The notes under the pieces were generated by a model. It was not told the DNA's origin. It made no database searches and saw only the letters and a program-made list of their open reading frames with translations. From positions 124,001 to 188,000 of the forward strand of contig NZ_JBBYXL010000012.1 in the NCBI RefSeq assembly GCF_039655865.1: 64,000 bases of DNA, in the 5' to 3' direction. Source of the DNA: Prosthecobacter sp. SYSU 5D2. GTDB lineage: Bacteria > Verrucomicrobiota > Verrucomicrobiia > Verrucomicrobiales > Verrucomicrobiaceae. The first letter of the stretch is position 1. Every line of letters begins with the position of its first letter. Positions 1-64,000 of this stretch are shown piece by piece. Position numbers and translations under genes: made by a program.

Positions 1-702
1 GATGAGCAGTCCAGCCAAATGCGCAGCATCTCCTTCTGCCAGCGGAGGAACATCCACCGCCAGCATGTCATTGACGGGAGAATTCGCATAATTTTTTTCC
101 TTCAAAGAAGTGAGCACGTGATGAAGGCCAATGGAGCCTGTGATGATCATGCGCAGGTCGCTATGGGTCTGGCGCAGCCAGCGAAGATGATCCAGAACCT
201 GCATGGCGGTCTGCTCACCTTCCCCGTTCCTGATATTCATCAGCATGAAGGGCATTTCATCCCACAGAAACAGCAACTTGGTGCCCTCGTCGTTTTCATG
301 AATCAAATCCTCAATGGCCCGGGTCAATAAGTCCTTCCACGAGGCTGCTGATTTTTCCGGCAGCTTGATGATGCCACTGATTTCGATGCCTCCCAACTTC
401 TCCAAGAACTCTTTGGAACGTCGGGTCAGCTTTCCCTTGTTTCCGAGGAACTGATGCACCTCCTTATAAACAGCCATCGCGAAATCGACCGCTGTGTGAC
501 AATTTTCCAAATCTTGGTAAACTGGCATCCAGCCCCGCTGGGGTTCTGCCGCCATTTTCTTCATCACCGTGGTCTTTCCGATACGCCGCTCAGCAGTAAT
601 GACTAAACTCTGCTGCTCCACGATTTCCCAAATCTGTCGAATGAGACGATCGCGCCCAACGACCGACTTGAGATCAATTTGCCCTCCGGGATTTGCCTTC
701 AT
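1..702 (-). CDS. AAA-type ATPase, 3' end cut by the window edge
   Basis: This is an open reading frame of 234 codons from an ATG at 702 that runs off the left edge, so its C-terminus is missing. Near the N-terminus there is a VGRDRLI segment, then a Walker A motif (ERRIGKTT, about residues 37-44) and later a Walker B-like stretch (LLFLWDE). This order is typical of single-chain P-loop ATPases of the archaeal-ATPase/AAA_16 type (COG1672), which are scattered through accessory DNA and mostly of unknown function. Codon use is visibly more AT-rich than in the oxidoreductase gene to the right, which fits an acquired gene. No partner gene is visible. The cellular role cannot be assigned. Confidence 0.8.
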   Translation of the reverse strand, partial: MKANPGGQIDLKSVVGRDRLIRQIWEIVEQQSLVITAERRIGKTTVMKKMAAEPQRGWMPVYQDLENCHTAVDFAMAVYKEVHQFLGNKGKLTRRSKEFLEKLGGIEISGIIKLPEKSAASWKDLLTRAIEDLIHENDEGTKLLFLWDEMPFMLMNIRNGEGEQTAMQVLDHLRWLRQTHSDLRMIITGSIGLHHVLTSLKEKNYANSPVNDMLAVDVPPLAEGDAAHLAGLLI

Positions 703-710
703 GGGAATAC

Positions 711-742
711 ATACGTCAAAATAAACATACGTCAAAATAAAC
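711..742. repeat. Two perfect tandem copies of a 16-bp AT-rich unit
   Basis: The unit ATACGTCAAAATAAAC occurs at 711-726 and again at 727-742, followed by a partial copy (ATA). It lies 9 bp upstream of the start codon of the truncated ATPase, so it covers the zone where its promoter or ribosome-binding site should be. It could be a regulatory repeat or a recent slippage duplication. Confidence 0.8.
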
Positions 743-1057
743 ATATGTTTTTCTGCGAGTATATAATCCCATCTGTAGCTGCGATTCTCCTTTCTTGCAT
801 CTGGGGGCCGGATCGGTGATATTGGAAATCCGGTCGGGCCAACCTCCTTCGGACCGGGTTTTCCCATGTCCATGCCTGCCTATTGCTGCGTCGCGTTTTT
901 TCCCGTGGGGACATCTGGGGGGCAGATGGGGGTGGGAAATCGCCTGGGAAAGAGGTTCGGTTTCAGGCCGTTAGCGGCCGTATCTCCATGACCCGCCTTG
1001 CGCCTGCCATCGCAAATCAAAAGTCATCAATCCTAAATCATCAATTTCCTCTCTGCC
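743..1057. other. Intergenic region between divergent genes, hairpins only
   Basis: No convincing gene is present. An imperfect inverted repeat lies at about 827-869 (GGAAAtCCGGTC opposite GGACCGGgTTTTCC), and a small hairpin CATCTG-GGGGG-CAGATG at about 910-926. The start of a similar sequence (CATCTGGGGG) also occurs near 798. The promoter of the downstream oxidoreductase gene must lie here, but no clear -35/-10 pair was found. Confidence 0.5.
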
Positions 1058-3337
1058 ATGTCTGCCTCCACCATCTCCGCCCAGCCGCCGGAAAAACTGA
1101 CCGGCATTCAGGTGGGCAAGTCGAAACACTCGGCGGCCGGAGTGCCGGCGGTGGCCAATTCACTGAAGCATGTATATGGCAGCAGTGGGTTGCTGCGCGG
1201 TACGTCGGCGATGCTGAAGCTGAACCAGACGGGCGGGTTTGACTGCCCGAGCTGCGCGTGGCCGGACCCGGAGGATCACCGGAGTGCGTTTGAATTTTGT
1301 GAAAACGGGGCGAAGGCGATCGCGTCTGAGACGACGAAGAGCCGGGTGACGCCGGAGTTCTTTGCAGAGAACAGTGTGGCGGAGCTGGCTGAATGGAGTG
1401 ACTACGAGATGGACCAGGCGGGGCGCATCACGCAGCCGGTAGTGCTGAAGCCGGGGGCCAGCCACTATGAGGCGATTGAGTGGGACGATGCGTTTGACCT
1501 GATCGCCCGGGAGCTGAATGCGCTGGCCTCGCCGGATGAGGCGGTGTTTTACACGTCCGGCCGGGCGACGAATGAAGCGGCTTTTTTGTACCAGCTTTTT
1601 GTCCGTCACTATGGCACGAACAATCTGCCGGACTGCTCCAACATGTGCCATGAGTCCAGCGGATCGGCCCTGAACCAGAGCGTGGGCGTGGGCAAGGGAA
1701 CGGTAACGCTGAAGGACCTGGAGACGGCTGAGACGATCCTCATCATGGGGCAGAACCCGGGCACGAATCACCCGCGCATGCTCAGCAGCCTGCAGCGGGC
1801 GGTGGAAAACGGGGCGACGATCATCGCGGTGAACCCGATGAAGGAGGCAGGCCTGACGGGCTTCATGCACCCACAGCAGGTGAAGGGCGTGCTGGGCATG
1901 TCCACGCCGCTGGCCAAACATTTTCTCCAGGTGAACCTGAACGGCGACCAGGCGCTGCTAAAGGGCATCGCCAAAACGCTGGTGGAGGACGGGACGTTGG
2001 ACACGGCTTTCATCACGGAACATGTGACGGGCTTTGAGACGTATCGCGACCACCTGCGCAGCCAGGACTGGGCGGAGCTGGAAAAACTGTCCGGCATCCA
2101 GAGGGACGTCATGCAGATGGTGGCGCGGCAGGCCGCCAGCGGGGAGCGCAAGCTGATCACCTGCTGGGCCATGGGCCTGACGCAGCACAAAAACGCGGTG
2201 GCGACCATCCAGGAGGTGGTGAACCTGCACCTGCTGCTGGGGGCGATCGGCCGGGAAAGCGCCGGCCTGTGCCCGGTGCGCGGCCACAGCAATGTGCAGG
2301 GGGACAGGACAATGGGCATCTTTGAAAAAATGCCGGAATGGTTCATTGACAATCTGGAGCGCGAATTCCAGTTCAGCGTGCCGCGCCATCATGGCTGGGA
2401 CACGGTGGCCGCCATCCAGGCCATGCACGAGGGCCGGGGGAAGGTCTTTTATGCCCTGGGCGGCAATTTCCTCCAGGCCACGCCGGACACGGAATACACG
2501 GGCGAGGCCCTGCGCCGCTGCAACCTGACTGTGCATGTTTGCACGAAGCTGAACCGCAGCCACCTGGTCACCGGCCGCACCGGCCTGATCCTGCCCTGCC
2601 TGGGCCGCAGCGAGTGGGAGGTGCGCGGAGACCTGACGCAGTTTTGCACGGTGGAAAACAGCATGAGCGTGGTGCATGCCTCGCATGGCCATCTGGAGCC
2701 TGCCTCCCCTCACCTGCTGAGCGAGCCCGCCATCGTGGCCCGCACGGCGGCTGCCACGCTGGGCAGCCGGTCCAAGGTGGACTGGGCCGCCCTGGCGGGA
2801 GACTACGACCTGATCCGCGACCACATCGAACGCGTCATCCCCGGCTTTGAAAAATTCAATGACCGGGTGCGCGAGCCGGGCGGTTTTTACCTGCCGAACA
2901 CGGCCCGCCAGCGCGTGTGGAAAACGGCCTCCGGCAAGGCAGAGATGCACACGCATCCCCTGCAGGTGCTGGTGCCGGGCCCCGGCCAGCTCATCCTGCA
3001 GACCTTCCGCAGCCATGACCAGTTCAACACGACGATCTATGGCCTGAATGACCGCTATCGCGGCATTGGCAACGAGCGCCGCATCATCTTTATGAACCCG
3101 GAGGACATGAAGGAGCGGAAAATCGGCCCGCTGGAGCCGGTGGACATCACCAGCCATTTCCAGGGGGAGACGCGGGAGGCGCAGCGCTTCCTGGCCGTGC
3201 CTTATGACCAGCCAAGAGGGAATTGTGCGGCCTATTTCCCTGAGGCAAACGTTTTGGTACCGATCGGCAGTTTTGCCGATGTCAGCCTGACTCCCACCTC
3301 AAAGAGTGTACTGGTCACGGTCCAACCTTCTGCTTAA
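1058..3337 (+). CDS. FdhF/YdeP family molybdopterin oxidoreductase
   Basis: A 759-residue protein of the molybdopterin-dependent formate dehydrogenase-like family typified by Escherichia coli YdeP. The N-terminus carries the family signature GFDCPSCAWP (Cys63 and Cys66) with a further Cys81, which probably bind an iron-sulfur cluster. The molybdopterin domain follows, with CSNMCHESS near residues 194-202, and the C-terminal dinucleotide-binding domain ends the protein. There is no signal peptide, so it is cytoplasmic. The substrate of this family is not established; YdeP is linked to acid resistance in E. coli. No electron-transfer subunit or fdhD-type maturation gene is adjacent. The ATG at 1058 is kept because the family N-terminus starts close to it. 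Confidence 0.9.
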   Translation: MSASTISAQPPEKLTGIQVGKSKHSAAGVPAVANSLKHVYGSSGLLRGTSAMLKLNQTGGFDCPSCAWPDPEDHRSAFEFCENGAKAIASETTKSRVTPEFFAENSVAELAEWSDYEMDQAGRITQPVVLKPGASHYEAIEWDDAFDLIARELNALASPDEAVFYTSGRATNEAAFLYQLFVRHYGTNNLPDCSNMCHESSGSALNQSVGVGKGTVTLKDLETAETILIMGQNPGTNHPRMLSSLQRAVENGATIIAVNPMKEAGLTGFMHPQQVKGVLGMSTPLAKHFLQVNLNGDQALLKGIAKTLVEDGTLDTAFITEHVTGFETYRDHLRSQDWAELEKLSGIQRDVMQMVARQAASGERKLITCWAMGLTQHKNAVATIQEVVNLHLLLGAIGRESAGLCPVRGHSNVQGDRTMGIFEKMPEWFIDNLEREFQFSVPRHHGWDTVAAIQAMHEGRGKVFYALGGNFLQATPDTEYTGEALRRCNLTVHVCTKLNRSHLVTGRTGLILPCLGRSEWEVRGDLTQFCTVENSMSVVHASHGHLEPASPHLLSEPAIVARTAAATLGSRSKVDWAALAGDYDLIRDHIERVIPGFEKFNDRVREPGGFYLPNTARQRVWKTASGKAEMHTHPLQVLVPGPGQLILQTFRSHDQFNTTIYGLNDRYRGIGNERRIIFMNPEDMKERKIGPLEPVDITSHFQGETREAQRFLAVPYDQPRGNCAAYFPEANVLVPIGSFADVSLTPTSKSVLVTVQPSA

Positions 3338-3364
3338 TATCCCCCCGACTGTTACCCCTTTTAT

Positions 3365-4138
3365 ATGAAACGTGCCTTGATTGCCCTCTTCTCCCTCGTC
3401 ACCGCCATGACCGGAGCCGCCATTGTTGAAAAGCCTGTGGAATACAAAGCCGGCGATGTCCTGTGTGAAGGCTGGCAGGCCTATGACGACGCCCTGGAAG
3501 GCAAGCGCCCCTCAGTCCTCATCGTGCACCAGTGGACCGGTGTCAGCGACAATGAAAAGATGCGGGCCAAGATGCTCGCCGAGCTGGGATACAATGTCTT
3601 CGTGGTGGATGTGTATGGCAAGGGCATCCGCCCCAAGCCGCCGGAATCTGCCAAAGAAGCCGGCAAGTACAAAGCTGACCGCCCCCTGTTGCGCGACCGT
3701 GTCAATGCCGGCCTGAAGGTGCTGAACAAAGACCCCCGCACGGACACCTCGAAAGTGGCCTGCATCGGCTACTGCTTCGGCGGACTGGCAGCCATCGAGC
3801 TGGGCCGCAGCGGCGCTCCTATCAAGGGCATCATCAGCTTTCACGGCAGCCTGGATTCCCCGAACCCCGAGGACGGCAAGAAGATCAAGGCCAAGGTGCT
3901 GGTGCTGCACGGTGCGGATGATCCCTTTGTGACGGCTGAAAACATGGCCGCTTTTCAAAAGGAAATGAAGGATCACGGCGTGGACTACAAGCTGGTGGAA
4001 TATCCGGGTGCCGTCCATGCCTTTACGCAGGTCGCTGCCGGCAACGACAACTCCAAAGGCGCTGCCTATAACGAAGCTGCCGACAAAGCCTCCTGGGAGG
4101 AAATGAAAACCTTCTTTGGCCGCATCTTCGCCGAATAA
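3365..4138 (+). CDS. Exported dienelactone hydrolase family protein
   Basis: A 257-residue alpha/beta hydrolase. Residues 1-19 form a signal peptide, so the enzyme is probably periplasmic. The catalytic triad of the dienelactone hydrolase family can be seen: nucleophile Cys137 in GYCFGG, an acid at Asp186 in GADDPF, and His218 in AVHAF. A Cys nucleophile is normal for this family, whose members hydrolyse cyclic or activated esters. The real substrate is unknown. The gene begins 27 bp after the molybdopterin oxidoreductase and may be co-transcribed with it and with the TraB-like gene that follows. Confidence 0.9.
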   Translation: MKRALIALFSLVTAMTGAAIVEKPVEYKAGDVLCEGWQAYDDALEGKRPSVLIVHQWTGVSDNEKMRAKMLAELGYNVFVVDVYGKGIRPKPPESAKEAGKYKADRPLLRDRVNAGLKVLNKDPRTDTSKVACIGYCFGGLAAIELGRSGAPIKGIISFHGSLDSPNPEDGKKIKAKVLVLHGADDPFVTAENMAAFQKEMKDHGVDYKLVEYPGAVHAFTQVAAGNDNSKGAAYNEAADKASWEEMKTFFGRIFAE

Positions 4139-4151
4139 CATCTCCCTTGCC

Positions 4152-5108
<957 letters not shown>

Positions 5109-5154
5109 GCCTCAGGGATGGCCTGTTTATTTTGCTGAAAAAGCAAAACATCCC

Positions 5155-5181
5155 TTGCATCCCCCGCCACCCGGTTATACT
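5155..5181 (+). promoter_or_regulatory. Probable promoter of tRNA-Leu
   Basis: A TTGCAT hexamer (5155-5160) and a TATACT hexamer (5176-5181) are separated by 15 bp, slightly short for sigma-70. Transcription would start about 20 bases before the mature tRNA end. A TTTTGC/GCAAAA hairpin just upstream (about 5130-5148) may end the preceding transcript. Confidence 0.5.
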
Positions 5182-5207
5182 TCACGCCCTGCAAATCAGC
5201 GACCCCT

Positions 5208-5292
5208 GCTCGGGTGGCGGAATTGGTATACGCGCAAGACTAAGGATCTTGTGCCGAAAGGCTTAGGGGTTCGAGTCCCCTCCCGAGCACCA
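5208..5292 (+). tRNA. tRNA-Leu (anticodon AAG), CCA encoded
   Basis: A complete class II tRNA: acceptor stem GCTCGGG/CCCGAGC, D-arm, anticodon stem CAAGA/TCTTG, long variable arm, T-arm AGGGG-TTCGAGT-CCCCT, discriminator A and encoded CCA. The seven-base anticodon loop is CTAAGGA, which gives U33, anticodon AAG at 34-36 and G37. G37 next to G36 fits a Leu tRNA for CTN codons. Adenosine at position 34 is unusual in bacteria, where Leu CTT/CTC codons are normally read by GAG. Confidence 0.92.
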
Positions 5293-5311
5293 CTCTTTGA
5301 TAATCAAAGAG
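5293..5311. terminator. Perfect hairpin abutting the tRNA 3' end
   Basis: CTCTTTGAT-A-ATCAAAGAG starts at the first base after the encoded CCA. It has no T-run, so it is either a weak terminator or a processing signal for tRNA-Leu. It lies in the 42-bp gap before the stop codon of the convergent hypothetical gene. Confidence 0.45.
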
Positions 5312-5353
5312 TTACGCGACCAGCGAAGCACGCTCAAACGCGGACGGCTCAGG

Positions 5354-6244
5354 TCATTCCGACCACTGGGAGTCGCCCTTCTCGGAATAGGCCTGCACTT
5401 CCTGGACAAGCTCCTTGGCGCGTTGCTTCCAGGAGGTCTCATCGGTCTCGGCGGGGCGAATGATGATGCGGGCCTGGGCCTTCGTGCCAGCAGGTACGGT
5501 GGCCCCGGACCAGACCTGGTTGTAGAGCTTGTGATAAACCGTTTTATCCCAATAAAAGGTTTTCGGTGACGGTCCAGGCAGAGGTTGTGGCAACCAGGCC
5601 AGGGTGACATGGCCGGCGGTGGGATCGTAGATGGCGGTCCATCTGACATCCTGATCGAGCTGGTGACCACCTTTGCTGTCGAAGCGGCCTTCAATTATTT
5701 CGCCCTTTATCGTTTCGGCCATCCACTCGGTGGTGGCTGGCATGAAGGGGTGCATGAAGGCATACATGCGGCCGACTTTGATCTCCTGCGTCATTTCATA
5801 CTGATGCTCCTCCAGCACGCTGTTTTCCGTGACGATGTAAGTGGCCACGAGGCGGATGCTGCCGATCATGGAGTGCTTTTTAAGCACGGCACGCCGGCCC
5901 TGATAAGCGGCCTTGTCGGTGAGTTCACAAGGCTTGCCATCCACGGTCAGCACGGCGCTTTCCACCTTTTCCACGCCGCCTTCATTGTGGCCGGTGCCGA
6001 TCCAGCGGGCACCTTCCAGAGCGGCGACGGTGCCGTAGAATCCGGGGCGGCCGGTGATGACTTTGCCCCGATAAACAATGGTGCTGATGGTCCAGGCACG
6101 GTCACAGGCGAACTCCACCTTCATGTCCTGGGTTTCCACCGTGACGTAGGCCTCAGGACCTGGCTTGGGCCCGGCGGCGAAGGTACTGCGGGTGCTGAAG
6201 GTGGCCAGCAGGAGGAGACAAAGGAGGACAGGCGTGGTGTGCAT
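5354..6244 (-). CDS. Hypothetical exported protein
   Basis: A 296-residue protein with a clear signal peptide (MHTTPVLLCLLLLATFSTRSTFAAG), so it is secreted or periplasmic. The rest is rich in short beta-strand-like stretches with many aromatic residues, such as the HPFMPATTEW and FYWDKTVYHKLYNQVWSG segments. This resembles a beta-sandwich of the galactose-mutarotase or carbohydrate-binding kind, but that is only an impression. No catalytic motif is recognised. It stands alone, convergent with tRNA-Leu and divergent from enolase, so context gives no hint of function. Confidence 0.75.
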   Translation of the reverse strand: MHTTPVLLCLLLLATFSTRSTFAAGPKPGPEAYVTVETQDMKVEFACDRAWTISTIVYRGKVITGRPGFYGTVAALEGARWIGTGHNEGGVEKVESAVLTVDGKPCELTDKAAYQGRRAVLKKHSMIGSIRLVATYIVTENSVLEEHQYEMTQEIKVGRMYAFMHPFMPATTEWMAETIKGEIIEGRFDSKGGHQLDQDVRWTAIYDPTAGHVTLAWLPQPLPGPSPKTFYWDKTVYHKLYNQVWSGATVPAGTKAQARIIIRPAETDETSWKQRAKELVQEVQAYSEKGDSQWSE

Positions 6245-6442
6245 GATGGGAAAGGGATGGGTGGCCGATAACAGACCTCTGGACGCTGACAGGCGAGTTT
6301 CCCAATCCCCAGCCGACCGAAGTCTGTAGTATTGTGAGCGTTCGGTGTCGTTTTCTTCGGGAAGCCGGGAAATCCAAATCAGTTGAGAAGGGGCTGAATC
6401 CTGCTATCGGAGGGATTCAAACGTGGATTCTTAGAACCCCGC

Positions 6443-6471
6443 TTGCCAAAATCCCGAAGCTTAAGCATACT
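6443..6471 (+). promoter_or_regulatory. Probable sigma-70 promoter of eno
   Basis: TTGCCA (6443-6448) and CATACT (6466-6471) are spaced by exactly 17 bp, in an AT-rich stretch 16 bp before the eno start codon. This would leave only a very short leader. Confidence 0.5.
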
Positions 6472-6474
6472 TAA

Positions 6475-7773
<1,299 letters not shown>

Positions 7774-7800
7774 CCAAAAACGTCGCACGACGGCACCGCC

Positions 7801-8133
7801 ATGGAGTATCGCGAATTTTCCACCGACCACGCCAAACCTCAGCAGCTCGACAAGGTGCTGCGGATGATGGTGCGGCTGGGAAAATTTTGCCTGCTTCTGC
7901 TGGCGGTGCCGGTCGTGCTGGCGGTCTATAAAAAGCCGCTGGCGGAGCAGAACGCCATGCGCGCCAGGCTGGCCTCCATGGAGGTGCAGCGGGACAGTTT
8001 AAAAGCCGAGCGGGACAAGCTGCTGCGGCAGGTGGACTGGATCAAAACGGACCCCAATTACCTGGAGATCCGCGCCCGTGACCATGAAAACATGCACAAA
8101 AAGGGCGAGTACGTGATCCGATTTGTGGAATAG
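7801..8133 (+). CDS. FtsB/DivIC-like septum formation initiator
   Basis: A 110-residue bitopic membrane protein. A transmembrane helix spans about residues 28-43 (KFCLLLLAVPVVLAVY). A leucine- and arginine-rich coiled coil follows (about 47-80), then the ARDHENMHKKGEYVIRF segment, similar to the motif after the coiled coil in FtsB/DivIC. Members of this family join FtsL and FtsQ/DivIB in the divisome. It is probably co-transcribed with eno. Confidence 0.85.
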   Translation: MEYREFSTDHAKPQQLDKVLRMMVRLGKFCLLLLAVPVVLAVYKKPLAEQNAMRARLASMEVQRDSLKAERDKLLRQVDWIKTDPNYLEIRARDHENMHKKGEYVIRFVE

Positions 8134-8295
8134 GCTGGAATGGGAATAGTGGGCTGACTGGCGGGGAGAGTCCGTGCAGGTCTGATCTTTGTTGCTGAAT
8201 GCAGCCATCTCTTGACCAATGGCTGACGTACACCACGTTCAAGACAGGGCGGCCGGACAGGCTGCTCTGCTGAATTCAATTATTCCTACAACCTC

Positions 8296-8736
8296 ATGAG
8301 CCAAATTGTTCCTCTCATTTCTTCCGGCGTGGCCGGTCCTCTCGGTGTGCTGCATCTGCCACGTCTGTGGCTGAAGGCCTCCCTGGCTGCAGCAGGCAAG
8401 CTGCATCCTGACTATCCGGCCTGCGGCAAAGGCTATGATGGCATGACGCTGGCGGCGCTGGGCATCCCGGAGGAGGTTTTTCTGGCCTTCATCGCCACGA
8501 AGCCGACGTATGTGCAGCTTGAAGCCTGGGTGAAGGACTATCCGGGTGTGAACCTGACCAAGGCCAACATCTACAAGCACAACCAGGCCATCATGGGCTA
8601 CATCCACGGGGATGACGTGCGCGCCGGCATCCTGGAGGCTGCAGGCCTGGCCGACGACGGGAGCTGCAACCCAGGTGCTGTGGACCTGAACAACCTGGAC
8701 GACTGGCAGACCCTGTGGGCCACGGAGATCAAGTAA
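8296..8736 (+). CDS. DUF5069 family protein
   Basis: A 146-residue cytoplasmic protein with no signal peptide. It resembles the DUF5069 family through its LPRLWLKASLAAAGKLHPDY start and the later AWVKDYPG and NLDDWQTLWATE segments. The function of this family is unknown. A Rho-independent terminator follows directly, and the 162-bp gap upstream makes it a single-gene transcription unit. Confidence 0.75.
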   Translation: MSQIVPLISSGVAGPLGVLHLPRLWLKASLAAAGKLHPDYPACGKGYDGMTLAALGIPEEVFLAFIATKPTYVQLEAWVKDYPGVNLTKANIYKHNQAIMGYIHGDDVRAGILEAAGLADDGSCNPGAVDLNNLDDWQTLWATEIK

Positions 8737-8756
8737 GCCTGTTTTAACAACAAGCG

Positions 8757-8786
8757 GGGCACATCGGCAACGGTGTGCCCTTTTTT
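8757..8786 (+). terminator. Rho-independent terminator after the DUF5069 gene
   Basis: A GGGCACA/TGTGCCC stem (8757-8763 and 8774-8780) is followed by six Ts. Confidence 0.9.
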
Positions 8787-8793
8787 ATGCCCG

Positions 8794-9858
8794 TTACCAA
8801 AGCTCCATCTGGCCGCCGATTTCGCGAGGGCGGCGGAAGTGGGCGGTTGTCAGCTTGGGGCGGCGATGGAGCATACCAGCGCGTTTCAGGGAGACCTGGA
8901 AAATTTGGGCGATCTGGTCTGACCAGACGCCGACGCCTTTGAGCCGCTTACCAAACTCCGGATGGGAAAGGGTGCGGCCCTGGGTTTCTTCGATGCGGTT
9001 GAGGACCTTGTCCTTCATCCCCGGAAAGTGCTCCTCCAGCCAGAGGGCGAAGACTTCCTTCACGCTGAAGGGCAGGCGCATGACGGTGTATCCGGCGAAC
9101 TGGGCGCCGGCATCGCGGGCGGCGTTGATGATGGCGGGAATTTCACTGTCGTTGAGGCCGGGAATAACGGGGGCCACATTGACCCCGACAGGGATCCCCT
9201 GCCCTGCCATGTCGCGCACGGCCTCCAGACGCATCTTGAGGGAGGAGGCGCGTGGCTCCAGCTTGCGGGCCAGATCGGCATCCAGCGAGGTAATGGAGAT
9301 GTACACGGCGGCGGCCTGATACCGCGCCAGCTCACCCAGATGATCCAGGTCGCGGGTGATGAGGTGATTTTTGGTGATCATGCCGACCGGATGTCGGCAC
9401 TCCGCCAGGACGGCGAGGCAGCCGCGGGTGATCTCCAGGCGCTTTTCCACTGGTTGGTAGCAGTCCGTGATGCCGCTGATGGCCAGGCATTCGGGCAGGT
9501 ATTTGTCCCTGGAGAACTCGGCGCGGAGGAGGGCGGGAGCTTCGGTCTTGACCATGATGCGGGTTTCAAAATCCACCCCGGCGGACCAGCCCAGCCACTC
9601 ATGGCTGGGACGGGCATAACAATAAGCGCAACCATGCTCACAGCCCCGGTAGGGATTCAGGCTGGCCCCAAAACCGAGATCAGGGCTGTCGTTCCGGCTG
9701 ATGATGGAGCTGGAATGGTCATGGAAGAACTTGGTAGCCACTTTGGCGGGTTCTTCACCAGGATCGTAGCTGACCTGGAGGGCGGAGAATCGCTGGTCGG
9801 TATTGAGGCAGGCTCCGCGACCGTGAGGACGGTTGATGGGAGATTTTAGTGTTCTCAT
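8794..9858 (-). CDS. PA0069/SplB-like radical SAM protein under a LexA box
   Basis: A 354-residue radical SAM protein of the PA0069 family, related to spore photoproduct lyase. The SAM-binding [4Fe-4S] motif CEHGCAYC and the preceding SIISRNDSPDLGF and NPYRG segments match the family closely. PA0069 proteins have no proven reaction, but the relation to SplB suggests DNA photoproduct repair or a similar radical reaction. The ATG at 9858 is chosen because the family's early GRGA motif lies only about 10 residues in; a GTG at 9864 is the alternative. A perfect verrucomicrobial LexA operator covers this start codon, so SOS control is likely. It lies 203 bp downstream of another radical SAM gene. 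Confidence 0.9.
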   Translation of the reverse strand: MRTLKSPINRPHGRGACLNTDQRFSALQVSYDPGEEPAKVATKFFHDHSSSIISRNDSPDLGFGASLNPYRGCEHGCAYCYARPSHEWLGWSAGVDFETRIMVKTEAPALLRAEFSRDKYLPECLAISGITDCYQPVEKRLEITRGCLAVLAECRHPVGMITKNHLITRDLDHLGELARYQAAAVYISITSLDADLARKLEPRASSLKMRLEAVRDMAGQGIPVGVNVAPVIPGLNDSEIPAIINAARDAGAQFAGYTVMRLPFSVKEVFALWLEEHFPGMKDKVLNRIEETQGRTLSHPEFGKRLKGVGVWSDQIAQIFQVSLKRAGMLHRRPKLTTAHFRRPREIGGQMELW

Positions 9859-9865
9859 GAACACT
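9848..9865. promoter_or_regulatory. LexA (SOS) operator over the PA0069-like start codon
   Basis: AGTGTTC-TCAT-GAACACT is an 18-bp perfect palindrome. Its core, TGTTC-N4-GAACA (9850-9863), equals the LexA motif published for Verrucomicrobia, defined in Verrucomicrobium spinosum. The ATG of the minus-strand radical SAM gene (9858-9856) lies inside the four-base spacer. A possible -35 (TTGATC, 9893-9888 on the minus strand) would place the transcript start at or next to the operator. Confidence 0.8.
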
Positions 9866-9933
9866 CTTTAATGCAGGTGGCCTGTGAGATCAAGGGGAGG
9901 ATGAGGAACGGGTGTGAGGTCATCCTGCCCTCA

Positions 9934-9958
9934 GAGTGAGGCCGAGACGGCCTCACTC
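9934..9958. repeat. 11-bp perfect inverted repeat
   Basis: GAGTGAGGCCG and CGGCCTCACTC flank an AGA loop. There is no T-run. It lies in the 203-bp gap between the two radical SAM genes. The same gap also holds a TTCTGCG-GGA-CGCAGAA hairpin (about 10017-10033) and a second CTGCGGGACGCA copy about 20 bp later. This resembles a dispersed palindromic repeat more than a terminator. Confidence 0.6.
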
Positions 9959-10061
9959 CTTGGTGGACGTTGCCTTCATCGGCACTTTTATCCGAGAGGT
10001 GCTTTGATTTACGGTTTTCTGCGGGACGCAGAAACGGCCTGCGGGACGCAAGCGCTCCAGG

Positions 10062-11288
10062 TCAGAGGGCAGGCGAATGGGCCTTGGGATCGAGCTGCTT
10101 ATAGACGCCGAAGTCGTAGTAGAAGTAGCGTTTGGCGATCTTGTACATCCAATGCTTTTCGGGGATCTCTTCCTCTTCGCGCCACTGGCTGGTGCGGGGC
10201 GTCATGGCTTCGAGCTCGGCCATGGCGGTCTGACGGATGGTGGTGTCTTTGGCTCCGTGCTTTAGGGCGAGGTCTTTGACGAGGTCCGGGCGCTCCAGGA
10301 CGATGCAGCCGCGGGTGTGGCGGGCGGCGGTTTCGCGGAAGTCCTTGAGGAAGCCGGACTCGTTGAAGACGTCGAAGATGTCGCGGTCGGTGCGGATGTT
10401 TTCGGTGGCGAACTGGATGATGGGGCAGGGCTCCAGGCCGCCGGTGGGGCCGATGTGGTGGCTGATGCCGGTGGCCATGGGACAGAGGGCCTTGCCCTGG
10501 TGGTCGTAATAAGCGTCCACGATGGCGATGGGCATCTCCGCCCGCATGGAGGTGACGAAGCGGCGGACCTGGGTGATCTGGTCCGGGGTGAGGGCGAGCT
10601 GGTCGTTGATCTTGGGGCCGACGGGGCGGTAGGTGTGGTACCAGGTATAGTGGACGCCCATATCAATGAGCTTTTGCAGCCACTCGCGGGTGAGAAGGTC
10701 GTTGATGTTGGTCTGGCAGAGGCTGGTGGCCACGCCGGTCATGAGCTTGGCATCCAGGCAGTTTTGCAGTCCGCGAAGGGTTTTGTTGAGAACGTCTTTT
10801 TTGCCCCGGCGCTCGTCGCTGACGGTGCTGTTGCCTTCGACGCTGACCAGCGGGGTGGAATTGCCGATTTTACGGAGGGCATCGGCGGTCTTGGCGGTGA
10901 TGAACTGGCCGTTGGTGAAGATTTGGAAGTAGCAGTCCGGGTGCATGGCCAGGAGGTCCAGCAGCTCGGGATGCATGAAGGGCTCGCCCCCGAGGAGGCC
11001 GAAGAAGGCATTGCCGTGTTTTTTGCCGTCGTTGATGATCTTGTTCAGCTCATCCAGGCTGATGGCCTCCCGTGGTTTGTCCACATCCACCCAGCAGCCC
11101 TGGCAGCGGAGGTTGCAGGAGTTGAGGATGGAGATGTAGAGGAAGGGCGGGAAGTAGGTGCCCTGCTCCATGCGCTTTTTGAAAAGCATGACGGAGCGCG
11201 CACCTTTGTAGCCAAAGTTCCAGGCGATCTTCGTGAGACACTTGGGGTCCACGGTGCGCAGCATGCGGGAGGTGAGGGAAAAGATCAT
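10062..11288 (-). CDS. Radical SAM protein with C-terminal cysteines
   Basis: A radical SAM enzyme of about 408 residues from the ATG at 11288. The frame is open to a TTG at 11336, and neither start has a clear ribosome-binding site. The SAM cluster motif CNLRCQGC sits at about residues 58-65, followed by the GGEPFMHPELL segment that contacts SAM. Further cysteines in the C-terminal half (ALCPMA, EPCPII, RGCIVL) suggest an auxiliary cluster of the SPASM/DUF3463 kind. The overall shape recalls HpnH-like or peptide/lipid-modifying radical SAM proteins, but the substrate is unknown. A terminator separates it from the upstream lipoprotein gene. Confidence 0.85.
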   Translation of the reverse strand: MIFSLTSRMLRTVDPKCLTKIAWNFGYKGARSVMLFKKRMEQGTYFPPFLYISILNSCNLRCQGCWVDVDKPREAISLDELNKIINDGKKHGNAFFGLLGGEPFMHPELLDLLAMHPDCYFQIFTNGQFITAKTADALRKIGNSTPLVSVEGNSTVSDERRGKKDVLNKTLRGLQNCLDAKLMTGVATSLCQTNINDLLTREWLQKLIDMGVHYTWYHTYRPVGPKINDQLALTPDQITQVRRFVTSMRAEMPIAIVDAYYDHQGKALCPMATGISHHIGPTGGLEPCPIIQFATENIRTDRDIFDVFNESGFLKDFRETAARHTRGCIVLERPDLVKDLALKHGAKDTTIRQTAMAELEAMTPRTSQWREEEEIPEKHWMYKIAKRYFYYDFGVYKQLDPKAHSPAL

Positions 11289-11380
11289 CAGAAAGGGATT
11301 ACGGACGGAAAGGGAGGGCAGTAACAGCCGGTCCAAGGTAACGGTGAAAGCAGGGCAGATCGCGCAAAAGTGTGAAAAAC

Positions 11381-11409
11381 AAAAGGCAGCCTTTTGGGGG
11401 CTGCCTTTT
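11381..11409 (-). terminator. Terminator ending the coiled-coil/lipoprotein gene cluster
   Basis: AAAAGGCAGCC/GGCTGCCTTTT has an 11-bp stem with a 7-base loop. On the minus strand it runs into a T-rich tract, so it terminates transcription coming from the genes at 11430-13586. Confidence 0.85.
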
Positions 11410-11429
11410 GGAGTAGAGTTTAAAGAGGC

Positions 11430-11624
11430 TTAGCGGCTGCCTGGCATCATGGAGCCGTAACGGGCATTGCCTTCCCATTTGGGCGGACGGTTCCAGGGAA
11501 GGCTGCTGTCCCCTACGGCCGGAGGTGGAACACGCTCGCGTTTACGTTCTTCCGTGGCACAGGAAGCCAGCATCTGAACCAGGACTAATGCAAGGAGGGA
11601 TTGGAGGATGAGACGGGGAGACAT
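11430..11624 (-). CDS. Small lipoprotein, unknown function
   Basis: A 64-residue protein with a lipoprotein signal peptide ending in the lipobox LASC (Cys22), so it is lipid-anchored after cleavage. The mature part of about 43 residues is rich in Pro, Arg and Trp and shows no known domain. It lies 27 bp downstream of the shorter coiled-coil protein and just before a terminator, so it is the last gene of that cluster. It may be a small partner of the coiled-coil proteins, but this rests on position alone. Confidence 0.75.
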   Translation of the reverse strand: MSPRLILQSLLALVLVQMLASCATEERKRERVPPPAVGDSSLPWNRPPKWEGNARYGSMMPGSR

Positions 11625-11651
11625 GGCTCAGACGCTACGCCTAAAGACGGG

Positions 11652-12437
11652 TTATTGGTACAGGTTTTCCAAGATGACGCGATCCCCAGGGGCAATAGTC
11701 ATGCCTTCAGCGAGGGTATCCGGAAGGATGTTGGCGACGGTGCGGTCTCCCTGAACGGAAACGATGCTAAGCTTGCCAACGGTCTGGGTGCCACGGGTGA
11801 CAAGGAGTTTGGTAGCCTCGGTGATGCCTTTAGTCTGGCCAGCGTTGACAATGACAAAACCCCAGTCGCTGTTGACGGCGACGATCTGGGCGGAAAGAGA
11901 ATTGCGATCGAAACCTTTTTTGCGCTCTTCGATTTTGCGGATGAGATCATCCAGGCCTTTGCGGGTTTCGGCGACTTTGGCCTCTTCAGCAGAGACTTCC
12001 TTCTTTTTCTCCTCGGCCTCGACCTGGAGGTCGGCGATGGCCTTTTTGATTTTGTTCATGTCCTCAACCAGGGTCTCCGGCTTGACGCCCTGGGGAAGCC
12101 TGTCCAGCTTTACCTTCAGTTCAGCGAGCTTGGCATTGCGACCGTCGAGTTCATCCTGAGTGCGCTTGGTATCATTGTCAGCACTGGCGATTTTGAGCTT
12201 CTGCGCTTTGATCTTTTCGGCTTCGACATCAAGCTCCTGCTTCACAGCATCCGCTTCATTCGCAACCTGAGTGACCTGCTCAACGCTTTTTTTGGCGGCA
12301 TTGAGCTCGGCCTGCACTTTGACATTGGTGCTGGCGACGTTGTTACGCACTTCCACAAAAGCACGGCCGTTGTTGTAAGCGAAGAAGGTGGCGACGAGCA
12401 TCACCACGGCGCTGAGAATGAAAAGGACTTTGGTCAT
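11652..12437 (-). CDS. Membrane-anchored coiled-coil protein (shorter paralogue)
   Basis: A 261-residue protein. A signal anchor lies at about 1-22, then a long charged coiled coil (about 30-175), then a compact beta-rich C-terminal domain of about 85 residues (from SAQIVAVNSDWGFVIVNAG to PGDRVILENL). The C-terminal pattern, with DWGFVIVNAG, a GxxxG-like turn and a final PGDRV, resembles FlgT/MreC-like small barrels. The neighbouring upstream protein has the same architecture, so they are probably duplicated partners. The chain most likely faces the periplasm. A scaffold role in the envelope is plausible but unproven. Confidence 0.8.
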   Translation of the reverse strand: MTKVLFILSAVVMLVATFFAYNNGRAFVEVRNNVASTNVKVQAELNAAKKSVEQVTQVANEADAVKQELDVEAEKIKAQKLKIASADNDTKRTQDELDGRNAKLAELKVKLDRLPQGVKPETLVEDMNKIKKAIADLQVEAEEKKKEVSAEEAKVAETRKGLDDLIRKIEERKKGFDRNSLSAQIVAVNSDWGFVIVNAGQTKGITEATKLLVTRGTQTVGKLSIVSVQGDRTVANILPDTLAEGMTIAPGDRVILENLYQ

Positions 12438-12491
12438 TGGGGAGAAAAGAAAAGGTTACCTGGCGGGAGTCGGGTAAGGGAACGGAGAGGA

Positions 12492-13586
12492 TCAGTTGAA
12501 AGGATCGGAAGTCATTGAGGCACCGCCAGCAGGAGCCGCCGGAGGCGTGGCAGGAGCACCGAAAGGATCCGAAGCGGGAGCCGGAGCAGCCGGTGTGGCA
12601 GGGGCACCAAATGGATCCGAAGCGGGAGCAGGTGCCGGAGTGGCAGGAGCGCCGAAAGGATCGGAGCCCATTGCGGGAGCAGGGGCGGCTGGAGCACCAA
12701 ATGGATCGGAGCCCATGGGAGCAGCCGGTGTGTCAGCGTCCATCTGGGGAGCAGGGGTTTCCGTAGGCGGTGTGGTACCGTCGGTCATAGGCTTGGGAGG
12801 GGCTTCGGAGCTCTGCTTGGCGGCGGCCACGACGGTATCGCCCGCACGGATTGAATTGCCTTCCAAAAGACTGCCGGGGATGAGATCGGCGATGGCACCG
12901 TACTGCTCAACGTTGCGCACCTTCAGCTTGGCGATGACCTGGCGGCCCCGCTTGACTTCAAGGTCAGCATTGGCAAAAACGCCTTGGGAATTGCCTTTGC
13001 TCAAGATGGCAAAGTCCCACTCTGGGAAATACTGGGCCACGCGGGCGGTGAAGTCCGGTGCGACAATGCCGCGACGGCCTTGGGCTTCGGTATCACGAAG
13101 TTTGGTGATCTGGCTGACGACGTAATCATACTGCTCCTTGGCGGAGGCGACACGCTGGGTCTGGTTGGCGACGGCGCCTTCAGCATCCTGCTGCTCTTTT
13201 TTGAGCTTTTCGATCTGGGCGACGAGTTTTTCGATGTCCCCGGCGTCGGCGATCTGTTTTTCCACGGAAGTGACCTGGGCGGTGACCTGCTCGAGGTTTC
13301 CTTTGATGACGGCCAGAGCGGCTTCTTTTTCCTGGGCTTCGGCGGTGAGCTTCAGCACTTCTTCACGGGCGGCATCGCGGTCTTTTTGAGCCGTGGCGAG
13401 CATTTCCTGTCTGGATTTGAGGGAATCATCCCCTTCAGCCTTGCGTTCCTGGGCCGCCTTAAGATTGGCATTGGCAAACGACAGGCGGATACGCTCCTTT
13501 TCGAGGTCCTGTTGATTGAGCCAAGCGAAGAAGGCAGCGCCTGCGAGGCAGGCACCAGAGAGTGCAGAGAGAATCTTCCAGAGCAT
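12492..13586 (-). CDS. Membrane-anchored coiled-coil protein with SDPF repeats
   Basis: A 364-residue protein with an N-terminal membrane anchor (about 3-22) and a coiled coil (about 30-165). A C-terminal domain of about 85 residues, from APDFTARVAQYFPEWDFAIL to RAGDTVVAA, is related to that of the downstream protein. Unlike its paralogue it ends in a Pro/Ala-rich low-complexity tail with five SDPF units starting at about residues 293, 308, 323, 339 and 360. The tail is probably disordered and may bind a partner. The gene is first of a three-gene unit (this gene, the shorter paralogue, the small lipoprotein) with its own likely promoter. Confidence 0.82.
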   Translation of the reverse strand: MLWKILSALSGACLAGAAFFAWLNQQDLEKERIRLSFANANLKAAQERKAEGDDSLKSRQEMLATAQKDRDAAREEVLKLTAEAQEKEAALAVIKGNLEQVTAQVTSVEKQIADAGDIEKLVAQIEKLKKEQQDAEGAVANQTQRVASAKEQYDYVVSQITKLRDTEAQGRRGIVAPDFTARVAQYFPEWDFAILSKGNSQGVFANADLEVKRGRQVIAKLKVRNVEQYGAIADLIPGSLLEGNSIRAGDTVVAAAKQSSEAPPKPMTDGTTPPTETPAPQMDADTPAAPMGSDPFGAPAAPAPAMGSDPFGAPATPAPAPASDPFGAPATPAAPAPASDPFGAPATPPAAPAGGASMTSDPFN

Positions 13587-13621
13587 GATGTTGTTGTTGG
13601 GAAATGTGAATTAAGTCCTGT

Positions 13622-13650
13622 GTTCTACCGAATATGCGCTTTTTCGACAA
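13622..13650 (-). promoter_or_regulatory. Probable promoter of the coiled-coil gene cluster
   Basis: On the minus strand TTGTCG (13650-13645) and TAGAAC (13627-13622) are spaced by 17 bp, 36 bp upstream of the start codon at 13586. Confidence 0.5.
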
Positions 13651-13741
13651 CACCATTTTTTACATCCGGTCATTTAGTGGAAAATTTATGGCGGAAAGAT
13701 TTTTTTTGCCGCTTGTCGTGGCGGATTCTTTGCACTAATCA

Positions 13742-13842
13742 GGAGATGTCAGGGGCCGTGGATGTCCAGCTTGTGAACCCCGCCAGGTCCTGACGGAAGC
13801 AACGGCAGCATGCCTGTCCATGCTGCGGCTCCCTGACACTCC
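13742..13842 (+). ncRNA. ffs: Signal recognition particle RNA (4.5S-like, small bacterial type)
   Basis: The conserved domain IV core is recognisable: GTGAACCCCGCCAGGTCC, then a tetraloop, then GGAAGCAACGGCAGC, which matches the Ffh-binding symmetric and asymmetric loops. The ends pair (GTCAGGG at 13748-13754 with CCCTGAC at 13831-13837, and GGAG with CTCC outside), giving the usual rod of about 100 bases. The RNA joins Ffh to target ribosomes to FtsY. The apical tetraloop reads TGAC instead of the common GGAA (GNRA class). Confidence 0.88.
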
Positions 13843-13913
13843 CCTCCGCCTCCATGATGAGCGGAGTTGCCATGCGCAGAAGGCTCGCCACAGTCGTAGC
13901 CCCTTTCCCAGCC

Positions 13914-15449
13914 ATGTCGAAATCTCCCACCTCCCCTTCCCCAGGCATCTGTTATCTCGTCGGCGCCGGTCCCGGTGATCCGGGCCTGCTGACGATCAAA
14001 GGCAAGGAATGCATCGAGGCAGCGGATGTACTGGTCTATGACTATCTGTGCAATCCGGAGCTGCTGCGCCATGCCCGGCCCGGCACGGAAAGAATGTATG
14101 TGGGAAAAAAGGCCAAGGACCACACGCTGACGCAGGATCAGATCAACGAACTGATCGTGAAGCTGACGCGCGAGGGCAAGGTGGTGACCCGGTTAAAGGG
14201 GGGCGATCCGGTGCTCTTCGGCCGTGGTGCTGAGGAGGCGGCAGAGCTGGCGGAGGCAGGCGTGGCCTTTGAGATCGTGCCGGGCATCACGAGTGCGATT
14301 GCCGGTCCGGCCTATGCAGGGATTCCGGTGACGCATCGTGACCACTGCAGCCAGCTGACGATATTTACCGGGCATGAGGACCCGACGAAAGAGGAAACGA
14401 GCCTGGACTATGCCAAACTGGCGAAGGCGGACGGAACGAAGGTCTTCCTGATGGGCGTGGAGCGCATGGAGGAGATCACGGGCAAGTTCATGGAAAACGG
14501 GGCGAACCCGGACACGCCGATGGCGCTGGTGCGCTGGGCCACGCATGGACGGCAGCAGACGCTGGTGGCCACGCTGGGAACGATGGCGGCCAAGGTGAAG
14601 GAGGCGGGATTTAAAGCCCCGGCAGTCGCCGTGGTGGGGGATGTGGTGAAGGAGCGGAAGAACATCAACTGGTTTGAAAACCGGCCGCTCTTTGGCAAGC
14701 GAATCATCGTCACACGCACCCGCCAGCAGGCCGGAGTGCTGAGCAAGAAACTGCGCACCCTGGGGGCGGACGTGATCGAGCTGCCGACGATCCGCATCGA
14801 GGAGCCGCAAAACCCCATGCTGTTTGGCGAGCTGGTGCAGGACTGCCACCAGTATGAGTGGATTGTCTTTACCAGTCCAAATGCGGTGGAGGCGTTCTTT
14901 AAAATGTTTTATAAGCTGTACAATGACGCCCGCAGCATCGGCGGCGTGCGCATTGCGGTGGTGGGTCCGGGCACGGCGGAAAAGGTGAAGGAATACCACC
15001 TGGCAGTGGACTTGATGCCGGAGAAGAATTTTGTGGCCGAGGGTCTGGTGGCGGCGCTGAAGGAGCACCAGAATATGGAGAACGTGAATGTGCTGTGGGT
15101 TCGTGGCGAGGAGACGCGGGAGGTCATTGCCAATGAACTGACGGGCCTGGGCGCAATTGTGGACGAGGCCATTGCCTACCGCACGGTGCCTGAAAAAGAG
15201 GACAACCTGGAGGCGATCGCCCGCGTGGTGAACGAGGGGGCCGATATGATCACCTTCACCAGCGCGAGCACGGTGGAGTGTTTTCTAAATCTGAAACTGG
15301 CCCTGCCTGCCGGCATCAAAGTGGCAAGCATCGGCCCCATCACCTCAGCCGCCGCACGCAAGCTGGGGCTGACGGTGGACGTGGAGGCGGAGACCAACAC
15401 GATCCCCGGGCTGGTGGCGGCGGTGGAGAAATACTGGCAGCAGGGGTGA
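13914..15449 (+). CDS. CobA-HemD fusion: uroporphyrinogen-III methyltransferase/synthase
   Basis: A 511-residue fusion. Residues about 13-255 are a uroporphyrinogen-III C-methyltransferase (YLVGAGPGDPGLLT at the N-terminus, LKGGDPVLFGRG, and PGITSAIAGPAYAGIPVTHR). Residues about 265-510 are a uroporphyrinogen-III synthase (HemD) that cyclises hydroxymethylbilane. The two steps lead to precorrin-2, towards sirohaem or cobalamin. The ATG at 13914 is preferred over upstream ATGs at 13854 and 13872 because the methyltransferase fold starts about a dozen residues later. Other haem genes are not adjacent; the SRP RNA lies just upstream. Confidence 0.95.
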   Translation: MSKSPTSPSPGICYLVGAGPGDPGLLTIKGKECIEAADVLVYDYLCNPELLRHARPGTERMYVGKKAKDHTLTQDQINELIVKLTREGKVVTRLKGGDPVLFGRGAEEAAELAEAGVAFEIVPGITSAIAGPAYAGIPVTHRDHCSQLTIFTGHEDPTKEETSLDYAKLAKADGTKVFLMGVERMEEITGKFMENGANPDTPMALVRWATHGRQQTLVATLGTMAAKVKEAGFKAPAVAVVGDVVKERKNINWFENRPLFGKRIIVTRTRQQAGVLSKKLRTLGADVIELPTIRIEEPQNPMLFGELVQDCHQYEWIVFTSPNAVEAFFKMFYKLYNDARSIGGVRIAVVGPGTAEKVKEYHLAVDLMPEKNFVAEGLVAALKEHQNMENVNVLWVRGEETREVIANELTGLGAIVDEAIAYRTVPEKEDNLEAIARVVNEGADMITFTSASTVECFLNLKLALPAGIKVASIGPITSAAARKLGLTVDVEAETNTIPGLVAAVEKYWQQG

Positions 15450-15506
15450 TGTGCTGCTCTTCAATAGTCAATGCCGGCAAGCGCCGCACCGGCACGGGGC
15501 CATCAC

Positions 15507-17069
15507 TCACTTGACGGAAGCCGCTGTGACGAGGTTTTGACGCTGTGTGGCGTCCAGACCTTCTCCGCTGAGGGCCAGCAAAAGTTCTGCGCACTCCCTG
15601 GCCTCTTTGAGATTGGGGGATGCTGGGTGCAGGCAGAGCTTCAGCGTGTCATACATTTCCTGGGCATTGAGAACGCGGACGGCGGCCTTGCCAGCCTGCT
15701 CCCGCACCACCGGGTCCAACGGCGGATCCAAAAGCAGCCATCGCAGCAGAGCCCGGTGTTCCTTGCTGCCCTGGGCTGCCATCATGGTCCGCCCCTGGAT
15801 GTGGGGCGTGGCCTCCCGCTCAGTGCCTGTCCGGACCAGGCTGTGCAGGCGCTGCAGCTCTGGCATGGTGGCGCCGATTTTTGCCGCTGCATCCCGACGG
15901 GCCTGCATGGCAGGAGACAGAGGCGGGAGTTCTTTGGCTTTTGTTTTAGTGATGACGGGTTTCGATGGAAGCGGGGCAGCAGAGGCGGGGGGACTTTCCA
16001 AAACCGGGTTGGGGGCCTCCACCGCATGAAAGGCAAAGGAAGGGGACGGCCTGTCATCTGAGGCTGAGGCAGTCACGGCGTATGCAGAGGCCGGAAGGAT
16101 GCCGGGGCTCCACGAAGCGGCCCACCAGCCAGCCAGCATCATGCAGAGGACGCCCAAGCCGAGGCCAAGTGCAAAGGTGGTAATGGGACTGGGCTTTCCA
16201 GAGATGGCAGCCCTGCTGCCGGCTGATTCCAGCAGGATCTGCCGCTGTCCGCTCCACAGCTCCCACCAGCAGCGGGGCACGGTGGCTTGAAAAAGGAGCA
16301 AGGTCTCCGCATCCCCGTGGAGCAGAGGCGATAGACGGCGCAATGCATCCAGAGCCTCCGGACTGTCCCATTCCCAGTCCTGCTCTGGATCACGCAAACG
16401 GCGGTTCCAGAAATGGCGGTCCTCCTGCGGCAGTGAGGCCAGCATCTGCCCGATATTGACCCACTGGGCAGCCTCCCGCAGCAGATGGGGATCCACGGAA
16501 TCCCGCAACAGCGGCCGGCAGGCCGCCAGCCAGCGCGGAGCCGGTCCCGGGCGCAAAACGCCTAACAAACTGGCCAGCAACGCCATGATCTGGCCTGCCT
16601 CATGTGAAAGGACAGGCGGCTGTGCCTCCAACAGTGCCTCCGCAAGCCGGACGAGTTTCTGGGTTTCCCCCTGGCGGGTCCACTGTGTGATGACTACCCG
16701 TGTAAGCAGACAGCACTGCTGACGCAGTTCTGCCACCAGATGGGACGGCTGGACAAGACTGGCGAGCCAGAGGCCGCTGTCATCAAAAGCCGTCAGGATG
16801 GCCTGGCTGCCTGTACGGGCAGACTCTGGATTGATGAAAGCTTGCTCACAAAAACGGCTGAGGCCAAACTCGGCACCGGTTTTGATGCCTGCCGGGTCTG
16901 GCAGAAGCGCGGTGGAGTCCTGGGCTGAGGAAACTGGGGCAGGAGGAGACGTAAAGAGATCTTCAGATGCCGGGACCAACGGATTTCCCGGAAGTATTAA
17001 GGCATCCGGCAACGGCACCCCCAGACCTGACAAGGTGCGGTCGGAGCTGGAGGTGGCTGGATCATTCAT
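15507..17069 (-). CDS. Hypothetical membrane protein
   Basis: A protein of about 520 residues from the ATG at 17069. The frame is open to 17204, but the upstream part looks like intergenic DNA and would overlap dusB. The first half is soluble and helical. A transmembrane segment sits near the middle (about residues 295-317, TFALGLGLGVLCMMLAGWWAASW). It is followed by a Pro/Ala/Ser-rich linker and a C-terminal helical domain with short leucine-rich repeats that resemble HEAT or TPR helices. No catalytic motif is recognised. It is divergent from dusB and convergent with the CobA-HemD gene. Confidence 0.7.
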   Translation of the reverse strand: MNDPATSSSDRTLSGLGVPLPDALILPGNPLVPASEDLFTSPPAPVSSAQDSTALLPDPAGIKTGAEFGLSRFCEQAFINPESARTGSQAILTAFDDSGLWLASLVQPSHLVAELRQQCCLLTRVVITQWTRQGETQKLVRLAEALLEAQPPVLSHEAGQIMALLASLLGVLRPGPAPRWLAACRPLLRDSVDPHLLREAAQWVNIGQMLASLPQEDRHFWNRRLRDPEQDWEWDSPEALDALRRLSPLLHGDAETLLLFQATVPRCWWELWSGQRQILLESAGSRAAISGKPSPITTFALGLGLGVLCMMLAGWWAASWSPGILPASAYAVTASASDDRPSPSFAFHAVEAPNPVLESPPASAAPLPSKPVITKTKAKELPPLSPAMQARRDAAAKIGATMPELQRLHSLVRTGTEREATPHIQGRTMMAAQGSKEHRALLRWLLLDPPLDPVVREQAGKAAVRVLNAQEMYDTLKLCLHPASPNLKEARECAELLLALSGEGLDATQRQNLVTAASVK

Positions 17070-17158
17070 GTTGAGTATCAAGGCATCATTGCAAGCGCTC
17101 CCATCGAGGAGTGCAAGCACGATCCTTGCCCATTGCTTAATTGGCGTTATTCTAGACC

Positions 17159-18193
17159 ATGCTTCCCTGGCTGCACAGCACGCAATTCCCTCTTTATCTG
17201 GCACCGATGGCCGGAGTGACTGACATGACCTTCAGAGGACTTTGTAAGGAACTGGGTGCCGATGTGATGGTGACTGAATTTGTCAGCGCTGAAGGCATCC
17301 TGCAGAGGGATGACCGCACGCGCCATTACACGGATTTTGACGAAGGCCAGCGGCCTCTGGGTGTGCAGCTATTTGGCGCGGATGGCGTGCGCATGGGGGA
17401 GGCGGCGCGGAAGGTCATTGACTGGAAGCAGCCGGACTTCATTGACATCAACTTCGGCTGCCCGGTGAACAAGGTGGTGTCCAAAAACGGCGGCTCGTCC
17501 CTTTTGAAAAACTGCCCGCTGCTGGCCGAGGTGGCGCGGGAGGTGGCCAAAGCGGTGCCCATCCCCGTGACGGCCAAAATGCGCACCGGCTGGGATGCGC
17601 AGAACATCAATGCGGTGGAGGTGGCGAAGATCCTGGAAGACTGCGGCATCCAGGCCATCACGGTGCACGGTCGCACCCGCGCACAAGGCTACACGGGGGT
17701 GGCGGACTGGGAGGTCATCGGCCAGGTGGCGGATGCGGTGAAGATCCCTGTCATCGGCAATGGGGACATCGCCAGCGGGATGGATGTGGAGGTGCGCCGC
17801 GCGCAGACGAATGTGAAGGGCATCATGATCGGCCGGGCAGCGATGGCCAATCCCTGGGTGTTTCAGGAAGCGAAGCAGTATCTCAGCACCGGCACGCATG
17901 CCGCACCGGCCACGGTGGAGCAGCGCTTTGCCTTCATGCGCCGGCATTGTGAGCTGGCCATCGCCCGCAGCAGCCGGGGGGGTGAGTTTGAAATCGTCCG
18001 CTCCATGCGCTCCCGCCTCATGGGCTACACGCGCAGCCTGCCAGGTGGCAAGTATCTGAGGGGCCGGTTTGGCCAGCTCGGCAGCCTGATGGAGCTGGAT
18101 GACATCCTGGCGGAATACCAGAGCCAGAGCGAGCGCTATGCCAGCCGCCAGGCGGCCGAAGAGGATGCGGCGGTGGAAGTGGAGGCAAATTGA
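17159..18193 (+). CDS. dusB: tRNA-dihydrouridine synthase DusB
   Basis: A 344-residue flavoprotein that reduces uridines in the tRNA D-loop. The N-terminal APMAGVTDMTFR motif, the catalytic Cys101 in DINFGCPVNKVV, TAKMRTGWD, TVHGRTRAQGYTG and GNGDI are all in place. These place it with the DusB branch. The C-terminal helical tRNA-binding domain is present. The start at 17159 (MLPWLHSTQFPLYLAPMAG) fits family length. Confidence 0.95.
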   Translation: MLPWLHSTQFPLYLAPMAGVTDMTFRGLCKELGADVMVTEFVSAEGILQRDDRTRHYTDFDEGQRPLGVQLFGADGVRMGEAARKVIDWKQPDFIDINFGCPVNKVVSKNGGSSLLKNCPLLAEVAREVAKAVPIPVTAKMRTGWDAQNINAVEVAKILEDCGIQAITVHGRTRAQGYTGVADWEVIGQVADAVKIPVIGNGDIASGMDVEVRRAQTNVKGIMIGRAAMANPWVFQEAKQYLSTGTHAAPATVEQRFAFMRRHCELAIARSSRGGEFEIVRSMRSRLMGYTRSLPGGKYLRGRFGQLGSLMELDDILAEYQSQSERYASRQAAEEDAAVEVEAN

Positions 18194-18241
18194 CCTGCCA
18201 TAGGGCTTGGCAAACGGCTGCATCCGGCGCAAGATGACCAC

Positions 18242-18784
18242 ATGGCCGATGAGACACCCCCGCCTATCCCCCGCGATCTCCATAGCGAGTACGAGGACCG
18301 TCCCTTTCGCCATTGCACGCGCTGCGGGGAGACGCTGGAAGATGACCAGGGCGGCTTCCAAATTTCCAAGGCCTACAAGCAGGGCGAGTGCGTGATGGAA
18401 TACGCGCTGTGCGACCACTGCCGGGTGAGCATGATGGAGGAATTTTCCCAGGAATCCAAAAAGCGCCTGGCCGAGTATCAGGATGAAAATGTGGACCTGC
18501 ACCGCGGGCTGCAGCACTGCTCCGTCTGCGGTGTGCAGCGCGGTGAAAAGGGCGTGGATGACTTTGTCATCACGGGCATCTGCGAGGGTATCAACCTGCT
18601 GCACAGCATCATGGTCTGCGGCAAATGCGGAGACGGCATCCAGGAGCTGATTTCTGTCAAAACCAGGGACACGTGGCGGCGCTTTGTGGATGAAAACTTC
18701 CCCGGCCCTCCGGGAGAGGGTGAGTATCCGGAGATCGAGGAAGCACCGGTGAATCCGATGGCCGTTTTTTCTCCGCAAAGCTGA
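18242..18784 (+). CDS. Zinc-ribbon-like hypothetical protein
   Basis: A 180-residue cytoplasmic protein with two CxxC-pair modules: CTRCG and CDHC at about residues 25-59, and CSVCG and CGKCG at about 92-128. Each is likely to bind one Zn ion. The C-terminal 50 residues are acidic and Pro-rich. No domain of known function is recognised, and the pairs could equally serve nucleic-acid or protein binding. It starts 48 bp after dusB and is probably in the same transcript. Confidence 0.7.
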   Translation: MADETPPPIPRDLHSEYEDRPFRHCTRCGETLEDDQGGFQISKAYKQGECVMEYALCDHCRVSMMEEFSQESKKRLAEYQDENVDLHRGLQHCSVCGVQRGEKGVDDFVITGICEGINLLHSIMVCGKCGDGIQELISVKTRDTWRRFVDENFPGPPGEGEYPEIEEAPVNPMAVFSPQS

Positions 18785-18820
18785 CGGATATCCTGGCACG
18801 ACCTTTGCAGGGACGATGCT

Positions 18821-19537
18821 ATGTTTTTCATCCGCTTCCTGTCTGTTCCATTGCTGCTTCTCTTGCTGGCGGCCTGCGGAAGCGCGCCCATCCTGACGCA
18901 GCGGAACATCTACGGAGACCGGCCTGGGCCAAAGGGGTTTGACACCGTGATTGTGGATGCCGGCCACGGCGGGCATGACCCGGGAGCCCGTGCCCGTGGC
19001 CTGGTGGAAAAACAACTGGCGCTGGATGTGGCCAAGCGGCTGCGCAGTGAGCTGTGGCCGGGCTTCAAGGTGGTGCTGATGCGGGATGCCGATTACTTTG
19101 TGGAGCTGGACCAGCGCGTGGCCAGGGCCAACCGCTATGGGGATGCCATCCTCGTGAGCATCCACTTTAACTATGGCAGCCGCTCCCGCTCCGGCCCGGA
19201 GACCTATTACTGGCGCAGCGACAGCTATGCCCTGGCCAAACGCGTGCAGCGCAACCTCTCCGCCCTGGCCCCCTATGAAAACGGCAATGCCGGTCTGGTG
19301 CGCCGACGCCTGCGCCTGACCCGCAACCCCGCCCTGCCCTGCATCCTGGTGGAGTGCGGGTATCTGACGAATGCCAATGAGGCCCGGCTCGTGGCGACGT
19401 CCGCGTATCGGGAAAAGCTGGCGGAGGCGATTGCCAGGGCGATCCGCGACCAGGCCCGCGATGGTGATGCCGGCATGGGACCGATCCCGCGTCCCCTTTA
19501 TGCGCCGCCCAGCCGGGCCGGGGATGCGCGGGGGTGA
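18821..19537 (+). CDS. N-acetylmuramoyl-L-alanine amidase (Amidase_3), lipoprotein
   Basis: A 238-residue AmiC-type amidase with a lipoprotein signal (lipobox LAAC, Cys19). The zinc ligands and catalytic glutamate are visible: His49 in DAGHGG, Glu63, His115 in SIHFNYGS and Glu178 in LVECGYLTN. It cleaves the lactyl-peptide bond of peptidoglycan in the periplasm, in septal splitting or cell-wall turnover. The lipid anchor is unusual compared with soluble AmiA/AmiC. The gene follows the zinc-ribbon protein by 36 bp, so the two may be co-transcribed with dusB. Confidence 0.92.
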   Translation: MFFIRFLSVPLLLLLLAACGSAPILTQRNIYGDRPGPKGFDTVIVDAGHGGHDPGARARGLVEKQLALDVAKRLRSELWPGFKVVLMRDADYFVELDQRVARANRYGDAILVSIHFNYGSRSRSGPETYYWRSDSYALAKRVQRNLSALAPYENGNAGLVRRRLRLTRNPALPCILVECGYLTNANEARLVATSAYREKLAEAIARAIRDQARDGDAGMGPIPRPLYAPPSRAGDARG

Positions 19538-19545
19538 GGGGAAAG

Positions 19546-19797
19546 TTATCGTTCTTTGAAAACACGATCATTCTTTTTGCTGAAGTTCCTCAGCAGGAGA
19601 ATCACGGCGACGGTCAAGCCAAACGGCAAGGCGAGGAACGCCGAATTAAACCATTCGGAATCATCAGGTCCCGGCCCATGTTTGCGGTAGAGCGTGTACC
19701 TGAGCAGAACTGTCATCGTTATCATCCCAAACGCCCCCGAGATGGATGCAACAACCATGGCGACTAGGAATCTGAACAGAAACTTCAAAATGGTCAT
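19546..19797 (-). CDS. Small membrane protein, unknown
   Basis: An 83-residue protein starting at the ATG at 19797, with two transmembrane helices (about 4-32 and 55-72) and a short basic C-terminus. The frame is open to 19893, but the extension adds nothing membrane-like. It is convergent with the amidase gene, whose stop codon lies 9 bp away. It is visibly AT-richer than its neighbours. No family is recognised. Confidence 0.55.
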   Translation of the reverse strand: MTILKFLFRFLVAMVVASISGAFGMITMTVLLRYTLYRKHGPGPDDSEWFNSAFLALPFGLTVAVILLLRNFSKKNDRVFKER

Positions 19798-19975
19798 GGT
19801 TTGCCAAACGCTCTGGTTAAGTTTTGTATTTCCTATTCTGACATGGGCTATGCCCAGCCGCCTTAACAAGGTGCGTTTTATATTGGCTAACAAATGATTT
19901 CATCCAAGCGGCTCTTCCCTGTCCCAGGATGAATTCCTCCTGAGCCATAGTGATTGGTGGACCTAATTCAGCTAT

Positions 19976-20006
19976 TGTTGTATTGACAACCGTTGTTAAT
20001 ACAACA
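19976..20006. promoter_or_regulatory. 31-bp palindromic operator/promoter of the MarR gene
   Basis: TGTTGTATT (19976-19984) and AATACAACA (19998-20006) are perfect inverted arms. Between them ACAAC and GTTGT pair around C19991, so 14 of 15 base pairs match. A consensus -35 TTGACA (19983-19988) lies inside it. The most likely -10 is CATAGT (20005-20010) at a 16-bp spacing. This puts the transcript start within about 10 bases of the ATG at 20020. It fits an autoregulatory MarR site. Confidence 0.75.
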
Positions 20007-20019
20007 TAGTTTATGTGCC

Positions 20020-20490
20020 ATGTCGAAAACATCCGTCAGCCAGCTTGAAGACCACCTGGGTTACTGGTTTCGCTGCCTTTCCAACTTTGTTTCGGAAAGC
20101 TTCGCCAGCCGGCTGGCCGGGCATGACATCTCGGTGGCGCAATGGGTGGTGCTCCGTACCCTGTATGACCGGGAGGAGCTGACCCTGAATGAAGCCGCAG
20201 CGCTGGTGGGCGTGGACAAAAGCTCCCTCTCCCGCATGATGGACCGGCTGGAGGCGCGGGGGCTGGTGCAACGGACGGCAGGGGCCGACCGCCGCTCCAT
20301 TGGACTCAACCTGACCACCGCCGCCCGCAAACTCGTGCCGCAACTCGCCGAACTGGCAGATCAAAATGACCGTCAGTTTTTTAAACCGCTCCCTGCCACC
20401 CGACGAAAAGAGCTTCTGCAGACCCTGCAGTTTCTGCTGAAGGAAAACGGCTGGGAACTGCCTGCGCGTGGCAACGACCGCCTGAAGTAA
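20020..20490 (+). CDS. MarR family transcriptional regulator
   Basis: A 156-residue winged-helix regulator. The DNA-binding region contains the helix-turn-helix (LTLNEAAALVGVDKSSLSRMMDRLEARGLV) and the wing (RTAGADRRSIGLNLT). MarR proteins are dimers that release DNA on binding small phenolic or similar ligands. The ATG at 20020 is chosen because it follows a strong promoter; the upstream TTG at 19993 would be inside the operator. The palindrome upstream suggests it represses itself and the DUF1398 gene 28 bp downstream. Confidence 0.9.
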   Translation: MSKTSVSQLEDHLGYWFRCLSNFVSESFASRLAGHDISVAQWVVLRTLYDREELTLNEAAALVGVDKSSLSRMMDRLEARGLVQRTAGADRRSIGLNLTTAARKLVPQLAELADQNDRQFFKPLPATRRKELLQTLQFLLKENGWELPARGNDRLK

Positions 20491-20518
20491 ACCATCCTCC
20501 CCTGCCCCATCCATCTCT

Positions 20519-20920
20519 ATGAATGCCACCCGCATCCTCAAATCCGCCCGCCAGACATTGGCCGGAAAACAATCGTTTCCTGAGGCGGTGGCCTGCTTGA
20601 TGAGTGAAGGCGTCGAATACTACCATGTGGATTATGCGACACTGAAAAAGAGCTTTTATGACGGTGCCGGAGGTGTGGTGACGGCCCCCATCGTTTATGA
20701 AGGCCTGCCGGAGATTGAGGCGGAATTTTCTGCGGCGGATTTGCAGGCAAACATCCGCGACAGCCAGCTTCACGGGCAGAACTTCCGTGACTTCACCCAG
20801 CGGGCCATGAAGGCCGGCGTGCAGAGTTATTATGCCTTTCTGCGCGGTGGCCGCGTGACCTATCTGGGCCGCCAGGGAGACCAGCATGTGGAGTGGTTTC
20901 CTGGGATGAAGCCTGAGTGA
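20519..20920 (+). CDS. DUF1398 family protein (YbcV-like)
   Basis: A 133-residue soluble protein. The sequence, including FPEAVACLMSEGVEYYHVDY and SYYAFLRGGRVTYLGRQGDQHVEWFPG, matches the DUF1398/YbcV family, whose function is unknown. It starts 28 bp after the MarR gene and is probably its regulated target. Confidence 0.85.
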   Translation: MNATRILKSARQTLAGKQSFPEAVACLMSEGVEYYHVDYATLKKSFYDGAGGVVTAPIVYEGLPEIEAEFSAADLQANIRDSQLHGQNFRDFTQRAMKAGVQSYYAFLRGGRVTYLGRQGDQHVEWFPGMKPE

Positions 20921-21060
20921 GTGCTGCAAACCGCACACGATTTCTCCTGCTGAACTGGTCTAACAACAATTGGATCGCGACGGACGGCTGCAAAAACCTG
21001 GCCCTCAAAAACTCTGGCGGGTTTTCAGCCTTCCTGGGTTAGCTTCCACAGCTTGCGAGG

Positions 21061-21280
21061 CGGTAGGGTGGATGTGTTCGGCGCAAATGCGGATCGCAGC
21101 CCCCCGATTTCCTCGCCGAACTATCCGGCTTTCTTTGAAGGTGAGGAGGCTGGCAGGCAGGCGTTTTTTCCGGAAGGCCGTCGCAGGAAAATGGGCACCG
21201 CCGGGGATAGCCGGATAGTTCTGCGGGCGGGCTGTTTCAGGACCACGGAATCATTCTGCGCAGAACACATCCGCCCTACG
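21061..21280. mobile_element. MITE-like long inverted repeat, no coding content
   Basis: Two arms of about 70 bp (21061-21130 and 21209-21280) are imperfect inverted copies of each other. The matching blocks include GTAGGG-y-GGATGTGTTC at the outer ends and AACTATCCGGCT at the inner ends. A 78-bp centre separates them. The element fills most of the 425-bp gap between the DUF1398 gene and the next gene, and contains no plausible gene. It looks like a non-autonomous miniature element or a large dispersed palindrome. No flanking duplication was found. Confidence 0.5.
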
Positions 21281-21345
21281 GCACGGCAGGATGCACACTC
21301 ATTAACCAATCGACGCTATTTGAAATTTGGAGAGTGATGAATACT

Positions 21346-23865
21346 TTACTCATACCGCAACTGGGCGGTGATGACGGCATCGGCATCGCTCACACAGCGG
21401 AGCCAGTAGGCACCGTAGCTGGGGGGAAAGGTGTGCTGGGTTTCCATGCCGGGCTTCACATCGAACTCCTGATATGTCACCCAGAGGCCGGTGCCGGTGA
21501 TGTCCGCCTCGACCCGGATCTTGGCGGCTTTGTCGCTGGTCAGAGTGAGGTGTTTTTGATCATAACCGGTGAAGAGGTAAGGATCGCTGGGGACGCCGGC
21601 GGTGACCGAGGTGTCTTTCCAGGGACCTCCGAAGCCATGCGGTTTGCCGAACTGCCAGAGGTCATCCACCGCACCGGCCCAGAGTGCAGTCTTGCCATCG
21701 CTGGAGCGGATGATGTGCTCGCCAGCAGCATCAGCATGCAGGCCACTGATGACGAGCAGACCGCGATAGCTGGCGTAGTCCTGGATGCGGCGGTTGTGGG
21801 TGGTGACGGGGCGGATTTTGGCGAAGCCGCCGGCATTTTCCGCAGGCAGCTCAAAGAAGGTGCCGCCGGCATTGAAGAGGTCCCGCTCAGTGCAGACCTC
21901 GCGGCAGACGCGCTCCAGGCCTAACAAGCTTTGCTGATCGAAGGCTGCATGGCCGCGCGGCAGGCGCCAGCGGCCTTTGTCATCCACATACAGGATGGAG
22001 GCGGAATCGTATTCCAGCACGCCTTCGGGAATGGCGGCGTTTTTAGAGGTCCAGGCCTGGCCCGCTGGATCGTCCTTGGGGGTAAGGTCAAAGGCGCTGC
22101 CCATGTCATACACGGCGGCCGGCTGGCCGGGGGCGGCGGAGATGAAGCGCAGGGTCCTGAACCCGGCTCCCCGGGCGTGCAGCACACCGCCGGTGACGGC
22201 GGTGTCCTCCGGGGTGGCGATGCCATCAAACATGGCGGCGGCGGTGGCCGGGCGGGCATCGTCGCTGCGATAATGAAAGACGGCGCTGAGCTTGGCTGCA
22301 TCCGTTTTAGCCCGCAGGCGCAGCCAGATGCCGGGAGCATCGGTTGGGAATTCGATCCACCGGCTGCCTTTGGCAGGCAGCGTCAGCGTTTGCTGCTCCT
22401 GCCACTGGCCGTTGCCCTGGAGGTCGGCTTCGATGATGAGATCCACCTCCGCCTCATGGCCGGAAACGAGGTGCAAGGAGCGGTGCGTGTATCCGGCGAA
22501 GAGATAGGGCTCGCTCGGCACGGAGGCTTTGACCTCATCCTCCAGCCACACGGCTCCACGGGCGATGACGGGGCCGAGCGCATCCAGCTTTTCAGGAGCC
22601 ACAAACCAGAGGTTGGACTGGGATTTGCCGGGGCCGGCCAGCTTTCCCTTGGCCTTGCGGACATTGAGAAACTCTTTGTTAGCCGAATCATCGCAGCCAA
22701 GAACCAGTCGGTCGCCCCAGCGGGCGAAGTCGCCGATGACTTTAAGGTAGTTGCTGCGCGGGGCGATGCCTGCGCTGCTGCCGGGGGCAAAGCTGCGCGG
22801 GAACTTCCAAAAGGTGCCGTGCATGGTCATGAGCAATTCTTCCTCCCCAATGTCGCGGATGCGCGGCCACTCGGTGTTCCAGCCATGGGCGCCATCGTAG
22901 CTGTGGCTGGATTTGGGCAAGCGGTAGCTGTACCAGCGCGGAGCGCGGACGCCCTCGTCCGCATTGGAAGTGGCGGCTTCGCCGCGCTGGGAGGAGGAGC
23001 GGACAGGAGTGTCCGCGCTCCGCTCACCACTCAGGCACATGAGGATGAGGGAACGGTGGTCCCAGCCGATGCTCCAGACGGGATCGGTTTCGGGATGTTC
23101 ATTGCCGGTGAGGCCGCCGGGGCCGGTGACTTCGGTGAACTGGTTGCGGCGCACGAGCTGCCAGTCCTGGCCGGGCGTGGTCCACTCGCCCAGGGCACCG
23201 CTAGGGGTAGCGGGATCGGTGAGGACGCGTTTGTCACGGTCGCCATTGTTGGCATAGACCAGGCGGTCGTGGCCGGAATAGAGGCCTTTGCCATGATAAC
23301 CGGGCAGCTCGGAGGCGAGGGTGGCCGGGCGGGTTTCTTTGGAAAAGTCAGGCTTGGGTTTATTACCGTCCTTGATGAGTCCGGTGACCTCCAGGCTGCG
23401 CAGGTCCACCTCGTACAGGCCTTCCTCCATGGTGGCGTAATAGGCCTTGTTGGTGGGATCGGTGAGGTGGCGGGCATTGCCGGTGATCCTGCCAGGCATT
23501 TGGTTAGGCTGGATGACCCGTACCTTCCGCTCCGCATCAATGACGTAGGGGCCGATGAGGAGCTGCTGCGTCTCTTTGTGGATCATGCGGTTGGCCGGCG
23601 TGCCGCCGACGCTCTCCGGCCGGATGATCTGGTGAAGCTCGGGAGTGATTTCGTAAAGCTTGTCGCTGGAGCCGAAGGGCAAATGCGGCCCGTAGGTGAT
23701 GACCCAGAGCCGGTCCGCCCAGGGCACGACGGCCCCGGTGCCGCACTCGCCTTCATGGTTAAACATGGCCAGGTGCGGGTAGATGCCGCTGAGCTGGCGC
23801 GGCTCCTGCGCGGGCAGGGCGATGGCGCAGGCCAGGAGCAGCAGGCTGGTGAGGGCGGATTTCAT
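21346..23865 (-). CDS. Large exported protein, interrupted in frame by a palindromic repeat
   Basis: An 839-residue protein with a signal peptide (MKSALTSLLLLACAIALPAQEP), starting at the ATG at 23865. The N-terminal half has beta-propeller-like short repeats (DRLWVITYGPHLPFGSSDKLYEI and similar). The C-terminal half contains two related blocks, with SEPYLFAGYTHRSLHLVSG at about 447-465 and SDPYLFTGYDQKHLTLTSD at about 765-783, so it has an internal duplication. Residues about 281-310 are encoded by an 86-bp palindromic repeat and look like foreign low-quality sequence. No enzyme motif is seen. It lies alone, divergent from the AraC gene. Confidence 0.75.
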   Translation of the reverse strand: MKSALTSLLLLACAIALPAQEPRQLSGIYPHLAMFNHEGECGTGAVVPWADRLWVITYGPHLPFGSSDKLYEITPELHQIIRPESVGGTPANRMIHKETQQLLIGPYVIDAERKVRVIQPNQMPGRITGNARHLTDPTNKAYYATMEEGLYEVDLRSLEVTGLIKDGNKPKPDFSKETRPATLASELPGYHGKGLYSGHDRLVYANNGDRDKRVLTDPATPSGALGEWTTPGQDWQLVRRNQFTEVTGPGGLTGNEHPETDPVWSIGWDHRSLILMCLSGERSADTPVRSSSQRGEAATSNADEGVRAPRWYSYRLPKSSHSYDGAHGWNTEWPRIRDIGEEELLMTMHGTFWKFPRSFAPGSSAGIAPRSNYLKVIGDFARWGDRLVLGCDDSANKEFLNVRKAKGKLAGPGKSQSNLWFVAPEKLDALGPVIARGAVWLEDEVKASVPSEPYLFAGYTHRSLHLVSGHEAEVDLIIEADLQGNGQWQEQQTLTLPAKGSRWIEFPTDAPGIWLRLRAKTDAAKLSAVFHYRSDDARPATAAAMFDGIATPEDTAVTGGVLHARGAGFRTLRFISAAPGQPAAVYDMGSAFDLTPKDDPAGQAWTSKNAAIPEGVLEYDSASILYVDDKGRWRLPRGHAAFDQQSLLGLERVCREVCTERDLFNAGGTFFELPAENAGGFAKIRPVTTHNRRIQDYASYRGLLVISGLHADAAGEHIIRSSDGKTALWAGAVDDLWQFGKPHGFGGPWKDTSVTAGVPSDPYLFTGYDQKHLTLTSDKAAKIRVEADITGTGLWVTYQEFDVKPGMETQHTFPPSYGAYWLRCVSDADAVITAQLRYE
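22938..23023. repeat. 86-bp palindromic repeat inserted inside a gene
   Basis: GCGGAGCGCGGAC (22938-22950) and GTCCGCGCTCCGC (23011-23023) are perfect 13-bp terminal inverted repeats. Inside are three more hairpins: GCGGACG-CCCT-CGTCCGC, GCGGC-TTC-GCCGC and GCGGACA-GGAG-TGTCCGC. The surrounding reading frame stays open through it. Confidence 0.75.
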
Positions 23866-24011
23866 GGGCCGCAGTTCAGCATGGAGCACCCGCCTGTGAC
23901 AAGCGCGGAGGCTTATGCGTGGATGAAATCGCTTATGAATCAGGAAGCCCGCAAGATGGCCTGGGCGGAGTCCGGGCTTGCGGACGCAGGCGGCTGCGCT
24001 CCGTTAAAAGC

Positions 24012-24893
24012 ATGTCCTCCCCTGCCCTCCTCACGCCCGCGCTCTGGCAGAGCCTGCAATGCGAGTGGCTGTGGGTGTATGACGGGCTGACGCCGAGATC
24101 ACGGGTGTGGTCGCAGAAGATCACGGTGCCGCCGGGAGTACTGTTTGTGCAGAGCGGCCTGGTGAAAATAGATGTGGATGGAAGCGAGATCGTGGTGAAA
24201 CCAGGCCAGGCGTTTCTGACAGCGCCGGGCCAGCGGCGGCAGTGGTTTGAGGAAGGCACGCGTCTGCTGTCCGTGGGCCTGCGCTGCCAGTGGCCGGACG
24301 GTCTGCCGCTCTATCAAACGGGTCTCAATGCGAGCGTACCGGGCCGCCAGGTGAAGGCCCTGCATGAGGCCACGCGCAGACTGTTCACGGAGGTGCATGG
24401 CCGCCGGAAAGAAGTGACTTATCCGGAGGCCACGGCCCCTCGGCAACGCACGCTGGAAGGATGGGCGCGGCATGAGGCGGCTTTTGGGGAATGGTTCGCG
24501 CTCTACGTGGCCACCCTGCACCGGCTTGGCATCGCCCCCATGGCGCGCCAGCGGGCCGGGGACAAGCGGATGGAAAGGCTGCGCGCCTGGCTGCAAGCCT
24601 GTCCGCTGTACCAGGCACCGGATCTGAAAACCGTGGCCCTGGAACTGGACCTGACGCCGCGCCGCGTGCATCAACTGCTGCGGGATGACCTGGGCATGAC
24701 GGCGCAGGTTTATCAGGAGCGTCGCCGCCTGGACCACGCCCGTCAGCGCCTGACGCAGGAGACCACTCCGCTGAAGGAGATCGCCTTTGCCCTGGGCTTC
24801 CGCCACCCGCCGCACTTCACCGCCTGGTTCCGCCGCCACACCGGCATGACGCCGACCGCCTGCCGTGCCGGAGGCGGGCTGGAAGGGGCGTGA
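24012..24893 (+). CDS. AraC family transcriptional regulator
   Basis: A 293-residue regulator. The N-terminal part is a cupin-like sensor domain (about 20-115, with VLFVQSGLVKIDVDG and VVKPGQAFLTAPG). The C-terminal AraC domain (about 190-285) has two helix-turn-helices: LKTVALELDLTPRRVHQLLRDDLGM and LKEIAFALGFRHPPHFTAWFRRHTGMTP. The ATG at 24012 is preferred to in-frame starts from 23919. It is divergent from the large exported protein (147-bp gap), which could be its target. Confidence 0.9.
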   Translation: MSSPALLTPALWQSLQCEWLWVYDGLTPRSRVWSQKITVPPGVLFVQSGLVKIDVDGSEIVVKPGQAFLTAPGQRRQWFEEGTRLLSVGLRCQWPDGLPLYQTGLNASVPGRQVKALHEATRRLFTEVHGRRKEVTYPEATAPRQRTLEGWARHEAAFGEWFALYVATLHRLGIAPMARQRAGDKRMERLRAWLQACPLYQAPDLKTVALELDLTPRRVHQLLRDDLGMTAQVYQERRRLDHARQRLTQETTPLKEIAFALGFRHPPHFTAWFRRHTGMTPTACRAGGGLEGA

Positions 24894-24927
24894 AGGGCGA
24901 GGAGGCGAGCGAATCAGGCCTCAATCC

Positions 24928-24998
24928 CCGCATAAATGCGGTACCTCGAACTCAGACTCAGCCTTCGAAAGGCTGAAACCTGGAGATGAGTCTCTGAG
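24928..24998. repeat. Compound hairpin repeat between AraC and porin genes
   Basis: CCGCAT-AA-ATGCGG (24928-24941) is followed by a second structure in which TCAGCCTT-CGA-AAGGCTGA forms the tip and CTCAGA...TCTCTGAG pairs outside it (24951-24998). There is no T-run on the plus strand. It may be a dispersed repeat in the AraC 3' region. Confidence 0.45.
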
Positions 24999-25003
24999 CA
25001 TCA

Positions 25004-25038
25004 ACAAAAAAGGTGCCGACGCGGGAGCATCGGCACCT
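25004..25038 (-). terminator. Rho-independent terminator of the porin gene
   Basis: AGGTGCCGA (25011-25019) and TCGGCACCT (25030-25038) form the stem. On the minus strand it is followed by a T-run (from the AAAAAA at 25005-25010). Confidence 0.9.
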
Positions 25039-25062
25039 CGGGAATGGATACGCTCGGGTTGA

Positions 25063-26481
25063 TTAAAACCGCAGGGTGGTCTGGATGCCAAGCACGAGGG
25101 CGTCCGGGATGGACTGGGAAGCGAGGGACGCTCCGGCACGCCCACCGGGGTGGAAAACATATTGCAGACTGGCCTGCAGCGTCCACCAGGCGGCCAGTTG
25201 CAGCTTGTAGTTCACCTCGATGACGGCCTCGTAGTCGGCCTCCTGGATGGGGGCAAAGCCGAATGGTACCAGGACGGCATTGATGTCGCGCTGGGCCTTC
25301 GTCACCTCTTCACTGATCTTCAAATAGGAAGCGCCGATGCCAAAGGTATCGTAGTCGCGGCCAGGGATGAGGCCTTTGAAGACCAGACCGCCATCAATGC
25401 CAAACTCGGCCAGGTTGCGATCCGATGGCGCACCGGCCACGCGGAAAAAGCCGACGATCCCCTGCTGCGCCGGGTCATCCCAGCCCTGTTCGCGCCAGAG
25501 CATCTGCTCGGCCAGGAAATAGATCCCATAGTTGCCCTGGTGGATTTCTGGGGCGGCAAGCGGGATCAAAGAAAGTGCCGTCGAGTAGATGTCATAAAAC
25601 TCATCCGTGTGGTAGTAACCGCCGATCTTGTAGTTCCCTGGCAGGCCACGATCATCTTTGCCCTGGTTGAGGCGGAATCCGGTTTCAAAATACATCAGCG
25701 CTCCTTCCTCACTGCGCAGCGCCAGCCGGGTGCCGGAGGAGCTGTCATCCGGATTGCCATCATAAATGGCCGCCTGGATGTAAAATTTCTCCGTCGGCTG
25801 CCACTTCAGCAACACGCCGAGGGACCCGTATGGCGTGGAAGGCAGCGAGTGTGACCCCGGCGGAAACCCTGGGATGTCATACAGGTTAAACGCCATCGTC
25901 GGATAGAAAAACGTCTGGTTCATGAAGTTGATGGACGCCAGGGAGTTATACAGCTCCGGCAGGATGAAATCCCGGTCCACCGACATGAGACCCGCTTTGA
26001 TCACAAACTTGTCATTGAACAGGCTCTGCTCGTAGTAGGCCTGCCAGAGACGGGTATCCGCCGGGAAGTCCACCAGGTTGGTTTTATTCAAATCCCCTAC
26101 ATAGGTATCCGCAAAGGGCCGCCCCTCTAGGGAGACGCCGGAGAGATGAAAATGGCCCCCCTTCCAGAGTCCCAACTTCGTCGTATCCAGGTCCAAAGCC
26201 GCCAGGAAGCCATGCTGATAAGCTGAACCTGCGCGGATGCCACCGCCCAGGTTGGTGGGCATGGAGCCTACATAGAAAAACTCGAATTCCACGCCGTTTT
26301 CTGCCAGCCGTGTTCTGAGGCCGCCCCAGTCTCCCAGCATGTAGTCTTGCATGAAATACTGCTCCAAAGCCGATGGCTCAGAGGTGGGCGGCGGTGGCAT
26401 GGGCTCACCAGCCTGGGAGAAAAAGGCTGTGCTCGCCAGGAGCATGGCCACAATGGAGGATGTCTTGCACGGTGTGTTCAT
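25063..26481 (-). CDS. Carbohydrate porin (OprB family)
   Basis: A 472-residue outer-membrane protein with a signal peptide (1-25) and a C-terminal aromatic residue (TTLRF), as in beta-barrels sorted by BAM. The sequence matches OprB-type carbohydrate-selective porins: an early DYMLGDWGGLRTRLAENGVEF segment and alternating aromatic strands, such as PGNYKIGGYYHTDEF. The gene is monocistronic, with a -10 box upstream and a terminator downstream. It may bring oligosaccharides into the cell for the many exported enzymes encoded nearby. Confidence 0.88.
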   Translation of the reverse strand: MNTPCKTSSIVAMLLASTAFFSQAGEPMPPPPTSEPSALEQYFMQDYMLGDWGGLRTRLAENGVEFEFFYVGSMPTNLGGGIRAGSAYQHGFLAALDLDTTKLGLWKGGHFHLSGVSLEGRPFADTYVGDLNKTNLVDFPADTRLWQAYYEQSLFNDKFVIKAGLMSVDRDFILPELYNSLASINFMNQTFFYPTMAFNLYDIPGFPPGSHSLPSTPYGSLGVLLKWQPTEKFYIQAAIYDGNPDDSSSGTRLALRSEEGALMYFETGFRLNQGKDDRGLPGNYKIGGYYHTDEFYDIYSTALSLIPLAAPEIHQGNYGIYFLAEQMLWREQGWDDPAQQGIVGFFRVAGAPSDRNLAEFGIDGGLVFKGLIPGRDYDTFGIGASYLKISEEVTKAQRDINAVLVPFGFAPIQEADYEAVIEVNYKLQLAAWWTLQASLQYVFHPGGRAGASLASQSIPDALVLGIQTTLRF

Positions 26482-26511
26482 CGGGAGTGAATTGTGATAT
26501 TATTTATAAAT

Positions 26512-26517
26512 ATTATA
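26512..26517 (-). promoter_or_regulatory. -10 box of the porin gene
   Basis: On the minus strand TATAAT (26517-26512) lies in a strongly AT-rich 60-bp stretch, 31 bp before the porin start. No clear -35 was found at 16-18 bp, so it may be activator-dependent. The remaining gap up to miaB (to 26825) shows no gene. Confidence 0.45.
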
Positions 26518-26825
26518 CTTTTATCAAATCTGACAACATTTAATTTGAACAAAAAGTCAGGCTCACTTTTGGACCCAATCTTTACAAGAAAATTCGCCGT
26601 GAGTTGCATCATGCAATGCATGCTTTCGCAACGGTTTTGACCCGCATGGATTAAATTATCATCAGCAGAGCCTGCAATTGCCTGTAAAATATTCCCCCAT
26701 CCATGGGCACATGTTTGTCTGTTTCGCGGATCATTCTTTGCCATGAAAGGCGGCCCGTGCCAGGTTCCAGATCCAGCCAACGGCCAGTTGTCAGGACGGA
26801 GAACCAGGCTATGCTTTGTGCCCCC

Positions 26826-28181
26826 ATGCCACGAGTTCACATCAAGACCTACGGCTGCCAGATGAATGAGCGCGACACAGAACAGGTGTCGCAGATGTTC
26901 GTCGAGCGCGGCTACACCATGACCGCCACAGATGCCGATGCGGACGTGGTGCTCATCAATACCTGCTCCGTGCGCGACCAGGCGGAGCAAAAGGCCATCG
27001 GCAAGATGGGCATGGTGCGCCGCCGCCGGGTGCCGCTGGTGACGGGTTTCATGGGCTGCATGGCGCAGAGCCGGGGCAGTGAGCTGGTGGAGAAGACGAA
27101 GGTGGACCTGGTGGTGGGCACGCAGAAATATCACCGCGTGGTGGAGTATGTGGATGAGATCATCCGGGCCAAGGAAGCCCGCATGATGGATGAGGAGCGC
27201 TTTTCCATCGTGGACATCGAGGAGGAGAAGGCGAGCCAGAACGCCATCCGCGACCACACACTGAAGGAAAACCAGGGCACGGCCTTTGTCAGCATCATGC
27301 AGGGCTGCAACATGAAATGCACGTTTTGCATCGTCCCCTACACCCGTGGGGGTGAGCGCGGGCGGCCGATAGCGGACATCGTGGAGGAGGTGCGCCGGCT
27401 GGCGGACAAGGGGGTTAAGGAGATCACCTTGTTAGGCCAGATCGTGAACCTTTACGGCCGGCACGAATTCCCGGCGGTGGATGGCAAGAGCCCGTTTGTG
27501 CAGCTTTTGGAGGCGGTGCATGAGGTGCCCGGCATCCAGCGCATCCGCTTTACGAGTCCGCATCCGATCGGTTATAAGAAGGATCTGATCGAGGCCTTTA
27601 CGTATCTGCCGAAGCTGGCGGAGCATGTGCATCTGCCGGTACAAAGCGGCAGTGACGAGATCCTGAAACGGATGCACCGCCCCTACACAGCGGCGAAGTT
27701 TACCGACCTGGTGGAGCGCATCCGCGCGGCGCGGCCCGGCATCGCGGTGACCACGGATGTCATCGTGGGCTTCCCTGGCGAGACGGATGAGCACTACCTG
27801 GAGACGCGTGAGCTTTTCGACAAACTGAAGTTTGAGAACGCCTTTGTCTTCCGCTATTCCAAACGGCGCGGCACGCCCGCAGCGGAGATGGACGAGGCCA
27901 TCCAGCTCAGCGAGCAGGTGAAGGAAGCGCGCAACCAGGACCTGCTGGCGCTGGTGAACAAACATGCGTGGGTGAAGTATGAAGAGCTGCTCGGCCAGGA
28001 GGTGGAGATCCTCTGCGAAGGCACCAGCAAGACGAATGAAACGCGGCTCATGGGCCGCACCCGGACGAACAAGATCGTCATCTTTGAAGGCAATCCGTCA
28101 CGGCACATCGGCGAGCTGGTGAACATCCGCATCAGCCACTACGAGAACTTTACACTGTATGGGGATGTGGTGACGGTGTAG
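26826..28181 (+). CDS. miaB: tRNA methylthiotransferase MiaB
   Basis: A 451-residue protein that adds methylthio to i6A37 in tRNAs reading UNN codons. The N-terminal UPF0004 cysteines are Cys11, Cys47 and Cys78. The radical SAM motif CNMKCTFC is Cys161, Cys165 and Cys168. The C-terminal TRAM domain is also visible (GQEVEILCEG through INIRISHYENFTLYG-like end). The ATG at 26826 is chosen because it starts right at the MPRVHIKTYGCQMN family N-terminus; the open frame upstream to 26703 is intergenic. It is monocistronic. Confidence 0.95.
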   Translation: MPRVHIKTYGCQMNERDTEQVSQMFVERGYTMTATDADADVVLINTCSVRDQAEQKAIGKMGMVRRRRVPLVTGFMGCMAQSRGSELVEKTKVDLVVGTQKYHRVVEYVDEIIRAKEARMMDEERFSIVDIEEEKASQNAIRDHTLKENQGTAFVSIMQGCNMKCTFCIVPYTRGGERGRPIADIVEEVRRLADKGVKEITLLGQIVNLYGRHEFPAVDGKSPFVQLLEAVHEVPGIQRIRFTSPHPIGYKKDLIEAFTYLPKLAEHVHLPVQSGSDEILKRMHRPYTAAKFTDLVERIRAARPGIAVTTDVIVGFPGETDEHYLETRELFDKLKFENAFVFRYSKRRGTPAAEMDEAIQLSEQVKEARNQDLLALVNKHAWVKYEELLGQEVEILCEGTSKTNETRLMGRTRTNKIVIFEGNPSRHIGELVNIRISHYENFTLYGDVVTV

Positions 28182-28205
28182 CTGCCTGCGCCAGCAGGTG
28201 GTCCC

Positions 28206-28249
28206 CTCGGCCACGATGGCCGATCAGCCACGCTCTGGCGAGCGCGGCT
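28206..28249. repeat. Palindromic repeats after miaB
   Basis: CGGCCA-CGA-TGGCCG (28208-28222) is followed by AGCC-A-CGCTC-TGGC-GAGCG-C-GGCT (28226-28249). There is no T-run. This looks like a dispersed repeat, with an arrangement reminiscent of the 86-bp element at 22938. Confidence 0.5.
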
Positions 28250-28255
28250 ACGGGG

Positions 28256-28582
28256 CTACTTTTTGCCCCAGCCAAAGAGCCGCTTCAAAAAGCTCGTTTG
28301 CACTTTGGGGGAGTTGTCTGCACGGGGGGCCATGGGGACGAGGTTGCGCGTGGTGGTGGGCGTATCGGCCTTGACGGGCTTTTCGTTAGACCCGGCCGCA
28401 TTTGAAGCCATGGCAGACTTCCACCAGGACGGGGAAAAGGAGGAGATCTCCTGCCACAAGTCCACGCCCGGATGCCAGATGAGCGTCTGGGCCTGGATGC
28501 GCTTCTGCGCCACCAGAGAAGCCATGGCCTCGTCATCATAGGGGCCGTCGGCTGCGCCGTTGTTGTTGAAGTACCAGGTCAT
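28256..28582 (-). CDS. GYF_2 domain protein
   Basis: A 108-residue protein. The N-terminal 50 residues form a GYF_2 domain (MTWYFNNNGAADGPYDDEAM and QAQTLIWHPGVDLWQEI). This family binds proline-rich peptides in eukaryotes and is common, uncharacterised, in bacteria. The rest is Pro/Ser/Thr-rich and ends in a basic tail (LKRLFGWGKK), with no transmembrane helix. It lies 74 bp after miaB on the other strand. Confidence 0.85.
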   Translation of the reverse strand: MTWYFNNNGAADGPYDDEAMASLVAQKRIQAQTLIWHPGVDLWQEISSFSPSWWKSAMASNAAGSNEKPVKADTPTTTRNLVPMAPRADNSPKVQTSFLKRLFGWGKK

Positions 28583-28637
28583 CGAAGTGACACACTAATC
28601 ATCAAACGAATCGTCATGGCAAGCCCGGTTTACAATG

Positions 28638-29837
28638 TCACGAGGCAGAATGGAGTGCACTGTGAAGAATCCGCAAGGCCTGGCGGGCACTGTCTGCCGT
28701 TTCCGCATCCGGGGACTGAGTCTCCTGCAGCAGCCGGTCCGCGACGCGGGCGGCCAAGGGCGCATCGCTGCGGCTCACGAGGGCGCTGATTTCCTCCTCC
28801 GTGGGAGCGATGTTCACACGCGAATGAAGGCGCAGGCGCAGCAGCCGGGAGCGCCAGGTTTCCAGGCACTGGTCCAGCTCTGCGAGGGCGGCGATGCCGA
28901 GGCTGCCGTGGAGGGTGAGCCTTAAAAAATCCTGGCCGGTGCGAGCGGCGAACTTTTCTCCCAGCTCTTTGTCCAGGCGGGTCACAGCGGCGTCTTCGGT
29001 GAGGTGAAATTCCATTTCATGCCAGCCGAGGCGGGCGGTGGAGACGGGCTCCAGGATGGCCACGCTGCCGCGCTGAAGGGTGACGGCGATGACGTGGCCC
29101 GGCGCGTTTCCAGCACCGCGTGGGAAGCGGTCCGGCTCCGGCGCACCCGCATACCAGGCGGTGAGTTTTCCTGTGGAGGAAACGGGAGGAGAGACGTCCT
29201 TCAAACCGTGCCAGTCGCCCAAGGCGATGTAGTCGAGCTGATCGGCAGGCAGGCGGAGAAGATCGAGGTGGTTGGAGGAGGCGGAATCTTCCTCCTCATC
29301 CGCAGCAGGGCCGAAGTCCTGCACGCTGCCATGGGCGATGACGAGGCGGGGTTTGTCACCGAAGGCGCTCATGTCCAGGCTGCGAAGCCAGGCGGTGGTA
29401 TCGCTGGCATCGTGACGACGCAGCAGCGGGCATGGCAGCAGGACAGCCTGCTCCAGCTCCACCGGCTCCGGTTTTAAAAGCACCTGCAAATTCGGCGACA
29501 GCGCGGCGCATTCCCGCAGGAAAAAAGACTGTTCCCAAAGGCTGCCAGGGCCGCCGTGATCGTGATTTCCAGGGATCACATACACGGGGATTTTCAAGGC
29601 CCCTATGGCGGCACAAGCGGCAGATACAGTGGCCTTGTCCGGCGTGGTGGAATCAAACACATCCCCGGCCACGAGGATGAACTGGGCCTGTTTTTCTTGA
29701 GCTACGGTGCCGATCCGTAGGATGACTGAAAGGCGCTCCTGCCGGGCCAGCACGCGCTTTTGCTCATCCTCCATGCGGGCATAGGGCTTGCCGATCTGCC
29801 AGTCGGCGGTGTGGAGGAAGGTGAGGGGCGGGGGCAC
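28638..29837 (-). CDS. SbcD/YhaO-like DNA repair exonuclease subunit
   Basis: A 399-residue metallophosphoesterase of the DNA repair nuclease branch (SbcD/Mre11-like). The phosphoesterase motifs are present in order: HTADWQIG (His9, Asp12), GDVFD, GNHDH and later AHGSV and GDWHGLKD. The residues needed for two-metal catalysis are intact. The start codon is a GTG at 29837. There is no visible Shine-Dalgarno, and a 70-bp heptanucleotide repeat ends 2 bp before the start. No SbcC/Rad50 partner gene is adjacent; it may be elsewhere. Confidence 0.88.
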   Translation of the reverse strand: MPPPLTFLHTADWQIGKPYARMEDEQKRVLARQERLSVILRIGTVAQEKQAQFILVAGDVFDSTTPDKATVSAACAAIGALKIPVYVIPGNHDHGGPGSLWEQSFFLRECAALSPNLQVLLKPEPVELEQAVLLPCPLLRRHDASDTTAWLRSLDMSAFGDKPRLVIAHGSVQDFGPAADEEEDSASSNHLDLLRLPADQLDYIALGDWHGLKDVSPPVSSTGKLTAWYAGAPEPDRFPRGAGNAPGHVIAVTLQRGSVAILEPVSTARLGWHEMEFHLTEDAAVTRLDKELGEKFAARTGQDFLRLTLHGSLGIAALAELDQCLETWRSRLLRLRLHSRVNIAPTEEEISALVSRSDAPLAARVADRLLQETQSPDAETADSARQALRILHSALHSAS

Positions 29838-29839
29838 GG

Positions 29840-29909
29840 TTTTCAGTGTTCAGTGTTCAGTGTTCAGTGTTCGGTGTTCAGTGTTCGGTGTTCGGTTTTC
29901 AGTATTCAG
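29840..29909. repeat. Ten tandem 7-bp units upstream of the SbcD-like gene
   Basis: The plus strand reads TTTTCAG, TGTTCAG three times, TGTTCGG, TGTTCAG, TGTTCGG twice, TTTTCAG, TATTCAG. On the minus strand this is (CTGAACA)n-like DNA that ends 2 bp before the GTG start of the SbcD-like gene, filling its ribosome-binding region. A related tract lies at 39584-39680. Confidence 0.85.
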
Positions 29910-29939
29910 AGATCCGGCAGGAAGTCCAGAGCGGGACAT

Positions 29940-30785
29940 TCACCGCCCCCGTTTGCGATGCTGGCGGGCGCGGAATTCGGCGGGGCCGCAGCCTTGGTGG
30001 CGGGTGAAGAGGCGGGTGAAGTAGTGGCGGTTGGGGAAGCCGTTTTCGATGGCGATCTGGTCTATGGTCTTGTCCGTCAGGACGAGGGCCTCGCCCGCCA
30101 GGCGCAGGCGGGTGGCAGTGACGTAGGCGGCGGGGGTCTGGCCGGTGTGCTGGCGGAAGGCGCGGATGAAGCGCTCGAGGCTCATGCCGGCGCGGTCGGC
30201 CAAGAAGGGGTTGGACAGCTCCGAGTGCGGGGCTTTTTGAATGAGGGCCAAGACGTCTAACAAACGATCTGGTACGGTGGGCACCGGCGGCAGGTCCATT
30301 TGGGCAAAGGCGCAGTGCAGCAGGGCGGCGCTCTGGTGATGCAGGCGCTGGTCCCGCGCCTCGTTGGCGGGCTGGGCATGGGTGTGCAAAACGGCCTGGA
30401 TAAGGACGCGCAATGTTTCATCCATAGGGAGCACCACGGGTCCTTCCGGCACGGTGCCAGCGAGGCGGGTGACGGTGAAATGCAGCCAGCAGTGGCAGGC
30501 AGGCACGGGGCCGCAGCAGTCGAAGATGGTATTGGCCGGGATGAGCACGCAGGTCTCCGGCTCCAGGGGGATCTCTTGCCCCTGATAGAGCAGGTGGCAG
30601 CCGGGCTTGGGATTGTGATAGAAGCGCCAGAAAGGGCTGTCCACGCCCTCATGATTCCAGTCTTCCAAAGCGGCCTGGTATCCGCATTCGTGGATCAAAA
30701 AAGCCGACCAGCCAGCCCGCGCGACGGGTGACAGGCTGACGCCCCAGGCGGTGGTGTAATTGAGGTATTTGCGTCTGGCCTGCAT
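29940..30785 (-). CDS. AraC family transcriptional regulator
   Basis: A 281-residue regulator from the ATG at 30785; the open frame to 30893 is a less likely extension. The N-terminal half is a cupin-like arm and sensor (about 40-120, with PGCHLLYQGQEIPLEPETCVLIP). The C-terminal AraC domain has two helix-turn-helices (FLADRAGMSLERFIRAFRQHTGQTP and IDQIAIENGFPNRHYFTRLFTRHQG). It is divergent from the DUF1549 operon with a 131-bp shared gap, so it is a strong candidate regulator for that operon. Confidence 0.9.
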   Translation of the reverse strand: MQARRKYLNYTTAWGVSLSPVARAGWSAFLIHECGYQAALEDWNHEGVDSPFWRFYHNPKPGCHLLYQGQEIPLEPETCVLIPANTIFDCCGPVPACHCWLHFTVTRLAGTVPEGPVVLPMDETLRVLIQAVLHTHAQPANEARDQRLHHQSAALLHCAFAQMDLPPVPTVPDRLLDVLALIQKAPHSELSNPFLADRAGMSLERFIRAFRQHTGQTPAAYVTATRLRLAGEALVLTDKTIDQIAIENGFPNRHYFTRLFTRHQGCGPAEFRARQHRKRGR

Positions 30786-30916
30786 GCTTGATCCAAGAAT
30801 CCGACATGGAAGAATCAAGTTCAAGTGACGATAGCAGGCGGATCCGCCATGCAACCACGCATGATCCGACACATTTTTATAACAATGTGGCACGGCACCG
30901 TCGCGTATTATAAGGC

Positions 30917-33900
30917 ATGATTTGGAAGGTCTCCACCACCCTGCTTTTACTGATCCCTGCCCTGCCCTGCGCAGCGGCCCAGGTGGAGTTCAATCGTGAC
31001 ATCCGGCCCATCCTTTCGGACAAGTGCTTTCACTGCCATGGGTTCGACCCCAACACCCGCGAAGCCGACCTGCGTCTGGATGAACGGGAGGCCGCCGTGG
31101 CCGACGGGCACATCGTGCCGGGAGATCCGGAAAAGAGCCTGATCCTGCAGCGGGTGATGACCCATGATGCGGATGATGTGATGCCGCCGCCGGAATCCAA
31201 GCTGGGCCGCCTAACCGAAAGTGAGATCGCCAAGCTCAAGCAATGGATCCAGGAAGGCGCGGAGTATCAGCAGCACTGGAGCTTCATCGCCCCGGATGCC
31301 GCCAGCCTGCCGCGCTGGAAAGCCGGGGCCAAAGAAAGCGGAGCTCGCACACCCATTGACCATCTGGTGGCCGAGAGGCTGAAATCTCGAGGCCTGGCCC
31401 TGCAACCGAAGGGCGATGCACACACCTTGATCCGCCGTCTCAGCTTTGACCTCACCGGCCTGCCCCCGAGCCCGGAAGAGGTCGCTGCTTTTACCGGAGA
31501 AGATTTGGAAAAGTCCTATGAGGCTGCCATTGACCGCCTGCTGGCCTCTCCCGCATATGGTGAGCGCATGGCGGTGGACTGGCTGGATATGGCGCGGTAT
31601 GCGGACAGCTACGGCTTCCAGGTGGACCGGGAGCGGGAGGTCTGGATGTGGCGTGACTGGGTGATCCAGGCCTTCAATGACAACCTGCCCTTTGACCAGT
31701 TCATCACCTGGCAGGTGGCCGGTGATCTGCTGCCGGAGGCGACCGATGAGCAGATTTTGGCGACGGCTTTTAACCGCCTGCATCAGCAGGAATCTGAGGG
31801 CGGCAGTGTGGAGGAAGAGTATCGCATCGAATACGTGGCGGACCGGGTGCAGACCTTTGCCACGGCCTTTCTGGGACTGACCTTTGAGTGCTCGCGCTGC
31901 CATGATCATAAGTATGATCCGATCAAGCAGTCGGAGTACTATGGCCTGTCCGCCTTCTTCCAAAACATTGATGAAGCCGGGCTGTATTCCTTTTTCACGC
32001 CCTCCGCGCCCACGCCTGCACTGATGCTGATGGACAAGGAGCAAAAGCAGAAAAAGGCGGAGCTGGAAAGGAAGATCCAGGCGCTGGAAAAGAAGCTGGC
32101 GGCAACCGACGAGGGCAGTGTCAAAACAACGGAACCGCACGAAACCAAGGAGGGCTTGATCGCGCATTATACCTTTGATGCGCTTGATAAAAATAAGCTG
32201 TCGGATTCGCTGAATCCATCTCCTCCTGCTGCCCCTGCCCCGCCACAGGAGGCCTCGAAACCCAAAAGCAAAAAAGCCAAAGAGGAGGCTCCGAAAGTGG
32301 CGGACCCGGCGGCGCTTTTGAAAGGCGAAAACAAGCTGGTGGCGGGCAAGCTTGGGAACGCGGTGGAGTTCACAGGGGATGATCCTGTGGACACGCCAGT
32401 GGGGAATTTCTCCCGGCATCAGCCTTTCAGCCTGTCGCTGTGGATTCAGACGCCGGATGTGAAAGATCGGGCCGTGGTGCTGCATCGCTCACGCGCCTGG
32501 ACGGATGCGGCGAGCCGGGGCTACGAGCTGCTGATTGAGGAGGGTAAATTGAAATGGTCGCTCATCCATTTTTGGCCAGGCGATGCCATCTCCATCCGCG
32601 CCCAGGAAAGCCTGCCGCTGAAGGAATGGGTGCATGTGGTAGTGACCAATGACGGCAGCAGCCGGGCTGCGGGACTGAAGCTCTACATCAATGGAAAGCT
32701 GGCCTCCGTGGATGTCATTCGCGACCACCTGACCAAGAATATCACCGGTGGTGGTGGTGACACCATCAGCCTGGGAGAACGTTCCCGTGACCGGGGTTTT
32801 AAAGGCGGCATGGTGGATGATCTGAAGGTGTACAACCGGGATGTGTCGCGGCCATTTGATGCCACCCTTGAGCCGCTGCTGACGGAGCTGCAAGCGGCCC
32901 GTGCGGAGCTGACGGCCTTCCATGGCGCGCAAAAGGAGATCATGGTGATGCAGGAGCTGCCGCAGCCGAAGACGGCCTACATTTTAACCCGTGGTGAATA
33001 TGACAAACGCGGCGATGTGGCCCCGCCGGTGACGCCTGCCTTTCTCTCTCCCTTCCCCAAAGACGCGCCGCTGAACCGCCTGGGTCTGGCGCGCTGGCTC
33101 ACTGCGCCGGAGCACCCGCTGACGGCGCGCGTGACGGTGAACCGCGTTTGGCAAAGTTTGTTCGGCAGGGGGCTGGTGAAGACGAGCGAAGACTTCGGCA
33201 GCCAGGGGGAGAAACCGCTGTATCCGGAGCTGCTGGACTATTTGTCGTTAAGGCTCATTGAGAGCGGCTGGGATCTGAAGGGGCTCATCAAGGAGATCGT
33301 CAGCAGCGAGGTCTATCAGCAGCGGAGCATCGCTGATGCGGCCACCATGGCGGATGATCCTGAAAATGCCTGGCTGGCCCGTGGCCCGCGCTTCCGCCTG
33401 CCTGCGGAGATGATCCGCGACAACGCCCTGGCCAGCGCCGGGTTGTTAAACATGAAGTTAGGCGGACCACCAGTGAACCCTTATGAACTGACGGAGGCCT
33501 TCAAGCCCTTCGAGGTAGCCAAGGATGACAGCGTGCATCGCCGCAGCCTTTACACCACGTGGCGGCGCACCAGTCCGCCGCCTGCGATGGTGGCCTTTGA
33601 TGCGCCACGAAGAGCCGTCTGCTCCTCAAAACGAGAGCGCACCGACAGTCCCCTCCAGGCGCTGATTCTGCTGAACGGCACGCAGTATGTCGAAGCCGCC
33701 CGTGTACTGGGAGAAAAGCTGCACACCGAAAACCAGGGCGACCTGAAGAAGATGATCAACGCCGCCTTCCTGCGCTGCCTCAGCCGCCCGCCGGATGCCG
33801 AGGAAATGGACATTTGCACCCGCCTTTATGATGAGCAATTGCAGCACTACCGCACCCATCCCAACGAAACCGCCGCCCTGCTAAAAACCGGGAATGCGCA

Positions 33901-33991
33901 AACCACGACGGCTCCATCGGCTGAGCTGGCTGCGGCGACGGTGCTGGCGCAGGCTTTGCTTAATCACGACGCGGCGGTGGTGAAGAGGTGA
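30917..33991 (+). CDS. PSCyt1/DUF1549/LamG/DUF1553 cytochrome-like protein
   Basis: A 1024-residue exported protein typical of the Planctomycetes-Verrucomicrobia group. Signal peptide at 1-21. PSCyt1 haem-binding domain with CFHCH (Cys37, Cys40, His41). DUF1549 at about 145-360, ending in a second CxxCH (CSRCHDHKYDP). A LamG-like jelly roll at about 410-680 and a C-terminal DUF1553 at about 735-980 follow. Such proteins occur with DUF1501 partners, one of which lies 455 bp downstream; they are linked to polysaccharide degradation in this group, but their reaction is unproven. It is probably first gene of an operon. Confidence 0.93.
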   Translation: MIWKVSTTLLLLIPALPCAAAQVEFNRDIRPILSDKCFHCHGFDPNTREADLRLDEREAAVADGHIVPGDPEKSLILQRVMTHDADDVMPPPESKLGRLTESEIAKLKQWIQEGAEYQQHWSFIAPDAASLPRWKAGAKESGARTPIDHLVAERLKSRGLALQPKGDAHTLIRRLSFDLTGLPPSPEEVAAFTGEDLEKSYEAAIDRLLASPAYGERMAVDWLDMARYADSYGFQVDREREVWMWRDWVIQAFNDNLPFDQFITWQVAGDLLPEATDEQILATAFNRLHQQESEGGSVEEEYRIEYVADRVQTFATAFLGLTFECSRCHDHKYDPIKQSEYYGLSAFFQNIDEAGLYSFFTPSAPTPALMLMDKEQKQKKAELERKIQALEKKLAATDEGSVKTTEPHETKEGLIAHYTFDALDKNKLSDSLNPSPPAAPAPPQEASKPKSKKAKEEAPKVADPAALLKGENKLVAGKLGNAVEFTGDDPVDTPVGNFSRHQPFSLSLWIQTPDVKDRAVVLHRSRAWTDAASRGYELLIEEGKLKWSLIHFWPGDAISIRAQESLPLKEWVHVVVTNDGSSRAAGLKLYINGKLASVDVIRDHLTKNITGGGGDTISLGERSRDRGFKGGMVDDLKVYNRDVSRPFDATLEPLLTELQAARAELTAFHGAQKEIMVMQELPQPKTAYILTRGEYDKRGDVAPPVTPAFLSPFPKDAPLNRLGLARWLTAPEHPLTARVTVNRVWQSLFGRGLVKTSEDFGSQGEKPLYPELLDYLSLRLIESGWDLKGLIKEIVSSEVYQQRSIADAATMADDPENAWLARGPRFRLPAEMIRDNALASAGLLNMKLGGPPVNPYELTEAFKPFEVAKDDSVHRRSLYTTWRRTSPPPAMVAFDAPRRAVCSSKRERTDSPLQALILLNGTQYVEAARVLGEKLHTENQGDLKKMINAAFLRCLSRPPDAEEMDICTRLYDEQLQHYRTHPNETAALLKTGNAQTTTAPSAELAAATVLAQALLNHDAAVVKR

Positions 33992-34011
33992 GATGAAGTT
34001 TATTGAACAGG

Positions 34012-34413
34012 ATGAAACGAACTTCCATTACCCAGACACTCGACGGCCCTCTTCAAGAAGAAGGTTATAAGCTGATGGCAGCCGTGTTTGAAGTCCACAA
34101 TGAGATCGGTGGAGGCCTCAGCGAGGAGGTTTACCAGGAAAGCCTGCAACATGAGCTTGAAAGCCGTTTGATCCCTTACCAGGCCAGGCCGGAGCTTGAG
34201 ATCCATTACAAAGGGCTAAAGCTCAACCAGCGCTATACCCCCGACTTCTATGTCTATGGGGCGATTGTGGTGGAGCTGAAGGCGGTCTATCAACTGCTGC
34301 CGGAGCACGAAGCCCAGATTTTTAACTACATGCGGCTGACGCAGAAACGGGTGGGATATCTGATCAACATGGCGGCCATCAAGAAGGTGGAGTGGCGCAG
34401 GTATGTGATGTGA
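34012..34413 (+). CDS. GxxExxY family protein
   Basis: A 133-residue cytoplasmic protein. The family motif is seen as Gly35-Leu-Ser-Glu38-Glu-Val-Tyr41, followed by YTPDFYVYGAIVVELKAV and the ending KRVGYLINM-like helix. Members of this family resemble PD-(D/E)xK nucleases in the DFxxxxxxxELK arrangement, but no function is known. It separates two genes that are usually adjacent, with only a 20-bp gap from the DUF1549 gene and 33 bp to the DUF1501 gene, so it looks like an insertion into a conserved operon. The ATG at 34012 is used. Confidence 0.9.
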   Translation: MKRTSITQTLDGPLQEEGYKLMAAVFEVHNEIGGGLSEEVYQESLQHELESRLIPYQARPELEIHYKGLKLNQRYTPDFYVYGAIVVELKAVYQLLPEHEAQIFNYMRLTQKRVGYLINMAAIKKVEWRRYVM

Positions 34414-34446
34414 AGAAGCCAAAATTTAAACCACTAATGGTCACTA

Positions 34447-35895
34447 ATGAACACTAATTTAGATACACCAACCGCCGGCATGAATTCCTCTCTCTCCCGG
34501 CGCAGTTTGCTCAACCGTTTTGGCATGGGGCTGGGCGGGGTGGCGCTGGCGGAGATGCTGGCCAGGGAGCAGGCGAAGGCGGCGGATGCGGGCATCCTGG
34601 GTGCACCGCATGTTCCGGCGAAGGCGAAGCGGATCATTTATCTTTTTATGTCCGGCGGGCCGTCGCATCTGGACCTCTATGATTACAAACCGCTGCTGAA
34701 CCAGCGCCACGGGGAGCAGCTTCCAGACAGTGTGAGGGGCAGCCAAAGGCTGACAGGCATGTCCGGTAACCAGAGCTCCATTCCCATGGTGGGCTCGCCC
34801 TTCAAGTTTACGCAGCACGGCCAGGCGGGCGGCTGGTACAGTGAGCTGCTGCCGCACACGGCCAGCATCGCGGATGACATCTGCGTGGTGCGCTCCATGT
34901 TTACGGAGAGCATCAACCATGGCCCGGGCGTAACATTTTTTCAAACGGGCTCGCAGATCGCCGGACGGCCGAGCATGGGCTCCTGGCTCAGTTATGGACT
35001 GGGGGCGCAGAATGAAAACCTGCCGGGATTCACCGTGCTCATCACCAAGGACAAGCGCGGCCAGCCGCTGGGCGCGCACCTGTGGGGAAGCGGCTTTCTA
35101 CCGACGAAGCACCAGGGCGTGCTCTTCCGTGCGGCCAAGGATCCGGTGCTCTATCTGGGCAACCCGGAAGGCGTGAGCCCAGGCAGCCGCCGCCTGATGC
35201 TGGACCGGCTGAAGGAGCTGCACGAGCACCAGTTCGCCGGCACGCCGGATGCGGAGATTTCCAGCCGCATTGACCACTATGAAATGGCCTACCGGATGCA
35301 GAGCAGCATCCCGGAGGCGACCACCATTGAGGATGAACCGCAGCATGTTCTGGACATGTATGGCGAGGATGTGAAGACGCCCGGCACCTTTGCAGCCAAC
35401 TGTCTGCAGGCCCGACGACTGGCCGAGCGCGGGGTGCGTTTCATCCAGCTTTATCACCAGGACTGGGACCACCACGGCGGCCTGCCGGGAAACATCCCCA
35501 AGCTGGCCAAAGAGACCGACCAGGCCTCCGCTGCGCTCATCAAGGATCTCAAACAGCGCGGCCTGCTGGATGACACCCTCGTCGTCTGGGGCGGCGAGTT
35601 TGGCCGAACCAATTATTGTCAGGGGAAAATCAGCGCCAACTTTGGCCGCGATCATCATCCCCGCTGCTTCACCGCGTGGATGGCGGGCGGCGGCATCAAG
35701 CCCGGCGCGGTCTATGGTGAGACGGATGAATTTGGCTACAACATCGCCAAGGACGGAGTTCACATCCATGACTTCCACGCCACGCTCCTGCACCTGCTCG
35801 GTATTGACCACGAAAGGCTGACCTACAAGTTCCAGGGCCGCCGCTACCGGCTGACGGATGTGCATGGCCATGTGGTGAAAGGCCTGCTGGCGTGA
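34447..35895 (+). CDS. DUF1501 protein (Tat-exported)
   Basis: A 482-residue protein with a twin-arginine signal (Arg18-Arg19 in SRRSLL, followed by a hydrophobic GMGLGGVALAEML), so it is exported folded. The DUF1501 body has a sulfatase/alkaline-phosphatase-like organisation, for example FMSGGPSHLDLYDYKP near residues 62-77, GEFGRT, and HHPRCFTAWMAGGGIKPG. It is the standard partner of DUF1549/DUF1553 proteins in Planctomycetes and Verrucomicrobia. The two products probably act together outside the cytoplasm. Confidence 0.95.
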   Translation: MNTNLDTPTAGMNSSLSRRSLLNRFGMGLGGVALAEMLAREQAKAADAGILGAPHVPAKAKRIIYLFMSGGPSHLDLYDYKPLLNQRHGEQLPDSVRGSQRLTGMSGNQSSIPMVGSPFKFTQHGQAGGWYSELLPHTASIADDICVVRSMFTESINHGPGVTFFQTGSQIAGRPSMGSWLSYGLGAQNENLPGFTVLITKDKRGQPLGAHLWGSGFLPTKHQGVLFRAAKDPVLYLGNPEGVSPGSRRLMLDRLKELHEHQFAGTPDAEISSRIDHYEMAYRMQSSIPEATTIEDEPQHVLDMYGEDVKTPGTFAANCLQARRLAERGVRFIQLYHQDWDHHGGLPGNIPKLAKETDQASAALIKDLKQRGLLDDTLVVWGGEFGRTNYCQGKISANFGRDHHPRCFTAWMAGGGIKPGAVYGETDEFGYNIAKDGVHIHDFHATLLHLLGIDHERLTYKFQGRRYRLTDVHGHVVKGLLA

Positions 35896-35899
35896 TGGA

Positions 35900-37450
35900 T
35901 CACAGCAGGTCTTCCCAGGGCATGTGCGTGAGGAGCCAGTAGGAGAGGCGCTTCTGCAAAGGAGCCTCAGGATCGCGGTAATGTTTCACACCATCAGCGC
36001 CGGTCCAGCACAGGCGGCCGTTTTCCTCACAGGTCAGATGCCAGCAATTGACCTCGTCAAAATCCTCCAACAAATAGTCCTTTAGACGAGCCGCAAAGGC
36101 AGGGCTGTCAATGATCACGCCGGTCTCTGTATTGATGTATTTGGACCGTGGATCCATGTTGTAAGAGCCGATGAAGGACACCCGGTCATCCACCACCATG
36201 CCTTTGGTATGCATGCCCAGCGGGGTCATTTTGGATGAATGAATGTACTTTTCACGGACAGGGGCGCGGGCATTCAGCTCATAGAGAGAGGCCCCGGTGT
36301 CCAGTACATCTCTACGGCGGTTGGCGATGCCGGACATGGCGATGAGCCCGTCAATGGAGGCCAGTGAATTGGTCAGCAGGCTCACCTTCACTCCGCGTCG
36401 GCCGATCTGACCAAACAGCTCCAAGACTTCCTCCTGGGGGATGAGGTAGGCTGCATGCATCACCACCTCCTTTTGCGCCCCGGCCAGGGCGGACTCCTTC
36501 GTGCGCCAGGTGGGGGACGGCACCTTGCCCCGCCGCAGCATGCGTTCTGGCGGATCGGCAACGAATTCATAGTCCGCCCAGATCATGCGCCCGGACAGCT
36601 CCTGCAACAGTTTGAATGCATCCGCACTGGTCATGGACTTTGGATAGGGATAGCCTTTTTTGAGGGAGAGTATCCACTTCTTCCGGGAGGTTGTTTCACG
36701 GAGATCGTCCAGGTCGTCGCGTTCGTCGTCGGTGATTTTTGTCTTGTCCGCCTTTCGGGTCAGTGGAGAGTCCCAATAGAGCTGGAAGGACCTGGCCGCA
36801 TCCTGGACCACGGGGCCTTTCGCGATGAAGTCCAGGTCTCTCATGTTGTGCTTTGAATCCGCACCAAAATACCCGTCTGCAAGATTTCGCCCGCCACCAA
36901 TGAAGAGCGTGTTGTCGGCCACAAGAATCTTATTGTGCATGCGGCTTTGCATGCGGTCCACCTCACCAAGCACTGGGATGGGATTGCCAGCAAAAATGCC
37001 TTTTAAAGCCGTCATTGGATTGAAAAAGGCGACCTCTATATTCGGATGCGAAGCCAGCGCCCCAGATCGCACCTCCCACTGCGCCCCTTTGGTAATATCC
37101 AGCAGGATCCGCACCTTCACGCCCCGGTCTGCCGCCGCCAGCAGGCGCGCCGCAAACACGGTTCCTGTCACATCATCAGCCCAGATAAAATATTGAAAAT
37201 CCAGGGATGTTTGCGCCGTCTCCACGGCAGCCAGCCGAGCCAGAAACGCTTCCTTCCCATCCGCCAGAATTTCAAAACTGGAGGTGCCTCGGCGGTGCAC
37301 CGTGCGCTGATTTACCCTTTGAGCAACGGCCTTATCAGACACCAGTCCCACCGTGGGAACGGCGGCGGCTTCCATAGGCGCAAGTTGTGTGCATGAAGCT
37401 CCGGTAATGCAAAACATAGTGCCAAGCAAAAACCGGTGGATCATTTTCAT
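35900..37450 (-). CDS. Phospholipase D-like lipoprotein
   Basis: A 516-residue PLD-family protein with two HKD motifs: His172/Lys174/Asp179 (MHNKILVADN) and His414/Lys416 (MHTKGMVVDD). Both have the GG/GS-N residues that follow. The lipobox ITGASC (Cys20) puts it in the envelope as a lipoprotein. The layout matches the cardiolipin synthase C/YmdC branch more than secreted phospholipase D. It may act in cardiolipin or phospholipid turnover, but the substrate cannot be told from the sequence. It is convergent with the DUF1501 gene, 4 bp away. Confidence 0.92.
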   Translation of the reverse strand: MKMIHRFLLGTMFCITGASCTQLAPMEAAAVPTVGLVSDKAVAQRVNQRTVHRRGTSSFEILADGKEAFLARLAAVETAQTSLDFQYFIWADDVTGTVFAARLLAAADRGVKVRILLDITKGAQWEVRSGALASHPNIEVAFFNPMTALKGIFAGNPIPVLGEVDRMQSRMHNKILVADNTLFIGGGRNLADGYFGADSKHNMRDLDFIAKGPVVQDAARSFQLYWDSPLTRKADKTKITDDERDDLDDLRETTSRKKWILSLKKGYPYPKSMTSADAFKLLQELSGRMIWADYEFVADPPERMLRRGKVPSPTWRTKESALAGAQKEVVMHAAYLIPQEEVLELFGQIGRRGVKVSLLTNSLASIDGLIAMSGIANRRRDVLDTGASLYELNARAPVREKYIHSSKMTPLGMHTKGMVVDDRVSFIGSYNMDPRSKYINTETGVIIDSPAFAARLKDYLLEDFDEVNCWHLTCEENGRLCWTGADGVKHYRDPEAPLQKRLSYWLLTHMPWEDLL

Positions 37451-37631
37451 AGATGAGCTATTTCGAAATCGACATAAGTTTCAAAACTGGCTGTATGTGA
37501 TCATGCAAAAAAGCGAATGTCGTCCAGCCCCTGTCGGCGCGTGTCTGTCCCACTTTGAGCATTTTGCGGCTGATTCTGATACGATTGTCAGGCTTCGTTG
37601 AATTTGCCCGGAAACCCTGCGTATAAGCTCG

Positions 37632-38849
37632 ATGACGCGCTCCTCTCATTGGAAATGGTGGATCACCGGCCTGCTTTTGCTCGCCACGACGATCAATTAT
37701 ATGGATCGCGTCACGCTGGCGAATGCCTCCGTTCGCGTGACGGAGGAGTTCGGCCTCAGTGAAAGGCAATACGGCAATCTCGAGCTCGCCTTTGGCTGGG
37801 CCTTCGCCGCAGGCTCGCTGGTCTTTGGTTTCCTGGCGGACCGCATCCGCATCTACTGGCTGTATCCCCTGGTCCTGGCAGGCTGGTCCGTGATGGGCAT
37901 GGCCTCCGGCTGGACACAGGACTACAACGGGCTGCTCATCTGCCGCACGCTGCTGGGTTTCTTCGAGGCCGGGCACTGGCCCTGTGCGCTGAAGACCACC
38001 TTTGCCGTGCTGAATGAAAAGGAGCGCACGATGGGCAACAGCATCCTGCAAAGCGGGGCCTCCATTGGTGCCATCATCACGCCCCAGGTGATGAAGCTGC
38101 TGATGACGGACGACCTCGGCTCGTGGCGGTATGCCTTCATCGTCGTGGGCGCGTCCGGCCTGCTCTGGGTGGTGGCCTGGTTCATCATGCTGCGTCCGCG
38201 TGATCTGGAAGCGCCGGTGCGCAAGACCCTCACGCCGCCGGCGAAGCTCTGGAGCATCCTAATCAGCCCCAGCTTCTGGGCGCTGGCCCTGCTCATCACC
38301 GGCACGCAGACGGTCTGGCACATGTATCGCGTGTGGATGATGAAGTTTCTGCAAACCGGGCGCGGGTATGCCGAAAGCGAGGCGCTGAATTTTAACTCCG
38401 CGTACTACATCTCCACCGATGTGGGCTGCGTACTGGCAGGCGTGGCCTCGCTCTGGCTGGTGCGCCGGTTTGCCTTCACTGCGCATCAGTCCCGACGCTG
38501 GGTATATGCCGCCGCCTGCTGCCTGACCTCTCTCAGCGTGGCGCTGCCTTTTCTCGGCCAGGGCTGGATGCTGCTGGGCGTGCTGCTGCTCATCGGGGCC
38601 GGAGCACTGGCGCTTTTCCCCTGCTACTACAGCTTTGTGCAGGAGCTGTCCGAGCTGCACGTCGGCATGATCACCGGCCTGCTCAGCATGTGGGTGTGGG
38701 CGGTGACATCGCCCCTGCATACGGTCTTCGGCATGCTGGCAGATAACACGGGATCCTATGACATTGGCCTGGTCATCGCCGGCCTGGCACCGTGGATCGG
38801 CGTCATCGCCATGAAGCTGCTGTGGCGGCCGCAAGCGAGCCTGGCGTGA
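37632..38849 (+). CDS. MFS transporter (anion:cation symporter type)
   Basis: A 405-residue integral membrane protein with about 12 hydrophobic segments. The N-terminal MDRVTLANASVRVTEEFGLSERQYGNLELAFGWAFAAG segment resembles the ACS family (glucarate, galactonate and other sugar acid transporters), as does LLICRTLLGFFEAGHWPCALKT. Transport is likely proton-coupled uptake of a sugar acid or similar. The nearest metabolic genes do not define the substrate. It is convergent with the ABC ATPase (9 bp apart). Confidence 0.9.
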   Translation: MTRSSHWKWWITGLLLLATTINYMDRVTLANASVRVTEEFGLSERQYGNLELAFGWAFAAGSLVFGFLADRIRIYWLYPLVLAGWSVMGMASGWTQDYNGLLICRTLLGFFEAGHWPCALKTTFAVLNEKERTMGNSILQSGASIGAIITPQVMKLLMTDDLGSWRYAFIVVGASGLLWVVAWFIMLRPRDLEAPVRKTLTPPAKLWSILISPSFWALALLITGTQTVWHMYRVWMMKFLQTGRGYAESEALNFNSAYYISTDVGCVLAGVASLWLVRRFAFTAHQSRRWVYAAACCLTSLSVALPFLGQGWMLLGVLLLIGAGALALFPCYYSFVQELSELHVGMITGLLSMWVWAVTSPLHTVFGMLADNTGSYDIGLVIAGLAPWIGVIAMKLLWRPQASLA

Positions 38850-38858
38850 GGCGTCTGG

Positions 38859-39575
38859 CTACCACTTGAGGCTCGTCACCGGCACGCGCGTTTCATTGTG
38901 ATGCGAGTTCACAATCTGGCCGTCCTTCAGATGCAGCACGCGGTCCGCCATGCCGGCCATGTCGGCATTGTGGGTGATGATGACGGTCAGGGTGCCCAGC
39001 TCGCGGTTGATGCGCTCCACGGCCTCCAGCACGGCGATGCCCGTATTCACATCCAGCGCGCCTGTCGGTTCATCGCATAACAGCACCTCCGGTTTTTTGG
39101 CAATGGCCCGCGCAATGGCCACGCGCTGCTGCTCGCCGCCACTAAGCTGGCTGGGAAAGTGGTCCATGCGGTGCTCCAGGTTCACCAGTGCCAGCGCCTC
39201 TTCCGGCTTCATCGGATCGCGTGAGATGTCGGTGATCAGCGCCACATTTTCCCGCGCGGTGAGGCTGGGGATGAGGTTGTAAAACTGGAAAACGAAGCCC
39301 ACGCAGTTGCGCCGGAAAAGCGTCAGCGTGCGCTCATCCCCGCCGCCCAGGTCCCAACCCTTGTATTTGAGCTGGCCGCTGGTCGGCGTATCCAGCCCGC
39401 CGAGGATATTGAGGAGTGTGGACTTGCCGCTGCCGGAGGCTCCCAGCAGCACGACCAGCTCACTGGAGTGAAACTGGATGTCCACCCCGTCCAGCGCCAC
39501 CACGTCCAGCTCTCCGGTATGGTACACCTTTCGTAGGCCACGGGCCTCGAAGATGGTAGCGGAGGCAGGGTGCAT
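38859..39575 (-). CDS. ABC transporter ATPase (LolD/MacB type), no permease nearby
   Basis: A 238-residue ATP-binding protein starting at the ATG at 39575. It has a Walker [10 protein letters not shown], the Q-loop [12 protein letters not shown], the signature [15 protein letters not shown], a Walker [12 protein letters not shown] and the H-loop ITHNADMA. The [20 protein letters not shown] and [14 protein letters not shown] segments place it with LolD/MacB-like lipoprotein or efflux exporters. No permease gene is adjacent on either side, so the partner is elsewhere. A heptanucleotide repeat lies just upstream of the start codon. Confidence 0.9.
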
Positions 39576-39583
39576 GGGGAGGC

Positions 39584-39680
39584 AGTTTACAGTATGCCGT
39601 GTTCGGTTTTCAGTTTTCCGTGTTCGGTCTTCAGCTCCGAAGTGGGGACTCTGGAGACTGAAAACTGCATACTGAACACC
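39584..39680. repeat. Heptad repeat tract forming an inverted repeat upstream of the ABC ATPase
   Basis: Units of seven bases resembling TGTTCAG/GTTTTCA variants occupy 39584-39633, then the reverse complement series (CTGAAAACTGCATACTGAACACC) ends it. The two halves can fold into a hairpin. It occupies most of the gap between the ABC ATPase start (39575) and the stop codon of the YlbF-like gene (39685), and shares its words with the tract at 29840. Confidence 0.75.
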
Positions 39681-39684
39681 GGTA

Positions 39685-40095
39685 TCAATGACACCCGCAG
39701 CCGGTGCCGCAACCGGCCTGGCCGAAGACTTCATCGTGGGTAGGGACGCGGCCTTTTTCGAGGGTCTTGGTGATGAAGCCGTTCACTTTGTTGGCCACAT
39801 CCTGCAGCAGATCCTGCGCGGCCATGAAGCTCTGGATGGTGTCATTGCCATCGGCCTGCTCCTGCAGGGACTGGAAGCGGCTGACTTCCTCAGGCTCCAT
39901 TTCTGCACCGCTGCGGTGGCGCTGCTCCAGGCTGCGGCCCAGGGTCATCACATCGCGATAAAGCTCCACCGCCTTTTCATCGGCCAGGAAAGTTTCCGCG
40001 TTGCTGCGTGCGGACTGCACTTCAGGATCGGCGGCGATGGCGGCACAGAGAGCTTCAATTTTGGAGGCGATGGCGGGGGCGATGGCTGCGTTCAT
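39685..40095 (-). CDS. YlbF/YmcA family protein with a C-terminal cysteine cluster
   Basis: A 136-residue helical protein of the Com_YlbF family, related to YlbF (RicF) and YmcA (RicA) of Bacillus, which form the Fe-S-containing RicAFT complex in RNA decay regulation. It ends in Cys129-x3-Cys133-x-Cys135-His136, a clear metal-ligand cluster. The other parts are three helices with charged faces. The gene is downstream of the haem-dehydrogenase gene on the same strand (102 bp) and upstream of the ABC ATPase. Confidence 0.85.
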
Positions 40096-40197
40096 GGAGG
40101 GGCAGGCTAGCGTTTAAAAAGGAAATTGTCGAATGCCGGATTGGGTGTTTGTCAGAAAAGGAACGCCCCGGCGGCGCTAACTGGATGGCTGCAGGCC

Positions 40198-43098
40198 TCA
40201 TTTCTTTTCGCCGCCCGCCTCGATGAATGCCAGCAGATCCAGGATCTGCTCAAGCTTCAGGCTGTTCAGCAGCCCGGCAGGCATCGGGGAGGCTTCGGTG
40301 ATTTGCCGCTCACGGATCATGCTTTTCCCCACCTCCACCATCTCCGGGCTCAGCGGGTTCGGTTTCAAAATGACCCGCTCGTCATCCTCGCTTTCCAGGC
40401 TGCCGGTGACCTGGCTTCCATCCTGGCGGGTGACGGTGATATAGCGGAATTTTTCATCCACCACCTTGGATGGATTGAGGATGTGATCCAGCAGGTCGCG
40501 ACGGCTGAACCGTGCCGATACATTCACCAGCTCCGGTCCAAACAAGCCCGCAGGCAGGCTGCGGTCCGGGCTCATCTGATGGCAGAAAACACACTGAGCC
40601 GTGATCGCCGCCGCCCTGCCGTTTTCAAACGAACGGCCTTTACCAACCTGATCGAGCTTGCCCTCCAGGTCCTCCATCTTCCACACCTTATAGGTATGAC
40701 CCGGCATGGCATGTGGGGCCAGGGCCACCGGCTTCGGCGGGTGGATGTGTGCGGCCAGGGCTGCCACATCCTCCGCGCTCATGGTCGCCGCCATCTCGCT
40801 GCGGGTGTCCTGGAGAGTTTTGAAAAATGTGCTGGCTCCGTTCATCTTCTCTGCACGGTTCAGCGCCTCAAACATCACGCGCCGGGATTCCAACGTCCAT
40901 CCCTCTGTCAAGTAGCGCAGGTGCAGCGGGTAAAAGAGCAGGTCCTCGCTCGTCGTCACTTCCTGCAAGAGCGGCAGGGTCTTGGCGATCACCTGCGGCG
41001 ACTTCAGCGCGATTAGCAAGCGGCAGAGTTCGCGGTTCAAAGGCACCCGGGTCATTGGTTGCGGATACAAGGCTTCTAGCATCGCCAGCAGCGCGCTTCG
41101 TTGCTCTTCCGAGGGCGGCCCATGCCGCGCCATGTTGACCGCCATCACTCGCAGAAAAGCAAGTTGCTGCTCAGCATCCAGGCGCTGCCAGTCCATGGAC
41201 AAAAGGCGGGAATAAATCTGCGGCTGCACCGTCCCCTCCCCTGCCCTGGTCAAGGCCAGACAGCCCAGGAGGGAACGCCAGCCGGTGGGTTCGCCGAGGA
41301 TCTGTTTTTGCCAAAGCCGCACAGGCAGCCGCTCCAGCGCCACGCGTGCGGCCCAGCGGATGTGCCGGTCAGCGTGGTCCAGATTTGACAGCGCCAGCCG
41401 CAGGGCCTGCTTTTCATCCGCCAACTCTCCCGTGTGCAAAGTTTCCAGTTCATGCCGCAGGTTGCGCAGCTCTTTGCCAGCATCCATTTTTCCCTTTCCG
41501 CCAGCCACGTCAGCCTTGCCTTTCCACGTCACACGGTAGAGGCCGCTCTGCGTGCCGCGCCCGCCGGTGGTGAACCACATCGCACCGTCTGGGCCGATAC
41601 AGCCGTCCGTTACATTCAGCGGACGCCCGGTGACGAAGGATTCAAAAGTCCCCGCATAGCTCGCGCCCTGCGCTTTCATGTCCACGGCGATGATCCGTCC
41701 ATAGGACCAGTCGCAGATGAACAGTGTTTCCTGATATCTGGCCGGGAAGCTGGCTCCATAACCAAAGAACACGGCGGTGGGCGATGCCAGGCCGATGTCC
41801 ACCACGCTGGGCAGCGTGTCCACATACCCGGCAGGCAGCCGCCCGGTGCCGCGCCGCCAGCCAAAGTCCGCGCCGCTAACCACATGCAGCACACGGTTAG
41901 GCATGTACCAGGGCGCACCCACATCGCGCTCCATGTCGGCATCAAAGGTGAAAAGCTCACCCTCCTTGTTGAAGGCAATGTCCAGCGGATTGCGCAGACC
42001 GCCGGCCATGATGCGGATGTCGCTGCCATCCGGAGCCACCCGCATGATATAGCCAGCAGGCATCTCCACCGTGCCGTCAAACATGGTGCCATCCCAGGGG
42101 TTCGGCAGGACCTGGTCCCAGGCATAATGATGCAGCGGTGACTTTTCCGCGATGGGACTGGGCAGCAGCACATTGTTCCCGCAGGCCAGCCACAGATGGC
42201 CGTCCGGGCCTAACTTCAAGTGATTCCTCCCATGCCCGACTCCGCCTTCGGTATGGACCAGCTCCTTTACCTCATCCAGGCTGCCATCCCCGTCCCTATC
42301 CGCCAGGCGATAGAGCCCCTTGCTGTCATTGGCATGCGCATACAAGGCACCGTGGGCATACAGCAGACCCCGGCATTCTTCCAGGTTCTCATTGATGACC
42401 TCCATGCGATCCGTCGCCATGTCCCACCGCAGCAGGCCCTTTTTCTCCCTGGCCAGCGTGATGCGTCCCTGCGGATCAAAAGCCATGGCCACCCACGAAT
42501 CCTCATCCGCCCCGGCGGAGCGCATCAGCTCCACTTGAAATCCCTCCGGCACGGTAAACCCTCCCGCATCCGTGGCCTGGCTCTGCCGGTCCCGTTTGGC
42601 AAGCTGCCAGCTATTGTAGGCATCGAAGGTCTTTTTGAAATCAAAGGGATTCTTCGCCGGATCTGCATCCACCGCGCCCAAGGAGACCGGCTTCCCCGCC
42701 GTACCGGTCCAGGCACCATCCGTCACCACCCACTGCTTGCGCGCCAGATCCCCGTTCAGCTCCAGCAGCGCCGCCACCCGCAGCCGCACGCTTTTGAAGC
42801 AAAGTTCGTTCGTCCCCTCACGGATGAAAGCGGTCACATCCAGGCTTTTGGCAGGCTCTCCCTCCTCCGTCCTCACTGTGCCCACCACGCGATCATTCAG
42901 CAGCACCTCCGTCTCCGTTCCTGCCGCCACCAGCAGGATGGCCTTCAAAAGCCTGCCTTCTTGCACAAAGGAACGCTCAATGCCGCCCCCGGCCTCCGCC
43001 CCGATCCAGACCGGCACCGGAGGCTGGTTGGCCAGCTGCGCATGCAGACTGCCCAGGGCGGTAACGGATAAAACGGCAAGGAGTCTCCAGAACATCAT
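40198..43098 (-). CDS. PVC-type membrane-bound dehydrogenase with haem CxxCH
   Basis: A 966-residue exported protein from the ATG at 43098 (open to 43173 upstream). A signal peptide is followed by a short beta domain (VPVWIGAEAGGG). Next comes a beta-propeller of the Gluco/PQQ-dehydrogenase-like type (about 185-525, with DSWVAMAFDPQGRITLAREKKG and GHLWLACGN). A helical HEAT-like region and a C-terminal cytochrome module with CVFCHQ end the protein. This matches the haem-binding dehydrogenase domain family frequent in Planctomycetes and Verrucomicrobia. The substrate is unknown; sugars or alcohols are usual in relatives. Confidence 0.92.
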   Translation of the reverse strand: MMFWRLLAVLSVTALGSLHAQLANQPPVPVWIGAEAGGGIERSFVQEGRLLKAILLVAAGTETEVLLNDRVVGTVRTEEGEPAKSLDVTAFIREGTNELCFKSVRLRVAALLELNGDLARKQWVVTDGAWTGTAGKPVSLGAVDADPAKNPFDFKKTFDAYNSWQLAKRDRQSQATDAGGFTVPEGFQVELMRSAGADEDSWVAMAFDPQGRITLAREKKGLLRWDMATDRMEVINENLEECRGLLYAHGALYAHANDSKGLYRLADRDGDGSLDEVKELVHTEGGVGHGRNHLKLGPDGHLWLACGNNVLLPSPIAEKSPLHHYAWDQVLPNPWDGTMFDGTVEMPAGYIMRVAPDGSDIRIMAGGLRNPLDIAFNKEGELFTFDADMERDVGAPWYMPNRVLHVVSGADFGWRRGTGRLPAGYVDTLPSVVDIGLASPTAVFFGYGASFPARYQETLFICDWSYGRIIAVDMKAQGASYAGTFESFVTGRPLNVTDGCIGPDGAMWFTTGGRGTQSGLYRVTWKGKADVAGGKGKMDAGKELRNLRHELETLHTGELADEKQALRLALSNLDHADRHIRWAARVALERLPVRLWQKQILGEPTGWRSLLGCLALTRAGEGTVQPQIYSRLLSMDWQRLDAEQQLAFLRVMAVNMARHGPPSEEQRSALLAMLEALYPQPMTRVPLNRELCRLLIALKSPQVIAKTLPLLQEVTTSEDLLFYPLHLRYLTEGWTLESRRVMFEALNRAEKMNGASTFFKTLQDTRSEMAATMSAEDVAALAAHIHPPKPVALAPHAMPGHTYKVWKMEDLEGKLDQVGKGRSFENGRAAAITAQCVFCHQMSPDRSLPAGLFGPELVNVSARFSRRDLLDHILNPSKVVDEKFRYITVTRQDGSQVTGSLESEDDERVILKPNPLSPEMVEVGKSMIRERQITEASPMPAGLLNSLKLEQILDLLAFIEAGGEKK

Positions 43099-43278
43099 GC
43101 CATACCTACGCTCACTTTCAGGCATTTCGCTCAGCCTGCCAACACTGGTAAAAACGTTTTCTCTCACTGCCATCCCATCGTTGCCAGTGATTTTACATCA
43201 CTTCCACGACAGTGCCTTGTTCGCACCACTATTGCGGAAATAAACCTCAATGAGGAAGTGATCCCAAGCTGGAAGAAC

Positions 43279-44856
43279 TCAATCCTTTGGACGCAGGTCA
43301 TAGCAGACCAGCTTCTCCCGCTGACGGACGATGAGGCGGCCGTTGCTGAGGGCCGGGGACGTGCACCCCATGCCTTCGACCTTGGCGCGGGCGAGCTGCT
43401 GGTAAGCCCCGGGCTGGGCCTTCACCATACGCAGGTGGCTGCCGTTGTTTTCATACACGATGAGCTTGCCATCGGCGATGATGGGGGAGGTGATGGTGCT
43501 GTTGACCTCGTTTTCCAGCCAGGTCACCTTGCCGGTGGCCAGTTCCACGCACTGGTGCTTGCCACCGCAGGTCAGATAGACATGGTCGTCATGGATGATG
43601 GGGCTGCCGCTGTAGCGCACGGTTTCCCAAAAATGGGACCAGGCGGCTTTGGGGGCGGCATCTTTGACATGCTGGTAAGCACGCAGGCCGACATCCTTGG
43701 CACCGCTGTAAATGACCAGCCAGTCCCCCTGGGTGACGGGGGTGGACTGGCCGCCGCCTTCGACATTCCAGAGCACTTTTCCATCCTTGGGAGACAGGCC
43801 GTAGAGGGTTTTGGAGCCAACAACGAGAAGCACGGGATCGCCTGATTCAGGCGTCCAGAGGACCGGGCTGCCAGTGTTGCCGCTGGCGTCTTTCTGCTCC
43901 CAGAGGATCTTGCCATCCGCTGTGGAAAAGGCCTGGGCACGGCCGGCGGCCATGTAAACGGTGTCTCCGACCACCAGAGGTGAGGCGGCAGGGCCGCCGG
44001 AGGGAAGCGGTGCTTTCCAGAGCATCTTGCCATCCTTTTGGTTCAGGCAATAAAGGTGGGTGCTGCCGGCGGCATAGACTTTTTCATCCACCACGGCGGC
44101 GGTGCTGCTGGAGCTGCGGCCGGTAGGCTTGCCTTCGGCCTCAAACTTCCAAACTTCCTTGCCAGTGTTCACATCCAGGCAGACGACGACATCCTTGGCC
44201 ACCTTGATGGTATTGGGCACGGCGACCATGAGCTTGTCCTTCACCGGCTGGGAGAAATTTTCATCCTCCATCCACTGCTTGAAGGCGTCCAGATTGGCGA
44301 AGGGCTTGTTCTGGCGTTTGGAGACGCGGGCGAGTTCCTCCAAAGGGAGGGCGGACTTGCCGGCTTTGAAGCGGGATTCGGCCCATTTGCCGAGGCTGAG
44401 ATCTTCTTTTTTGCTGAGGTTTTCTTTGCGCCATGCGGCCAGCCATTCATCCAGCTTGGCCCCGCGCATGGCGGGCATGGAGAGGCGGTCGGCCTCCATC
44501 TTTTTGGCCAGTTCCGGGGAGGTGCCGCGATAGTTCATCTGCTGCATGACCTCGGAATCAATTTCCCGCTGCTCGGAGGGCACCTTGTCATGCCAGACGA
44601 CGGAGATAAAAGCCTGCTCACCGGCCACAACGGGGCTGCCGTGGCCCCCCAGGTGGTCGCTGGGGATGAAGTCGCTTTCCCAGACTTTCGTCAGCCCTTC
44701 TTCAGGGAAGCTTTCGGCGATGGGGGTGGTATCGGTGGAGACGCCGTCACGGGCGGGTCCGCGCCATTGGGGCCAGTCGGCCAGGGCGGTGGAGAGGGAG
44801 AGCAGGGTCAGGGTGGAAACGAGGCGCATAAGGTTAAGCGGAAAACGAATGTGCAT
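43279..44856 (-). CDS. PQQ-binding-like beta-propeller protein, exported
   Basis: A 525-residue exported protein. I chose the ATG at 44856, which has an AAAGG ribosome-binding site; a nearer ATG at 44829 would shorten the signal peptide (MRLVSTLTLLSLSTALADWP). DWPQWRGPARDGVS is the normal start of PQQ/WD-like exported propellers in this phylum. Repeated VVAGEQAF/VVDEKVYAAG-type strand patterns and LYCLNQKDGKMLWKA, ILWEQKD-like and GKVLWNVEG-like W-motif blades follow. It may not bind PQQ itself. It is divergent from the hypothetical protein at 44890, with a 33-bp gap. Confidence 0.88.
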   Translation of the reverse strand: MHIRFPLNLMRLVSTLTLLSLSTALADWPQWRGPARDGVSTDTTPIAESFPEEGLTKVWESDFIPSDHLGGHGSPVVAGEQAFISVVWHDKVPSEQREIDSEVMQQMNYRGTSPELAKKMEADRLSMPAMRGAKLDEWLAAWRKENLSKKEDLSLGKWAESRFKAGKSALPLEELARVSKRQNKPFANLDAFKQWMEDENFSQPVKDKLMVAVPNTIKVAKDVVVCLDVNTGKEVWKFEAEGKPTGRSSSSTAAVVDEKVYAAGSTHLYCLNQKDGKMLWKAPLPSGGPAASPLVVGDTVYMAAGRAQAFSTADGKILWEQKDASGNTGSPVLWTPESGDPVLLVVGSKTLYGLSPKDGKVLWNVEGGGQSTPVTQGDWLVIYSGAKDVGLRAYQHVKDAAPKAAWSHFWETVRYSGSPIIHDDHVYLTCGGKHQCVELATGKVTWLENEVNSTITSPIIADGKLIVYENNGSHLRMVKAQPGAYQQLARAKVEGMGCTSPALSNGRLIVRQREKLVCYDLRPKD

Positions 44857-44889
44857 GCAGACGCCTTTCAATCCCCTGCTGAATGAGGC

Positions 44890-45591
44890 ATGATGCAGGA
44901 TATGAAGGTTCTCGTCGTCTTGCTCATCTTCAGCCTGCCCTGCTGGCTGGCGGCGCATCCGGCCGATGTCACGCCTTTGCGGGTGAAGGTGGAGCGGCAG
45001 GAATTGGAGTTTCGGTTTACTATCAGCCTTTATACCCTGGCCAAGATGCTGCAACAGGACTTCCAGACGGGGCAAAGACCGGGTGCGGCGGAACTGGAAG
45101 CGCTGCGCCCGGCGCTGGAAGGGTTTCTCCGCAAGCATGTTCTGCTGCGCATTAACAACCAACCCGTGAGGCTGGGTGAGAGCACGAAGATAGAGCCGCT
45201 TTGGCCTCTGGGAACAGGGCTCCAAACAAATGATACATACCTGTCTGTAGATATCACTTTTGTGCTCGCTTGGCCGGAAGTCATTGGGAATGTTTGGCTG
45301 GAATTCACCGGTTTTCCGGAGTTGGGCGAGCTGGCGACGCTGCAGACGACTTATGAGCAGGGTGAGCTGCGGATGCAGGTGCCCTTCAGCCCTTTTGAGC
45401 CGGATTATCTTTATGATACGGGTTTTGCTGTGGAGGGCGTTTTTGCCGGTTTGCCCAAGGATGTGCCATCTCAGAATAGACCCACCTGGGAATCGAGGGC
45501 GATTCCGTGGGTGAACTTATTTCTGGCGTTTATCATCCTGAGCCCTTTGCTCCACATCTTTCGAAAGCCAAGGAAAGGCGGGGAGAGCTGA
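44890..45591 (+). CDS. Hypothetical exported protein with a C-terminal membrane helix
   Basis: A 233-residue protein with a signal peptide (MMQDMKVLVVLLIFSLPCWLAA) and a second hydrophobic segment near the C-terminus (about residues 204-220), followed by a short basic tail, so it is probably anchored in the membrane facing out. The body is beta-rich with no known motif. It is divergent from the PQQ propeller and ends 51 bp before the FAD oxidoreductase gene, with which it may be co-transcribed. Confidence 0.75.
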   Translation: MMQDMKVLVVLLIFSLPCWLAAHPADVTPLRVKVERQELEFRFTISLYTLAKMLQQDFQTGQRPGAAELEALRPALEGFLRKHVLLRINNQPVRLGESTKIEPLWPLGTGLQTNDTYLSVDITFVLAWPEVIGNVWLEFTGFPELGELATLQTTYEQGELRMQVPFSPFEPDYLYDTGFAVEGVFAGLPKDVPSQNRPTWESRAIPWVNLFLAFIILSPLLHIFRKPRKGGES

Positions 45592-45642
45592 GCACCGTTA
45601 GGTTGACAAAGCGCCTACGTCTGGCCGAATACACCCCCCCAC

Positions 45643-47718
45643 ATGAGAGTCCCAACCTGCCTCTTCGCCCTGTTGTCTTTTAATCTCGCTGTCCAGGCGG
45701 CCACCTCGGAGCACGATGTCGTGATCTATGGCGGCACCTGCGCTGCCATCACCTCCGCTGTACAGGTGAAAAAGATGGGCAAATCCGTCATCATCGTCAG
45801 TCCTGACAAGCATCTGGGCGGCCTCAGCAGTGGCGGCCTCGGTTATACGGATACGGGTAACAAAGCCGTCATCGGCGGCCTGTCCCGCGAGTTTTACCAC
45901 CGCATCTTCATGCACTACCAGAAGGATGAATCCTGGGTGCAGCAAAAGAAGGATGAATACGGCAACAAGGGCCAGGGCACCCCGGCGATGGACGGCGAAA
46001 ACCGGACCATGTGGATCTTTGAACCGAGCGCGGCGGAAAAAATCTTTGAGGCCTGGATCAAGGAAAATGACATCACCGTGGTCCGCGATGCCTGGTTGGA
46101 CCGCGCCAAAGGCGTCAAGAAGGAAGGCGACAAGATCGTCGCCATCACCACTCTGGATGGCAACACGTATGCCGGGAAGATGTTCATTGATACGACCTAT
46201 GAAGGTGACCTGATGGCCGCAGCCGGAGTGGACTATCATGTCGGTCGCGAAGCCAACAGCGTGTATGGCGAGGAGCACAATGGCGTGCAGGTAGGCATCC
46301 TGCATCACCATCACCACTTTGGTGACATGAAGATGAGCCCGTATAAAATCCCGGGCGATCCGAAAAGCGGCGTGCTGGCACGCATCAGCACGGAGCCTCC
46401 CGGCAACAAGGGCGAAGGCGACAAGCGCGTGCAGGCCTATTGCTTCCGCTCCTGCTATACGAACGATCCCTCCAACCGCATCCCCTTCCCGAAGCCAGAA
46501 GGTTATGATGCCAGTCAGTATGAACTGCTGCTGCGCGTCTTGCAGACCGGCTGGGACGGTTTCTTCAACAAGTTTGACCCTGTGCCGAACCACAAGACGG
46601 ATACCAACAACCACGGTCCCTTCAGCTTTGATAACATCGGCTATAACTATGATTACCCGGAGGCCAGCTATGAGCGCCGCAAAGAAATCATCGAAGAGCA
46701 TCGCATCTACCAGCAGGGTCTGATGTGGTTCGTGGCCAATGACCCGCGCGTGCCGAAAAAGCTCCAGGAGGAACTGAACACCTGGGGCCTGCCGAAGGAT
46801 GAATTCACGGACAATGGCAACTGGTCCCACCAGCTTTACATCCGCGAGGCGCGCCGCATGATCGGCCACTTTGTGATGACGGAAAACGAGCTGCGCAAAA
46901 TGAAGCCCACTCCGGATTCCGTCGGCATGGGCAGCTACACCATTGATAGCCACAACGTGCAGCGCTACATCACCCCGGAAGGCCATGTGCAGAATGAAGG
47001 CGACATCGGCGTGAGCACCAACGGTCCGTATGCCATCGCCTATGGCTCCCTCGTTCCAAAAGAAGGCCAGGGCTCCAACCTGCTGGTGCCGGTGGCCATG
47101 TCCGCCAGCCACATCGCTTATGGTTCCATCCGCATGGAGCCGGTGTTCATGATCCTGGGCCAGTCCGCCGCCAGCGCTGCCGTCATCGCGATTGATGACG
47201 GCCTGGCCGTGCAGAAGGTCCCCTATGCCAAGCTGCGTGAGCAACTGGTGAAGGACGGCCAGATCCTGGAATACAGCGGTCCTAGCAGCTCACGCGGCGT
47301 GGACCCGAAAAGCATGAAGGGCATCGTCATTGACGACACCCAGGCGATCAAAACCGGCAGCTGGGCTCGCGGTGCCGCCGCCAAGAAATTCATCAGCGAC
47401 GGTTACAGCCACGATGGCAATACCGGCAAGGGCCAGAGCAGCGCCACCTTCCGCGCCCAGCTTCCGAAAGCCGGCAAGTATGAGGTGATCCTCGCCTATG
47501 CACCCAATAACAACCGCGCCAGCAATGTGCCCGTGACCATCAAGTACCAGGGCGGAGAGGCCAAGGTGACGGTGAACCAGAAGAAAGACGTGGATGTGGA
47601 CGGCCTGGGGGTTTCCCTGGGCACCTTCGAATTCGGCGCAGACTCTGAGGTCATCATCAGCACTGAAGGCACCGACGGTTACGTCGTCGTGGACGGCGTG
47701 CAGTGGATCGCCAAGTAA
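45643..47718 (+). CDS. Exported FAD-dependent oxidoreductase with C-terminal golvesin-like domain
   Basis: A 691-residue protein with a signal peptide at 1-19. The FAD-binding domain follows immediately: HDVVIYGGTCAAITSAVQ (GxGxxG-like), GGLSSGGLGYTDTG, and AAGVDYHVGREANSVYGEEH. The last 130 residues form a beta-sandwich of the golvesin/xanthan lyase C-terminal type (SWARGAAAKKFISDGYSHD, VTIKYQGGEAKVTVNQ, EGTDGYVVVDGVQWI), a common companion in this phylum. It probably oxidises an extracellular carbohydrate or related substrate. The Rho-independent terminator downstream ends the unit. Confidence 0.92.
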   Translation: MRVPTCLFALLSFNLAVQAATSEHDVVIYGGTCAAITSAVQVKKMGKSVIIVSPDKHLGGLSSGGLGYTDTGNKAVIGGLSREFYHRIFMHYQKDESWVQQKKDEYGNKGQGTPAMDGENRTMWIFEPSAAEKIFEAWIKENDITVVRDAWLDRAKGVKKEGDKIVAITTLDGNTYAGKMFIDTTYEGDLMAAAGVDYHVGREANSVYGEEHNGVQVGILHHHHHFGDMKMSPYKIPGDPKSGVLARISTEPPGNKGEGDKRVQAYCFRSCYTNDPSNRIPFPKPEGYDASQYELLLRVLQTGWDGFFNKFDPVPNHKTDTNNHGPFSFDNIGYNYDYPEASYERRKEIIEEHRIYQQGLMWFVANDPRVPKKLQEELNTWGLPKDEFTDNGNWSHQLYIREARRMIGHFVMTENELRKMKPTPDSVGMGSYTIDSHNVQRYITPEGHVQNEGDIGVSTNGPYAIAYGSLVPKEGQGSNLLVPVAMSASHIAYGSIRMEPVFMILGQSAASAAVIAIDDGLAVQKVPYAKLREQLVKDGQILEYSGPSSSRGVDPKSMKGIVIDDTQAIKTGSWARGAAAKKFISDGYSHDGNTGKGQSSATFRAQLPKAGKYEVILAYAPNNNRASNVPVTIKYQGGEAKVTVNQKKDVDVDGLGVSLGTFEFGADSEVIISTEGTDGYVVVDGVQWIAK

Positions 47719-47740
47719 CTGTCATCGCACTCGACGTAGC

Positions 47741-47768
47741 AAAGCCCGGCTGAAAAGCCGGGCTTTTT
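47741..47768 (+). terminator. Rho-independent terminator of the FAD oxidoreductase
   Basis: AAAGCCCGGC/GCCGGGCTTT stem of 10 bp with a 6-base loop, followed by Ts. Confidence 0.92.
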
Positions 47769-48045
47769 ATGGGTCATTTTCGGTGACTTCTTCCCCCGTC
47801 CTCCCGGCTGCCGCCGGGTTTCACGTCGGCTGTCCTTCATAACGATGACGCCCTCAATGAAAACGCAGTGCCAAAGCCTTATCAAACAGGCTTCGGCTCC
47901 ATCACCTCTCTCCTGATCCAACGCTCGATCTTTAACTTCCCAAAAAACGCAGGGAATGTGAGATTCTCGAATCTGAGGATTCGAGCAGTTTGCCAGCAAG
48001 TTTGTCTGTTGTAGGCGCGACTCTCGAAACGTATTGTTTTCCAGC
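47769..48045. other. Intergenic region, one hairpin
   Basis: No gene is seen in this stretch. A perfect 8-bp hairpin, CTCGAATC-TGAG-GATTCGAG, lies at 47966-47985. It sits about 60 bp before the start of the Sel1-repeat protein and may be in its leader. Confidence 0.5.
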
Positions 48046-49158
48046 ATGAAACCTCTTTTCCGTCTTTTTATCTGCGCCAGCCTTGCCTTCATGACCGTCA
48101 GTGCCCAGCAGGAGGGCAGGATCAATGACAAGGAGCTGCGGGCCTGGGCGGACAACGGGGATGCGGATTCCCAGTTTGAACTGGGTCTGCGTCTGCTGAC
48201 GGGCGAGGGGCTGGTGAAGAACGAAACCGAAGGGGTGGCCTGGGTGGAAAAGGCCGCCAATCAAAAGCATCTGCGTGCCCAGTTCATCATGGGCTCCATT
48301 TATGAAGACGGCATGGGGGTGAAGCAAAACGATGCAACCGCCTTTGATTGGTATCGCAAATCCGCTGAAAACGGCTTTGCACCCGCGCAGCACGCCGTCG
48401 CCATGGCTTATGACCTGGGAAAAGGCGTCAAGCTGAACGCTGAGAAGGCGACGGAGTGGCTGGAGAAATCCGCCGAGCAAAACCATGCGCCAGCCCAGAC
48501 CGCGCTGGCCGCCAAGTATGAACGGGGTGTGGGCACGGACAAAAGCCCGGCCAAGGCCGCCCTTTTCTACCTGCGCGCCGCCCAGCAGGACTTCGTGCCG
48601 GCAATGAGCCGCCTGGCCAACCTCTATTACACGGGTATCGGGGTGCCGGTGGATTTCCGCCGTGCGGGTGCCTGGTATCAGCGGGCGGCCCGGAGTGAAG
48701 ATCCGTGGGCAGCCAACAATCTGGCGTGGTTCCTTTCCACCTGCCCGGATGAAAGCCTGCACAATGGCGAACAGGCCGTGCAACTGGCTTCCCGCGCACT
48801 GCGCATCATGGATGAGGCAGGCGAGGAACAGCGGTACGAGATGATTGATACCAAAGCCGCCTGCCTGGCACGCAACGGCGAATATCTGGAAGCGGTCCTT
48901 TGGCAGAAAAAAGCCCTGGCACTGCTGCCTGAGGACAAGGATCTGCCACCAGAAGAACGTCAAAGCCTGGAAACCGAATTCAAGGCCCGCCTGAAGCTCT
49001 ACCAAAAACAGACTCCCTATACCGAGGCCGAGCCACAGAGCAGCGAGGATGGTGCTCCCCTGCCCCAGGACACTATCTTGCAGGAGGAAGGCGTCCCAGG
49101 CGGCACACCGGCGAAGCCGAAGAACAGCAAGGGCAAAGGACGCGGCACCGTGGTCTGA
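48046..49158 (+). CDS. Sel1-like repeat protein, exported
   Basis: A 370-residue protein with a signal peptide (MKPLFRLFICASLAFMTVSAQ). Between about residues 30 and 270 there are at least six Sel1/TPR-like helical repeats with the A-x2-G-x7-G-x2-Y pattern (for example DADSQFELGLRLLTGEGL, HLRAQFIMGSIYEDGMGV, HAPAQTALAAKYERGVGT). These scaffold protein interactions, often at the envelope. The C-terminal 100 residues are charged and low-complexity. The ATG at 48046 is used. Convergent with mnmA, with a 14-bp gap. Confidence 0.88.
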   Translation: MKPLFRLFICASLAFMTVSAQQEGRINDKELRAWADNGDADSQFELGLRLLTGEGLVKNETEGVAWVEKAANQKHLRAQFIMGSIYEDGMGVKQNDATAFDWYRKSAENGFAPAQHAVAMAYDLGKGVKLNAEKATEWLEKSAEQNHAPAQTALAAKYERGVGTDKSPAKAALFYLRAAQQDFVPAMSRLANLYYTGIGVPVDFRRAGAWYQRAARSEDPWAANNLAWFLSTCPDESLHNGEQAVQLASRALRIMDEAGEEQRYEMIDTKAACLARNGEYLEAVLWQKKALALLPEDKDLPPEERQSLETEFKARLKLYQKQTPYTEAEPQSSEDGAPLPQDTILQEEGVPGGTPAKPKNSKGKGRGTVV

Positions 49159-49172
49159 AAAGGCACCTGCCG

Positions 49173-50246
49173 CTATCTCTCATAGTCTATCCCCTCAAAC
49201 ACCGCCCCGCCCAGCAGCCGCTCCCCTTCGTAAAGGGCGCAGATCTGGCCGGGGGTGAGAGCACGCTGCGGCTCAGAATAGACGAGCTCCGCCCGCCCGC
49301 CCCCCAGGGGAGTGAAGACTGCATCGCCCGCCGGACAGCGATATCGCGGCTGCGCCTGCAGTGTCCGTGCCGTATCCAACGGCAACCCGGTGGCAGACAG
49401 CCCGGTCAGCGTGCAGCGGCGTGCCCAAAGCAGCGGTGTATCCGGGCGCTCGATGGCGATGACCAGTTCATTCGCCTCGTGCCGCTTGGCCACCACCACA
49501 TAGGCCTGTTTATACAGATTGCTGGCCACGCCGATGCCCTTGCGTTGACCCAGGGTATATAAATGCAGCCCTTTATGCTGGCCCAGTACCTTGCCTTCCA
49601 GGTTCACAATTGGGCCCGGTTTGTCCTCGACAAAAGTGCGCAGGAAATCCTCCATTTTCACCTCACCAATGAAGCAGATGCCCTGGCTGTCCTTCTTGTC
49701 CGCCGTCTTCAGCCCCAGCTTCCGCGCCTGTTCCCGCAGCTCGGGTTTTAAAAGATGGCCGATTGGGAAACGGGCGATTTCCACCTGCTCCGGTTTCATC
49801 ATCGCCAGGAAATAGGACTGGTCCTTGTTGCTGTCGGCACCGCGCAGGATGGATGAACCATTGCCTTTCCGGGCATAATGACCCGTGGCGATGGCGTCAA
49901 ATCCGCGCTCCTTGGCCCAATCCCACAGCACCCCGAATTTCATCTCACGGTTGCACATCACATCGGGGTTCGGCGTGATGCCGTCCTGGTATCCTTCCAA
50001 CAGGTATTTCACCACCCGCTCCCGGTATTCGCGCATGAGGTTCACTACATGGAACTCAATGCCGAGCTGGACTGCCACCGCCTTTGCATCCACGATGTCC
50101 TCCTCCCAGGGGCAATGGCCGATGATGTTCTCCTCATTGATCCAGTTCTTCATGTAGGCCCCCACCACTTCATGCCCCTCCTGCACCAGCAGCGCCGTTG
50201 CGACGCTGCTGTCCACCCCTCCGGACATGGCTGCCAAAATCTTCAT
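49173..50246 (-). CDS. mnmA: tRNA-specific 2-thiouridylase MnmA
   Basis: A 357-residue protein that 2-thiolates U34 in tRNA-Lys, -Glu and -Gln. The N-terminal PP-loop [10 protein letters not shown], the catalytic Cys98 in [10 protein letters not shown], the second Cys near 195 in QGICFIGEV, and DKDQSYFL-like [11 protein letters not shown] segments are all present. The start is an ATG at 50246, at the [10 protein letters not shown] family N-terminus. It is divergent from the TlpA-like gene. Confidence 0.95.
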
Positions 50247-50354
50247 GGGCCTACTTCGCATACGTCGCAGGCAGGCTCAAACCTCAAAACAGAGTTCCTT
50301 TGAAGCGCCACTTCTTGTTTGCAGTTCTTTATAATTACCATAAATTAGCCAATC

Positions 50355-51437
50355 ATGATGCGCTGCCTATTTCTCTGCCTCCTGCTGCTCAGCCTTTTGC
50401 CAGGCCTGGGTGTTTATGCACAGACAGTGCTGACCACCGCTACGGCGCATGAGCAGATCCGCAGCATCATTGACAAATACGAAAACACCGTCCGCGCCAA
50501 CACCCAAAAAATCATCGCGGCGACGACGGAAGAGGAAAAGGCCCGATACCGCTCCTCGGTGCCCAGTGCCGCGCCTTATGCCAGCCAGGTGCTGGCAGTC
50601 GTTCAAGCGCATCCGACAGATCCGGGCAGCGTCACAGGTGTCACCTGGCTCATCACCCAGGCAGCGGCCTTCCCAGAGTCGGAAACCGCCCTTGAACTGC
50701 TGGCCACCACCCATTCCGCCAGTGCCGGCATCGCCCCGGCAGTCAAAGCCCTGGAATTCCGCCCGCTGGAAAAGGCCGGTCCCATCCTGGAGACGATCCG
50801 CCAGAAAAACCCGCATTCTGAGGAAAAAGCCGCCGCCTTGTATGCCCTGGGCATGCTGCACTTCCGGCGTTTTGACGCCGCCCTCAGCCCGGCCGAGGCA
50901 GAAGTTTCCAAACAGATCTCCATGGACTGTTTTCAGGAAATCATCGCCAGTTACGGCGACGTGAAAATCCAGGGTTTCCCCATTGCCGACCAGGCCGGGC
51001 GGATGCTTTTTGAGATGAGCAGCCTCTCCGTGGGCAGCATCACACCGGAGATTGAAGGCACAGATCTGGACGGCCAGACCTTTAAACTGAGCGACTATCG
51101 CGGGCAGCATGTCGTGCTGGTTTTCTGGGGCGGCTGGTGCCACGCCTGCCACGGTCTGCTACCGCAGGTGAACCAGTTCGTCACCGAGATGAAGACGGCT
51201 GGCAAACCGGTCACCGTGCTCGGCATCAATACCGACATCCCGGACGAGGCCAAAAAAGCATGCACCGACTACCAGGTGAATTTCCGCAACTGGTCCGATG
51301 GCACCACCTCCGGCCCCATCACCAGTCTTTTTAATCTTCGGAATTTCCCCACGCTTTACCTGATCGGCCCGGATGGGAAAATTTTGCTCAAACAGACGGG
51401 CCTGGAAGCCATTCGGGAAAAATTGAAAGCGCTGTAA
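50355..51437 (+). CDS. TlpA-like thioredoxin-fold protein, exported
   Basis: A 360-residue protein with a signal peptide (about 1-22). Residues 30-225 are a helical repeat-like region, and residues about 230-360 are a thioredoxin-fold redoxin domain. The active-site motif is WCHAC (Cys262 and Cys265), and the cis-Pro loop (NFPTLYLIG) is present. It probably acts as a periplasmic thiol-disulfide reductase or thiol peroxidase. It stands alone. Confidence 0.9.
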   Translation: MMRCLFLCLLLLSLLPGLGVYAQTVLTTATAHEQIRSIIDKYENTVRANTQKIIAATTEEEKARYRSSVPSAAPYASQVLAVVQAHPTDPGSVTGVTWLITQAAAFPESETALELLATTHSASAGIAPAVKALEFRPLEKAGPILETIRQKNPHSEEKAAALYALGMLHFRRFDAALSPAEAEVSKQISMDCFQEIIASYGDVKIQGFPIADQAGRMLFEMSSLSVGSITPEIEGTDLDGQTFKLSDYRGQHVVLVFWGGWCHACHGLLPQVNQFVTEMKTAGKPVTVLGINTDIPDEAKKACTDYQVNFRNWSDGTTSGPITSLFNLRNFPTLYLIGPDGKILLKQTGLEAIREKLKAL

Positions 51438-51456
51438 AGCCGCTCCAATCTTCTTT

Positions 51457-52020
51457 TTACCGAAGCCCTGCTTTCAGACCGGCAAGCGCCGCCTGGGTCA
51501 CTGCGTGTGAGTATCCGGCCTGAATCAGGGCCGCTCTCGCCGCAGCAAGCACCTGGTCAGGTTCGTGATCCCGTCGCGTGATGGACAATGCAGCCAGCAT
51601 CTTCTGCCCTAAATCATCCAGCGCGGGCCGGACATCCTTGGCGAGATCGGGCAAAGGGTGAGCACTCGCATCGCCCCGAGGATGCGTGGCCAGCCACTCG
51701 TTTTGGAAGACCTTGGCTGCCTCCATCTGGCCGTCAAAAAAGGAGCGGACTGCCTCTGGCGGCAGCTCATGCGAGGCAGCCTGTTTTTCCATGGCAGCGA
51801 GTAATTCGGCTTCGCGTTTCGGGTCCGTCACGGGCAGTGACCTGGCCTGCTTGACCCTGGCCACTTCATCCATCCAGCCCAGTCTTTCGACAATTAATGG
51901 CGGCAGGTCACCTGAGGATTTTGAACCAGGAGTTACGGTGTGAGTTGCACACCCCGACAGCAGCAGGAGCATCAGGCCACAAGCAAGATGAGGAAGCCGT
52001 TTCAACATGGCGGTGCTCAT
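51457..52020 (-). CDS. Exported chorismate mutase (AroQ gamma-type) lipoprotein
   Basis: A 187-residue lipoprotein with the lipobox LSGC (Cys24). The helical domain after about residue 40 fits the secreted AroQ gamma chorismate mutase family: ERLGWMDEVARVKQARSLPV, DPKREAELLAAMEKQA, FFDGQMEAAKVFQNEWL and a closing helix (ALDDLGQKMLAAL). The Arg/Lys/Glu/Gln residues of that fold are retained. AroQ gamma enzymes convert chorismate to prephenate outside the cytoplasm, for which a metabolic reason is not clear. Its start codon overlaps the stop of the 62-residue upstream ORF (ATGA), so the two are translationally coupled. Confidence 0.8.
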   Translation of the reverse strand: MSTAMLKRLPHLACGLMLLLLSGCATHTVTPGSKSSGDLPPLIVERLGWMDEVARVKQARSLPVTDPKREAELLAAMEKQAASHELPPEAVRSFFDGQMEAAKVFQNEWLATHPRGDASAHPLPDLAKDVRPALDDLGQKMLAALSITRRDHEPDQVLAAARAALIQAGYSHAVTQAALAGLKAGLR

Positions 52021-52205
52021 GCCTGCTTTTCTTGGACCTCCGTCGGCAATGGCTCTGCCGGAGGTGTGACAGCCACGGTTTTCTTGAGTTTTGGCGCAGG
52101 CTTCTGGCCAGGGATAAACCCGGCGTCCTTGTTCCCCCTGCCTTTGGTGGCATTACCGCTTTTAAAAGGGCGTGGCGGTTTGTTGGTTTGTTTCTGGCTC
52201 TTCAT
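52017..52205 (-). CDS. Small basic protein, unknown, coupled to the chorismate mutase
   Basis: A 62-residue protein from the ATG at 52205; the frame is open to 52481, but the part upstream has no conserved look. It is Lys/Pro-rich (MKSQKQTNKPPRPFKSGN...). Its stop overlaps the start of the chorismate mutase (ATGA), evidence of a real short gene. No homologue is recognised. Confidence 0.55.
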   Translation of the reverse strand: MKSQKQTNKPPRPFKSGNATKGRGNKDAGFIPGQKPAPKLKKTVAVTPPAEPLPTEVQEKQA

Positions 52206-52311
52206 TGATTCGTGGTCAGCAATACAGGCGCATCGTTGTGGAGATTGGCGGGATTGGCAAATGCAAGATCGAGGCAGGGCCAGCGCATGGGGCAGAAACG
52301 AATAACTGCAC

Positions 52312-53457
52312 ATGCAACTGTCCTTCCGTAAAGCGCTCCTGGCATCCCTCCTGTTCAGCCCGTTCCTGATGTCCGCTGCTGGGGAGGAAAAAGAAACCTC
52401 ATCTCCCGACGATGCCCAATTGATGAAAGCCACAACGCAGCTCCAGGTTTTTCTGGATCGCGCCAACTTTGGTCCGGGCAAGATTGACGGTCATTACGGT
52501 GGGTTTACCAGCAAGGCGCTCGCCCTCTATCGTGAGTCCCAGGGCAAGCCAGTGCTGAAAGAAAGCAAGGATGCCGGGCAGAATGACAAGACTGCGGAGG
52601 ATGAAAAGAAGAAAGCCCGCCAACCCCTTCCCGATCTCCAGGATCTGGACCTCTCCAGCGTTGATCCAGTCTTTATTGAATACAAGGTCACCGAAGCGGA
52701 TGCCAGGATGGTAGGCGAACTTCCGAAAGAAGTACCGGACAAGGCCAGGCTAAAGTGGATCCCTTATGCCACCCTGCCGGAAGCCATCGCTGAAAAGTTC
52801 CATAGCGACCTGGATTTCCTGGAGGAGCTAAATCCGGGCAAGCTGGCGGCGCTGAAGGCAGGCGATACATTGAAGGTACCCAATGTGGAGCCCTTTGACA
52901 TGAATGCAGTCAAGGACATGCCTTTGCTGGACCTGGCCGATCAGGATAAAAAAGACGTCGAGGCAGCCCCAAAGGACAGAGACAAAAAAGAGCCCTCAAC
53001 CGAGGACTCGATCAAGGACGAAAAAGGCGGGAACGGCGCGCTTAAACCGGACGAAATCTCCGTGACGGTTGAAGGCAGCGACAGCATGCTGCATCTCCAT
53101 GAAAAGGGCAAACTTGTCGCTGCCTTTCCGGTCACCATCGGTTCCGCTCAGACCGAGTCCCCGCAGGGCGAATGGAAGATCAAGGGCATCGCCCGCCTGC
53201 CCGACTTCCGCTATGACAAATCCTTCCTCAAAACCGGCGAGCGCAGCGATGACACCTACCTGCTGCAACCCGGCCCCAACAACCCCGTCGGCGCCGTCTG
53301 GATCGCGCTCAACAAAAGCGGCATCGGCCTGCACGGCACGGATGATCCGGACAGCATCGGCCGCAGTGCCAGCCACGGCTGTGTCAGGCTGGCCAACTGG
53401 GACATCGCCCGCCTGGCCTCCCGCCTGCGCGCCGGGGTGGCAGTGACCATCCGCTAA
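52312..53457 (+). CDS. L,D-transpeptidase (YkuD) with peptidoglycan-binding-like N-terminus
   Basis: A 381-residue protein with a signal peptide (MQLSFRKALLASLLFSPFLMSAAGEE). An N-terminal PG_binding_1-like region (about 38-80, with LQVFLDRANFGPGKIDGHYGG) is followed by a LysM-like stretch (about 165-195) and a charged linker. The YkuD catalytic domain ends the protein, with catalytic Cys357 in SHGCVRL and His337-type residue in GIGLHGTDDPD. It forms 3-3 peptidoglycan cross-links or attaches lipoproteins in the periplasm. Confidence 0.93.
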   Translation: MQLSFRKALLASLLFSPFLMSAAGEEKETSSPDDAQLMKATTQLQVFLDRANFGPGKIDGHYGGFTSKALALYRESQGKPVLKESKDAGQNDKTAEDEKKKARQPLPDLQDLDLSSVDPVFIEYKVTEADARMVGELPKEVPDKARLKWIPYATLPEAIAEKFHSDLDFLEELNPGKLAALKAGDTLKVPNVEPFDMNAVKDMPLLDLADQDKKDVEAAPKDRDKKEPSTEDSIKDEKGGNGALKPDEISVTVEGSDSMLHLHEKGKLVAAFPVTIGSAQTESPQGEWKIKGIARLPDFRYDKSFLKTGERSDDTYLLQPGPNNPVGAVWIALNKSGIGLHGTDDPDSIGRSASHGCVRLANWDIARLASRLRAGVAVTIR

Positions 53458-53487
53458 CTAATAATGCGACAAAGAACAGGACCCCGG

Positions 53488-54198
53488 TCAGGCCCCCTGC
53501 TTCTTTTTGGCAGGTTTCGCCGCCTTGGGGCTCTTGGTCGCCGCACCCGTGGAAGAGCGGTCCGTCCCCTGAATCCGGGCCAGAACTTTCTTCGCATAGC
53601 TGCTGCTCTGCTCAGGCGTCATGTTCGGCTGCTTGTCCAGTTGCGACTTCACCAGGGACTTGAACTGTCCCCGCGCCTCCGGGGACAGGGACGAATACAA
53701 CTTCTTCCCGTCCTTCCCCAGCAAGGAAGTCGTCGAGAGCTTGCTGTCCTTATTCGGCACACCGCCACCGGCCAGCCGGCTCATTTTGCCCTCCTTCTTG
53801 CCACCCTGGGGAGAGACCTCCTGCCCATGATAATGCATCGTGATGGACTCCGGCCCGACGGTCATCTCGATCTGGGTATTGATGAGATCCGTCCCGGCCA
53901 CCGCCCCGGTCAGCCGCCAGCCCAGGGCATTCGGCTCCTCAAAGACCAGCACCGTCTCCTTGGTCATCTTGTTATACACCGTAGCCACCGGCCGCCCGTC
54001 CACATACGCAATGCTCGTGAGCTGAAGCGAATCCTCCAGGCTCACATACCGGCTGAAAGGCGAGTTGGCGATGAGCCCCTCAGCAAACTGCCCGTCCACC
54101 GGCTGCGGCAGGTCCGGGTCGCCCGCAACATACGGTTCCACGGCCATCAGGCTGGAGGTTATAAAAAGGAGTATGCCAAGGCATGGAAGTATCTTCAT
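53488..54198 (-). CDS. Hypothetical exported protein
   Basis: A 236-residue protein from the ATG at 54198, with a signal peptide (MKILPCLGILLFITSSLMAVEP). The first half is beta-rich; the second half, from about residue 140, is Ser/Lys/Gly-rich and ends in a Lys/Ala/Pro tail (KSPKAAKPAKKKQGA). No domain is recognised. It is convergent with the L,D-transpeptidase, and its 3' end lies 30 bp away. Confidence 0.7.
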   Translation of the reverse strand: MKILPCLGILLFITSSLMAVEPYVAGDPDLPQPVDGQFAEGLIANSPFSRYVSLEDSLQLTSIAYVDGRPVATVYNKMTKETVLVFEEPNALGWRLTGAVAGTDLINTQIEMTVGPESITMHYHGQEVSPQGGKKEGKMSRLAGGGVPNKDSKLSTTSLLGKDGKKLYSSLSPEARGQFKSLVKSQLDKQPNMTPEQSSSYAKKVLARIQGTDRSSTGAATKSPKAAKPAKKKQGA

Positions 54199-54293
54199 CG
54201 AAGGGGTGCACTGAAAACGCTGGAAAACCTCCCGTCTATCATCCCCCCCGGCTCCTTCCAATCACCGGTTGCCGCCGATAAAGGCCAGCCCGT

Positions 54294-54635
54294 CTATACC
54301 GTGACTTTTTTGACAAAGCAGGCCTTCAGGGCAATGGCCAGCCCGTCCATCTTGCAGGAGATCTCATGGTCGCCATCCACCAGCCGGATGGGTTTGGACT
54401 TGGTGCCCACCTTGAGCACCTGGGAGGTGCCACCCAGCTTGAGGTCCTTGATCATGGCCACGATGTCCCCATCGGCCAGCACATGGCCATACGCATCCTT
54501 CACCACGCGTGCAGCCTCAGGTGCTTCGGCCTCCGTCTCATGCGGCCATTCGTGACCGCAGGTGGCACATTCATATCGTTCAGCGTGATCCAAAATCTCT
54601 TCCATCTCGCACATCGGGCAGGCAGCATTGCTCAT
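54294..54635 (-). CDS. PhnA/YjdM family zinc-ribbon protein
   Basis: A 113-residue protein starting at the ATG at 54635. An N-terminal zinc ribbon has CPMC and CATCGHEW, and a compact C-terminal PhnA domain follows (DAYGHVLADGDIVAMIKDLKLGG...IRLVDGDHEISCKMDGLAIALKACFVKKV). The name comes from an alkylphosphonate locus but the family has no proven phosphonate role. Monocistronic. Confidence 0.92.
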   Translation of the reverse strand: MSNAACPMCEMEEILDHAERYECATCGHEWPHETEAEAPEAARVVKDAYGHVLADGDIVAMIKDLKLGGTSQVLKVGTKSKPIRLVDGDHEISCKMDGLAIALKACFVKKVTV

Positions 54636-54706
54636 GGAACACAGGTGAAAGCTGCTTGCGGCAGACACAAGTCCTCACTTGTCTTTCTCGGCCCTCTTTT
54701 TGCCGA

Positions 54707-55288
54707 TCAGAGACTGCGGGCGATGTCACGCGCCAGGCGGCCCAGGGCTTCGTTCATGGCTGAGATGCGACCGGTCATGGGGGGCAATGTCGGAGTGATA
54801 AGGACGACGGTGCGGAAGCTGCGGAAGGCGACATCGGATCCCCTGACCGGCTGCACCCGCCAGGTGCATTCCAGGATCATGCTACCAGTGGCATCGGGAT
54901 CAAACTGGGCGATGCGGAGCTCCAGCAGACCGGTATAATCCAGGGAGATGAAGTCCCCCACCGGAAGGATAGAGGTGGATCCTGTCAGGCGGCTGAGATT
55001 GGCGGCGGTGACGCGGGCGATGCCTGAATCCAGAGGCTCCGACCAGAGGGTGTTGTCCTGGATCTTGATGGCTCCGGTGCCATCGCGGGTGACGATCTGC
55101 TGGCGGTCAAGGTAGGCCGGAAGGGCAGGCCGGGCAATCGCGAGGGAAGGCCTGGATGAATGGCCGGCGCGGTAGGGCACGGCAGGGTCCAGGAGATGCC
55201 GTGAGGCGGGGTCCTTCACCGGCTTGAGGGTGCTGCAGGAGAGCAGCGCGAAGGGCAGGCAGAGAAGCAGGAGTAGCCGGGAATTCAT
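54707..55288 (-). CDS. ABC-type transport auxiliary lipoprotein (PqiC-like)
   Basis: A 193-residue lipoprotein with a lipobox (LLSC, Cys18). It resembles the ABC_trans_aux/PqiC family (SRPSLAIARPALPAYLDRQQIVTRDGTGAIKIQDNTLWSEPL). It is the last gene of the Mla-like operon and its ATG overlaps the MlaD stop codon (ATGA). It probably binds the MCE component at the envelope. Confidence 0.88.
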   Translation of the reverse strand: MNSRLLLLLCLPFALLSCSTLKPVKDPASRHLLDPAVPYRAGHSSRPSLAIARPALPAYLDRQQIVTRDGTGAIKIQDNTLWSEPLDSGIARVTAANLSRLTGSTSILPVGDFISLDYTGLLELRIAQFDPDATGSMILECTWRVQPVRGSDVAFRSFRTVVLITPTLPPMTGRISAMNEALGRLARDIARSL

Positions 55289-56295
55289 TGGGGTTGTTCC
55301 TTGCCCATGAGCAGGGCGTTGGGATTGCGTTTGAGGTCGTTGGCCAGTTCTTTGATGGCGCGGGCGGCGCGCTCGGTTTCCATGAGCACGTCTTGCAGCC
55401 GCATCAGCACCGGGCCGCGCGGATTGGCCACCTTGGAGACTTCCGCCCCCACTTCTTCGATCCTGCTGAGGCTTTCGGTCGCCTTGTCCGCCACCCGGGA
55501 AAAATCTTCCAGCAGCGGATCAACGCCATTATTGACCTTCACTGTCAGCGCTTTGAATTCCACCAGGGCCTCATCCAGATTGGCGATGGCGTTGTTCAGC
55601 TTCTCATTGCCAGTGATGGCCTGGATGTCTTCGGTGATGGCGATGATATTGTCGCTGATGCCCTTGGCATTGAGGTCGTCAAGCTGTTTGCGGGCGCTTT
55701 CGAGCACGCCGCGCATGTCTTTGGCGATGCCATCGAGGTCCAGGGCGTTGATCTTTTTCAGACCGTCGGCGACGCCGGCGATAAGCTCATCAATCTCCGT
55801 GGCGGTGGTCGGGACCATGGGGTAGTTGCCAATGGTCGGGCCGTTATAGACGAATCCAGGGACGTCGGGGGTGATGTCGAACTCGATGTACAACAGGCCA
55901 GTCAGCAGGCTCTGCTGTTTCATACCGGCACGCAGGCCACCGTCCACGGCGCGTTGCACGCCTTCGCGGGTGGCAAAGTCAATGCTTAAACCCGATGTGG
56001 AACCGATGGCCTTGAGGTTCTTTTCCGAAAGCTCGACGACGACAGGGATGATCTTGCGGTTCTTCTCCGTATCCACCAGCACGTTGATGGAATAGACGCT
56101 GCCGATGCGTACGCCGCCGAAGCGCACATCCGAGCCGACCATGAGGCCGATGGCGCTTTTGTCAAAATGCAGCAGGATGCGATGAGAGCGCTCAAAGTAT
56201 TTGCCTGCACCGAAGAGCACGACGGCAGCCCCAACGAGGATGAGGCCCACCAGGGTGAAGGCCCCGATGAGGGTGGGATTGGCTTTCTGGCTCAT
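55285..56295 (-). CDS. MlaD-like MCE domain protein
   Basis: A 336-residue protein with a N-terminal membrane helix (about 10-30) and one MCE domain (about 38-130, with DKSAIGLMVGSDVRFGGVRIGSVYSI). A long helical C-terminal part follows (about 150-330). MCE proteins form rings that carry lipids between membranes. It follows the ATPase by 12 bp and overlaps the PqiC-like gene, so this is one operon. Confidence 0.92.
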   Translation of the reverse strand: MSQKANPTLIGAFTLVGLILVGAAVVLFGAGKYFERSHRILLHFDKSAIGLMVGSDVRFGGVRIGSVYSINVLVDTEKNRKIIPVVVELSEKNLKAIGSTSGLSIDFATREGVQRAVDGGLRAGMKQQSLLTGLLYIEFDITPDVPGFVYNGPTIGNYPMVPTTATEIDELIAGVADGLKKINALDLDGIAKDMRGVLESARKQLDDLNAKGISDNIIAITEDIQAITGNEKLNNAIANLDEALVEFKALTVKVNNGVDPLLEDFSRVADKATESLSRIEEVGAEVSKVANPRGPVLMRLQDVLMETERAARAIKELANDLKRNPNALLMGKEQPQ

Positions 56296-56307
56296 GAATA
56301 AAGAGGG

Positions 56308-57093
56308 CTAAGGGGATGGGGCGGCAGGTTCGGCACCACGGTTCAAAAACAGCCGCACGGCCGGGTTGTCCGAATGGTCTTTGAGTTCGGACGGATTGCC
56401 GACGGCACCCTGCGTGCGGGTTTCAGTATCGAGGAAGATGCAGTTGTTGGCGATGGCAAAGATACTGGCCAGCTCATGGGTGACGATGACCACGGTGGAG
56501 CCCAGGCTGTCCCTCAGGCGCAAAATCAGATCGTCCAGGCGGCGGGAGCTCAGCGGATCCAGCCCGGCCCCTGGTTCGTCCAGGAACAGGATGTCAGGGT
56601 CCAGCGCCATGGCGCGGGCGATGCCGGCGCGTTTGTTCATTCCGCCGCTGACCTGGCTGGGATAGAAGTCCTCATAGCCGGAGAGCCCGACAAGGGCGAG
56701 CTTGTAAGAAACCAGTTCCCGGACGGCCTTGGCCGGCATCTGGGTAAATTCCTCCAGCGGCAGAGCAATGTTTTCGGCCAGGGTGAGCGAGGACCAGAGG
56801 GCACCGGACTGATACATGACACCAAACCGGCGGATGAACTTTTCCCGCTGCTCCGCTTTCGCCGCGGTGAAGTTTTCGCCATCGTAATAGACCTCCCCTT
56901 TGGCGGGCTCGCGCAGGCCGATGAGGTGGCGCAGGAGCGTGCTTTTGCCACAGCCGCTGCCGCCCATGATGACAAAAATATCGCGCTCATTGATGTCAAA
57001 ATTGAGGTCCTTCATCACCACAAAGGAGCCATAGGCCATGGTCAGATCCCGGATGGCGATCTTGGCTTTGGGTTCTGGTGAAGGGGCGGACAT
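56308..57093 (-). CDS. MlaF-like ABC ATPase
   Basis: A 261-residue ATP-binding protein: Walker A GGSGCGKST, signature VSGGMNKRAGIARA, Walker B DILFLDEPGAGLDP, H-loop VTHELASI. The sequence places it with lipid-transport ATPases of the Mla/Ttg2A type. It starts 3 bp after the permease gene stops. Confidence 0.93.
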   Translation of the reverse strand: MSAPSPEPKAKIAIRDLTMAYGSFVVMKDLNFDINERDIFVIMGGSGCGKSTLLRHLIGLREPAKGEVYYDGENFTAAKAEQREKFIRRFGVMYQSGALWSSLTLAENIALPLEEFTQMPAKAVRELVSYKLALVGLSGYEDFYPSQVSGGMNKRAGIARAMALDPDILFLDEPGAGLDPLSSRRLDDLILRLRDSLGSTVVIVTHELASIFAIANNCIFLDTETRTQGAVGNPSELKDHSDNPAVRLFLNRGAEPAAPSP

Positions 57094-57096
57094 GAA

Positions 57097-58248
57097 TCAG
57101 ATGTCGAGGAGGGTAAAGATGGCCGCAAAGCCGGAGTCCATGATAATGATGGACGTGATGGAGATGACCACGGCGCGGGTCGTGGCCTGGCCGACTGCGG
57201 CGGAGGAATTGCCTGCCTCCATGCCCTGCATGCAGCCGCTGATGGCGATGGCCGCTGCGAAGAAGAAGCTTTTGAAAACCCCTAAAAAGGCCGTGGTCAG
57301 CGTGATGGCCCCGACGGTCTGGGTCCAATAGAGCACAGGAGGAATGCCGACTGCGGCACCGACCAGCATGCCGCCGAGGATGCCGATGATGTTCGCATAC
57401 ACCGTCAGCACCGGCAGCATCAGCAAAAGCGCCAGCAGACGCGGCAGGACCAGGAAATCAAAAGCGTTAAGGCCAAAGGTGCGCAGGGCATCAATCTCCT
57501 CATTGGCCTTCATGCTGCCGAGGTGCGCGGCAAAGGCGGCCCCGGTGCGCCCGCTCATGATGATGCCCGTCATAACCACGCCCATCTCCCGCACCATGGC
57601 AATGCCCACGAGGTCGGCCACGAAGATGTTGGCACCAAAGTTGGTAAGCTGAACATTGCCCACAAAAGCCAAAATCAGGCCGATGAGGAAGCTGATGAGC
57701 GAGACGATGGGCAGCGCCTCAATGCCGCACTGCTGCACCGTCATCCAAAAATCACTGCGGCGGAACCGCGCCCTGCCTGTGAAGTAGCGTCCCAGGGAAA
57801 GAATGGATTCACCCACAAACGTGGCCATGCCCTTGATCCCTCTCCAGACAGCAAGCGTCACTTTGCCCAGTTCTTTCAGGTCGGAATGGTCAGCGGACTT
57901 CGTCTTGGCATCGCTGCGCTCAGGCACGGCCAGGGCCAGTTCCATCAGGCCGGTCAAATTATCCGGCAGACCCGCCAGGGCCTTCTTAATGTCGTTTTTG
58001 TCTTCCGTTTTTATGTCTTTCTGGTCAGCGCTTTTCCTCAGCGTCGCCAGCAGGAATGCCGGCAGGGTGGAATCAAAGCTGCCTAGGGAGCCTGTTTCGT
58101 AGCGGTCAGGCCAGCGGTCGGGGGCCTCACCTTCCAGCTTCACCTCCGGTCCCTCACGGCTCCAGTCCCCGGAAAGAGCCAGGACATGGGCGTCCCCATC
58201 CTGGGACCAGGAAGCAAGAGGTGGAGAAGAGGCGTCAGCTTGACTCAC
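57097..58248 (-). CDS. MlaE-like permease with N-terminal STAS domain
   Basis: A 383-residue protein starting with GTG at 58248. Residues about 1-100 are an STAS-like domain (in other bacteria a separate MlaB subunit), and residues about 135-383 are the MlaE permease with five to six membrane helices, including the conserved EEIDALRTFGLNAFDFLVLPR segment. Here the STAS and permease are fused. It is first gene of a four-gene unit that carries phospholipids between inner and outer membrane. Confidence 0.92.
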   Translation of the reverse strand: MSQADASSPPLASWSQDGDAHVLALSGDWSREGPEVKLEGEAPDRWPDRYETGSLGSFDSTLPAFLLATLRKSADQKDIKTEDKNDIKKALAGLPDNLTGLMELALAVPERSDAKTKSADHSDLKELGKVTLAVWRGIKGMATFVGESILSLGRYFTGRARFRRSDFWMTVQQCGIEALPIVSLISFLIGLILAFVGNVQLTNFGANIFVADLVGIAMVREMGVVMTGIIMSGRTGAAFAAHLGSMKANEEIDALRTFGLNAFDFLVLPRLLALLLMLPVLTVYANIIGILGGMLVGAAVGIPPVLYWTQTVGAITLTTAFLGVFKSFFFAAAIAISGCMQGMEAGNSSAAVGQATTRAVVISITSIIIMDSGFAAIFTLLDI

Positions 58249-58374
58249 TAGTGATGACTATCGTCCAGAAGCCGCCCTCAAACAACCTGGTGTTTTTCCA
58301 GATCTTCATTCCATGCTGATAAAACCTTTAGGTCCCGCCGCTTGATGAAGCGAACAGCCCGGATGAATCCGCAT

Positions 58375-58402
58375 TTGCAAACTGCCCTGGCCACGCTTTA
58401 AA
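58375..58402 (+). promoter_or_regulatory. Possible promoter of plsX-fabH
   Basis: TTGCAA (58375-58380) and TTTAAA (58397-58402) are spaced by 16 bp, 38 bp before the plsX start. Confidence 0.3.
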
Positions 58403-58440
58403 CTGCCGTTCACCATTTTGAAAACACTAGCTCTTGAGGC

Positions 58441-59463
58441 ATGAAAATCGCGTTGGATGTCATGGGTGGCGACCACGCCCCGCAGAACCCCATGGGCGGC
58501 GTGAAGCTGGCCCTGGAATCCCTGCCGCAGCTCGAGAAACTTTTTCTCGTCGGCGTGCCGGAAGTCATTGAGCGGGAGATGCAGGCGCAGGGCATCCCCG
58601 CCGGCCCGAGGCTGGAAATCTTCCCCGCCAGCCAGGTGGTGGACATGAGCGACAGCGGCCTGGATGCCGTGCGCAAAAAAAAGGACAGCTCCATCTCCCG
58701 GGCGGTGGACCTGGTGAAGGAAGGGACCGCAGACGCCGTCGTCAGCGCCGGCCATACCGGCGCGGCCGTCACCGCCAGCCTCATCAAGCTGCGCACCCTG
58801 GCGCACATCGAGCGGCCTGCCATCGCCTCCGTCATGCCATCCATGACCACGCCCTGGCTGCTCATTGATGCCGGGGCCAATCCCGACAGCCTGCCGGAGC
58901 ACCTGGTGCAAAATGCCCTCATGGGCAGCGCCTATGCCCGTCACGTCATGGGCCGCTCCAATCCGCGTGTGGGCCTCATGTCCAACGGCACCGAGGAGGA
59001 AAAAGGCAATTCCCTGTGCAAAGAAACCGGCAAGCTCCTGCGCACCACCCCGGGCATCAACTTCATCGGCAATGTCGAAGGTCATGACCTGTGGGACACT
59101 CCACCGGATGTGGTGGTCTGCGACGGCTTCACCGGCAACATCATCCTGAAGACCTCCGAGGCCCTCGCCCATGCCCTTTTCGGCATGATCAAAGAGGAGA
59201 TCATGAGCACCACGCGCACCAAGATCGGGGGCATGCTGGCCAGGCCCGCCTTCAAGCGCATCCATAAAAAAACCAGCGCGGACGAATCCGGCGGCATGCC
59301 GCTTTTAGGCCTCAACGGCATCACCATCATCGCCCATGGCGGGGCTAGCGCCTACGCCATGAAAAACGCCATCCGCATGGCCTGCGACACCATTTCCCAC
59401 CAGGTGAACCCTCACATCGAGGCCGCCCTCTCCCAACATCTTCTCATCCATGCCCCAGCCTAA
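58441..59463 (+). CDS. plsX: Phosphate acyltransferase PlsX
   Basis: A 340-residue protein that makes acyl-phosphate from acyl-ACP, the first step towards phosphatidic acid in most bacteria. The family N-terminus MKIALDVMGGDHAPQNP, AVVSAGHTGAAVTASL, DAGANPD and CDGFTGNIILKTSE are all present. rpmF, often upstream, is absent here. The stop codon lies 14 bp inside fabH, so the two genes overlap and are co-translated. Confidence 0.95.
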   Translation: MKIALDVMGGDHAPQNPMGGVKLALESLPQLEKLFLVGVPEVIEREMQAQGIPAGPRLEIFPASQVVDMSDSGLDAVRKKKDSSISRAVDLVKEGTADAVVSAGHTGAAVTASLIKLRTLAHIERPAIASVMPSMTTPWLLIDAGANPDSLPEHLVQNALMGSAYARHVMGRSNPRVGLMSNGTEEEKGNSLCKETGKLLRTTPGINFIGNVEGHDLWDTPPDVVVCDGFTGNIILKTSEALAHALFGMIKEEIMSTTRTKIGGMLARPAFKRIHKKTSADESGGMPLLGLNGITIIAHGGASAYAMKNAIRMACDTISHQVNPHIEAALSQHLLIHAPA

Positions 59464-60466
59464 ACCGCAGCCCTTCTGCACCTCCAGCATCATCGGAACC
59501 GGCAGCTACATGCCGGAAAAAATCCTGACCAATGAAGACCTGTCCAAGTTTGTGGACACCTCCGATGAATGGATCACCAGCCGGACGGGCATCCGGGCAC
59601 GCCGCATCGCCGCCGATGACCAGGCCACCAGCGACCTGGCCAGCGAGGCAGCCCGCCGCGCCATGGCCGCCGCAGGCGTCACGGCGGAGGAAATCAACCT
59701 CATCGTCGTGGCCACCGTCACCCCGGACATGTTTTTCCCCTCCACCGCCTGCTTTGTACAAAAGAAGATCGGGGCCAGCAATGCCGTCTGTTTTGACATC
59801 AGCGCCGCTTGCTCAGGCTTTCTGTATGCGCTGCAGGTCGCCCGGCATTTCATCAATACCGGCAACCGCACCACCGCGCTGGTCATCGGCGCGGAAAAGC
59901 TCAGCAGCCTGATCAACTGGCAGGACCGCAACACTTGCGTGCTCTTTGGCGATGGAGCCGGTGCTGTCGTCATCCGCAGGGCCGAGGAAGGCGAAGAAGC
60001 CCCTGGCCGTGTGCTCTCCACCGTCATGGGCAGCGATGGCAACCTGACGGACCTTTTAAAAGTGCCCGGCGGAGCCAGTGCCTGCCCGATCACACCGGAA
60101 AACGTGGCCAGCCGTCCCAACACGATCCACATGGAAGGCCGGGAGACCTTTAAACATGCCGTCACCCGCATGTGCCAGGCCAGTGAGCAGGCTCTGGAGA
60201 TGGCCGGGCTGACCAAGGATGACATCAGCATGGTCATCCCCCACCAGGCCAATGCGCGCATCATCACCGCCATCGCCGACCGCCTGGGCGTGCCGGAAGA
60301 AAAGACCTTCATCAACCTGGACCAGTATGGCAACACCAGCGCCGCCACCATCCCCGTGGCCCTGGATGAAGCCCACCGTCAGGGCAAGATCCAGCGCGGC
60401 GACATCATCCTTCTCGTCGCCTTCGGCGGCGGCTTCACGTGGGCGAGTTCGGTGGTGAGGTGGTGA
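59450..60466 (+). CDS. fabH: 3-oxoacyl-ACP synthase III FabH
   Basis: A 338-residue condensing enzyme that starts fatty acid synthesis from acetyl-CoA and malonyl-ACP. The catalytic triad is Cys121 (SAACSGFLYAL), His265 (IPHQANAR) and Asn295 (GNTSAA). The overlap with plsX is the common plsX-fabH arrangement. The terminator downstream closes the unit. Confidence 0.96.
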   Translation: MPQPKPQPFCTSSIIGTGSYMPEKILTNEDLSKFVDTSDEWITSRTGIRARRIAADDQATSDLASEAARRAMAAAGVTAEEINLIVVATVTPDMFFPSTACFVQKKIGASNAVCFDISAACSGFLYALQVARHFINTGNRTTALVIGAEKLSSLINWQDRNTCVLFGDGAGAVVIRRAEEGEEAPGRVLSTVMGSDGNLTDLLKVPGGASACPITPENVASRPNTIHMEGRETFKHAVTRMCQASEQALEMAGLTKDDISMVIPHQANARIITAIADRLGVPEEKTFINLDQYGNTSAATIPVALDEAHRQGKIQRGDIILLVAFGGGFTWASSVVRW

Positions 60467-60499
60467 ACTAAGCTGATGCAGCTATTCTTTTAGCCAGGG

Positions 60500-60526
60500 A
60501 GCCAGACCGTCAGAGGTCTGGCTTTT
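60500..60526 (+). terminator. Rho-independent terminator of plsX-fabH
   Basis: AGCCAGACC/GGTCTGGCT stem of 9 bp with a 6-base loop and a TTTT tail. Confidence 0.88.
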
Positions 60527-60561
60527 GATTGTGCTGTTTCATGAATACCAGTCATCTCATT

Positions 60562-61116
60562 ATGAAAATCAACTATTTTGCAATCCTCCTGCTAGCGGTT
60601 TACTTCGCGAGTCGCTCAAGTGTTGTGAATGCTCAAGAGAGAACACCTTCGGAAGGTCCCGACGGTGCGGTGCATAAGGAGACGGAAGACTATGTGACCG
60701 ACTTGGACATAGCACTCAAACTTGCCAAAAAGACTGATCGAAAGGTCATCCTCTACACTGGACACATTCATCATCTGCGTAAGCATGGGATGGCCTCACC
60801 GAAAATTTATTTCGACACCGTATTGGTCAAAGCATCGCCATTGTTTTTGTCTCGACGATCAGAGTTCGTTGTTTGCGAGCGATTTGAGTTTACGGCTATG
60901 CACGACTCGAAAGGGAATTTCACGCCCGAATTCTTTAAATTTAGCAAGGGATGGTTCGGCGAACTGAACAAACTCTATGATATTCGATTCTTCACTCCAA
61001 CCCTAACCCTCCTCGATGGAGACGGTAAAAAGCTTGCAGGACCTTTCGATAATTTTGCAGGCTTTGCCGAAGCTATAACTTCAGCATTGAAGAAAATTCC
61101 ATCTGCGTCCCCGTGA
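60562..61116 (+). CDS. Hypothetical exported protein, AT-richer than its neighbours
   Basis: A 184-residue protein from the ATG at 60562 (open to 60529) with a signal peptide (MKINYFAILLLAVYFASRSSVVNAQ). The central part, DLDIALKLAKKTDRKVILYTG and FFTPTLTLLDGDGKKLAG, resembles a thioredoxin-like fold without the CxxC. Codon use is visibly more AT-rich than the plsX-fabH genes before it, which suggests recent acquisition. Function is unknown. Confidence 0.65.
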   Translation: MKINYFAILLLAVYFASRSSVVNAQERTPSEGPDGAVHKETEDYVTDLDIALKLAKKTDRKVILYTGHIHHLRKHGMASPKIYFDTVLVKASPLFLSRRSEFVVCERFEFTAMHDSKGNFTPEFFKFSKGWFGELNKLYDIRFFTPTLTLLDGDGKKLAGPFDNFAGFAEAITSALKKIPSASP

Positions 61117-61241
61117 AGGGGAACATGCAAGTGGCAATGATCTATAATTACCGGCCTACTGGCAACGCCTCTGCCAAACTGCCATCTGGATAGAAACAGT
61201 CCGGACTGGACAGCAAGGGCACGCCGTGATGTGATCCTGTT

Positions 61242-61862
61242 ATGACACCTGCTCCCTCGCCGAAACTGCTGCCCCTTGTCCTGTTCAACGGCATTTACAT
61301 CGCGGCATCAGTGGCAGCCTCGGTGATTGGCGGCAACGGAGAGTTCATCTTCTATATCGTCGTGATGCTGGTGCTCATCGGCGTCATGACGCTGGTGCAC
61401 CGGAAGGTGGGCCTCAGCACTCCCCTGCTGTGGGCGCTCTCTGTTTGGGGCATGCTGCACATGGCAGGCGGTCTGGTGCCGGTGCCCGCAGGCTGGCCTT
61501 ATAATGGTGAGCATGCGGTGCTGTATAGCCTGTGGCTGATTCCAGATTATCTAAAGTATGACCAGGTCGTCCATGCCTACGGCTTCGGCATCACCACCTG
61601 GCTCTGCTGGCATGCGCTCAGCAGCGGGATGCAGCGCGGCTTTGGCATCCGTCTCCAGCCGACTCTGGGGATGCTGACTCTCTGCGCCGCCGCCGGCGTC
61701 GGCTTCGGCGCGCTCAATGAAGTCATCGAATTCATCGCCGTTTTAAGCATGCCCAACACCAACGTCGGCGGCTACATTAACACTGGCTGGGACCTCGTCG
61801 CCAACATGGTCGGCGCGATGGTCGCAGCGGTCATCATCCGGTGCTGCACTCCAAAGAACTGA
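61242..61862 (+). CDS. DUF2238 integral membrane protein (YjdF-like)
   Basis: A 206-residue protein with about six membrane helices. The polar residues of the family are seen inside the helices, in DQVVHAYGFG and NEVIEFIAVLSMPNTNVGGYINTGWDLVANMVGA. DUF2238 members are uncharacterised. Convergent with the aldo/keto reductase gene. Confidence 0.88.
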   Translation: MTPAPSPKLLPLVLFNGIYIAASVAASVIGGNGEFIFYIVVMLVLIGVMTLVHRKVGLSTPLLWALSVWGMLHMAGGLVPVPAGWPYNGEHAVLYSLWLIPDYLKYDQVVHAYGFGITTWLCWHALSSGMQRGFGIRLQPTLGMLTLCAAAGVGFGALNEVIEFIAVLSMPNTNVGGYINTGWDLVANMVGAMVAAVIIRCCTPKN

Positions 61863-61874
61863 TACCCAGTTAGG

Positions 61875-62789
61875 TCACGGAATAGACTGACCCTGCGCAG
61901 CTTCCCAGAGGCCATACCAGTCTTCGCGCTCAAGCTGAATCTCAGCCGCCTTCGCCGTGGCGAGGAGGCGGTCCATCTTGTTGGTGCCGATGATGGGCAG
62001 GGGCTGGGAGGGGTGGGCCAGGATCCAGGCATAGGCTAGCTGGTCCAGGGTGGCGTTTCCATACTTGGCGGAGAGCTCCAGGGCCTTGGCGTGCAGGCGG
62101 GCGGAGGCGGGCTGAGTCGTGTCCATCAGGGCGCCTTTGGCCAGCGGAGACCAGGCCATCGGTTTGATGCCCAGCTTCTGGCACTGGTCGGCAGTGCCAT
62201 CATAAATCGGGTCCATGTGGAGCAGGCTGAACTCGACCTGGTTGGTGACCAGCGGCTGGTCCATGCGGGAGTTCAGCAGGTCAAACTGGTGGACGTTGTA
62301 ATTGGAGACCCCGGCGCTGCGGATCTTGCCTTCCTTCAGCAGCCGGTTCAGACCCTCGGCAGTTTCATCGGCGCTGGTGAGCCAGTCGGGACGGTGCACC
62401 AGGAGCAAATCAATGTAATCAGTGCCCAGGAAGCGCAGTGACTTCTCTGCACTTTTGACGATGCGGGCGGCGGTAGCGTTGTAATGGGCGACTTTGCGAT
62501 CGGGGTGAAAGTCGCAGGGGACGTAGATGCCGGACTTGGTGACGATCTCAAATTTTTCGCGCAGCCCTGGCTCGAGCCTGAGTGTCTGGCCGATGAACTC
62601 CTCCACCCGGTAAAGGCCATAGATCTCCGCCGTGTCCAATGTCGTGATGCCAAGATCCAGGCAGGCATGCAGGCGCTTGAGCAGGTCAGCCGGGTTCGCA
62701 GTCGCGGGATCGTCGAGAAAACGCCAGGTGCCATAAACGAGACGTGAAAACTCGGGACCGGAGGAAGAAAGGGAAATGCGGGAGATCAT
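61875..62789 (-). CDS. Aldo/keto reductase (YdhF-like)
   Basis: A 304-residue NADPH-dependent oxidoreductase. The catalytic tetrad is Asp52, Tyr57, Lys85 and His132 (LDTAEIYG, VTKSG, LLVHRPD). The C-terminal GVSNYNVHQF and IIGTNKMDRL motifs are also present. The sequence fits YdhF-like enzymes that reduce small carbonyls. The substrate is unknown. It is downstream of rpsT and separated from it by a terminator. Confidence 0.9.
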   Translation of the reverse strand: MISRISLSSSGPEFSRLVYGTWRFLDDPATANPADLLKRLHACLDLGITTLDTAEIYGLYRVEEFIGQTLRLEPGLREKFEIVTKSGIYVPCDFHPDRKVAHYNATAARIVKSAEKSLRFLGTDYIDLLLVHRPDWLTSADETAEGLNRLLKEGKIRSAGVSNYNVHQFDLLNSRMDQPLVTNQVEFSLLHMDPIYDGTADQCQKLGIKPMAWSPLAKGALMDTTQPASARLHAKALELSAKYGNATLDQLAYAWILAHPSQPLPIIGTNKMDRLLATAKAAEIQLEREDWYGLWEAAQGQSIP

Positions 62790-62856
62790 GGAAGGCGATT
62801 GAAACGGGCGTGAGAGAGAAGATAAATCTTAAAATGCAGCAGACAGAAACACGACG

Positions 62857-62893
62857 AAAAAACCCACCTGCCGCGAGGCGAGGTGGGTTTTAA
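62857..62893 (-). terminator. Terminator of rpsT
   Basis: AAAACCCACCT/AGGTGGGTTTT 11-bp stem, loop of 11 bases; on the minus strand it is followed by a T-run. Confidence 0.9.
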
Positions 62894-62915
62894 AAAAGAA
62901 CAAACAACCGGCAGC

Positions 62916-63188
62916 TTATGCTGGCTTGGTCAGGGCGCTCACCTTGACAGCCAGGCGGCTCTTCAGGCGGGAGGAAGTGTTTTTGTGAAGCACCTTCGTC
63001 TTGGCAGCCTTGTCCGTGGCAGCGGAAAATTCGCTGAGGCTTGTGCTGGCAGCAACAGAATCACCCTTTTCGATGGCGCTGAGGACCTTCTTGCGGAGCG
63101 TGCGGATACGGCTCTTCACGGATTGGTTTGCCGCGGTACGCTTGATGGTCTTGCGGATGTCTTTTTCTGAAGAACGAATATTGGCCAT
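62916..63188 (-). CDS. rpsT: 30S ribosomal protein S20
   Basis: A 90-residue basic protein with the S20 pattern: MANIRSSEKDIRKTIKRTAANQSVKSRIRT at the N-terminus, KAAKTKVLHKNTSSRLKSRLAVKVSAL at the C-terminus. S20 binds 16S rRNA in the small subunit body. Monocistronic, with a strong promoter and a terminator of its own. Confidence 0.97.
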   Translation of the reverse strand: MANIRSSEKDIRKTIKRTAANQSVKSRIRTLRKKVLSAIEKGDSVAASTSLSEFSAATDKAAKTKVLHKNTSSRLKSRLAVKVSALTKPA

Positions 63189-63218
63189 ATAAAAAGTCTG
63201 CTGGAGAGAAGGGCGGAG

Positions 63219-63247
63219 TTTATAGAACAGACCGCCGGGGCTGTCAA
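63219..63247 (-). promoter_or_regulatory. Strong sigma-70 promoter of rpsT
   Basis: On the minus strand a perfect TTGACA (63247-63242) and TATAAA (63224-63219) are spaced by 17 bp; the leader is about 25 bases. Confidence 0.85.
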
Positions 63248-63293
63248 ACTGGAATGTGCACTTGCTGAATCCACAAAAAACCGGCTGCCAGGC

Positions 63294-64000
63294 TCAGTCA
63301 ACCTCGGCCTGCGACTCGATGACGAACCTGCCGGAGCGGTTCGGGGTGAGGTAGAATCCGGTGGCGAGGGACTGCTTTTGAATAAGGATGCCGGTGAAGC
63401 CCTGCCTCCCCTTCGTCACGGCATCCTGCAGGCTGCCGGTGATGAGGCCGGTGGCGGGGACAAACTTCACCTTGAGGACGTCCGGTCCATAATGAATGAC
63501 CTGGTTTTTTCCTGTCCAGGTCACCAGACGGTCCAGCGCGAAGCTGCCACTGGTGACGGCAAAGGCCGGCCCTTGGAAACGCAGCCAGGCATTGTACCAC
63601 CCCTCGCCCAACTGCGGCCAGGCGCTCTGGTTGCGGGCAGGAGCCTGATATCGGCAGCCAATGACCGGCCGAGTGAAGGCAAAGCCGGTGGGGTAGAGGG
63701 CTGATTTGGGAGCGGCACCATTTTGTTTTTCCCAGCGCCACTGGCCATCCACTTCGCTGACGGCCTCCAACTCCCGGAAGGTGACTTTTCCAGCAATGAA
63801 TCCGCGGGCGGGATTTCCATAGAGACCGCGATGCAGACTCCACTCGCCATTGCGGGAGACATGGCCGGCGAGAGTCACCTTGCTGCCATCCGCCAGCAGC
63901 AGGGTGCCGGTGCAGAGGCCTTTGACGCTGATTTTAAGAGCGGCCACACTGTCTCCGCCTGGTTGCGCATCGGCATTCACGTCCTCCGGGGCCAGCATGG
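63294..64000 (-). CDS. Large surface-type protein, cut by the window edge
   Basis: The C-terminal 235 residues of a protein whose start is probably outside the window; the ATG at 63998 is likely internal. It has repeated beta-strand modules of the kind GTLLLADGSKVTLAGHVSRNGEWSLHR and GFTGILIQKQSLATGFYLTPNRSGRF, which recur at the ends of long exported or autotransporter-like proteins in Verrucomicrobia. No signal is visible here because of the truncation. Confidence 0.7.
   Translation of the reverse strand, partial: MLAPEDVNADAQPGGDSVAALKISVKGLCTGTLLLADGSKVTLAGHVSRNGEWSLHRGLYGNPARGFIAGKVTFRELEAVSEVDGQWRWEKQNGAAPKSALYPTGFAFTRPVIGCRYQAPARNQSAWPQLGEGWYNAWLRFQGPAFAVTSGSFALDRLVTWTGKNQVIHYGPDVLKVKFVPATGLITGSLQDAVTKGRQGFTGILIQKQSLATGFYLTPNRSGRFVIESQAEVD

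Follow-up and report, generated by a model that had tools for sequence, protein, structure and literature searches.

A radical SAM gene and the repeat at its start

The stretch of DNA analysed here (the window, 64 kb) carries on its minus strand a gene predicted to encode a PA0069-family radical SAM protein (Table 1). The product showed 432.8 bits to the NCBIfam model of this family (NF033668), which is over the cut-off of 360, and 61.2 bits to Pfam PF04055. The start of the gene is covered by the inverted repeat AGTGTTC-TCAT-GAACACT. A preliminary description of this DNA regarded the repeat as a perfect 18-bp palindrome; the 7-bp arms on either side of TCAT were indeed shown to be perfect, but the four central bases are non-palindromic, leaving 14 of the 18 positions self-complementary. 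The ATG (9858–9856, minus strand) lies in the spacer of the box, as had been described, and the core TGTTC-N4-GAACA spans −5 to +9 of this ATG. No other perfect copy of the core was found in the window, where about 0.034 would be expected from base composition; with one mismatch allowed, 2 sites were found compared to 1.34 expected, i.e., a number at chance level.

Because of the in-frame TAA just upstream, the gene cannot start before the box, and either usable start, ATG or GTG, therefore overlaps it. No further ATG, GTG or TTG was present between this TAA and the conserved GRGA motif of the protein.

Table 1. Positions of the PA0069-family gene, its neighbour and the sequence features around its start in the window
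Feature	Position	Strand	Remarks
PA0069-family radical SAM gene	8794–9858	−	354 aa; CxxxCxxC at residues 73/77/80; ATG start within the operator
LexA operator (predicted)	9848–9865	−	7-bp arms around TCAT/ATGA; core TGTTC-N4-GAACA at 9850–9863; −7 to +11 of ATG
Alternative GTG start	9862–9864	−	in frame, two codons before ATG, also within the box
In-frame TAA	9868–9870	−	−12 to −10 of ATG; two codons before GTG
Predicted −35 element TTGATC	9888–9893	−	within CTTG at −36 of ATG; position kept in 6/6 clade members
Weak −10 candidate ATTAAA	9867–9872	−	−14 to −9 of ATG; low confidence
Second radical SAM gene	10062–11336	−	upstream neighbour

The LexA motif in the genome, in the family and at orthologous genes

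The LexA operator of Verrucomicrobia is reportedly TGTTC-N4-GAACA. Seven perfect copies of this motif were found in the 5.87-Mb genome, compared to one of the reversed pattern and about 3.1 expected from base composition, and 68 compared to 36 when one mismatch was allowed. The genome-wide excess alone is thus modest. The box nevertheless stands above chance because perfect copies are located in front of lexA (−25), recA and a DinB-type polymerase gene (about −33 and −41 from the listed starts), and because the box is enriched at orthologues (see below). Among these three sites and the one at the PA0069-family gene, only the last covers a start codon. The remaining perfect sites were found upstream of a cpYpsA/SLOG-family gene, between phoH and a 7TM-HD gene, and in one intergenic position. 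The cpYpsA/SLOG-family gene (G000:C11:54746-55264; L005, L222), with its perfect box 90 bases upstream, is possibly a further SOS gene; 4 of 30 loci of this kind contained a box within 200 bases (perfect in L222, L223, and L234, with one mismatch in L225).

Across 68 genomes of the family the motif was found 433 times compared to 54 times for the reversed control, and it was the commoner of the two in 66 of the genomes. A LexA-like match was likewise present in 66 of the 68. The box was looked for at 30 of the lexA loci from these 66 genomes, and 29 of the 30 contained a perfect copy 19–31 bases before the start; L170 (G019) was the only one of them without TGTTC-N4-GAACA at up to one mismatch.

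The preliminary description proposed a scan of related genomes for the box upstream of PA0069 orthologues. Loci were taken from named genome records (at least 80), from genomes of the family, where 45 of 68 contained a match and 44 of 46 matches were fetched (those of G033 and G050 were not among them), and from genomes of the phylum, where all 33 loci from the 33 of 288 genomes with a match over the cut-off were included and matches under it left out. Of the 157 loci collected, 155 had an N-terminus (L092 and L143 were dropped), and removal of exact duplicates, with near-identical species kept apart, gave 128 distinct loci including that of the window. The box was scored in the 135 bases that precede the conserved GRGA, and an extrapolated anchor was used for the 35 loci without a clear GRGA. 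Perfect boxes were found at 21 of the 128 loci, and the number rose to 38 at up to one mismatch and 47 at up to two; the other 90 had no box near the start at up to one mismatch. The same 135 bases, scored with 19 permuted half-sites, gave no perfect matches, a mean of 0.47 loci (maximum 4) at up to one mismatch and a mean of 5.21 (maximum 12) at up to two. The true motif gave no match at up to one mismatch in three control stretches, and one or two at up to two mismatches; in one of these stretches, a coding one, permuted half-sites matched up to 10 loci at one mismatch. Since the same perfect motif is present at lexA and recA of this genome and is enriched at relatives of the gene far above the controls, the box at 9848–9865 is very probably a LexA (SOS) operator, in agreement with the preliminary description.

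A FastTree tree of 125 of the 128 loci (three short rows were dropped) required at least 12 changes in box presence and placed the six-member clade of the window in one group (local support 96). Two Opitutae loci (L073 and L089) contained TGTGC-N4-GCACA 46 bases before GRGA, where other loci contain TGTTC-N4-GAACA; this is a hint that the LexA motif has possibly drifted in Opitutae.

Within the genus, the box was found in 6 of 30 loci, all belonging to this clade, and its position relative to the ATG was always exactly −5 to +9. Four of the six boxes were perfect, and two (G018 and G039) had one mismatch. In the other 24 loci, the region searched, about 1.5 kb upstream (less at contig ends) to +40, contained no box at up to one mismatch, even though LexA and the motif are still present in their genomes. 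The scan proposed earlier thus recovered the box at many orthologues but not at most of those in the genus, and the absence from related genes that the preliminary description had named as evidence against its reading was in part observed. The box as a universal feature of the genus is rejected. The 30 loci do not comprise G033, G050, L143 (G022) and L146; the last is an additional copy found in G027 (51% identity), whose box has one mismatch and lies 67 bases ahead of the reference point.

Different genes were found upstream of the six boxed loci: another radical SAM gene in two and a type II secretion F gene in three (Pfam match run on L107), while L108 showed no convincing close same-strand neighbour. 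The second radical SAM protein encoded upstream in the window scored far under the cut-off even for the best of the 25 NCBIfam matches listed (72.7 bits compared to 525), and a similar ORF end also precedes the PA0069-family gene in G018. With upstream ORFs of the genus called mechanically and distances measured to a point 36 bases before GRGA, the start was no more than 50 bases from an upstream same-strand ORF in 16 of the 24 boxless loci, compared to 1 of the 6 boxed loci. The same upstream gene ending was present in 13 of the 24, and in L123 it belongs to a ParA-type ATPase. The simplest reading would be that the box was lost through capture of the gene behind another gene; alternatively, it may have been regained in the clade of six. 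The boxless relatives, many of which closely follow a parA-type or some other gene, lend themselves to comparison as natural cases in which the gene may have left the regulon.

Promoter signals and readings of the start-codon layout

All six boxed members of the clade contained CTTG at −36/−35 of the ATG. The upstream DNA of the six is only 0.19–0.49 identical, compared to 0.70–0.87 for their coding DNA, and CTTG and its two trimers were the only tri- and tetranucleotides present in at least five of the six upstream regions; a trimer common to all six occurred in none of 300 shuffles. L145 and L178, which come from other genera and likewise have a box that overlaps the start, contained CTTG at −34 and −36 of the start, and the sister pair L068/L070, where the box also covers the start, showed no TTG near −35. 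These ten loci were the ones scored for a −35 element; L054 and L062, where the box overlaps only a TTG or GTG and an ATG lies nearer the gene, were left out. Judged by the position of CTTG, transcription would start at about the ATG. A very short or absent leader, as the preliminary description had expected from the operator position, is thus supported, and a leaderless or nearly leaderless start is considered fairly likely.

The −10 element is fair in G018 (TTTAAT) and in G014 and G017 (AATCAT), and weak in the window and in G013. A mechanical sigma-70 scan reported no promoter over threshold at the gene of the window, and the best-scoring promoter pair for the gene of the window and for that of G013 (7 of 12 in each) differs from the one proposed here. 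A fixed promoter position relative to the box in all relatives was considered and rejected, as TTG positions scatter over the 38 boxed loci. At lexA, TTG positions before the box also differ (commonest −24 and −26, −14 and −13 from the box).

A rather unlikely alternative is that LexA binds the box on a gene with an ordinary leadered mRNA, with the promoter further upstream, LexA acting as a roadblock, and the position over the start codon being incidental. Boxes of other lineages are compatible with this, since over the 38 loci they are found at many distances (−120 to −31 of GRGA), and so are the weak −10 of the window and the possible weak Shine-Dalgarno sequence AAAGAG at −11 to −6 of its ATG, which overlaps ATTAAA. 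However, CTTG at −36/−35 is the only word common to six diverged upstream regions and recurs, with the same layout, in L145 and L178 from other genera, and G013, G014, and G017 contain no purine run in the last 10 bases before the ATG.

It is improbable that the palindrome works also, or mainly, as RNA, so that transcripts reading through from upstream would fold into a hairpin with the AUG in its loop and be silenced, while an SOS transcript, lacking the 5′ arm, would be translated. In G014 (L106, 1485–1520) a perfect inverted repeat with 16-bp arms, far longer than the LexA core, encloses a 4-base loop that contains the start codon (fold z −4.6). The arms of G013 and G017 extend over 11 and 12 bp, each including one mismatch (z −2.3 and −2.0), and those of the window over 7 bp (z −1.6), but no significant fold was found in G018 (z −0.7) or G039 (z +1.4). 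Two steps outside the core, all six sequences retain a pair (UA, GC, or AU), and the covariation score and the percentage paired were each reached by only 1 of 500 shuffles and were above all six slid versions. On the other hand, pairs changed on both sides were not above the shuffles (the observed 4 were reached by 155 of 500), and with only six related sequences, relatedness alone can exceed shuffles. A DNA operator moreover selects for the same symmetry: a fraction of 0.55 and 0.58, respectively, of the 38 boxes was self-complementary at step one and step three of the flanks. Read-through would be conceivable in five of the six loci, where upstream same-strand ORFs end 41–203 bp away.

Quite improbable, too, is a double role of the palindrome, i.e., a LexA operator as DNA over a leaderless SOS transcript and a silencer hairpin as RNA in read-through transcripts. 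It would fit the extended arms of G013, G014, and G017, but G018 and G039 do not show it. If true, the gene would be shut at two levels by the same letters, and only the damage-induced transcript would be translated.

An operator of another repressor, or a chance palindrome, is very improbable indeed: the small genome-wide excess and the lack of a box at most of the same-genus loci examined would suit it, but the same motif is present at lexA and recA and the 38 boxed loci compare with a mean of 0.47 for permuted half-sites, and a chance palindrome was rejected on position and orthologue enrichment.

We regard as quite likely the model in which a free-standing PA0069-family gene has a LexA operator lying over its transcription start as well as its start codon. 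The occurrence of the box at −5 to +9 throughout the six-member clade, behind different upstream neighbours, counts in favour of it. According to this operator model, RNA polymerase would recognize the −35 element 35 bases before the ATG and the transcript would begin at the ATG or within a base or two of it, so that LexA bound at about −7 to +11 would prevent the polymerase from binding or escaping. RecA filaments present after DNA damage would trigger self-cleavage of LexA, the site would be freed and the enzyme made. As judged by fold, the enzyme would repair or process a damaged base of a nucleic acid by a radical mechanism, in a manner related to, but distinct from, that of spore photoproduct lyase. 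The layout, which is unusual, would be a clear case of an operator, a probable transcription start and a translation start that coincide.

The predicted enzyme and comparison with known systems

For conservation analysis, 59 rows were hand-picked from the 128 loci for spread. The three cysteines of the cluster motif (C73, C77, and C80) were invariant in all 59, as were Y79, D132, Y134, Q135, P136, E138, and K163. The AlphaFold2 model of the protein (mean pLDDT 92.7) was compared with solved structures. In Foldseek, six spore photoproduct lyase entries came first (best 2.4e-9), followed by SkfB (9.9e-7), and with VIA spore photoproduct lyase entries likewise took the first six places (Z 19.1–19.7 over 268–274 residues), followed by NifB (15.0). 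The ranking by sequence profile was different: SkfB (4.1e-7) and NifB (3.5e-4) were both placed above spore photoproduct lyase (0.13).

An ordinary spore photoproduct lyase orthologue was rejected, as the protein scored only 17.5 bits against TIGR04070, far under the cut-off of 400. The designation PA0069/SplB-like given in the preliminary description is thus confirmed as to the PA0069 family and to the closest fold, but the protein lies outside the spore photoproduct lyase family and sequence profiles favour other radical SAM enzymes. By its predicted structure, the protein is a fold relative of spore photoproduct lyase and not a member of that family.

We take Cys140 to be the catalytic residue of spore photoproduct lyase, and Tyr96 and Tyr98, beside the third cysteine, to be functional residues. 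The position of Cys140, located through the C140S and C140A chains and carried over by a chained alignment (through L215 and a profile alignment), aligned with Gly129, which is Gly in at least 90% of the rows. Two other cysteines are near Gly129 in sequence, C147 (57 of 59 rows) and C133 (40 of 59). Residue 81 was Tyr in 45 rows and Phe in 14. The chemistry may involve another hydrogen donor (C147, C133), another lesion or another substrate. The damage-induced DNA-repair enzyme proposed in the preliminary description is plausible. On balance, we favour a role of the enzyme in nucleic-acid repair; this step is weakened because the profile ranks SkfB and NifB above spore photoproduct lyase and because the single over-cut-off control genome need not be that of Caulobacter (see below). 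Distant spore-photoproduct-lyase-like genes were also observed in two verrucomicrobial genomes (L214 and L218), directly behind what appears by eye to be a nucleoside phosphorylase/nucleosidase gene.

PA0069, which presumably falls in COG1533, and Rv2578c reportedly belong to the LexA regulon in their respective species. The PA0069 family was found in several phyla, according to the titles of named genome records among the matches listed. The presence of the SOS operator at many verrucomicrobial genes of the family, together with the predicted spore-photoproduct-lyase-like fold, gives a testable hypothesis of a damage-induced radical enzyme acting on nucleic-acid lesions. Among 14 control genomes, the PA0069 model matched 7, Caulobacter included, with one of the 7, which need not be Caulobacter, over the cut-off, and the spore photoproduct lyase model matched 2, Caulobacter not among them. 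Because Caulobacter was matched by the former model and not by the latter, some published splB genes may be PA0069-like.

In the portions of the published reports available to us, SOS control of splB/COG1533 is predicted or reported for alpha- and beta-Proteobacteria and Bacteroidetes (PMC3323433; PMC8565304), and SplB-like radical SAM proteins are tied to SOS gene neighbourhoods (PMC3765255). The regulatory link is therefore not new; what the present analysis adds is that the layout over the start codon is conserved in the clade and that the other loci examined in the genus lack it. Neither a description of this layout nor a tested function of PA0069 was found in a literature search that lay mostly outside subscription papers and is weak to that extent. 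In the available parts of two papers, PA0069 appears only as a tag site or as a probe in a nitrite microarray table (PMC7485682; PMC6546240).

Compared with the verrucomicrobial LexA operator, the core motif is identical and is shared with lexA and recA of this genome, but at lexA it is placed before the start, whereas here it lies over the start codon. As for SOS-regulated splB/COG1533, the accessible text of those reports describes LexA control of the same broad gene group as here. The splB product is labelled a photolyase in PMC3323433, by homology to the B. subtilis enzyme as far as the part available goes, whereas the protein described here is far under the spore photoproduct lyase cut-off. 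The Rv2578c family (NF038135) was the next-best NCBIfam match (198.4 bits), yet under its own cut-off of 430. Spore photoproduct lyase (4fhc and mutants) is the closest solved fold, although radical SAM folds in general also match the model, and it has the CxxxCxYCY cluster motif with Tyr79 (59 of 59 rows) in common with the protein; it differs in that Cys140 is replaced by the near-invariant Gly129 and that the position of Tyr98 is Phe in 14 of the 59 rows.
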